A stretch of DNA of 33,368 nucleotides from an uncultured Ignavibacteriota bacterium (GTDB taxonomy: Bacteria; Bacteroidota; Ignavibacteria; Palsa-1295): contig CAIUMP010000036.1 in NCBI GenBank assembly GCA_903900335.1, positions 1 to 33,368 of the forward strand, written 5' to 3'. Shown here piece by piece: positions 1-33,368 of this stretch. Made by a program: the position numbers and the translations under genes. Position 1 is the first letter of the stretch; each line of letters starts with the position of its first letter. The notes beneath the pieces are model-generated. The model made no database searches. It saw nothing but the letters and a program-made list of their open reading frames with translations, and was not told where the DNA came from.

Positions 1-69
1 GTGACGAAGCAATCTGTCATCAATGAACGGATTGCTTCGTCACCCCTCCGGGGTTTCCTCGCAATGACA
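1..69. repeat. Palindromic repeat family A, copy 1 (left-truncated by window edge)
   Basis: This is the right-hand portion of an element that occurs four times in the window. It holds the foldback arms GACGAAGCAATC and GATTGCTTCGTC, followed by the shared end CCCCTCCGGGGTTTCCTCGCAATGACA. Only its distal part is visible, because the window starts inside it. It ends 22 bp before the ATG of the propeller gene, so it lies directly in that gene's leader. Short reading frames crossing it are products of the repeat, not genes. Confidence 0.85.
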
Positions 70-91
70 GCTCAAGCAGAATCGTCATCAT

Positions 92-3025
92 ATGAAGCCC
101 ATAGCCTCTACCACCGATTGGCGCGATTACCGCCGCGACACCAACCGCGCTGGCATTCAATCCCTGCCCCGCGCCAACACTCCACTCAACGAGCGTTGGT
201 CCACACGACTCGGTGGCGGCTATCAAACCATTCAGGTCATTCACGATCACACCAATCCTTCGCGCTATCATGATCTGCTGATGGTCGATGCTGGCGGCGT
301 TCAGCGCGTTAGTCCCGAAGGAGAATTTCGCTGGAAGACGCCACCCTTCGGGGCGCATGGAATTTCCTTTGTCGGTGATCTCGATGCCGATGGTCGTCTC
401 GAAATCCTCACCACCAACGGACGCGAAGTAATCATCCTCTCCGCCGAAGACGGCGCATTTCTCTTCCGCGATTCCATCGGCCCGCCATTCTCCTATGGCA
501 CATACGCGGGGATGATTCAATCGCATCCGTTCTTCCGAGATACGAGGACTACTAAGGCGAGTCCGTATCAATTCCTCGTCCCCTGCTTCTCCCACAAAGA
601 AGTGTTGATGTATGATTGCTCCGGCGGCGCTGAGAACACCCGCATCCTCCATCGGCTTTGGATGGACGACGGCTTCCATCCTTCTATTGTGATTGGGGAT
701 GTTAACAAAGATGGGATTGATGAAATCGTCATCGCGCGATTGGGTGGCGTCTATGTATTCTCGCCGCATTCCGGCGAGATGATCTCCCAAACGCTTTGGA
801 ACTCCGACGCCGAGCGCCGCCGGAACTACGGGCAATTCCAGCTTTCCGACATTGACGACGACGGCGATCTCGAAGCCATCATCCTCAGCGACAAAGTAAC
901 GCGCCACATCGCCGTGCTCGATAACGACGGCAAGGGCAACTTCGCACCGCTCTGGGATCGCTTCATCGAGCACATCTATCCGAACGACACAACGGAGTTG
1001 CGTTACACCGCGGAATCCATCAAGTGCTACGACGGGCTCTGTGAGATGGAAATTGCAGTTAGCATCTTTAATGGGCGCGGAGATAATCGGTGGTACACAG
1101 AGATTCTATCTGCGACGACTGGAGCGATCAGGGATGAACTTCCCGACCAATATCTTCGCGGTGTTCAGAGCCTCAAGATGGACGACCTCTATCAACTCTG
1201 TCTCAGCAAGGAAACCAGTCGTACCCCATCCTATTTCAGCGAACTCTCCATTTACGATCCCTTCGACGGCATAACGCAATGGACCTACCCCAGCGGCCAC
1301 TTCGCGGAAAGAACAATTCATGCACATCCCATTCGCTCTCAATTCAAGCCCGATGCCTTCTCTTCGCACGAGATTTGGCAATCATTGGATGAAGAGCGGC
1401 CGTCATTGTTTGTCATATCACCGCATGGCGAACTCATCGTGCTTCACGGAGATTGCACGATGACCGAAACGGGCTTCCAATCGGATACGCGATTTATTAT
1501 CTCGGAGATCGACAACGAAGAATTGTATGTCAGTCGCGCCGACGGAGATATTATCAAAGTCGTTGGTGAGAACAGTTGGAGGGCACCAGCAACAATCAAA
1601 CCATACCACTCTTCAGGCTATCACCTTACAACCGAAGCACACATCGCCGCTCGGCCAGCACCAGTGCCCTCGGTCTTCTGGTCACAACCAGTAGCAGCGA
1701 GTAATCAAACTGTCATTCCCGCGAACGCGGGAATCCATCCCCCGGACCTGGATTCCCGCATTCGCGGGAATGACAATGCGAAGACCGGAGACGATGATCC
1801 TAACAACGACAGCACGTGCTACCTCGCCGTCCCGGACTTCGCCAACAACATTCATCTCTTCCGCGCAGATGTCGAAGGCGCACTCACACCCATCAAGACA
1901 ATCAAAGGTCGTTCGCGTCTCGGATACGACAACGTCTTTCACTCCTCAACCTTCATCGAAACAACGAGCGGCTCGCGCCTCATTGTTGTCGATGACGAAG
2001 GCCTCGATCACTCGCGTCTCTCCCTTTACTCGCTTGATGGTGAATATGATCGCTCCTACAACTTCCCCGATCTCCCCGCCTCCATCCCCGGCAATAGAAT
2101 CGGATGCTACGATTGGCTCTACTTCCCGCATTCGCGCGGGGAAGCGATGTTCGCGAGCTTCTATCAGTCCCAATCCATGAATAGCGAGTGCTCGCTTGCA
2201 TTTTTGTTGGAGAGTGGTGAGATACTCTGGCGAGTCAATCAATATGGCGAAGGAGATTACGGTCGCGGCATTGGCCCGTGGGGCGCATCTGCCTTGAGAA
2301 TTGCGGGCGACAAACAAATCGCCGTATTCTGCGCAAAAGATACGCTCTGCCAAGTGGATCTCGAAACCGGTGCATTCTGGTGCGAGCCGAAGCTCCTAAC
2401 CGACTACACCGCCGAAGCCATGAAAGCCGACGACCGATTCGTCACGCAAGAGCTATCAAAGAAATCCTCTATCGACGATCCCTTCACCGCCTACGGCACA
2501 CCCATCATCCACAACAACGACATCATCATCGCCGGCTCCTTCGGCGGCTTCGGCATCATCCGCCAAAGCTCCGACAATGCTTCCCCTTCATACTTCATAC
2601 TTCATACTCAATACTTTCCCCTCTGGTGGCACGTCGCATCCTTCGGCGATGTCCTCTACCGAATGCCCGGCATTGGCGACATTGATGGCGACGGTCGCAT
2701 CGAGTTCGGACAAGGTCACGCTGACGGTACATTCGGCATCTACGATTACGAAACCGGCGCTCTGCGGGACTCGCTTGAGCTCCATTCCATCGCCACCGAC
2801 GTGCTCACGCTCGACTTCAATTCCGATGGGCAAATGGAGTTCATCCTCGGCACAAACGATGGCCGACTTCTCGCAATCGGACATGACGGCGAAAAGTGTA
2901 GTATCTTAGCAGAACATTTCATCGGCGCAGGCATGGGTTCGCCCATCGCCGCCGATCTCAACGGCGATGGCACGTCCGAAATCTACGTCGTCTCCGCCGA
3001 TGGGATGATGCGATGTTTTGGATAG
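92..3025 (+). CDS. FG-GAP/VCBS-repeat beta-propeller protein
   Basis: This 977-residue protein is built from FG-GAP/VCBS-like propeller blades with calcium-loop motifs of the DxDxDG type. They are visible at D96 (DLDADG), D203 (DVNKDG), D253 (DIDDDG), D863 (DIDGDG), D908 (DFNSDG) and D955 (DLNGDG). Such propellers usually act outside the cytoplasm, as binding or scaffold domains or as polysaccharide-lyase-like proteins. No enzyme motif is recognised. No signal peptide is seen from the ATG at 92: the N-terminus begins directly with a 'DWRDYRRDTNRAG' stretch that normally follows a signal peptide in PQQ/FG-GAP proteins. The true start may therefore lie upstream, or the repeat ending at 69 may have replaced it. 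Residues 540-562 are encoded by an in-frame palindromic repeat. The protein is first in a colinear run with a glycosidase-like gene, which suggests carbohydrate binding, but that is inference. Confidence 0.8.
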   Translation: MKPIASTTDWRDYRRDTNRAGIQSLPRANTPLNERWSTRLGGGYQTIQVIHDHTNPSRYHDLLMVDAGGVQRVSPEGEFRWKTPPFGAHGISFVGDLDADGRLEILTTNGREVIILSAEDGAFLFRDSIGPPFSYGTYAGMIQSHPFFRDTRTTKASPYQFLVPCFSHKEVLMYDCSGGAENTRILHRLWMDDGFHPSIVIGDVNKDGIDEIVIARLGGVYVFSPHSGEMISQTLWNSDAERRRNYGQFQLSDIDDDGDLEAIILSDKVTRHIAVLDNDGKGNFAPLWDRFIEHIYPNDTTELRYTAESIKCYDGLCEMEIAVSIFNGRGDNRWYTEILSATTGAIRDELPDQYLRGVQSLKMDDLYQLCLSKETSRTPSYFSELSIYDPFDGITQWTYPSGHFAERTIHAHPIRSQFKPDAFSSHEIWQSLDEERPSLFVISPHGELIVLHGDCTMTETGFQSDTRFIISEIDNEELYVSRADGDIIKVVGENSWRAPATIKPYHSSGYHLTTEAHIAARPAPVPSVFWSQPVAASNQTVIPANAGIHPPDLDSRIRGNDNAKTGDDDPNNDSTCYLAVPDFANNIHLFRADVEGALTPIKTIKGRSRLGYDNVFHSSTFIETTSGSRLIVVDDEGLDHSRLSLYSLDGEYDRSYNFPDLPASIPGNRIGCYDWLYFPHSRGEAMFASFYQSQSMNSECSLAFLLESGEILWRVNQYGEGDYGRGIGPWGASALRIAGDKQIAVFCAKDTLCQVDLETGAFWCEPKLLTDYTAEAMKADDRFVTQELSKKSSIDDPFTAYGTPIIHNNDIIIAGSFGGFGIIRQSSDNASPSYFILHTQYFPLWWHVASFGDVLYRMPGIGDIDGDGRIEFGQGHADGTFGIYDYETGALRDSLELHSIATDVLTLDFNSDGQMEFILGTNDGRLLAIGHDGEKCSILAEHFIGAGMGSPIAADLNGDGTSEIYVVSADGMMRCFG
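1711..1775. repeat. Palindromic repeat family B, copy 1, inside a coding sequence
   Basis: This is a 65-bp near-perfect palindrome with outer arms TGTCATTCCCGCGAA and TTCGCGGGAATGACA and inner arms GGGAATCC and GGATTCCC. It lies in frame within the propeller gene and encodes residues 540-562 (a VIPANAGIH...DSRIRGND peptide). A related copy sits in the gap at 13067-13145. The reading frame continues intact on both sides. Confidence 0.9.
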
Positions 3026-3045
3026 ATCACACTCTTCGTACAATC

Positions 3046-3154
3046 GTCATTGCGAGGAGGCCGCAGGCCGACGAAGCAATCCGTTGTCAAGGAACGACTT
3101 GCTCCCCATCAACGGATTGCTTCGTCACCCCTCCGGGGTTTCCTCGCAATGACA
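3046..3154. repeat. Palindromic repeat family A, copy 2
   Basis: This full-length copy begins GTCATTGCGAGGAGGCC and ends TTTCCTCGCAATGACA, so its ends are inverted repeats of each other (CATTGCGAGGA/TCCTCGCAATG). An internal foldback pairs CGACGAAGCAATCCGTTG with a matching downstream arm. It fills almost the whole gap between the propeller gene and the glycosidase-like gene. Confidence 0.9.
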
Positions 3155-3168
3155 GTATTAAATAACGT

Positions 3169-5472
3169 TTGTCACAAGAAGGCACCAGCTACCTCACCCT
3201 CCCCCCCTTCCCCCTTCGCGATGAACTCGCGTGGCTTGGGAACGTGAGCGTGTGGTCTGCGCCGCCCGACATCCGTCTCGCCGATGTAAAAGACGGCTTC
3301 CTATTGGGTGGCGGCGGACATTGCTCCGCACGACTCGGTATGCAACCGCGCTTTAGCACCATGGAGCGCATTCTCGCGCCGCATCTCAGCTCCTACAACT
3401 TTGCGGAGAATAATAATTTCCGCATGGATGTCGTCACCCCTTCGCGCGACTTCTATCCTCCATTCATCTTCACGCCCACTTCACAGCACATCTGGCGCGT
3501 CCGCAATTCTGGTATTGTTATCACGGCGGAGCGCGATGATACGTATGAAGTTGTTACCGTGAACGCGGTGCATCCCTATCGGCATGTCTTTCTGCGATAT
3601 GCATCGCTTCGGAATATTTCGAAGAAGCCGATCACCGACATCGGCCTCAGCTTCGATGCCCCGCCGGATGTGCCATTCCCCGCCGCAGGTCATCGCTCGC
3701 TCGTGCTTCCGCTGAACGATGAGGAAATCATGGAGCGCCTCCAAGAGATGCAACCCGCCGGCCGCGACTATGGCCCCAACTACACCAACGAGACGCAGCG
3801 CAACCGCTACATGGTGCGTGGCATCATCGGTGGCAAGGTGCGTGGCTATCAGGATCTGTTCGCGCATTGGGATGAGGTGCCAGCAGGTGAAGCCGTGCAT
3901 ACCCTGCACTATCTCGCACCGGGACCTCGTGACGATGAAGCATCCGCGATAGATTCCGCACAACTCATTAGGCACGAGATCGAAGCAACATCCGTCGCGC
4001 GGCTATTTCAAGAGATCAAGAGTTGGTGGGACGAGCGTGCGAACGAACGAACGCTCTTTACCGGAAGCAATCAACGTTTCACAGAGCTTCTGGAAAACAA
4101 CGCCGTCCTTCAAACGTCTGTCGAGCTTCCGAATGGTGGCTTTACCGTCATCGACGATTATACCGGCACCTGGCTCCGCGATCACAACGGTTCGCATCTT
4201 CACATGTTGGATCTCGGGCAGCACGAACATGTCCGCGCCTCGATGGATCGATACTACGGACTCGATGTCACGAACCGCTCGCTCTATAGCGTCTATGCCA
4301 GCGACATCCAACCCGCCAACCCGCTCCCACCCGAGCCAGATTGGGAATCCATCGAAGGATTCATCACCGGTGATGTTCCGAATTTCCGAACGCTGTGGTA
4401 CGGCTGGTACTTCAAGCATACGGGCGATCTTCGTTACATCGCCGAGCGCTTCAATTATATGAAGGGCGCCTTTATGAGGCAAAAGCTGCACGAGCATGGC
4501 TTCCTCGCGGAGTACTGCTACGATGAGACCTACGGCATCGGCCCAGTTGGCCCCATGCGCGTTGGCTTCTCCGCTGATAACTCGTTCATCGCGCTCTCTG
4601 CCGCGAGAACGCTCGCACACTTTGCAAATCTGCTTCATCGCGACGACGCAGACTGGCTGCACAACTACGCGGAGTCCATCCACGCCGCAATTGAAAAAAC
4701 ATTCTGGCTCGAAAAAGAGGGCTACTACGCCATGCGTGTCAAGCCCGACGGTTCGCTCGACAAAACACCGCTCTCCATCGGCCTCATGCGTCCGCTCTGG
4801 ACCGGCCCATCACCCGATGATGACCACGCGATCAAGAGCGCGCTATACACACTGAAGCATCTCCACGGAAAGAACGGCTTCCTTCGCCTCATCCCAACGC
4901 ACGATCAAACCGTCACGATGGCTATCGGTTATCTTCTCTCCGCGATGAAGAAGATCGGGCATCCGGAGATCGACCGTGTATTCAATGATGTCTTGAAGTG
5001 GGCGGATCCATCGGGCACATTCGGCGAGTATTTGCAAGAGAGTAAGGATGGCCCGTGGGAGTGTTACGAGCATCTCGCGCATCGCAACCGTATGTGGGAG
5101 TCCGGCATTAACGCGGATTCGATCATCTTCGCGCTTACCGGCTTTGCACCGAACGCCTTCGAACGGAGTGTCACATTCGCACCCTATCTGCCAAAGGGTT
5201 GGACGACCTTCGCCGCAGAACGATTCCGCGTTGGCAATACGCGGCTCTCGCTCCTGCAAGAGAAATCTCGCGGCAAGCACCGAATCACCGTTCGTCACGA
5301 TTCCGGCGAACCTCTGAATGTCCACATTGTTCTCACTGCCGATTCTCCTCGCACAGTTCACATTGACAAGAAAGTCATGGACACGGACTGGCAGGAGAAT
5401 CGCTTCGGCATCTTCCGCGCGGGGCTCGAACATACTCTTGTCAGCAGAGAACAACTCATTATTCTATTCTAA
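3169..5472 (+). CDS. Six-hairpin glycosidase-like protein (GH, amylo-1,6-glucosidase/GH63-like)
   Basis: This protein of about 767 residues has an N-terminal beta-rich domain (roughly 20-270), a central alpha/alpha-barrel-like part (roughly 300-670) and a short C-terminal beta-sandwich. Motifs typical of six-hairpin glycosidases are visible: 'TWLRDHNGSHLHML', 'YGWYFKHTGDLRYI', 'GFSADNSFIALSAARTLAHFA' and 'RNRMWESGINADSIIFALTGF'. I infer hydrolysis of an alpha-linked sugar or oligosaccharide, but the exact GH family and substrate are not clear and I did not assign catalytic acids. No signal peptide is visible. The upstream in-frame start is a TTG at 3169, only 14 bp after a palindromic repeat. 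A GTG at 3244 is an alternative that would remove the first 25 residues. The stop codon abuts the GTG of the nitrilase gene, which indicates cotranscription. Confidence 0.75.
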   Translation: MSQEGTSYLTLPPFPLRDELAWLGNVSVWSAPPDIRLADVKDGFLLGGGGHCSARLGMQPRFSTMERILAPHLSSYNFAENNNFRMDVVTPSRDFYPPFIFTPTSQHIWRVRNSGIVITAERDDTYEVVTVNAVHPYRHVFLRYASLRNISKKPITDIGLSFDAPPDVPFPAAGHRSLVLPLNDEEIMERLQEMQPAGRDYGPNYTNETQRNRYMVRGIIGGKVRGYQDLFAHWDEVPAGEAVHTLHYLAPGPRDDEASAIDSAQLIRHEIEATSVARLFQEIKSWWDERANERTLFTGSNQRFTELLENNAVLQTSVELPNGGFTVIDDYTGTWLRDHNGSHLHMLDLGQHEHVRASMDRYYGLDVTNRSLYSVYASDIQPANPLPPEPDWESIEGFITGDVPNFRTLWYGWYFKHTGDLRYIAERFNYMKGAFMRQKLHEHGFLAEYCYDETYGIGPVGPMRVGFSADNSFIALSAARTLAHFANLLHRDDADWLHNYAESIHAAIEKTFWLEKEGYYAMRVKPDGSLDKTPLSIGLMRPLWTGPSPDDDHAIKSALYTLKHLHGKNGFLRLIPTHDQTVTMAIGYLLSAMKKIGHPEIDRVFNDVLKWADPSGTFGEYLQESKDGPWECYEHLAHRNRMWESGINADSIIFALTGFAPNAFERSVTFAPYLPKGWTTFAAERFRVGNTRLSLLQEKSRGKHRITVRHDSGEPLNVHIVLTADSPRTVHIDKKVMDTDWQENRFGIFRAGLEHTLVSREQLIILF

Positions 5473-6348
5473 GTGCGCAACATCCGCATCGCCAGCGTCT
5501 CGTTTCTGATGGACGACACTCCGCACACCGTCGAGTCGAATCTCGAACGTGCCTCGCATTACATTCAACAGGCCAGCGAGGCTGGAGCCCAGATCGTATG
5601 CCTGCCCGAGACCGTCACGACGAATGGCATTCCACAACCGCAACATAGCATCGAAGACGCGTGGAATCCCTTCTTCGCCGCGTTTGCACAGCTCCATTCC
5701 ATTGCTATCGTCGCACCGTTTTTTGTTAAGGAGGGCACACGCTGCTTCAATCAAGCAACCGTCTTCGATTCGAACGGTGCGATCGCCGGTGTCTATCGCA
5801 AGGTGCAGCCAACTGGTTGGGAAGCGAAGTTCGTCACTCCGGGCGATGAGTTTCCCATCATTGATATTGGTATTGCAAAGATCGCCGTGATGATCTGCAT
5901 GGACATCTACTTCCCGGAGATCGCACGCATCTATGCGATGAAAGGTGCAGAGATACTCTTCTGGCCTACGACCACGCACGGCCCTACGCAAAGCGGACTC
6001 GAAGCGCAACTCCGCTCGCGCGCCATGGATAACTCGTTGTACATCGTCGAATCCAATCTTGCGGGACATCCGCCGTACGCGCCGTACAACGGTCGCTTCT
6101 ATCCCGGCAATGCGCGCCTTGTGGATCATAGCGGCGACATCATTGCACAAACAGGCCGCCGCGCAGGCCTCGCCATCGCCGATATCGATCTCGACGAACG
6201 CCGCACGACTTCGGATGTTCTCCTCATTCAATCCCCCGACGACACCCGAGCCGATCTCGAATCACTCGTCCGCATGGATCTGTTCGCGAAGGAGTACGCG
6301 GCAATCGCGAAGAATCAGACACGACATTACGACACACTAACGAAGTGA
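5473..6348 (+). CDS. Carbon-nitrogen hydrolase (nitrilase superfamily)
   Basis: This is a complete 291-residue nitrilase-superfamily protein, which hydrolyses a non-peptide C-N bond (amide, carbamoyl or nitrile) through a covalent thioester. The catalytic triad is readable: Glu46 in 'CLPET', Lys110 in 'YRKVQPTGWE' and Cys142 in 'VMICMDIYFPE'. The family's extra Glu is plausibly E117. It starts with GTG at 5473, the base after the preceding TAA, so it is probably translationally coupled to the glycosidase-like gene. Its substrate is unknown. Omega-amidase, N-carbamoyl-amino-acid amidohydrolase or aliphatic amidase activities are all possible. Given the adjacent transporter and amino-acid-type enzymes, deamidation or decarbamoylation of an imported compound is a reasonable inference. 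Confidence 0.88.
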   Translation: MRNIRIASVSFLMDDTPHTVESNLERASHYIQQASEAGAQIVCLPETVTTNGIPQPQHSIEDAWNPFFAAFAQLHSIAIVAPFFVKEGTRCFNQATVFDSNGAIAGVYRKVQPTGWEAKFVTPGDEFPIIDIGIAKIAVMICMDIYFPEIARIYAMKGAEILFWPTTTHGPTQSGLEAQLRSRAMDNSLYIVESNLAGHPPYAPYNGRFYPGNARLVDHSGDIIAQTGRRAGLAIADIDLDERRTTSDVLLIQSPDDTRADLESLVRMDLFAKEYAAIAKNQTRHYDTLTK

Positions 6349-6365
6349 CACTCCCCAACCAATAC

Positions 6366-6473
6366 GTCATTGCGAGGAGGCCGAAGGCCGACGAAGCAAT
6401 CCGTTGTCAAGGAACGACATACTCCACAACAACGGATTGCTTCGTCACCCCTCCGGGGTTTCCTCGCAATGAC
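6366..6473. repeat. Palindromic repeat family A, copy 3
   Basis: This copy is nearly identical to the one at 3046-3154. It runs from GTCATTGCGAGGAGGCC to TTTCCTCGCAATGAC, with the same internal GACGAAGCAATCCGTTG foldback. It occupies the gap between the nitrilase gene and the ABC substrate-binding protein gene. The outer ends are mutually inverted, so either strand can fold into a long hairpin. Confidence 0.9.
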
Positions 6474-6504
6474 TTGATCTTCTTACTGAGTGCCAAATTA
6501 TAAC

Positions 6505-7797
6505 ATGACCTTACTTCGAAGACTCTCGCTTCTCCTCCTCCTTCTCACAACCGCCTCAAGCTGCGGCAAGAAGGACACCGCCACCTCCGGCAAAACGCAC
6601 ATCAAGCTCGTCCATTTCTATCTCGATCAGAAGGACACCTGGCAGCACGATGTCGTCGATCCATTCATGGCGGCACATCCCGGCATTGAAGTCGAAGTCG
6701 AAGCCATTCCGTTCGGGCTCTACACAACGAAGATCCTCTCCGCTGCGGCGAGCGGCTCTTCCGTCGGGGATGTCGTTGTGATAGATGATTGGTTTGGTCA
6801 AGAGTTGTTCAAACGCAATTACACCATTCCGCTCGACTCCCTCTTCCACCGCGATCTCAAAGAAGACGACTTCTACTCGCAGTTCTTTACTGTTTGGCGA
6901 ATGGGTAACGTTGCTAACGCACCGCTGATGGCAATGCCTGCATCCGGCGGCGTAACCGCGTTGTTCTACAACAAAGACCTCTTCGATAAGGCTGGCGTCA
7001 ATTACCCCGATTCAACGTGGACGTACGCCGACTTCCTCACCGCCGCCCGAAAGCTCACCAACAACGCCACCGATCCTCATCAAAAGAACTGGGGCGTGCT
7101 CTTAGATGACGGGCTCTTCACTGGAATCGACACCTACATCTACTCCAACGGCGGTAAGATCTTGTCCGATGACAAAACGCACAGCGCAATGATGGAGCCA
7201 GCAACAATCGCTGCTGTGCAATCGTATGTCGATCTCATCCAAAAGGAGCACGTCGCGCCCGCCCCCGATCCATCGCAACTGCTCGGGCAGAAGTTCATGC
7301 TCGGTCACGCCGCGATGATGCTTCATGCGGATGTCGCGAAGACGGAGCTTGCACATGCTACATTCAAGTGGAATGTCGCCGCCCCGCCGAAAGGAAGCGC
7401 TGGCCTCTTCGATCGCCAGTATGGACAAGCCTTCGGAATCACCAAGACCTCCGAGCATCCCGATTCTGCGTGGGAGTTGATCAAGTGGATCGTCACAGTC
7501 CCCGGGAAGAAGGGGATCAATGAGCTATTCAATTCTGCGATGCCGCTCAATCGCGCACTCGCAAACTCGCCGGAGTTTCTTGAAGGCGCGCAGAAGTGTG
7601 ATAGACGTGCGCTGCTCGACATCAATAACTCCGGTCATGTCTTCACCCTTATCACACCAGGCTGGCAGGAGTGGCGCGACCACGGCTTCACACCCAACAT
7701 GCAGGACATGCTCGCGGGCCGTAAGTCCGTTCACGATGGCTGCAAAGCGATTGACGAGAAGATCAACGAAGTGCTTTCACGAAGCCGAGCACAATAA
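6505..7797 (+). CDS. ABC transporter extracellular substrate-binding lipoprotein (sugar type, family 1)
   Basis: This is the solute receptor of a CUT1-like ABC importer, about 430 residues, the usual length. From ATG 6505 the N-terminus is MTLLRRLSLLLLLL, followed by a lipobox-like TASSC with Cys20, which indicates a lipid-anchored exported protein. An in-frame GTG at 6490 would add five residues. I prefer the ATG because it gives a compact signal peptide, but neither start has a clear ribosome-binding site. Family features include 'FYNKDLFDKAGVNYPDSTWTYADF', 'GKFMLGHAAMML'-like central segments and 'AWELIKWIV'. These are seen in maltose, glycerol-3-phosphate and oligosaccharide receptors (MalE/UgpB type). 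The two permease genes follow at once. The ligand cannot be read from sequence; a sugar or glycoside is likely. Confidence 0.9.
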   Translation: MTLLRRLSLLLLLLTTASSCGKKDTATSGKTHIKLVHFYLDQKDTWQHDVVDPFMAAHPGIEVEVEAIPFGLYTTKILSAAASGSSVGDVVVIDDWFGQELFKRNYTIPLDSLFHRDLKEDDFYSQFFTVWRMGNVANAPLMAMPASGGVTALFYNKDLFDKAGVNYPDSTWTYADFLTAARKLTNNATDPHQKNWGVLLDDGLFTGIDTYIYSNGGKILSDDKTHSAMMEPATIAAVQSYVDLIQKEHVAPAPDPSQLLGQKFMLGHAAMMLHADVAKTELAHATFKWNVAAPPKGSAGLFDRQYGQAFGITKTSEHPDSAWELIKWIVTVPGKKGINELFNSAMPLNRALANSPEFLEGAQKCDRRALLDINNSGHVFTLITPGWQEWRDHGFTPNMQDMLAGRKSVHDGCKAIDEKINEVLSRSRAQ

Positions 7798-7802
7798 TTA
7801 TA

Positions 7803-8663
7803 GTGAAGTCTCGCTCCGCCTATCTGTATTTGCTCCCGGTGCTGATCGGCTTCACGGTCTTCACGCTTGGGCCGGTGATGGCATCCCTCTATCTATCACT
7901 CACACATTACGAGATCGCCGCCGCGCCTGTCTTCGTCGGTCTCCTCAACTACAAGCAGCTTCTCAATGAACAACTCTTCTGGCAAGTTGTTGGCAATACG
8001 TTCTATTACGCGTTCCTTTATGTGCCGCTTAGTGTCGGTGTGTCGCTCGCTCTCGCGTTACTATTGGAGAAGAAAATACGCGGCATCACGTTCTTTCGCA
8101 CAGTCTATTTCCTGCCGGTCGTTACTTCGATGGTTGCTGCCGCAATCATTTGGACGTGGATTTACAATGGCGACATCGGCCTGCTGAATTATCTCCTCTC
8201 CCTCTTCGGCATCAACGGTCCCAAGTGGCTGCAAAACCCGCACTGGGCACTGCCGGCTATCGCGCTCATGAGCGTGTGGAAGAATGCCGGTTACAACATG
8301 ATGATCTTCCTCGCCGGACTCGCAAACATCCCCACCGACTACCACGAAGCTGCGCGGCTTGATGGCGCATCCTCGTTCGCGCGCTTCCGTGAGATCACGT
8401 TGCCGCTCATTTCTCCGGTCCTCTTCTTTGTGCTCGTGGTCACCACCATCGGCGCGTTTCAGGTTTTCGAACAAACGTATGTGATGACGAATGGCGGACC
8501 GGGTACATCCACGCTCACGCTCAGCTATTACATCTGGCAAACTGCCTTCTCCTTCTTCAATCTCGGCTCCGCGAGCGCGCTGGGCTATCTGTTCTTCATT
8601 ATTGTGCTAGTGATGACAGCAATCCAATTCCAAGTGCGCAAACGATGGGTGTATCAATCGTAA
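7803..8663 (+). CDS. ABC sugar transporter permease 1 (MalF/UgpA type)
   Basis: This 286-residue integral membrane protein has about six hydrophobic segments (first near residues 7-29) and the cytoplasmic EAA loop at about 180-200: 'YHEAARLDGASSFARFREITLP'. That loop is the docking site for the ABC ATPase. Together with the second permease it should form the inner-membrane channel of the importer. It starts with GTG at 7803, five bases after the receptor gene's stop. Its TAA stop codon is itself the first three bases of the heptamer repeat that separates it from the next gene. No ATPase gene occurs anywhere in the window, so a shared MsmX-like ATPase encoded elsewhere is expected. Confidence 0.93.
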   Translation: MKSRSAYLYLLPVLIGFTVFTLGPVMASLYLSLTHYEIAAAPVFVGLLNYKQLLNEQLFWQVVGNTFYYAFLYVPLSVGVSLALALLLEKKIRGITFFRTVYFLPVVTSMVAAAIIWTWIYNGDIGLLNYLLSLFGINGPKWLQNPHWALPAIALMSVWKNAGYNMMIFLAGLANIPTDYHEAARLDGASSFARFREITLPLISPVLFFVLVVTTIGAFQVFEQTYVMTNGGPGTSTLTLSYYIWQTAFSFFNLGSASALGYLFFIIVLVMTAIQFQVRKRWVYQS

Positions 8664-8716
8664 CGAGTAACGAGTAATGAGTAACGAGTAATGAGTAACG
8701 AGTGATGAGTAACGAG
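8661..8716 (+). repeat. Eight tandem heptamers (TAAYGAG) spanning a stop-start junction
   Basis: Eight contiguous 7-bp units read TAACGAG, TAACGAG, TAATGAG, TAACGAG, TAATGAG, TAACGAG, TGATGAG, TAACGAG. The first unit contains the stop codon of permease 1. The seventh contains the ATG (8705) of permease 2, and the GTG at 8702 overlaps its edge. The TAATGAG units carry further ATGs at 8677 and 8691, in the two other frames. Each of these is followed by the same codons for M-S-N-E and then a stop. Confidence 0.95.
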
Positions 8717-9571
8717 TCGATATTGGCTGGTGGAACGAGGTGGCGCAAAGTCGCTCGTTACTCGTTACTCGTTACTCTCGCACTCATCATGCTCGGGCCG
8801 TTCCTGTGGATGATAGTAACCTCGCTCGAATCACCCGAAGTGCTCGTGCAATTCCCGCCGCAGTTCATCCCGCGAAATCCCCGCTTCTCGAACTACTCGG
8901 AAGTCTTCGGCGAGCTACCCATCGCAACATTCTTCTTCAATTCGATTAAGATCTCTGTCCTCGGCACAATTGGCGAGGTAATCGCCGCCTCACTCGCCGC
9001 CTTCGCATTTGCGCGCATGGAGTTTCAAGGAAAGAAGTGGATATTCAGTCTGCTGCTTGCAACGATGATGATCCCATTTCAGGTGACGATGATCCCCGTC
9101 TATATGATCATGCGTTCGCTCGGCTGGCTGGATTCTCACGCTTCGCTCATCATCCCGCATTTCTTCGGCGGCGCATTTGCATCCGGTGCATTCGGAGTAT
9201 TTCTATTGCGTCAGTTTTTCGAATCTATTCCGAAGGAATTAGAAGATGCATCGCGCATTGATGGCGCAAGCCGCTTCCGCTTCTTCGTTACTATTCTTCT
9301 GCCGCTATCGAAGCCCGCACTCGCTGTGCTTTCGCTCTTCGTCTTTATGGGCATTTGGAATGACCTGCTTACACCGGTCCTCTTCCTTTCCACAGAAGAG
9401 AAGATGCCACTTACGTTTGGTCTCGCCGTGCTCGAAACCGTGCAGCACAATTTCCGCTACGATCTTCTCATGGCCGGAACGCTCCTAAGCGTCGCGCCGA
9501 TTCTTCTTCTCTATGTGTTTGCGCAACGCTATGTAACCGATGCGTTCTTGCGAGCGGGAGTGAAGGGATGA
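8702..9571 (+). CDS. ABC sugar transporter permease 2 (MalG/UgpE type)
   Basis: This 289-residue membrane protein is the second channel subunit. Its EAA loop is at about 178-200 ('PKELEDASRIDGASRFRFFVTILLPLSKP'), and it has a MalG-like ending 'LLYVFAQRYVTDAFLRAGVKG'. It has about six membrane segments, the first near residues 17-37. The start is either GTG 8702 or ATG 8705; both lie in the heptamer repeat, and the ATG looks more natural. Codons 18-24 are made of three inverted copies of the same heptamer, so the start region of the mRNA can fold against its own early coding sequence. Partners are permease 1 and the lipoprotein receptor upstream. Confidence 0.93.
   Translation: MMSNESILAGGTRWRKVARYSLLVTLALIMLGPFLWMIVTSLESPEVLVQFPPQFIPRNPRFSNYSEVFGELPIATFFFNSIKISVLGTIGEVIAASLAAFAFARMEFQGKKWIFSLLLATMMIPFQVTMIPVYMIMRSLGWLDSHASLIIPHFFGGAFASGAFGVFLLRQFFESIPKELEDASRIDGASRFRFFVTILLPLSKPALAVLSLFVFMGIWNDLLTPVLFLSTEEKMPLTFGLAVLETVQHNFRYDLLMAGTLLSVAPILLLYVFAQRYVTDAFLRAGVKG
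8754..8774 (+). repeat. Three inverted heptamers (CTCGTTA) inside the permease 2 coding sequence
   Basis: Three back-to-back CTCGTTA units are the exact reverse complement of the TAACGAG unit repeated at 8661-8716. A 21-bp RNA stem, perfect apart from a G-U pair, is possible between this tract and the upstream array. Because 7 is not a multiple of 3, the units are read in three frames, encoding parts of the sequence RYSLLVT in the first membrane segment. Confidence 0.9.
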
Positions 9572-9584
9572 GATTCTCCAATGT

Positions 9585-9694
9585 TGTCATTGCGAGGAGG
9601 CCGAAGGCCGACGAAGCAATCCGTTGTTAAGGAACGACATGCACCTCAATAACGGATTGCTTCGTCACCCCTCCGGGGTTTCCTCGCAATGACA
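9585..9694. repeat. Palindromic repeat family A, copy 4
   Basis: This full-length copy runs from TGTCATTGCGAGGAGGCC to TCCTCGCAATGACA and fills the gap between permease 2 and the enolase-superfamily gene. It differs from the copies at 3046 and 6366 by only a few bases in the loop. It ends 13 bp before the next ATG. Confidence 0.9.
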
Positions 9695-9707
9695 CCAAAG
9701 TGATTAA

Positions 9708-10835
9708 ATGACAAGCACCACATTCGAAATCGAAAAGGTAATTCTCCGACGCGTCACCGTGCCGCTCGTCGAGCCGTTTCGTATTTCGAATGGCAGCGTT
9801 GCGGAGAAGGAGAGCGTTGTGATCGAGCTGCACAGCGAAGGCTTCGTCGGATATGGCGAAGCATCGCCCATGAGTGGCTCGTTCTACTCCAGCGAAACGC
9901 CGCAGACCACGTGGGATGCGCTCGCGAACGATCTCGTGCCAGACATACTATCGCGCGAAATCGAAAGCCCAGTTGGCTACGCGGAGATTCTGAACGAGTA
10001 TGCGAAAGAGCCTTTCGCTCGCGCTGGCATTGAGGGAGCAGTCTGGCATCTCTCGGCCGCGCGACTTCACACCACCATTGGAGAATTGTTCGGCGCGCCT
10101 GAAGGTAACATACCATCCGGTCTTGCGGTAGGTATTTACGATACCGTCGATCAACTTGTCAATCGCATTGCACATTATCTCGAAGATGGCTACCGGCGTG
10201 TGAAGATCAAGATCATGCCGGAATGGGATGAGGAGCCGCTCATCGCAGTACGCAAGAGATTCCCGAATATCTCGCTCATGGTTGATGCTAACGCGGCCTA
10301 TCGGTGGCCCGAACACAGGGACTTCCTGCTCTCGCTTGACCGTTACGACCTCATGATGATAGAGCAACCCCTGCTCGCCGATGCGCTTGATGACATGGCA
10401 GAGTTCGCAAGCCTCATCAAGACACCGCTGTGTGTAGATGAATCTGCGGAGAGTTTGGCGAAGCTTGAAGACATTATTCGACTGAACGCCGCACGCATCG
10501 TCAACATCAAAGTACAGCGCGTTCGGGGCTTGTGGAATGCCACCCGCATGTTGGAGCGAGCGAAAGATGTCGGCCTTGAATGCTGGCTCGGGACAATGCC
10601 TGAGCTTGGCATTGCAAGTGCGCAAGCTCTCTGCATTGCAACGCTTCCCGGCTTCGCATATCCCACCGACATCGAAGCAAGCAACCGTTGGTTTGTTGAT
10701 GACATCATTAAACCCAGCATAACGATTTCGCGCAAAGGCTTCATCGCAAATCCGAAGCTCGGCCCGATGAATTACGAAGTCGATAGAGAGAAGCTTGAAC
10801 GATACACCACGGAGACAAAAGAATTTCTGCGTTAA
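9708..10835 (+). CDS. Enolase-superfamily enzyme, MLE subgroup (OSBS / N-succinylamino acid racemase-like)
   Basis: This 375-residue member of the enolase superfamily has an N-terminal capping domain (about 1-130) and a beta-barrel domain. The full catalytic set is visible: Lys166 and Lys168 in 'VKIKIMPEW', metal ligands Asp193 ('MVDANA'), Glu219 ('MIEQPL') and Asp244 ('CVDESAE'), and Lys268 ('NIKVQR'). The paired lysines on opposite barrel faces mark the MLE subgroup rather than His/Asp-dyad sugar-acid dehydratases. The C-terminal 'LPGFAYPTDIEAS' region resembles the o-succinylbenzoate synthase/N-acylamino acid racemase family. No other menaquinone gene is nearby, so racemisation or epimerisation of an acylated amino acid or dipeptide fits the context better than menaquinone synthesis, but this is inference. 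The downstream ATG at 10837 follows its TAA by one base. Confidence 0.85.
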   Translation: MTSTTFEIEKVILRRVTVPLVEPFRISNGSVAEKESVVIELHSEGFVGYGEASPMSGSFYSSETPQTTWDALANDLVPDILSREIESPVGYAEILNEYAKEPFARAGIEGAVWHLSAARLHTTIGELFGAPEGNIPSGLAVGIYDTVDQLVNRIAHYLEDGYRRVKIKIMPEWDEEPLIAVRKRFPNISLMVDANAAYRWPEHRDFLLSLDRYDLMMIEQPLLADALDDMAEFASLIKTPLCVDESAESLAKLEDIIRLNAARIVNIKVQRVRGLWNATRMLERAKDVGLECWLGTMPELGIASAQALCIATLPGFAYPTDIEASNRWFVDDIIKPSITISRKGFIANPKLGPMNYEVDREKLERYTTETKEFLR

Positions 10836-10836
10836 C

Positions 10837-11832
10837 ATGTCACTCAGCGTCCACGAAGTTCGCGAACGTCTGCATCGTCGCCTGATACCCGCACTGCCGG
10901 TGCCGTTCACGCAGGATCGCAGCGTCCATGACGAGTCGCACGTTAGCATGGCGAAGTATCTCACCGCGTCCGATATTTCCGGCGTCGCGGTATGGGCGCA
11001 CACGGGACGAGGGTTGTTGTTGACAGAGGACGAACGCACCGCAGTTCTAGTACACTGGCGTGAAGCATTACCCAACGGCGTGATCATCGCTGGTGCTGGT
11101 GGCGGGGTCGGCACCAGCCACGCGGGGGAGGACTCGGATGACGCATACTTCAATCGCGCCAAGACGATGGCCGAACATGCGACGTCCCTCGGCGCAGATG
11201 CGATACTTTGCTATGCACCAACGCGCTTCCGAGACCGCACGACCAATCAACAGCGCGAAGCCATCGTGCACTATCATCAGGAGATCGCGGCTGTAGGCCT
11301 ACCCATCATCCTCTTCTATCTCTACGAAGCTGCGGGTGGCATTTCCTATTCCACCGATGTTCTGAATGATCTCTTTCAATTACCGAATGTGATTGGAATT
11401 AAGATGGCGACGCTCGATTCCGTGATGACGTATCAGAATGTTGCGGCGTTCATACATGCGGAGTTTCCCGAGCAAATGCTGATCACCGGTGAAGACCGCT
11501 TCCTCGGCTTCTCGCTCATGATTGGTGCAGATGCTGCGCTCATCGGCATGGGCGGCGCGCTCACCAAGCTGCAATCCGACATGATGAGAGCATATTACAA
11601 TCAGCATCATGACTCATTCCACCAACTCTCTCGCCTCGTCGATCGCTTTTCGCATACGACGTTCATTCCCCCAATGGAAGGCTACATAGCACGTATGCTC
11701 TATGTGATGAGTCGCCTTGGCATTGTCTCACCAGACGCGATCTTTGATCCCTGGGGACCACCTCTACCGCAATCTGACTTCGATGCCATCGATGCATTCC
11801 TCGCATCACTCCCACCGGAATTACGACGATGA
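10837..11832 (+). CDS. DHDPS / N-acetylneuraminate lyase family aldolase
   Basis: This protein of about 331 residues is a (beta/alpha)8 class I aldolase-family member. The Schiff-base lysine is Lys189 in 'VIGIKMATLD'. Tyr161 lies 28 residues upstream, the usual spacing in the family. The N-terminal 'IPALPVPFTQD' and 'LTEDERTAVL' segments are also typical. These enzymes cleave or condense 2-oxo acids using pyruvate or aldehyde chemistry. The common GTTGE active-site motif is altered here to 'AHTGRGLLL', so this is unlikely to be lysine-pathway DapA and more likely a catabolic lyase or dehydratase. I chose ATG 10837, one base after the previous stop, over an upstream TTG at 10795 that overlaps the preceding gene. 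Its stop overlaps the next ATG by four bases (ATGA). Confidence 0.85.
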   Translation: MSLSVHEVRERLHRRLIPALPVPFTQDRSVHDESHVSMAKYLTASDISGVAVWAHTGRGLLLTEDERTAVLVHWREALPNGVIIAGAGGGVGTSHAGEDSDDAYFNRAKTMAEHATSLGADAILCYAPTRFRDRTTNQQREAIVHYHQEIAAVGLPIILFYLYEAAGGISYSTDVLNDLFQLPNVIGIKMATLDSVMTYQNVAAFIHAEFPEQMLITGEDRFLGFSLMIGADAALIGMGGALTKLQSDMMRAYYNQHHDSFHQLSRLVDRFSHTTFIPPMEGYIARMLYVMSRLGIVSPDAIFDPWGPPLPQSDFDAIDAFLASLPPELRR

Positions 11833-13034
11833 CCAACTGGCGCACAACGCTTGCCGAAGACTACAATCATTTCTCCAACGGCCTTCCGAAGCCATTGGAA
11901 GAATATGTGCTCAACACCTACGGCATTTCTCTCGCGAGTGAGTACGGTGGACTTCCCATTAAGAATCCATTCGGCAAAGCATCGGGTCAACTTTCACTGA
12001 ATGCTCATCAAGTTGAACGCGATGCGGAAGCGGGCTTGGGCTTTTTCGTGCTGAAGACACTCATCGCACAGAATGCAACCGGCGAGCAATCCATGAAAGC
12101 ATGGGCGATACCGGCGGCGAAGATGACTATTGAGGAGATCATCGGCACTCGCGAGGACGTTCGCGGCGAGCACGGCTGGACCGTTACATGGAAAGGCCGC
12201 GGTTGGGCGGAGACCTTCAAATCGTATCTCGATTTCTTCCGCGCAGCACTTGATGTTGCGATGCCGCACGACATGCTCGTCGTTCCTTCGGTGAAGTATC
12301 ATCTTCCGAAACCAGGTGAATCCGAATGGAAGACGAGCGAGTATGAATTTACCACATCGCAGCTTCATCATGTGTGGAGAGCGTTGCGCTCAACGCACAT
12401 CCCATTGGAGAAAGACTTCTCACCCACACTCGCCGGCGATCAATCTTTCTCCAGCGTTCGGGATACGATTCTCAAATGGCTCACCACTGTGCCGCGTTTG
12501 ATCCATGAAACATCTGTCGGAGAAGATGTGAGACTTGGGATGAAACTCTTCAACGCATCACACGCCGATGAATTTCAGTCGGAGATGTTGCAAGCGTGCG
12601 AAGATGCTATCGGCACATCGAAAGCGGATTATCTCATCTATGGTAATCGTCTCTTCGATCCGACTCGCTCCTACGAAGGCGTTCTTGGAGCAGCATACGG
12701 CGGCCCGGATTTGAGCGACCGCAATCTATCCATTCTCTCGAAATGGAATCGCTCACTCCCGCTATCTGCAACCGGCAATATCCTCACCGGCAAAACCGCA
12801 TTCGAATATCTCAAGCGCGGCGCAACCTCCTTCCAAATGCACACGCTCTTTCAACTCCCGGACTCTATATTCGACATGAAGGGCGGCACACGGACGGAGC
12901 GTGCCTTGCATCGCTTACTGTTTCATCCCGACCATGGATTTCTGGCTTCTCTTTTACTAACGAAAGATGAATATGGATGGGCGGATGGATTCGCAATCAG
13001 TGACTTCCTTCCACTGTTCGCCAACCGATCGTAG
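11829..13034 (+). CDS. Dihydroorotate dehydrogenase-like FMN flavoprotein
   Basis: This 401-residue protein looks like a divergent dihydroorotate dehydrogenase/dihydropyrimidine dehydrogenase-type TIM barrel. The N-terminal part has 'LPIKNPFGKASGQLS' and 'GLGFFVLKTLIAQ' (Lys76-Thr77), matching the family's 'NP...ASG' and 'KT' segments near the flavin. The C-terminal part has 'LPLSATGNILTGKTAFEYLKRGATSFQMHTLF' at about 310-345, matching the glycine-rich FMN-phosphate site. It is longer than a standard enzyme, with extra sequence in the middle (about 110-270). No other pyrimidine-synthesis gene is present, so I infer reduction or oxidation of another substrate in the pathway of its neighbours. 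The start overlaps the stop of the aldolase-family gene (ATGA), which implies translational coupling. Assignment rests on motif resemblance only. Confidence 0.65.
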   Translation: MTNWRTTLAEDYNHFSNGLPKPLEEYVLNTYGISLASEYGGLPIKNPFGKASGQLSLNAHQVERDAEAGLGFFVLKTLIAQNATGEQSMKAWAIPAAKMTIEEIIGTREDVRGEHGWTVTWKGRGWAETFKSYLDFFRAALDVAMPHDMLVVPSVKYHLPKPGESEWKTSEYEFTTSQLHHVWRALRSTHIPLEKDFSPTLAGDQSFSSVRDTILKWLTTVPRLIHETSVGEDVRLGMKLFNASHADEFQSEMLQACEDAIGTSKADYLIYGNRLFDPTRSYEGVLGAAYGGPDLSDRNLSILSKWNRSLPLSATGNILTGKTAFEYLKRGATSFQMHTLFQLPDSIFDMKGGTRTERALHRLLFHPDHGFLASLLLTKDEYGWADGFAISDFLPLFANRS

Positions 13035-13066
13035 CGAGTTCACTGCAACAGTACGCCGCTCCTCCC

Positions 13067-13145
13067 TGTCATTCCCGCGAAAGCGGGAATCCCGGCCCTG
13101 GCGGATCGCCAAACGATCTGGATTCCCGCTTTCGCGGGAATGACA
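13067..13145. repeat. Palindromic repeat family B, copy 2
   Basis: This 79-bp palindrome starts TGTCATTCCCGCGAAAGCGGG and ends CCCGCTTTCGCGGGAATGACA, with an extra central foldback GGCGGATCGCC. It belongs to the same family as the coding copy at 1711-1775 but has a different centre. It lies in the 252-bp gap between the flavoprotein gene and the aminotransferase gene. The rest of that gap (13146-13286) is AT-richer and may hold the aminotransferase promoter, although I can point to no definite promoter boxes. Confidence 0.9.
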
Positions 13146-13286
13146 AACAAAGGCATTCGACGCTTCGCTCATGAGACAATTTCGTATCGGTAGTACTTGC
13201 CCAAGAGGTTTTTCAAGCCTCCACCTTTTTTCCGTGTAATATTTGCACAGGAATTTGCCACACAAATTACTTTATAAGACAGCAGT

Positions 13287-14609
13287 ATGGATTACGATCT
13301 AACAGAAGTCGAAGTCGATCAAATTGTGAAACCCGTTTTTAGCAAGCGTTCAGTGCCTGCTGTTTCCCACATGGCGCAGGGACTGGTGGGCTCGGAGATC
13401 CTGAAGATCGCCGCTGATATTCGCGGGATGATCGCCGAGGGAAAGAGCATCTGCAATCTCACCGTCGGCGATTTTAACTCCAAGTATTTTCCCATTCCGA
13501 CCGTCTTCCGTAAGGGCATAGAAGCCGCGCTGCAAGCGGGCGAAACGAATTATCCGCCGTCCGATGGAATGCTCCAACTTCGCAAAGCAGTGAAATCGTT
13601 TTACGAGCGTCGCCTCGGTCTGGACTATCCACTCGAATCCTTCATCATCACGAGCGGCGCGCGTCCGGCAATTTATGCGTCATACAATGTGCTGATTGAC
13701 GAAGGTGACAAAGTCGTCTATCCGATTCCATCGTGGAACAACAACCACTACTGCCACCTGAGCGGCGCGACCTACGAGACCGCGATCTGCATCGCAGAGA
13801 ATGCATTCCTCCCAACGCGCTCGAATCTCGAAGGCAAGCTCACAGATGCGCGGCTGCTCTCGCTGTGCTCTCCGCTCAATCCAACGGGCACGGCGTTCAC
13901 CGCTGAAGCACTCGAAGGAATCTGCGAGCTCGTTCTTGAGGAGAATGCTCGTCGCGATTCATCCGAACGGCCGCTCTTCATCATGTACGATCAAGTCTAT
14001 TGGCAGCTTACGTTTGGCGACACGGTGCATCACAATCCCGTCTCGCTGCGGCCCGAACTTGCGAACAACACGATCTTCGTTGATGGCATTAGCAAAGCGT
14101 TTGCCGCGACGGGTGTGCGCGTCGGGTGGTGCGTTGCACCGCCGGATGTTGCGGCTGGAATGTCTAATATCCTCGGTCACATAGGCGCGTGGGCACCGCG
14201 TGCAGAGCAAGTAGCAACGGCCACAATGCTCATGAACGACGACGCGATCGACGAATTCCACACGCACATGATCTCCGAGATCGAGCTGCGCCTCATCGCG
14301 CTGCACAACGGCATCCGCGGCCTAAAGCGCGACGGCTTCCCCGTCGATTCCATCCCGCCAATGGGAGCGATCTATCTCACCGCACAATTCAATCTCATCG
14401 GAAGAACGACGCCATCCGGCGCAATCCTTCGCACGAATGACGACATCCGCCGATACTTGTTAGAAGCGGCTCAACTCGCCATCGTGCCATTCCAAGCATT
14501 TGGCTCGGAGGAGAATACCGGGTGGTTTAGGCTCTCGGTAGGCGCGGTGACGATGGAGGAGATTGGGGAGATGTTGCCGAGACTTAGACGAGCGATGGAA
14601 ACATTATAG
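13287..14609 (+). CDS. PLP-dependent aminotransferase, class I/II
   Basis: This 440-residue fold-type I aminotransferase transfers an amino group between an amino acid and a 2-oxo acid. The PLP lysine is Lys270 in 'VDGISKAFAATGVRVGW'. Upstream lie 'CSPLNPTGTAF' (PLP-ring Asn) and 'IMYDQVYWQLTF' (Asp-x-x-Tyr), and the conserved Arg is in 'GWFRLSVGAV' near the C-terminus. It resembles aspartate/tyrosine-type enzymes; the substrate is not readable. It is separated from the preceding gene by 252 bp containing a palindromic repeat, so it may have its own promoter. It is the last gene of the + strand run before a strong hairpin terminator and may deliver or remove the nitrogen of the pathway, which is inference. 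Confidence 0.9.
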   Translation: MDYDLTEVEVDQIVKPVFSKRSVPAVSHMAQGLVGSEILKIAADIRGMIAEGKSICNLTVGDFNSKYFPIPTVFRKGIEAALQAGETNYPPSDGMLQLRKAVKSFYERRLGLDYPLESFIITSGARPAIYASYNVLIDEGDKVVYPIPSWNNNHYCHLSGATYETAICIAENAFLPTRSNLEGKLTDARLLSLCSPLNPTGTAFTAEALEGICELVLEENARRDSSERPLFIMYDQVYWQLTFGDTVHHNPVSLRPELANNTIFVDGISKAFAATGVRVGWCVAPPDVAAGMSNILGHIGAWAPRAEQVATATMLMNDDAIDEFHTHMISEIELRLIALHNGIRGLKRDGFPVDSIPPMGAIYLTAQFNLIGRTTPSGAILRTNDDIRRYLLEAAQLAIVPFQAFGSEENTGWFRLSVGAVTMEEIGEMLPRLRRAMETL

Positions 14610-14611
14610 CC

Positions 14612-14810
14612 ACGGAGTGGCGAAGTACTCGCAGCCCAGGGTGTAGCGCAGCGAAACCCTGGGTCGGTCGAATCCAAGAAATTGTGAGCCCTGGAAGGGC
14701 GATGTTTTCGGTCATCTGACATCGCCCTTCCAGGGCTTCGTGTTTTTTGTTACATTCAGCCCAGGGTTCCGCTCGCTACACCCTGGGCTCCGAGTACACC
14801 GTGCCTTCGG
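14612..14810. repeat. Nested palindromic element (family C) between convergent operons
   Basis: Outer arms at 14633-14664 and 14758-14790 are inverted copies of AGCCCAGGGTGTAGCG...ACCCTGGG, and each arm also folds on itself. The similarity extends outwards through GTACTCG/CGAGTAC. The inner part is the terminator hairpin at 14688-14736. The right end touches the stop codon of the glucose-6-phosphate isomerase gene at 14813. Apart from this element, the gap contains no gene that I can see. Confidence 0.8.
14688..14750 (+). terminator. Intrinsic terminator of the + strand operon
   Basis: A perfect 18-bp stem joins 14688-14705 (GCCCTGGAAGGGCGATGT) and 14719-14736 with a 13-nt loop. On the + strand it is followed by TTCGTGTTTTTTGTT, a convincing U-tract. 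It should end transcripts from the aminotransferase gene. On the other strand the trailing sequence is only weakly U-rich, so it may partly serve the converging isomerase gene too. Confidence 0.8.
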
Positions 14811-14812
14811 CA

Positions 14813-16417
14813 CTAATGCGATACATTGGTGCCAGCAATGTTATCACTCCCCAAATCAATACTCACCACCGCCCGGCCGTGTGCCCGCAATGTCCCCGCA
14901 TCCCCGATCGCCTGCGCGCGAACGAGAGTACCAAATGTGTAAGGCTTGCCTGGTATCGCAGCGTCCTCTTTCGGTGTATCTACGAACTGAATGAACGTCC
15001 CATTCGGCGCGCCGCCTTTGTGTAACTGTCCGGTGCTATGCAGGAAGCGTGGACCGAAACCGACGGTCACTGGCACATGATGCGCGAGCGAAAGACTCTC
15101 GCGCAACTCAGCCAATGCTTGAATGGAAGCTTCGTTACGATTGATATACGCCATGATTGCAATGTAGCCGTCGGCCTTCACATTCGCGGAGAGGAATGTG
15201 TCAAGCGCGGCGCGATCAAACGATGATTGCAAATCTGGAAACTCAAGCGGAGATGAGCCATCATACTTCGAAAGAACCTCGTTCGTCTTCGCCTTCGCTT
15301 CGGCCACATTCGGTTCATCGAAGGGATTGATACCCATCATCGAACCAGCAATAGCTGTTGCGAACTCCCACCGGAAGAACTGCGCGCCGAGTGCTTGCAC
15401 GTCCAGCATGTGCAGCTCTAGGACATGCGGTTGTGTGCGCTCTTCTGCAGAGAGAGAATTGTCACCGACGGTGATGTGAACCGTCGTTCGCTTGGCGGCC
15501 TGCTCTCGACGAGCCGCTTCGCTTTCGCCTTCGATCGGTAGAATCCCCTTGCCCTCTTTGCCCGTGCTCTCAGCGATGAGCTGTTCAGCCCAATAGCCAA
15601 ATGAGCGCATCGCTGGGTCAGTCACGATCGTCAGCTTGTCGCGTCCCGCCGACCAGCCTTCACCAAAGAAGACGCCAAGCGTGAGCGCAAGATTGCGGTC
15701 ATCCTCCGTCTTGCTCATCGAAGCTGCAGAGCTTGCTAGCGATAGCACTTCGTGAATATCAACGCCGATGAGCGCGGCGGGCACCATGCCGAAATACGAC
15801 AGCGCAGAATAGCGGCCACCAATATCCGGAGGATTCGCGAACACGCGTCGGAAGTGCAGATCGTTTGCGAGCTTCTCCAACTCGCTGCCAGGATCCGTGA
15901 TCGCGACAAAATGCGCAGCACGTGCTTCGCCGAGATGCGCGAGCTTATCCCAGAAGTAAGCATAGAAGCACTCTGGCTCCAGCGTCGTCCCGGACTTACT
16001 CGCAACCACGAACAGCGTGTGATCGAGATCGCACCCACGCTCCACATTGTGCACTTGATCGGGATGCGTGCTATCCAGCACCAACAGCGTCGGATAACCC
16101 GCCTTCACACCAAACGTATCGCGAATCACCTCGACGCACAAGCTGCTTCCGCCCATGCCGAGCAGCGCAACGTGCGTGATGCCGTCCTTGCGAACTTGCT
16201 CGGCAAACTCGGTGATCGCATCGTGCTGTGCGAGCATCGCGTCCGGCACACTAAGCCAACCGAGGCGATTGAGTATCACCTTTGCCGCATCCGCGTCGGA
16301 CTTCCACACGGTTGCATCCTTCTGCCAAATGCGCGATGGCAGATTCTTCTCTATCGCCCCGCGAATGTCCTGAACTACGATTTCAGAGAGCGTCGTCTCA
16401 TCGTTTGGTAGTGTCAT
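14813..16417 (-). CDS. pgi: Glucose-6-phosphate isomerase (Tal-Pgi type)
   Basis: This 534-residue protein interconverts glucose-6-phosphate and fructose-6-phosphate in the cytoplasm. Sugar-phosphate-binding motifs are clear: 'LGMGGSSLCVEVI', 'SKSGTTLEPECF' and 'GGRYSALSYFG'. The catalytic-Glu region is 'QLIAESTGKEGKGILPIEGE', followed by 'MMGINPFDEPNV' and 'HSTGQLHKGGAPNG'. The wording of these motifs matches the isomerase half of transaldolase/isomerase fusion proteins better than E. coli Pgi. Here it is a separate gene whose ATG overlaps the transaldolase stop by four bases. The last residues and stop lie next to a palindromic element, which may have replaced the original C-terminus. Confidence 0.93.
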   Translation of the reverse strand: MTLPNDETTLSEIVVQDIRGAIEKNLPSRIWQKDATVWKSDADAAKVILNRLGWLSVPDAMLAQHDAITEFAEQVRKDGITHVALLGMGGSSLCVEVIRDTFGVKAGYPTLLVLDSTHPDQVHNVERGCDLDHTLFVVASKSGTTLEPECFYAYFWDKLAHLGEARAAHFVAITDPGSELEKLANDLHFRRVFANPPDIGGRYSALSYFGMVPAALIGVDIHEVLSLASSAASMSKTEDDRNLALTLGVFFGEGWSAGRDKLTIVTDPAMRSFGYWAEQLIAESTGKEGKGILPIEGESEAARREQAAKRTTVHITVGDNSLSAEERTQPHVLELHMLDVQALGAQFFRWEFATAIAGSMMGINPFDEPNVAEAKAKTNEVLSKYDGSSPLEFPDLQSSFDRAALDTFLSANVKADGYIAIMAYINRNEASIQALAELRESLSLAHHVPVTVGFGPRFLHSTGQLHKGGAPNGTFIQFVDTPKEDAAIPGKPYTFGTLVRAQAIGDAGTLRAHGRAVVSIDLGSDNIAGTNVSH

Positions 16418-17547
16418 GCCATCGCCTCTTCCATCGAGTGTCGCTTCTTGTCTAAGTTTTTCGACAGAGCAGCGAAGGCATCTTCGAATTTCTTCACACC
16501 GTCGATCTGCAGTTCCTCTGCTACACGCTCCGTATCGATCCCTAGCTTGCGTAGGTCGTCAATGACCCCGTGCGCCTCCGCTAGGCCTGTAGCGAGGCTC
16601 CTAGAGGCCTCTCCGTGGTCTGAGAAGGCCAGAATGGTCTCATCCGGCACAGTCGAGACGGTCTCCGGTCCGATCAGTGGCTCGATGTAGAGAACATCAC
16701 TATAACTTGGATTCTTCGTGCTAACGCTTGCCCAAAGGCAACGCTGTGGTCTGGCACCATCCTTGGCCAGATCCGCGAACGGGTCGCCGTGGAAAATCTC
16801 CAAATAACGCTCGTACGCCAACTTCGCATTCGCGACCGCTGCCTTCCCATAAAGCGCTCTCAGCCCTGCGGCATCTCCCGGGTTGGCTGCCAACTTCGCA
16901 TCCAACTCCTTATCAACATTCGTATCGACCCGAGACAGGAAGAAACTTGCCACGCTCGCGATCTTGGTAATATCCTCGCCCCGACCCAGCCGCTCCCGCA
17001 GAGCTTGCAGGTAGGCATGGGCCACTTCCGTGTAATTCCCGATGCCGAAGAGCAGCGTGATATTCACATTAATCCCCTCCGACAAACACTGCTTCACAGC
17101 CGGAATACACTCCGGCGTACCCGGAATCTTGATCATCACATTCGGGCGGTCAATCGTCGCCCACAACCGCCGCGCAGCCTCCACCGTAGCCTCGGTCTCC
17201 TTTGCCAGCCGAGGATCCACCTCGATCGACACATAGCCATCCACACCATCGGTCCTGTCATACACCTCCCGCATTACATCCGCAGCAGCACGGACATCAT
17301 CCGTCGTCAGCCGCTCGTAGATCTCATCCGTGGTCAGACCTTGGCGGATAGCAGCCTGAATGTCAGCGTCATACTCCTTGCCAGTCGAGATGGACTTCTC
17401 GAAAATCGACGGATTCGACGTAATTCCACGCAATCCCAGCTCTTTGATCATACTCTGGAGCTTCCCGCCCGCGATAAACCCTCGGCTCAGGTTATCATAC
17501 CACAAGCTCTGACCGTACTGCTCTACCTCTAACCAACGATTTGCCAT
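16414..17547 (-). CDS. tal: Transaldolase
   Basis: This 377-residue transaldolase of the pentose phosphate pathway transfers a dihydroxyacetone unit from sedoheptulose-7-phosphate to glyceraldehyde-3-phosphate. The Schiff-base lysine is Lys140 in 'NVMIKIPGT'. 'GITSNPSIFEKSI' near residue 41, 'INVNITLLFG' and 'ASFFLSRVDT' are the other standard blocks. The length and motifs fit the longer TalB-like/Tal-Pgi type. It is the first gene of a two-gene unit with pgi (ATGA overlap), so the two proteins are probably made in a fixed ratio. A terminator 78 bp upstream separates it from the outer-membrane gene group. Confidence 0.95.
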   Translation of the reverse strand: MANRWLEVEQYGQSLWYDNLSRGFIAGGKLQSMIKELGLRGITSNPSIFEKSISTGKEYDADIQAAIRQGLTTDEIYERLTTDDVRAAADVMREVYDRTDGVDGYVSIEVDPRLAKETEATVEAARRLWATIDRPNVMIKIPGTPECIPAVKQCLSEGINVNITLLFGIGNYTEVAHAYLQALRERLGRGEDITKIASVASFFLSRVDTNVDKELDAKLAANPGDAAGLRALYGKAAVANAKLAYERYLEIFHGDPFADLAKDGARPQRCLWASVSTKNPSYSDVLYIEPLIGPETVSTVPDETILAFSDHGEASRSLATGLAEAHGVIDDLRKLGIDTERVAEELQIDGVKKFEDAFAALSKNLDKKRHSMEEAMA

Positions 17548-17606
17548 TCTTCTGACTCAAAATATGTTTGAAAGTATCACACCCACACCCGGTAAACTCT
17601 GAACGA

Positions 17607-17654
17607 TAGAAAAGCAAAAAGCAAGCCCTCGGAATCCCTTTGGATGACGAGGGC
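17607..17654 (-). terminator. Intrinsic terminator upstream of tal
   Basis: On the minus strand the stem GCCCTCG (17654-17648) and CGAGGGC (17631-17625), with a loop of about 16 nt, is followed by TTGCTTTTTGCTTTT. It would stop transcripts coming from the outer-membrane protein genes before they reach tal. The 548-bp gap 17548-18095 otherwise holds the family D repeat and a T9SS-tail remnant. No complete gene is seen there. Confidence 0.65.
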
Positions 17655-17864
17655 GTAAAAATTCAGGGCTAATTTTTGTTGCCACACGGAAAACACGGAC
17701 ACATTTGTTGTGTGATGTAAATTCGCGATTCATGAACTTCTCATATAAATCAACAACTTACAGCTTTTTGTCTATAGGACAGAAAGCGCTTTCCATAAAT
17801 TTTTTGCGGTTCCCGAACCGACCAGGAATTCGGTAGAAAGCGCAGAATTTCTCCCCGCCTCCCC

Positions 17865-17922
17865 GTGTAGCACAGACTTTAGTCTGTGACCCCCTATGCG
17901 CAGACTGAAGTCCGCGCTACAC
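17865..17922. repeat. Palindromic repeat family D
   Basis: This 58-bp element begins GTGTAGC and ends GCTACAC. It contains two internal foldbacks, CACAGACTTTAGTCTGTG (17871-17888) and a related GCGCAGACTGAAGTCCGCGC. It occurs once in the window and sits at the end of the T9SS-tail remnant. Confidence 0.75.
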
Positions 17923-17932
17923 GTCACTACCA

Positions 17933-18025
17933 TCATCTCCCCACCACAACCCGCCGAGTCTCCACAAAACCACCCGGACTCACCCGCAGATAATACACTC
18001 CCTCTGGCAACGGGAGGTCGTACGG
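17933..18025 (-). pseudogene. Orphan C-terminal T9SS sorting-domain remnant
   Basis: The minus strand encodes about 30 residues ending in a stop, 'PYDLPLPEGVYYLRVSPGG' followed by 'FVETRRVVVGR'. This has the shape of the last strands of a type A T9SS sorting domain ('L..G.Y.lrv..gg....rrvvv'). An in-frame stop precedes it directly and no upstream coding region joins to it. It lies just downstream of the outer-membrane protein gene ending at 18096, which has its own stop. I infer a leftover from a deleted secreted-protein gene. The match is short, so moderate caution applies. Confidence 0.5.
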
Positions 18026-18095
18026 TCATCGACTTCTGGGGCGGGTAGCATACCCACTATCGAGCTTGACCAACAAATGAACGCCCACCCCTGCC

Positions 18096-18917
18096 TCACT
18101 CGCCAATGAAATAGCGTAGTGAAACCCCCGCGAACAGAACCCTCGTATTCCAATTGCTATAGTGGTCAACGATTGTCAATGGCTCGTCGAAACCGGCGGA
18201 GAGCTCAGCGTTAAGCGATTTCGAAAAGGGAATGTCACACGTCAAGGCACAGCGGACTCCCAGAACAAGAGAATTCGCCTCGGGCGCATTCACCGTGAGC
18301 GTGTCATTCGTCACGGCCCGGGGATTTGACACATCCCCACTGGATTGAACAGTAGTGATTGTCTTCAGGAGGGTTGGATGAGGCAGGTAGGAAATTTCAG
18401 GCCCTACCATAAGTCCCAGACCAACCGGCCTTTCCCCCGCCCAGAAGTTGTACTTGATGAAGGCGTCCAGAGACCAGTAATGCAATTTAGCCAACTGACT
18501 GGCTTCTACGGAGCTGTCATACACCACGCCGTTCTTCACGCTCTTGGCGGAAGGATTGCCACAGTTCCATTGGCTGAAGTACGCGGATCGAGAATCGTAC
18601 ACTACGTGCGCAACGAGTGAATAGTGATTGCGAGTGTTTGAATCGAGGAAATATTCCATCGCAATACCACCCCAGCCGTCTGTCCCAGAGCCACCCGTAA
18701 CACCTGCACACGTCTTTCCCGGCCAAAGCAGGACGGGATCAAGTCCGTACAGAACAATATTTCCTCCCCCAACAACCCCCAGCCAAAACCCCCGACGACT
18801 CGCCGTCGTATCATCACCGACCGTTTGCGAGGCAGCAGTGCCGCTCAGGAGAATAATGGCAAGAACTGAGAGTGTAGCAGTTCGACACTTCGTAGCTATG
18901 AGCATGAAGACAATCAT
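18096..18917 (-). CDS. Outer-membrane beta-barrel-like protein, paralogue 1
   Basis: This exported protein of 273 residues has an N-terminal signal peptide (hydrophobic 'TLSVLAIILLSGTAASQ'). Its mature part has alternating hydrophobic strands and the C-terminal end 'VLFAGVSLRYFIGE', typical of outer-membrane beta-barrels. Shared blocks with its two neighbours are 'RRGFWLGVVGGGN', 'VYDSRSAYF', 'SVKNGVVYDSS', 'HYWSLDAFIKYNF', 'GLMVGPEISYLPHPTLLKT', 'DIPFSKSLNAEL' and 'YSNWNTRVLFAG'. The start could also be the Met five codons in. Function is unknown; it may be a small porin-like or structural barrel. It lies six bases after paralogue 2 and is likely cotranscribed with it. Confidence 0.75.
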   Translation of the reverse strand: MIVFMLIATKCRTATLSVLAIILLSGTAASQTVGDDTTASRRGFWLGVVGGGNIVLYGLDPVLLWPGKTCAGVTGGSGTDGWGGIAMEYFLDSNTRNHYSLVAHVVYDSRSAYFSQWNCGNPSAKSVKNGVVYDSSVEASQLAKLHYWSLDAFIKYNFWAGERPVGLGLMVGPEISYLPHPTLLKTITTVQSSGDVSNPRAVTNDTLTVNAPEANSLVLGVRCALTCDIPFSKSLNAELSAGFDEPLTIVDHYSNWNTRVLFAGVSLRYFIGE

Positions 18918-18923
18918 TGATGG

Positions 18924-19715
18924 CTAATTATCGACGAAGTACCGGAGCGACAGCCCCGTGAAGACGGCACTCGTTGACCAATTGCTATAACGATCCACTT
19001 TCGTCAGCGGCAAATCATAGCCCAGCAGGAGCTCTGCATTGATCACCCTGGAGAACGGCACATCGCACGTCAGAGCACCGCGAATCGCGAGCCGGATCGC
19101 GTTCACTTCTGGTGCGGGTGCCGTAATCTCGTCATAAAGGACTTCCATAGGGCTTGCCGCATTGCCGCTTGAGTGATAGGTGGTAAACGTCTTTAACAGA
19201 GTCGGTTGCGGCTGGTAGCCAATAGAAGGACCGAGTTGAAGTCCAAAACCCAATGGGGCCTCGGAAGCCATAAAGTTATGTTTGAAGGACAGATTGACCG
19301 ACCAATAATGAAGATTAGCTGTTTGCGATGCATAGGTGGTGCTGTCGAATGATACCCCATTCTTCACACTCTCCAGCCCTGGGATGTAACAATCAGTGGT
19401 TCTGAATTCAGCAGATCGAGAATCGTACGATGCCTGAACCGTGAGGACATTCTGGTTGTGACGTCCAAGCGGATATTCCATCGCCAAACCGATGAAGCCG
19501 TCTCTGCCCGATCCATCGTAAGCATTGACGCACGTCTTGCTTGCCATGATCGGGTATTTGTCGGAGGCATAACTAACGAAATTACCTCCGCCAACAACTC
19601 CGATCCAAAATCCCCGACGACTCACCGCCGTCTCCTCACCAACCGTTTGCGATGCAGCCGTGCCGCTCAGGAGAACGAGCGCAAGAGTAACGAGAGTAAG
19701 TGTGAGCGTATTCAT
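18924..19715 (-). CDS. Outer-membrane beta-barrel-like protein, paralogue 2
   Basis: This exported protein of 263 residues has signal peptide 'MNTLTLTLVTLALVLLSGTAASQ' and a barrel-like mature part ending 'AVFTGLSLRYFVDN'. It is the closest relative of paralogue 1: 'LLSGTAASQTVG' is identical, and 'SRRGFWIGVVGGGNFVSYASD', 'YDSRSAEF', 'YWSVNLSFKHNF' and 'GLQLGPSIGYQPQPTLLKT' correspond block by block. The short spacing and close similarity point to a recent tandem duplication. Two Cys residues in the 'KTCVNA' and 'TDCYIPG' segments also occur at matching places in paralogue 1 and may form a disulphide. No specific function is recognised. Confidence 0.75.
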   Translation of the reverse strand: MNTLTLTLVTLALVLLSGTAASQTVGEETAVSRRGFWIGVVGGGNFVSYASDKYPIMASKTCVNAYDGSGRDGFIGLAMEYPLGRHNQNVLTVQASYDSRSAEFRTTDCYIPGLESVKNGVSFDSTTYASQTANLHYWSVNLSFKHNFMASEAPLGFGLQLGPSIGYQPQPTLLKTFTTYHSSGNAASPMEVLYDEITAPAPEVNAIRLAIRGALTCDVPFSRVINAELLLGYDLPLTKVDRYSNWSTSAVFTGLSLRYFVDN

Positions 19716-19811
19716 GGTGTTCGTTCAATCATTTATCACTCATACAACATGTAGCAAGTAGTGAGACTATAGAGAGCCATGGAGCCGCTCAACAAGCCCC
19801 TATCAAATCCA

Positions 19812-19847
19812 AAAGCCCTCGCGATCATTACTGACCGCGAGGGCTTT
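19812..19847 (-). terminator. Intrinsic terminator after outer-membrane paralogue 3
   Basis: A 12-bp perfect stem AAAGCCCTCGCG / CGCGAGGGCTTT has a 12-nt loop. On the minus strand it is followed by TTGGATTTG, and the stem itself ends in a T run. It lies 48 bp after the stop of the paralogue 3 gene, in the 180-bp gap before paralogue 2. The rest of the gap (19716-19811) is probably the promoter of paralogues 2 and 1. Confidence 0.75.
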
Positions 19848-19895
19848 CAAAAAACTGCAAACCGAACGTACGGCCTGGGCAGCTACATCATACCG

Positions 19896-20696
19896 TTATC
19901 CACGGATGAAGTAGCGGAAGGCAATACCGGCGAAGACCGCAGAGGCCTTCCAGTTGTAATCGGTATTGACTTTGGTGATCGGGAAATCATATCCAACGAT
20001 CGGCGTGGCGATCCACTCCTGCGTGAACGGCACATCGTAGGTAGCCGCCGCACGAAGCGCAAGGCGAATACCGGAAGCGTTCGGAGCAGCCGAAGTGGCG
20101 GTTACTGTCGCAGTTGCCATCGGGCTGGCAGCGTTACCGCTGGAAGCTGTCACGGTGACCGTCTTGTTCAGATTTGCCGTCATCTTGATACCGACCGAAG
20201 GTCCGATCTGGATACCAGGGCCGATCGGGCTCGGACCAGGTGTAAAATTGTACTTGTAATGCAGATTGATCAGCAAGTAGCTGAGATTTGCATCGAGTGC
20301 GGTTGTGACAGAGCCATCATACTCGACACCATTCTTTTTGGTGGGAGTTGCCGGGCTCGAACCGTTCTGCGAAGTGAACTTCGAAGACTTCGAATCATAG
20401 ATCGCTTCGAAGACGATGAAGTTCTGAAGCTCGTTAGCATTGCCAAGTGGGTACTCTAGCGTGAGTCCACCCCAGGGTGCAATGTCCGAACCGTTCTGTG
20501 CTGTAAAGCATGTCTTCTCCGAGTTGAGGATCGGGAAGGCGTCTGTATTGTAGGCTACGAGGTTGATACCGCCGATGGGTCCCACAAGGAATCCTGTCTG
20601 GACGGTCGGCACGAGAACGCTCGTCTGAGCGGAGGCCTGAGTCGTAGCAAGCCCTAAAGCAGCAAGGGCCAAAAGTGCCAGGAGACGATTACGCAT
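19896..20696 (-). CDS. Outer-membrane beta-barrel-like protein, paralogue 3
   Basis: This exported protein of 266 residues has signal peptide 'MRNRLLALLALAALGLATTQASAQ' and a mature barrel-like domain ending 'ASAVFAGIAFRYFIRG'. It shares the plan of paralogues 1 and 2: 'FLVGPIGGINLVAYNTDAFP', 'KTCFTAQNGSD', 'WGGLTLEYPLGN', 'IYDSKSSKF', 'KKNGVEYDGS', 'INLHYKYNF', 'PGIQIGPSVGIKMTANLNKT' and 'DVPFTQEWIATPIVGYDFPITKV'. It is more diverged than the other two are from each other, and its own terminator separates it from them. Function is unknown. Confidence 0.78.
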   Translation of the reverse strand: MRNRLLALLALAALGLATTQASAQTSVLVPTVQTGFLVGPIGGINLVAYNTDAFPILNSEKTCFTAQNGSDIAPWGGLTLEYPLGNANELQNFIVFEAIYDSKSSKFTSQNGSSPATPTKKNGVEYDGSVTTALDANLSYLLINLHYKYNFTPGPSPIGPGIQIGPSVGIKMTANLNKTVTVTASSGNAASPMATATVTATSAAPNASGIRLALRAAATYDVPFTQEWIATPIVGYDFPITKVNTDYNWKASAVFAGIAFRYFIRG

Positions 20697-20861
20697 AAAA
20701 TCGAAGAATTAGAAAGTTTGAAAACTTAGAGTGAGCAACTGCACGCAGGGCCGAGGCATGAGATGAGACACGTTAAGCCGGGGCCCGCAGGGAGCTTCGA
20801 ACGGTGTTGAAACATGACATACTATGTCTTTAGGTTCCACCCTCGCTCGTTGCCGGTAGAA

Positions 20862-20895
20862 TTCCCCTCTTCAGCACACAAGCCAAAGAGGGGAA
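20862..20895 (-). terminator. Hairpin after the large T9SS surface-protein gene
   Basis: A perfect 10-bp inverted repeat (TTCCCCTCTT / AAGAGGGGAA, loop about 14 nt) lies 15 bp past the stop of the 1474-residue protein gene. It has no clear U-tract, so it may be a weak or Rho-assisted terminator or a 3'-end stabilising structure. Confidence 0.5.
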
Positions 20896-20909
20896 ATCCA
20901 CGCGATCAG

Positions 20910-23900
20910 TTACTTCTGGATCACGAACTGCTTCGAGATGGTGTGGTGGCCATCGGTCAAGCGATAGGTGTAGTTGCCGCTTGGCAGCTTGGACACATCG
21001 CTTGTGATCTGCCAGGAACCAGCCTCGTGGCGTACGTTATCGAGCGGACGCATCACTTCGTTACCGAGTTCGTCGGTGAACGTCATTGTCAGCACTGTCT
21101 CACCACGGTTTGCATAGGCAATCGTGATGTGACCACCGGTTGCTGGATTCGGTACCGCTGGCTTCGAGAAGAGGAAGTTGCTGTTCCCATTCATGAAGTC
21201 CATCAGGATCTGGTTACCGCAGCGATAGATGATGCTGAAGTTACCACCAACCACCTGGGTTCCGACGCACGGACCAACTGCGTTACCGGTGGAGGTCAGC
21301 TGCATTGAAGCAAGCGTGACGTCGGTGTTCGCATTCTGATTCGCGAGTGTTACGCGGAAGTTCAGCGATCCGAGTGTCGGCATCGTGACGTCGAGAACCT
21401 TCGAGCCCTTGAGCACAAGGTATAGAGTATCAACATACGCGATACCCGGAGCTGGGTTCTTACGACGGACGTCGTTAGCAACCACCGTCTTGCTCGCATC
21501 GATCGTCCAGCCATTCTGGCCAACGAACGCGTTTGCAATGCCACCCATGATGTCGAGGAGATCCGTGTTGAACAGATAGGTCAACTGGACACCATCAACA
21601 TTGAGGGTCGGAAGCTGCGCACCGAGACCGGTCACAACCGTGCTCACTGGCATGGAGACCAGCGCAGTGTTGCTTGCCGCAGCCTGGTTACCATTCTGGA
21701 TGTTGGCCGAGGTCGCGAAGTTCGACGACGCTGCAACCATCACACCCTGAGCGATACCCTGGATCTGCTGGGTCATATCCGTATCGGTCATGGAAGGAGC
21801 GAGACGATTCGTCGTCAAGTGAACCTTGACCGAAGCATTGTACGTCTGCGCCGAGGCGATCGAAGGCGCTGCTGTCGATGGATTGAATACAACACCGATC
21901 GGAGCCGCAGAACCTGCTGGGATGACCGTACCGACGTAGTTATTCGAAGCCAATGAGAAGAGCGCTGCATCCGGTCCGACGATCTGTACGCTTGTGATGG
22001 TCTCAGTAAGACCAGCTGGCGTGCTTGGCATCGTGTTCGTTACAGGTACGATTCCATTCTGCTGGCTGCAGGAGAGGATCGGCGTAGCTGCATAACCGGA
22101 GATCGTTGCTCCACCAACGGTGGCGTGAGCGAGGATACCGATCGGGCCCTGTGTACCGCACTCATTCGACTCGATCAGAATCTGTGTGTGCTGAGCTGAA
22201 TCGTAGCTGAAGCTTGGATCGAAATCCACGTTCACCTTGAGTGACTGGCCTGGCTGCAAGGTCACTGGCAGCGGCTGAGATGGCGTCAGCTTGAAAGCCG
22301 CGTCATACTTCGATGCCGGTGTCGGGAATGCAACGGTCGTAACGGTCAGATCCGTATCAGCAGTGTTCTGGATGGAGAAGCTGCTCGTCGCAGGTGCTGT
22401 TCCCTTGTATGGAACTGCTGGGAATTCGATCGCGGCCGGATTCACCGTCGCTTGGCGGAAGATCGTCTGGATCTTCGCACGAACTCTCATGATCTCGCCT
22501 GTCGCGGTCGTCGCCGTGATCGTATCATAGTAGGCCTTCGTGACGCCCGGAACCGGGTGGAAGTCTTCCACGACGATGAGCAATTCGTTCGTCGAAAGAT
22601 GCTCTGGATTCTTCGTGAAATCCGCGATGCTTCCATTCTGTGTGAACACTTCGAAGCCTGACCACATTGGATCGGTAGCAGCCGTGTGCACGATGCTCGT
22701 CACATCGGAGCCAAGTGTGCCCGTCGCGAGAAGCGTGTCCACAATATGAGCAGAGTCACCAGCAGCAACGCATAGCATGACAATTTCCGTATCACGGAAC
22801 AACTGTTGGCCCGCCATTGCGGCATTACCCTTCAACGTAGCGTTACGCACCCCAAGCGGCTTTCCGTCGTCACCAACCGAGGTCGCTCGTGCATGCCACG
22901 GTGCCTTCACCTGACCAACAGCAGTTGGGGTGAAAGTGCACTCGATCGCAAGATCACCTGCGGCAGGTATGGTGAGCGGCATTGACAAAGTTGGGTCAGC
23001 TACGAAATGAGGATCGTCCGTCCAAACGCTATCAATTACAAGCGGCAACAACTTTGACATGTTGACGATGTGCGTACCTGGTGTTCCTGGCTTGGCCGCC
23101 GGATCACTCTTGTGGCTCGCTCCCGCTGTGTTTGTCGGATCGACAATCGGCACGGTACCGAAATCATAATCGGTGATGCGGAAGTCTCCGCCGCCGCCTG
23201 TACCATAAACGATAACCTTCTGCTGCAAGCATGGGTCACCGAAGACAACCGTGTCAAACGATGTCGAGGACTGCTGTGGGATGAAGGAAAGCTTGATGAT
23301 GCGTGTCTCGCCAACTGCGAGCGGCGTCACCACAGCGCTATCGATCATGAATCCAGACTTACCATTGCCATAGCCTGGGTTGAGAAGCTTGAGGTCCGTG
23401 AAGGAAAATTGCTTCTTACCCAAATTGATGATCGTATCATACTGATAGACCGGCGCGCCTCCAAGATTTCCGATACCGAAATCGCGAGCTGGCGGCACAA
23501 TGGCTGCGAACTGCGGCTGGTAGGTGCTCGTGATGATAGACTCGTTTCCAGCAATGTCGAAGATCGCGATCTCGAGAATGGCTTCCTTCGTGCTATCAAG
23601 CACATACATGTCATAGAACGAGGAGTTCTTTCCAACGCCTTCTGCCCAATTCGGGTCGTCCTTGCTGTAGGCCATGTTGTAGATCGTGTCGAGGCGGATG
23701 TAGCCTAACTTGCTCTGGTTCAAACCGGAGTCAGAAAGATCGACATGCGCAGCGAAGCACTCACCGTTCGGGATCACAGCCGGAGGAATGGTATCAGGCG
23801 AGCGGAATGTACCCGTGCCGAATGAACCTGCCCAACCATAGGACTCGTCATAACCGTAACCGTAGATATAGACGCCAACGCCAGAGTCAGAAATGACCTT

Positions 23901-25334
23901 GTGAGCGCCTGCCTTCACACCGGAAACGCGATAGACCGAATACTGAGAATTGACTGGCAAGTGTGTGTAGTTTGCAATGCCCTGGTCATCGAATTTCGTC
24001 GATTTGATGGCATTATTGTCAACAAGAATATTGACGTAGTTCTTGTACGGCGATTGGTTGCCGATACTGACCGGCGTCTGGAAGACGACCGTCTTCGTCC
24101 ACTGCTCGACTGGGTTGATCACGACCTCCGCCGGATCGCCCTGTGCGTTCGCACCATCTGGGTAGGTGGAGGAGTTGATGTACTGCACAAGCAAGAACGG
24201 ATCGTCGCTCGTCCAGCTGCTGGCCTGGTCAATGTCATCACGAAGATACGTGCTGTACTGAGAACCGAGGATACAATAGACCGACTTCGGATAGGTCGGG
24301 TCTTCGCGGTAAATGATCTGGTTTGGCTTGGTACCAATGACCAGGAAGCTGCTCCACTGTTTGCCAGGATTTGCTGGGTAGAACGGAGCGGAAATGTAGG
24401 TCGTAGCCCATGTACGAACAGGCGGGATCATTTCACAGACGTGATCGCAATAGGGATATCCCATCGGGATATTCGGGCACATCGAACCACCAACGATTCC
24501 GACTGGAACGTTCGACTTCACGACCGTACCCGTCATGTCAAAGTTTTCAGCATCGGCTGCTGTGAGCGAAAGGTACTGGATCGCGTCTCCCTTATTGAGG
24601 ATCTCAACGAACGGAATGCCCTTCGGGTGAGCAACGCAGGTCTTACACGCGTGCGGAGCGGACTCAACGCGGATGTCGGTGGACGGAGTGATCGTGCAGA
24701 TCGTGTTGTCCTGGTTGGCAATGATAGCCATTTCCGACGGGAAGTCATAGACGTACGTTCCAAAGCCCTCGAACAAGGCATTGTAGGCAGCTACGACGTT
24801 CTCTGTACCCCAGCCGATAGCCGGAATGATGTACATACCGTCTGACGTGTATGGGTTATGCGACATGAGATAGGCGCAGATATCACCGTCATTCGACCAG
24901 ACGTGGATGGCCTTGTGCTCAAGGATCGCGCTGGTCTTGATCTCCCAACCGAGCGGGATGTTGAACGAAGCCACACTGTAGGGCTGCACGGGCAGCACCT
25001 TTGTGGCCTGGTTCGCCATGTTGACATAAATGTTCGTCTGGTTCGGGGAGGTGACGTACAGGTTGTAGTACTTACCCGACTGATCATCGTAGTTCTTGAT
25101 CATCGTGAACCAGAGATCACGTCCCATCTGGGGCGGCACCATCTTTTTCTTGACGATCGTGTGAACAATACGCGCATTTCCGCCTGCGTGAGCGGACGAG
25201 ATGCCACCCACCAGTACCGCAAGCGCGATAAGAAGAGAATAAACCCACGTGGTGCGGGAGGATGATCCCTCATCCCGACCCGTGACCCTTGTGGCGGTCA
25301 TTCGATTCGTGTAACTATGTTTCATGGTTTCCAT
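20910..25334 (-). CDS. Large T9SS-secreted surface protein (IgGFc-binding-like N-domain, choice-of-anchor D)
   Basis: This secreted protein of 1474 residues has a long basic leader with the hydrophobic core 'VYSLLIALAVLVGGISSAHA' (about 31-50). Met4 (25325) and Met12 are alternative starts. Residues from about 70 to 510 ('GRDLWFTMIKN', 'YVTSPNQTNIYVN', 'SSFLVIGTKPNQI') match the IgGFc-binding-type N-terminal domain found in bacterial surface proteins. The middle and second half contain choice-of-anchor-D/Hydin-like Ig blocks ('VNPAAIEFPAVPYKG', 'SFSIQNTADTDLTVTTV', 'LQPGQSLKVNVDFDPS'). The final 80 residues ('NPATGGHITIAYANRGETVLTMTFTD', 'SKLPSGNYTYRLTDG', 'ISKQFVIQK') form a type A T9SS sorting domain. 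It should be exported through T9SS and attached to or released from the cell surface. A role in adhesion or the surface layer is inference. Confidence 0.88.
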   Translation of the reverse strand: METMKHSYTNRMTATRVTGRDEGSSSRTTWVYSLLIALAVLVGGISSAHAGGNARIVHTIVKKKMVPPQMGRDLWFTMIKNYDDQSGKYYNLYVTSPNQTNIYVNMANQATKVLPVQPYSVASFNIPLGWEIKTSAILEHKAIHVWSNDGDICAYLMSHNPYTSDGMYIIPAIGWGTENVVAAYNALFEGFGTYVYDFPSEMAIIANQDNTICTITPSTDIRVESAPHACKTCVAHPKGIPFVEILNKGDAIQYLSLTAADAENFDMTGTVVKSNVPVGIVGGSMCPNIPMGYPYCDHVCEMIPPVRTWATTYISAPFYPANPGKQWSSFLVIGTKPNQIIYREDPTYPKSVYCILGSQYSTYLRDDIDQASSWTSDDPFLLVQYINSSTYPDGANAQGDPAEVVINPVEQWTKTVVFQTPVSIGNQSPYKNYVNILVDNNAIKSTKFDDQGIANYTHLPVNSQYSVYRVSGVKAGAHKVISDSGVGVYIYGYGYDESYGWAGSFGTGTFRSPDTIPPAVIPNGECFAAHVDLSDSGLNQSKLGYIRLDTIYNMAYSKDDPNWAEGVGKNSSFYDMYVLDSTKEAILEIAIFDIAGNESIITSTYQPQFAAIVPPARDFGIGNLGGAPVYQYDTIINLGKKQFSFTDLKLLNPGYGNGKSGFMIDSAVVTPLAVGETRIIKLSFIPQQSSTSFDTVVFGDPCLQQKVIVYGTGGGGDFRITDYDFGTVPIVDPTNTAGASHKSDPAAKPGTPGTHIVNMSKLLPLVIDSVWTDDPHFVADPTLSMPLTIPAAGDLAIECTFTPTAVGQVKAPWHARATSVGDDGKPLGVRNATLKGNAAMAGQQLFRDTEIVMLCVAAGDSAHIVDTLLATGTLGSDVTSIVHTAATDPMWSGFEVFTQNGSIADFTKNPEHLSTNELLIVVEDFHPVPGVTKAYYDTITATTATGEIMRVRAKIQTIFRQATVNPAAIEFPAVPYKGTAPATSSFSIQNTADTDLTVTTVAFPTPASKYDAAFKLTPSQPLPVTLQPGQSLKVNVDFDPSFSYDSAQHTQILIESNECGTQGPIGILAHATVGGATISGYAATPILSCSQQNGIVPVTNTMPSTPAGLTETITSVQIVGPDAALFSLASNNYVGTVIPAGSAAPIGVVFNPSTAAPSIASAQTYNASVKVHLTTNRLAPSMTDTDMTQQIQGIAQGVMVAASSNFATSANIQNGNQAAASNTALVSMPVSTVVTGLGAQLPTLNVDGVQLTYLFNTDLLDIMGGIANAFVGQNGWTIDASKTVVANDVRRKNPAPGIAYVDTLYLVLKGSKVLDVTMPTLGSLNFRVTLANQNANTDVTLASMQLTSTGNAVGPCVGTQVVGGNFSIIYRCGNQILMDFMNGNSNFLFSKPAVPNPATGGHITIAYANRGETVLTMTFTDELGNEVMRPLDNVRHEAGSWQITSDVSKLPSGNYTYRLTDGHHTISKQFVIQK

Positions 25335-26075
25335 TTCCCAGTTAAGAGCCCCTTCGCAAGAAGAGGCGAATACAGCAATTAGAAGCAGTTAAAAATACGA
25401 CACTACCTTCGGACCCTACCAGCGGCCGACTGCGGTTGGCAGTTGATCGCTGGCTCATCCAATCCGGCATCCCTGCGCGCAAGCAACACGCTTGGATACC
25501 GCTCATTTAAAAAAATCTGAAAATCAAGCAGAACAGTCTCTCGGAAGCCCCGTTCGGTGCAGAGCATGCGCCGTATGATCGTAATTCCGATGAACGTAAA
25601 ATCTATCTTGCCGCGACGGACTGCGATTAACATGTGATTTTTCGACCACATAGTTCCTCGTTTTTGGAAGTCATCCCCTTTCGCGGGACAACCAACTTCG
25701 CGAGCGGCGCTATAATAGAAACGCGAAAAGTCGCTCCGGTTACAAAAATATTTCCAAAAAAATGAATTTCGGAAATCCACCCATTACAAAGACACCGTTT
25801 TTCGACCAAAAACGACAATCTCAGAAATCTCGCCTGTTTAGCAATGAGCCATTGAACCACACCATAAAACTTCAAGAGCCAAGGCCGTACAGGATTGTGT
25901 ACACTTAGGCCTCATCCTTTGGCTACTTGCAGCCAACTTACGAGCGATTTGGGATGCCCGAGGGCAATGCTGACGTCTCTAAATAGATTGCCGGGCCTAT
26001 GATGAGGCCCGACAATTACATTTTCGATCGATAGGGCCACCCTCCCGAATCGTGGTGGCCCGCAAAAAATGCTGG
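25335..26075. other. 741-bp gap between two surface-protein genes
   Basis: I see no convincing gene here. It should contain the promoter and leader of the 1474-residue protein gene (right-to-left) and the 3' end of the OmpA gene transcript. Short minus-strand frames at 25403-25780 and 25627-25875 have atypical composition and no recognisable features. The stretch 25640-25860 is AT-rich, with A/T runs near 25750. I cannot name definite promoter boxes. Confidence 0.5.
25992..26061 (-). terminator. Tandem hairpins after the PD40/OmpA gene
   Basis: Two GC-rich hairpins lie in series past the stop at 26076. One is GGGCCACC/GGTGGCCC (26034-26041 with 26054-26061), the other CGGGCCT/AGGCCCG (25992-25998 with 26005-26011). 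Neither has a strong U-run on the minus strand. Their position right after the stop supports a termination or 3'-end role. Confidence 0.55.
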
Positions 26076-28703
26076 TTACTGAGCAGAGCCGATCGGAGTC
26101 TCGACAAGAACCTGCACTGTACGATTGTAGTAGCGGCCTTCCGGCAGCTGGTTATCGTAGAGCGGAGCGGACTTTCCATAGCCATGCGAGGTCAAAGACT
26201 TCACGCGACCCTTGATGTGGCCAGCGATGTCGCCTTGTACCGCCTTGGCGCGGTTCGTCGAAAGCTTCTCGTTGTAGTCGTCTGTACCGAGAATATCGGT
26301 GTAGCCATTGACTGTCGCGTCCGAGTTAGCCTGAATGCGGCTGTAAACGTAAGAATCAAGGATCTTATGATTCCACACGCCCATGTCGGACTTGTTGTAC
26401 TTGAAGAGGATCAGGTTGTAGGTCTCGCGGGTCTTATCACCCAAATGCTGAGCAACGACATCGCTAACGGAGAACTGCTTCACATCGATCTGATCGACGT
26501 TCGACAGCACTTCGCGGCCCTTCTTGTCCGTAACCTTCAACTGCACACTCATCTTCCCTTCGCCGGAAGGTAGCTTATTGCCATCCATCGAGCGCCAGTT
26601 AAATCCATCTCGCGTGACGGTCGAAAGCGGATCAGTGATCGAGAACGATGCCCACGGCTTGCCCTGATAACCGACCATCAACTCGCGCTTATCGATCTGT
26701 GCGTCTCGCAGGCCGTTCACCCACTTGAATCCGCCTGTTGGCATATCGGGGCGTTTCACCAATTGCTTGAAGAGCACTGGGTGCACGATCTCCCATGAGT
26801 CGCTGCCGATCTCAACGCGGCGGTTCTCTGCAATACCCTCAGGTGTTGTCGGAAGTGTTGGATTCTCAGGCAGCTTACGCGCCTCAAGCTTGATGCGCTC
26901 CGGGCTGATACCCCAGATCTCTACGAGGTACTTCTTCACGCCTTCGGCACGCTCTCTGGATAGATCGAGCGACTTCTCCTGATCTACGTCCTGAGAATTT
27001 GTGCCCGTCAACGTGATCGAGGTATTCGGGTTGGCGCGCAGACGCTGGCCGAGAATGTTGAGGTAGTTATAGTACGCGTTCAGCGTTGCACTCAGGGTAT
27101 CTTCGGAGAATCCTGCTGTTTGCGCTGGGCTCGTGTACTTGACGTAACGGCCTGGCAGTGCACCGCTACCCAGATCGAAGAAGACCATTGGGAGCAGCGT
27201 GAAGAGCTCGATCGTCTGCTGTTCGCGGATGATAACACCCTTGAAATTCGGGAAGAGCGCTGGCTTCTCCGTGACGAGTGCAGGCGTCTGCGTTACCCAC
27301 GAAACCACCGGCGGATTCTCGTTATTCATCGGAATGTCATGCACGACGATACGCGATGTATCGTCGCGTAGCGGGATGACCTCGCGGGAAGGGCCATACG
27401 GAAAGTGATTTGCTTCCGTGGCGGAGATCATATATGGACCGCCGAGCTTTCCGTCCTTGTCGCTTGAAAGCACCACGAGGTATTCGCCTGTTGCGCTGTT
27501 GGCGTCCTTGTCGTAGACGGTTTCACCGGTACGCTCGTCAACAACTTTGACATGTGCGCCCAAATTCTCGTTCGTGTTAACGTCAAAGCATTTGCCTTTG
27601 AGCACAAGAGTAGGCTTTGGCTTCGGTGGATTGCTTGCGATCCAGATGTCGTATTGTCCACTACCGCCATCACGGTCGCTCGTGAAGAAGAGCACGTTTC
27701 CGGATGCCGGGACTGTCAAGAACATGTCGTTCGACTTAGAATTGATCGGAGCGGGGAGCGGGGTTGGCTCGGTCCAATCCGTGTCACTCGGCCCCTTCCA
27801 CTCAGACTGGAACAGATCAAGACCGCCCATGCTGTTGTGGCCGGCTGATGCGAAATAGAGTGTCGTACCGTCGGCAGCCATGAATGGAGACCCGTCATAG
27901 ACACCCGTGTTGATCTTCGAACCAAGATTAACCGGGTCACTCCAACGTCCGTCTGAGAGCTGATGACTGACGTAGATGTCAACATTTTCCTTTCCCTGGC
28001 TACCGATCTTCGGCGGATCCGTACGGTTGGAGGCGAAGAACAACTTCTTGCCATCAGGAGAAATCGAAGGCTGTGATTCCCACGCAACTGTGTTGATAGG
28101 CGATCCCACCTCGCGCACATTTTTCCAGTGAGTACCGTCCAGTGTTGCGACCCAAATATTTACGTCGCCGTTTACGGTGGTATTACGATTCGTCGCGAAG
28201 TAGATCGTCTGGCCGTCTGCTGCAATCGATGCGGCACCGTCGGCTTGGTCAGAATTGATTTCCGTTACATCCAACGGAGCCGACCATGTGGTATCGTCAT
28301 TCTCTGGGCTGGTGGACATCCAAAAGTCTTCGAGGCCCTTGCCACCAGAACGGTTAGAAACGAAGAAGAGTGTGCGACCATCAGCCGTCACTGTCGGGGC
28401 AAAGTCATTATACTTGCCATTGAAAGGGTTTTGAAGGCACTGGGAATTATCCTTCACGCACGGCCCCAAATTTCTCACGACAAGTTTCCCGAATGCGCTC
28501 GCACCACCGCCGCTGTCAACCGGAGGCGGCGGGGGCGGGGTCGGAAGCACAGCGGTGTGCGCTGCGGCATGCCGCGCGGGGCGGTGACCGGCAGTTGCGC
28601 CATGCTTGGAGGAGGAACGGTTCGCGGACGCAGAAGCGAGGAGCCCTGCGGCCAGAACGAGGGTAAGAACGAAGATAGCTCTAACGATCGAACGAAGTCT
28701 CAT
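26076..28703 (-). CDS. PD40 beta-propeller / double OmpA-domain envelope protein
   Basis: This exported protein of about 875 residues starts at ATG 28703, which gives the signal peptide 'MRLRSIVRAIFVLTLVLAAGLLASASA'. The frame stays open 59 codons further up but has no signal there. A proline tract (about 54-61) follows. Next come WD40-like PD40 blades ('FAPTVTADGRTLFFVSNRSG' near 101, 'PSISPDGKKLFFASNRTD', 'MAADGTTLYFASAG'), then a carboxypeptidase-regulatory-like domain near 368 ('LKGKCFDVNTNENLGAHVKV'). Two OmpA-like peptidoglycan-binding domains end it: about 520-630 ('DLSRERAEGVKKYL', 'AENRRVEIG') and about 764-870 ('YNKSDMG', 'NGYTDILGTDDYNEKLSTNRAKAV'). It probably links the outer membrane to peptidoglycan. 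Such proteins often accompany T9SS or gliding machinery, but no other T9SS core gene is present here. Confidence 0.85.
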   Translation of the reverse strand: MRLRSIVRAIFVLTLVLAAGLLASASANRSSSKHGATAGHRPARHAAAHTAVLPTPPPPPPVDSGGGASAFGKLVVRNLGPCVKDNSQCLQNPFNGKYNDFAPTVTADGRTLFFVSNRSGGKGLEDFWMSTSPENDDTTWSAPLDVTEINSDQADGAASIAADGQTIYFATNRNTTVNGDVNIWVATLDGTHWKNVREVGSPINTVAWESQPSISPDGKKLFFASNRTDPPKIGSQGKENVDIYVSHQLSDGRWSDPVNLGSKINTGVYDGSPFMAADGTTLYFASAGHNSMGGLDLFQSEWKGPSDTDWTEPTPLPAPINSKSNDMFLTVPASGNVLFFTSDRDGGSGQYDIWIASNPPKPKPTLVLKGKCFDVNTNENLGAHVKVVDERTGETVYDKDANSATGEYLVVLSSDKDGKLGGPYMISATEANHFPYGPSREVIPLRDDTSRIVVHDIPMNNENPPVVSWVTQTPALVTEKPALFPNFKGVIIREQQTIELFTLLPMVFFDLGSGALPGRYVKYTSPAQTAGFSEDTLSATLNAYYNYLNILGQRLRANPNTSITLTGTNSQDVDQEKSLDLSRERAEGVKKYLVEIWGISPERIKLEARKLPENPTLPTTPEGIAENRRVEIGSDSWEIVHPVLFKQLVKRPDMPTGGFKWVNGLRDAQIDKRELMVGYQGKPWASFSITDPLSTVTRDGFNWRSMDGNKLPSGEGKMSVQLKVTDKKGREVLSNVDQIDVKQFSVSDVVAQHLGDKTRETYNLILFKYNKSDMGVWNHKILDSYVYSRIQANSDATVNGYTDILGTDDYNEKLSTNRAKAVQGDIAGHIKGRVKSLTSHGYGKSAPLYDNQLPEGRYYNRTVQVLVETPIGSAQ

Positions 28704-29264
28704 AAGATAATTGATGGTTCTGTCGATGATCCGGACCGCTGGGGCGATCCATAAAATCCACACAGTCACAAAAAAACGGAAACAGAATGCGATCCTGGAT
28801 GAGCGGTCATCGTCGAAAGGATCAGCACCCGAAGGAAAATAGAGGGGGGATGCGTGGATCCGAATGACCCAGCTCATCACTTCTCCGACGCGAATGTTCG
28901 GTCACCCGCAACTTGAATGTCAATAGGAATGATCGCTTCTCATGAACGACCGATCACTCAGAGTGGATGACCGATCATCCACAAACAACTCTGCGCACAT
29001 CTCACCAGAGGCACAGCATGACTCAGGAGTGACGATCATCCAGCGCTCAGCTCACGCATAAAATAACGCCCCTCAAAAAGAAACAGCGTGTTATCAACGC
29101 AAACGCGTTCGATTGGTTCAACAACTGTCCGCCCCACTGAAAAAGAATTCAGAGTACGAGCACGAGGCAGAAGTAAGCCGCACAAAGTGGTTACGCATGA
29201 TAACTCACAGCGAAAATAACTAATTCTTAATAGCAACTCGGAAAAAGCACGAAAATAATGGCGA
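28704..29264. other. Upstream region of the PD40/OmpA gene with spaced repeats
   Basis: This 561-bp gap contains no supported gene. At 28948-28959 and 28969-28980 there are two copies of GACCGATCAYYC, 21 bp apart. A related GACGATCATCC is at 29031-29041. The second copy is also part of an inverted repeat GGATGA-CCGA-TCATCC (28965-28980). These look like binding sites for a dimeric regulator of the downstream (leftward) gene. The part 29060-29264 is AT-richer and featureless. Confidence 0.4.
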
Positions 29265-30824
29265 TTAATGAACGCTTTCCCCACAATCACCCACTTTGCT
29301 GCGCTTCGCAGTACCCTTCTTACGACGTACTTTCGAATGTGCTACAGTCGCTCGCTCAATCCCAGTAATGATATGATCCCACATTTGGGGATACGGAAGA
29401 ACCTGAGACTCCTCAACGCTGTGATAGCCCGTACAGAACCGTTGAACGTACCGCTTAGTATAGACACTGGCCCGTTGAACATTGAAATCATGCCGCTGAA
29501 GAAGCACGAGGCTTTTTAGGAATGCATAGAGTGGGCCTGATTTCCGAGTGCGTAAGTGACGCATGAGATACTGATTGAGGGCTTCAGACCGAACTATTAC
29601 TTCATCGAATTTCCCAAGTTCGACGAGAACGAGATATTGCAGAATGATCAGGGAGATATTGTATCCCGCCTTATCTTTTGAGTAGATCGGAACCTCTCGA
29701 ATAAGTTTCGCTAAGGTTTTCCGCTTTGTCGATTGTTTCGCGAGAAGCATGAAGACAATGTATTGCTGGAAGATGGCCCACTTCTGGCGCACTTGTTCTG
29801 CTTGTGATTCGAAGCGACCGTGTGCGATTACCGCCTCCAAACAAACCGATGCAGAAGCGAACTGCTGGGTGTGCATGTAGAGGAGGAATTCGTACTCCAT
29901 CATGACAAACCAGTTGTTGCCGCCCGGTTCAAAATACTGTTTGCACTCCAGCACCGCCGATTTCCCTTGCACAAGATCATTCGCGGAGAGTGCGGCGGTC
30001 AGGCGCTTAAGAGCAAATTCCCCTGCGAACGCTTTGTTCTGCATGTGCGGATGCAACTTGAGGAACATCGAAGCCCGCTTACAGAGCGTAATCGAAAGGG
30101 CAAAGTTACTTTCAACTTCCGCAACAGTCGTAGCAATTCGAAAATAGTTAATGCCAATATTAAAGGTAGGAAATTCCTCGAATACTGCCGTTGCTTCATC
30201 GAGCGAGGCACCTGTCAATCGCTTAAGGCTTGGCCTCACCGTACTTCTGCCAACACTCTCCACGTAGAACCGCTCCAGGATGGAAGCGATCTGATTCTCC
30301 GCCACCCGCAACCGAAGCGCGGCGGACAACTCGTGATCGATCTTTTTGAATGCGAGGCGATTACCCTCGAATGCGGCGTGGGTGCGAGCAAGACGCAACA
30401 ACTCAATCGTATCCGAGGTAAGCTCATACTTCCGCGCGCGTGCCAGCGCCGCTGGTACCAAACTCATCGCGGCACGGCGTGCCCCGAGCATTATGAGAAC
30501 TCGGACCATAAAGACCCGCCGCATATTCGCATACATCATTCTTCGAAGCTCGGAGCCTTTCTGGAGATCGAGATCGAAGAGAAGCGAGAGTGTTTTCAGC
30601 TTCAGTTTGCTCCGAAGCCGAACGTATGAACGAGAACTGCTCCCTTCCCCGAAAATATCCCTTGCCCATGTCTCCTCCTCACGTTGTTCCGAATCGGCGA
30701 ACTTCCTGGCCAACCGTGTGACGGAATTTTGTTTCGTACGCATCCGGAAGAGATTTCTCGCTCTCTTATTGCCGAATCGCTTGATAACGCGTATAATATC
30801 ACTTAGATGTAGTGGATTATCCAT
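29265..30824 (-). CDS. Helical-repeat (TPR-like) protein of unknown function
   Basis: This is a 519-residue, strongly basic, almost wholly alpha-helical protein without a signal peptide or membrane segment, so it is probably cytoplasmic. The central region (about 110-440) shows pairs of helices with TPR-like spacing of small and aromatic residues, for example 'RRAAMSLVPAALARARKYELTSDTIELLRLARTHAAFEGN', 'SNFALSITLCKRASMF' and 'LQYLVLVELGKFDEVIVRSEALNQYL'. The C-terminal 20 residues are Lys/Arg-rich ('KVRRKKGTAKRSK') and could bind nucleic acid. I recognise no family by name. It is divergent from the exported-protein genes on its right, across a 181-bp gap that probably holds promoters for both sides. 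Confidence 0.7.
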   Translation of the reverse strand: MDNPLHLSDIIRVIKRFGNKRARNLFRMRTKQNSVTRLARKFADSEQREEETWARDIFGEGSSSRSYVRLRSKLKLKTLSLLFDLDLQKGSELRRMMYANMRRVFMVRVLIMLGARRAAMSLVPAALARARKYELTSDTIELLRLARTHAAFEGNRLAFKKIDHELSAALRLRVAENQIASILERFYVESVGRSTVRPSLKRLTGASLDEATAVFEEFPTFNIGINYFRIATTVAEVESNFALSITLCKRASMFLKLHPHMQNKAFAGEFALKRLTAALSANDLVQGKSAVLECKQYFEPGGNNWFVMMEYEFLLYMHTQQFASASVCLEAVIAHGRFESQAEQVRQKWAIFQQYIVFMLLAKQSTKRKTLAKLIREVPIYSKDKAGYNISLIILQYLVLVELGKFDEVIVRSEALNQYLMRHLRTRKSGPLYAFLKSLVLLQRHDFNVQRASVYTKRYVQRFCTGYHSVEESQVLPYPQMWDHIITGIERATVAHSKVRRKKGTAKRSKVGDCGESVH

Positions 30825-31005
30825 CTATTCTAAAGAGTTGTTCAACCTAAAATAATGCCTTCATTGAACCCATATCGTTTAGCATGAGCTAATACTGGCA
30901 ATTAGGACCGAACAAAGATAGATAAAAACTGCTGTTCCGTTTTGAAAAGGGTCACTTTTATGACGATTTTTGAGGCTGATTTTACAATTAGCCCCAAAAA
31001 CTCCC

Positions 31006-31440
31006 ATGAAAAAACTTATTCTCGTCATAACACTCGTAGTCGTAGCTCTCGTTAGCAGCCCCACAAGCGCGCACAAAGCAGCCATTTCATTCGCGATCAA
31101 CAACCAACAATCCGAGCCTCTCGGCTCTGTTACCGTAAGTACGCTCGATGGTGATGCGTACGTCAATGTCCCCGCCGAGACAAATACTTCGGTTGATATT
31201 CCATCGACAGCAATGTCCGTGACGATCAACGGGCAACAGGTTCTGCAAGGCGTCAACGCTTCCGTGACACTCCCGTCGAGCGCTGTCGTCTTCGTGTACT
31301 GGACGGCTCCGGGTATCATCACTATCCTCGATCACGAGATATTACAACTGAGAGGTAAAAAGTTTGGTGTTTTTCACGCCCTGCCTTCGAATGAGCAATC
31401 ATTCGAAGAACGGGATTTTTTCAACTCGAATCATACTTAG
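31006..31440 (+). CDS. Small exported protein of unknown function
   Basis: This is a 144-residue protein with a clear signal peptide at ATG 31006 ('MKKLILVITLVVVALVSSPTSAH'). An upstream in-frame TTG at 30970 would add 12 residues before the signal and is less likely. The mature part (about 24-105) is Thr/Val/Ser-rich and beta-strand-like ('LGSVTVSTLDGDAYVNVPAETNTSVDIPS', 'VTINGQQVLQGV'). A charged tail follows. No Cys is present and no family is recognised. It is 8 bp before the cysteine-rich protein gene, so the two are probably cotranscribed. Confidence 0.65.
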   Translation: MKKLILVITLVVVALVSSPTSAHKAAISFAINNQQSEPLGSVTVSTLDGDAYVNVPAETNTSVDIPSTAMSVTINGQQVLQGVNASVTLPSSAVVFVYWTAPGIITILDHEILQLRGKKFGVFHALPSNEQSFEERDFFNSNHT

Positions 31441-31448
31441 GTATTCTT

Positions 31449-31919
31449 ATGAAAGCATTCTTTTTAGCACTTCTTGCTTGCGTGGCACTCACGTTGCCAC
31501 AAAGAGCAAACGCGTTATGCAATCCCTGCGACTTCACGATTAACACCCACACAAATTGGCTTGGGTGTCCTGACACTGACAAATGCGGTATTGACACAAC
31601 GATATGGTGTGATAACTGCGCGACCTTCACCCTTAACATGGGGCCAAACGCTTGCAATGTCATCAGTATCGACATCATTCCACCACCTGGCCTCTGCTGC
31701 AGGGCATGCGGTGTGACGGATTCCCCGACACACGCGAGTTGGACTTCAACGCAAGAAACCTGTGACGCAGGTAATCCAACTCTTACGCCACCATCCGGTA
31801 CGACGTTTGGAGCAAACGCTAACATGATCTTCAAGATTTGCGCGGGCACAAGCGGCAACACTTACACTATTACGCTTAACACCACAGGTGGCCCCTGCAC
31901 CACGACCATAACGATATAG
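31449..31919 (+). CDS. Small secreted cysteine-rich protein of unknown function
   Basis: This 156-residue protein has signal peptide 'MKAFFLALLACVALTLPQRANA'. The mature chain carries 13 cysteines (24, 27, 40, 46, 54, 57, 69, 83, 84, 87, 105, 131, 150), including CxxC pairs at 24/27, 54/57 and 84/87. This suggests a disulphide-stabilised or metal-binding extracellular fold with Thr-rich beta strands in the C-terminal half ('NTYTITLNTTGGPCTTTITI'). The odd number leaves one Cys unpaired unless it binds metal or a partner. No family is recognised. Its stop is immediately followed by the ATG of the Asp-box/T9SS protein. Confidence 0.7.
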   Translation: MKAFFLALLACVALTLPQRANALCNPCDFTINTHTNWLGCPDTDKCGIDTTIWCDNCATFTLNMGPNACNVISIDIIPPPGLCCRACGVTDSPTHASWTSTQETCDAGNPTLTPPSGTTFGANANMIFKICAGTSGNTYTITLNTTGGPCTTTITI

Positions 31920-33212
31920 ATGGTTAATCTTTCCGCGCCGAGGATTGCAGTACTTATCTGCATCCTCAGCGCACTCTCATCGCCAGGCATCGCACAGATG
32001 CCTGGCCGATGGGAGCGCGTGTTTATTTCCGCTCCGGTAACTGGCGTAAAAATTCAATTCTATGACACCAGATTCGGAATACTCTTACTCGACACTGGCG
32101 AATTTGTGCGTCCAACATCGTGCTTTCAAACAACCGATACAGGAAAGACGTGGAATTATCGTGGTCGGGAGACTACGATTTACTCGATGGGCACAACCGT
32201 GCCTCACGGCTTCGATATTCCAACTCTCACTGATTACTATTACATGGATCAGGGAAATTATTGGGTTTCCCATGATGCGGGAAAGACATGGGCGGTTTCA
32301 TCGTTGCCTGGTGGGCAGCATCCCCTAAAAGCAAGTAGAATGTTCACTCCGGCTTATGGAATCGGCCTCTCGATACCGAATGACATCTACACCTTCATGA
32401 CAACCGACTCAACCAATTCCTTTGGCTATAGAGCTTCGACCACTGCTCCGCCCCTGGCCTCTATTACTGACGCGGTCTGGCTCGATTCAAACAGATGCTA
32501 TGTCGCACTAAGGGTAGGGGTTCATGACCAAATATGGAAGTCGGAGGACGGAGCACGAACCTGGAAGACCTCCTACGCATCCAGCTTTGCTACTGTTATC
32601 TCGCAGATTGTGGCGTCCCAGGATTCCTTGTTTGCGTATGCACTCCTGCTGAACTATTCAAATGGGCCTGCGTCGATGCTTAAAACAACGAATGGAGGTC
32701 AATTGTGGGTGACGGACTCGGCGATTTACAAACCACGAATCCAACACATGGCTTCGCCTGCTCGCGGCAAACTTTGGGCGTGCGTTGCGAACTCACCTCA
32801 TGGTCCGGCTGACTCCCTATATTATTCGTCCGATAATGGGAAAAGTTGGAGTGTGGATTCTACCACATTTATCGGGGACACCATACTGTCCATGGCATGG
32901 CCCGACTCTTCGCATGGCTTCATCCTGGCTCAGCGGCACGACACCTTGTGGGCATATCGTTATATCCCGGAAGGAGTTGGTAGCGTCTCCGATAGAGTTA
33001 TGCTTGTAGCCTCCCAACTATCCATCCGCCCGAATCCAGCGGACGACCGAATTACCGTCGAGTCAGCAAATGGGCAACTGATAATAATGGACGCGCTCGG
33101 TCGAACATACGATACCCCAAAGGTTGCGAACGTACTTGATGTAAGCAAACTTGCGTCCGGTGTTTATTTCATCACCGATGGCCGCAACCGCACGAAGTTT
33201 GTGAAGGAGTAG
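31920..33212 (+). CDS. Asp-box (BNR) beta-propeller protein with T9SS sorting domain
   Basis: This secreted protein of 430 residues has signal peptide 'APRIAVLICILSALSSPGIAQ' near the start. Five Asp-box motifs of the S/T-x-D-x-G-x-T-W type are readable: 'TTDTGKTWN', 'SHDAGKTWA', 'SEDGARTWK', 'TTNGGQLWV' and 'SSDNGKSWS'. These mark blades of a sialidase/Ycf48-like propeller, but no sialidase active-site set is seen. The last 65 residues ('LSIRPNPADDRITVES', 'QLIIMDALGRTYD', 'LASGVYFITDGRNRTKFVKE') are a type A T9SS sorting domain. Its ATG directly follows the stop of the cysteine-rich protein gene, so the three exported proteins form a likely operon. Confidence 0.88.
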   Translation: MVNLSAPRIAVLICILSALSSPGIAQMPGRWERVFISAPVTGVKIQFYDTRFGILLLDTGEFVRPTSCFQTTDTGKTWNYRGRETTIYSMGTTVPHGFDIPTLTDYYYMDQGNYWVSHDAGKTWAVSSLPGGQHPLKASRMFTPAYGIGLSIPNDIYTFMTTDSTNSFGYRASTTAPPLASITDAVWLDSNRCYVALRVGVHDQIWKSEDGARTWKTSYASSFATVISQIVASQDSLFAYALLLNYSNGPASMLKTTNGGQLWVTDSAIYKPRIQHMASPARGKLWACVANSPHGPADSLYYSSDNGKSWSVDSTTFIGDTILSMAWPDSSHGFILAQRHDTLWAYRYIPEGVGSVSDRVMLVASQLSIRPNPADDRITVESANGQLIIMDALGRTYDTPKVANVLDVSKLASGVYFITDGRNRTKFVKE

Positions 33213-33250
33213 AACGACACGGGGAGGCGTTACCCTTTGGACTCTCATTC

Positions 33251-33368
33251 ATGGATACCGCAATCTTATTGCTCGACGAGCAAGGAATAATGCTGCAAGC
33301 TACTGATGGTGTGGCAGGTGTGACTGTGTTCCAAATGGGATTCGGACTGTTTCCACCGACTCCGGAAA
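33251..33368 (+). CDS. Possible start of a further gene, cut by the window end
   Basis: An open frame from ATG 33251 runs to the window edge (39 codons, 'MDTAILLLDEQGIML...'). It has no signal peptide and no recognised domain. The frame is too short to judge coding character, so this is a tentative call. The 38-bp gap from the previous stop has no clear terminator. Confidence 0.25.
   Translation, partial: MDTAILLLDEQGIMLQATDGVAGVTVFQMGFGLFPPTPE

Follow-up and report, generated by a model that had tools for sequence, protein, structure and literature searches.

An ORF-less heptamer foldback, probably related to PF05635-bearing elements, at the stop/start junction of two sugar permease genes in an Ignavibacteriota bacterium

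The heptamer repeats between two permease genes of an uncultured Ignavibacteriota bacterium were analysed in a window of 33,368 nucleotides (the whole stretch of contig CAIUMP010000036.1 studied here). The feature is probably an ORF-less foldback of the same class as the heptamer elements that carry a PF05635 gene, and it landed on the junction between the stop codon of permease 1 and the start codon of permease 2. The original prediction regarded the repeats as a locally duplicated translation start. This description does not hold, as the array is a member of a hairpin family spread over the genome and related to the PF05635 elements (hereafter IVP elements, after the Pfam name 23S_rRNA_IVP), and is absent from the junction in five congeners.

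Permease 1 of a sugar ABC transporter (UgpA/MalF-like; PF00528, E 6e-18; UgpA model, E 1e-41) is encoded on the plus strand at 7803..8663, and permease 2 (UgpE/MalG-like; PF00528, E 4e-19) at 8705..9571 on the same strand. The sugar transporter genes at 5473-9571 (a binding protein and the two permeases) lie beside a CN-hydrolase gene, and no ATPase gene was seen nearby. The 5' arm of the element occupies 8661..8717, with eight TAAYGAG-type units at 8661-8716 (five TAACGAG, two TAATGAG and one TGATGAG). Its first three bases are the TAA stop codon of permease 1, the C-terminus of which is equal in length to those of the congener orthologs. As was predicted, eight units join the permease 1 stop to the permease 2 start; only seven of the eight fit TAAYGAG, the exception being unit 7 (TGATGAG). 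The three ATG codons at 8677, 8691 and 8705 each have a frame of their own, and the first two were correctly read as M-S-N-E minigenes, ATG AGT AAC GAG TAA (8677..8691) and ATG AGT AAC GAG TGA (8691..8705), both on the plus strand. The TAA of the first minigene overlaps the next ATG (TAATG at 8689-8693), and the TGA of the second overlaps ATG 8705 (TGATG at 8703-8707). Only ATG 8705 is open into permease 2, and 8705..8707, within the 5' arm, is the likely start codon of this gene, with GTG 8702 and TTG 8723 as alternatives. Thus, the stop codon of permease 1 and the start codon of permease 2 are both located within the element.

The arms are separated by a loop of 36 nt (8718..8753), in which no ORF and no recognisable IVP remnant was found. 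The 3' arm, (CTCGTTA)3 followed by CTC, is located at 8754..8777 on the plus strand; the three inverted units of the original prediction (8754-8774) are confirmed and extended to 8777. This arm is read as codons of transmembrane helix 1 (TM1) of permease 2 (ARYSLLVTL). Permease 2 has the extra N-terminus MSNESILAGGTRWR, and most congener proteins begin with MKxxRY or a similar sequence. An Rfam search of the window gave no match. Other repeats and related genes are also present in the window. A second heptamer array (CTTCATA, 4.4 units) is located at 2586-2616 inside the ORF 92-3025, and the arms of a congener's IVP element (L119) are made of CTTCATA as well. GTCATTCCCGCGNNNGCGGGAATC, which we take to be a dRS3-like palindromic repeat, occurs in two inverted pairs, at 1711-1775 and 13068-13144; the former lies within the ORF 92-3025, the reading frame of which continues through it. 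On the minus strand, three related ORFs in tandem at 18096-20696 are outer-membrane-type paralogues by appearance.

The RNA of 8640-8800 is predicted to fold with -71 kcal/mol (z = -7.1), and none of 200 shuffled sequences folded as well. In a 250-nt context, the predicted stem pairs 8685-8721 with 8750-8780 by 31 base pairs. According to the same fold, ATG 8705 is paired with a predicted probability of 0.99, in agreement with the proposal that the inverted units form a stem over the start region. The start codon of permease 2 is therefore predicted to be buried in the stem, and the stem may have a coupling effect on permease 2 output or may repress it. A chance origin of the array was rejected according to this shuffle test and the genome-wide excess of the pattern (64 versus 2 matches; see below). 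An intrinsic terminator was also rejected, because the 3' arm is followed by CTCTCGCACTC and there is no U run after the stem.

The orthologous permease junction was compared in five congeners, in which permease 2 is 75-80% identical. The junction is compact in these genomes and contains no array. In four of the five, the two genes overlap at ..CCATGA.. or ..CAATGA.., the stop codon of permease 1 sharing bases with the start codon of permease 2, and permease 2 starts with MK; this ancestral ATG is gone in the source genome. As the orthologous sites are empty, the array at the permease junction is an insertion, judging from the sequence comparison. TM1 of permease 2 has the same length as in the congeners despite the inverted array in its codons, and the K and RY..LL residues are in register with theirs. 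Thus, the 3' arm may be native TM1 sequence over which the 5' arm was copied, not inserted DNA. An insertion with a deletion of the same length is a possible alternative for this arm. No obvious target-site duplication was observed at the permease site or at the ftsY-mutL site described below, in a comparison with congeners that are too diverged for this purpose. Movement of the element was not observed either.

The three-unit TAACGAG pattern gave 64 matches at about 15 dispersed places in the genome, compared with two matches for the reversed control. In the sequence stretches taken around the hits, the arrays are mostly located at gene ends, and TAACGAG arrays are also present in four of six congeners. 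Close pairs of opposite orientation always run TAACGAG and then CTCGTTA, facing inward (8/8; in the source genome the pair at the permease junction, four further sites and the IVP pair; one site each in G001 and G002). By inspection, the loops of five hairpins of the source genome share no sequence. A simple MITE, which should have shared internal sequence, was accordingly rejected. Other intergenic sites at which the source genome has TAACGAG hairpins are occupied in congeners by hairpins of this heptamer around different loops, by a TAGGGTA hairpin or by palindromes of unrelated sequence. For example, one orthologous site (L263, compared with L264 in G002, L266 in G003 and L265 in G001) has TAACGAG, TAGGGTA or non-heptameric hairpins depending on the species. 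Repeated colonisation of such sites or a rapid change of the repeats would explain this variation. Arrays of 18 heptamers were observed at the ends of two contigs of the source genome (C25, L010 2969-3094; C26, L011 8089-8214), and they probably belong to a single long hairpin with unequal sides at which the assembly broke.

The relationship to IVP elements was found between ftsY and mutL of the source genome, where (TAACGAG)6 and (CTCGTTA)5 arms enclose an intact ORF of 125 residues. The product belongs to PF05635 (23S_rRNA_IVP, a four-helix bundle; E 1e-32) and is related to XCC0516 (PDB 2gsc; E 1e-12), a protein of solved structure in which four-helix bundles assemble into a homopentamer (PMC4990558). 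A PF05635 ORF thus lies between the arms in this relative and not in the window copy. FtsY ends within the array (VTSNE-stop), like permease 1. At the same junction, G006 has an ORF-less hairpin of the TAACGAG heptamer, and G001 and G002 have short remnants; G003 and G005 have no element, and G004 has a short spacer without arrays. The hairpin of G006 indicates that ORF-less and IVP-bearing forms share one orthologous site. The fourth IVP copy of the source genome (L107, G000:C4:110915-111205) has three internal stop codons between TTCATCT-type arms and is a decaying element; IVP genes can thus decay while the arms remain. Because the loop of the window copy has neither an IVP ORF nor a remnant and the hairpin loops are unrelated, we infer the descent of ORF-less hairpins by deletion from IVP elements from the one orthologous site, together with the shared heptamer and orientation.

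A wider comparison of IVP elements covered loci chosen for carrying a PF05635 gene, 89 of them from the class. A further 80 named loci represent many phyla, among them Chloroflexota, Nitrospirota, Cyanobacteria, Acidobacteria, Planctomycetes, Omnitrophota, Armatimonadetes, Verrucomicrobia and Desulfobacterota. The flanks were scored for self-similarity at periods 4-12, and the removal of relatives of more than 75% identity left 152 non-redundant loci. Arrays of period 7 flank the gene on the left in 56 of 148 loci and on the right in 56 of 151, and control segments at 700-930 bp gave 2/142 and 0/144. Period 8 was detected in 7 and 5 flanks, and each remaining period in 0-1; the IVP loci with period-8 instead of period-7 arms include L144, L145, L157, L084 and L143. 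An inverted repeat joins both flanks in 118 of 148 loci, compared with 0 of 134 distant flanks. When flanks were swapped between loci, the inverted-repeat score was reached by 2% in the class and by 18% in the named set, in which many loci share a heptamer. The left and right units are reverse complements in 26 of the 31 two-sided class loci (2.1 expected), and the same count was obtained for the 31 two-sided loci of the named set from many phyla (8.2 expected). The 5' arm has the consensus [GA]TNN[TC]GA, and GTAACGA of the window fits it.

The heptamer differs between loci of one genome. Heptamer similarity tracks the IVP protein and not the host (partial Mantel r = 0.43; reached in none of 2000 permutations, with a permutation maximum of 0.14). 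GC and pairs from within one genome served as controls for an effect of host composition (4.11 versus 3.93 matching bases). This result is as expected if the gene and its arms travel together. According to the survey, the IVP genes between matching heptamer arms across phyla suggest an overlooked class of small genetic element.

The original prediction further proposed that slippage by one unit changes which ATG is used and tunes the ratio of the two permeases. The three ATGs in three frames, and arrays elsewhere in the genome that reach at least 18 units, are in line with such a contingency locus. In the simulation, however, loss or duplication of any of units 1-6 did not switch the frame, and ATG 8705 stayed in frame with permease 2. 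Only when unit 7 was lost or unit 8 was altered did ATG 8705 disappear. Once it was lost, the other ATGs of the array were blocked by stop codons, and only TTG 8723 remained. As changes in units 1-6 are frame-neutral and permease 2 cannot be started from another ATG of the array, the slippage switch was rejected. The arrays are also dispersed over unrelated genes, and we regard a contingency locus as scarcely credible. A selected RNA structure, such as an mRNA stabiliser, a processing site or an attenuator that sets the permease 1:2 stoichiometry, would explain why the predicted stem is strong and buries ATG 8705. Junctions in the genus often hold some hairpin at the same site with a differing sequence, heptameric or plainly palindromic according to the species. 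Against this, five congeners have no hairpin array at the permease junction, the absence of a U run after the stem speaks against a terminator, and the orthologous sites are perhaps merely the only tolerant spaces. Selection for such a structure is very unlikely in our judgement.

The array may instead be a simple tandem heptamer repeat, grown by slippage and comparable to the short tandemly repeated repetitive (STRR) sequences of cyanobacteria or Beggiatoaceae, with the inverted copy produced by template switching in the permease gene, and unrelated to IVP elements. Among the long simple repeats of many bacterial genomes, heptamer arrays are the most frequent (PMC4679880). The retained length of TM1 and the K..RY..LL residues in register with the congeners are the pattern expected from an overwriting of native codons, and the other hairpins have unrelated loops. 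However, inward-facing TAACGAG arrays also enclose an IVP gene of the source genome, and in a congener the site of this gene is occupied by an ORF-less hairpin. All eight close pairs face inward, and at the orthologous permease junction the element is absent, not shorter. A simple repeat of this kind is thus rather unlikely, though it deserves some weight.

In the most probable explanation, an ORF-less foldback of the IVP class, with a (TAACGAG)8 arm and a (CTCGTTA)3 arm on either side of the 36-nt loop, was inserted at the compact permease stop/start junction, as the empty sites of the congeners show. As read from the sequence, its heptamers now supply the TAA of permease 1, two stop-start relays (TAATG and TGATG) and the ATG of permease 2. 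A long stem between the arms is predicted to cover this ATG in the transcript. Permease 2 would most likely be translated by ribosomes that come from permease 1 and re-initiate stepwise at the M-S-N-E ATGs, so that its translation would be coupled to permease 1 via the overlapping minigenes. The arms of one element match but differ between loci; thus, copying with the hairpin as template, or an action of the IVP protein on its own heptamer, probably keeps them alike. The element would be carried along, not selected as a phase switch.

Several known systems resemble the element. RNase III excises the 23S rRNA intervening sequences (IVS) with S23p, the arms of which are complementary, and in Coxiella burnetii tandem heptamers of strain-variable copy number are located just upstream of the S23p ORF (PMC4990558). 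The window element is likewise small with complementary arms, which are predicted to form a closing stem, and its ftsY-mutL relative has a PF05635 ORF inside. Unlike the IVS, the window copy lies between two permease genes and not inside a 23S rRNA gene, and it has no ORF; its arms are heptamer arrays with locus-specific units. Intergenic heptamer arrays are also formed by the GGGAATC repeats of Xanthomonas, often as inward pairs, and by the GGGGA(T/C)T repeats of Nostoc (PMC4692102). Two close inward arrays dispersed over the genome, as in Xanthomonas, are found in the window family. The heptamers are different, however, and that paper treats G-quadruplexes, its text being without four-helix or intervening-sequence proteins. 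It also describes the convergent GGGAATC pairs as generally not associated with mobile elements (PMC4692102), which counts against our explanation. The TAACTGA repeats of Beggiatoaceae, Cyanobacteria and Bacteroidetes are short heptamer arrays, many of them immediately upstream of start codons, for which horizontal spread and a repeat-binding protein as a mobile element were suggested; they are direct repeats with only one inverted pair, and no protein is named (PMC4679880). Avd of the diversity-generating retroelements is a structural homologue of the PF05635 fold (PMC10053308), whereas the ftsY-mutL element holds one ORF without a reverse transcriptase or a template repeat. In the literature covered (subscription papers and preprints were outside the scope), only the Coxiella paper joins PF05635 or four-helix-bundle genes to heptamers (PMC4990558), and we provisionally consider the general link between PF05635 genes and heptamer arms to be unreported.

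PF05635 proteins and inverted heptamer arrays may constitute one autonomous kind of minimal genetic element in many phyla, in which the arms are kept or copied by a protein with recognition of its own heptamer. The ORF-less foldbacks would be its non-autonomous relatives, and many unexplained heptamer repeats (STRR, TAACTGA and GGGAATC) its traces. We put this forward tentatively, as a conjecture with the balance somewhat against it. The STRR of heterocystous cyanobacteria are heptanucleotide tandem arrays dispersed between genes, as in the window family, and we know of no link between them and PF05635 genes. To our knowledge, there is no accepted origin for bacterial heptamer arrays, which have been noted since the work on cyanobacterial STRR, and no known role for the PF05635 protein, which is abundant outside rRNA. 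Each protein lineage keeping its own heptamer ties the arrays to PF05635 and would give a common, testable explanation for both. The window provides an example of such an element on a start codon, where it can donate a new stop and a new start and may bury the start in a stem.
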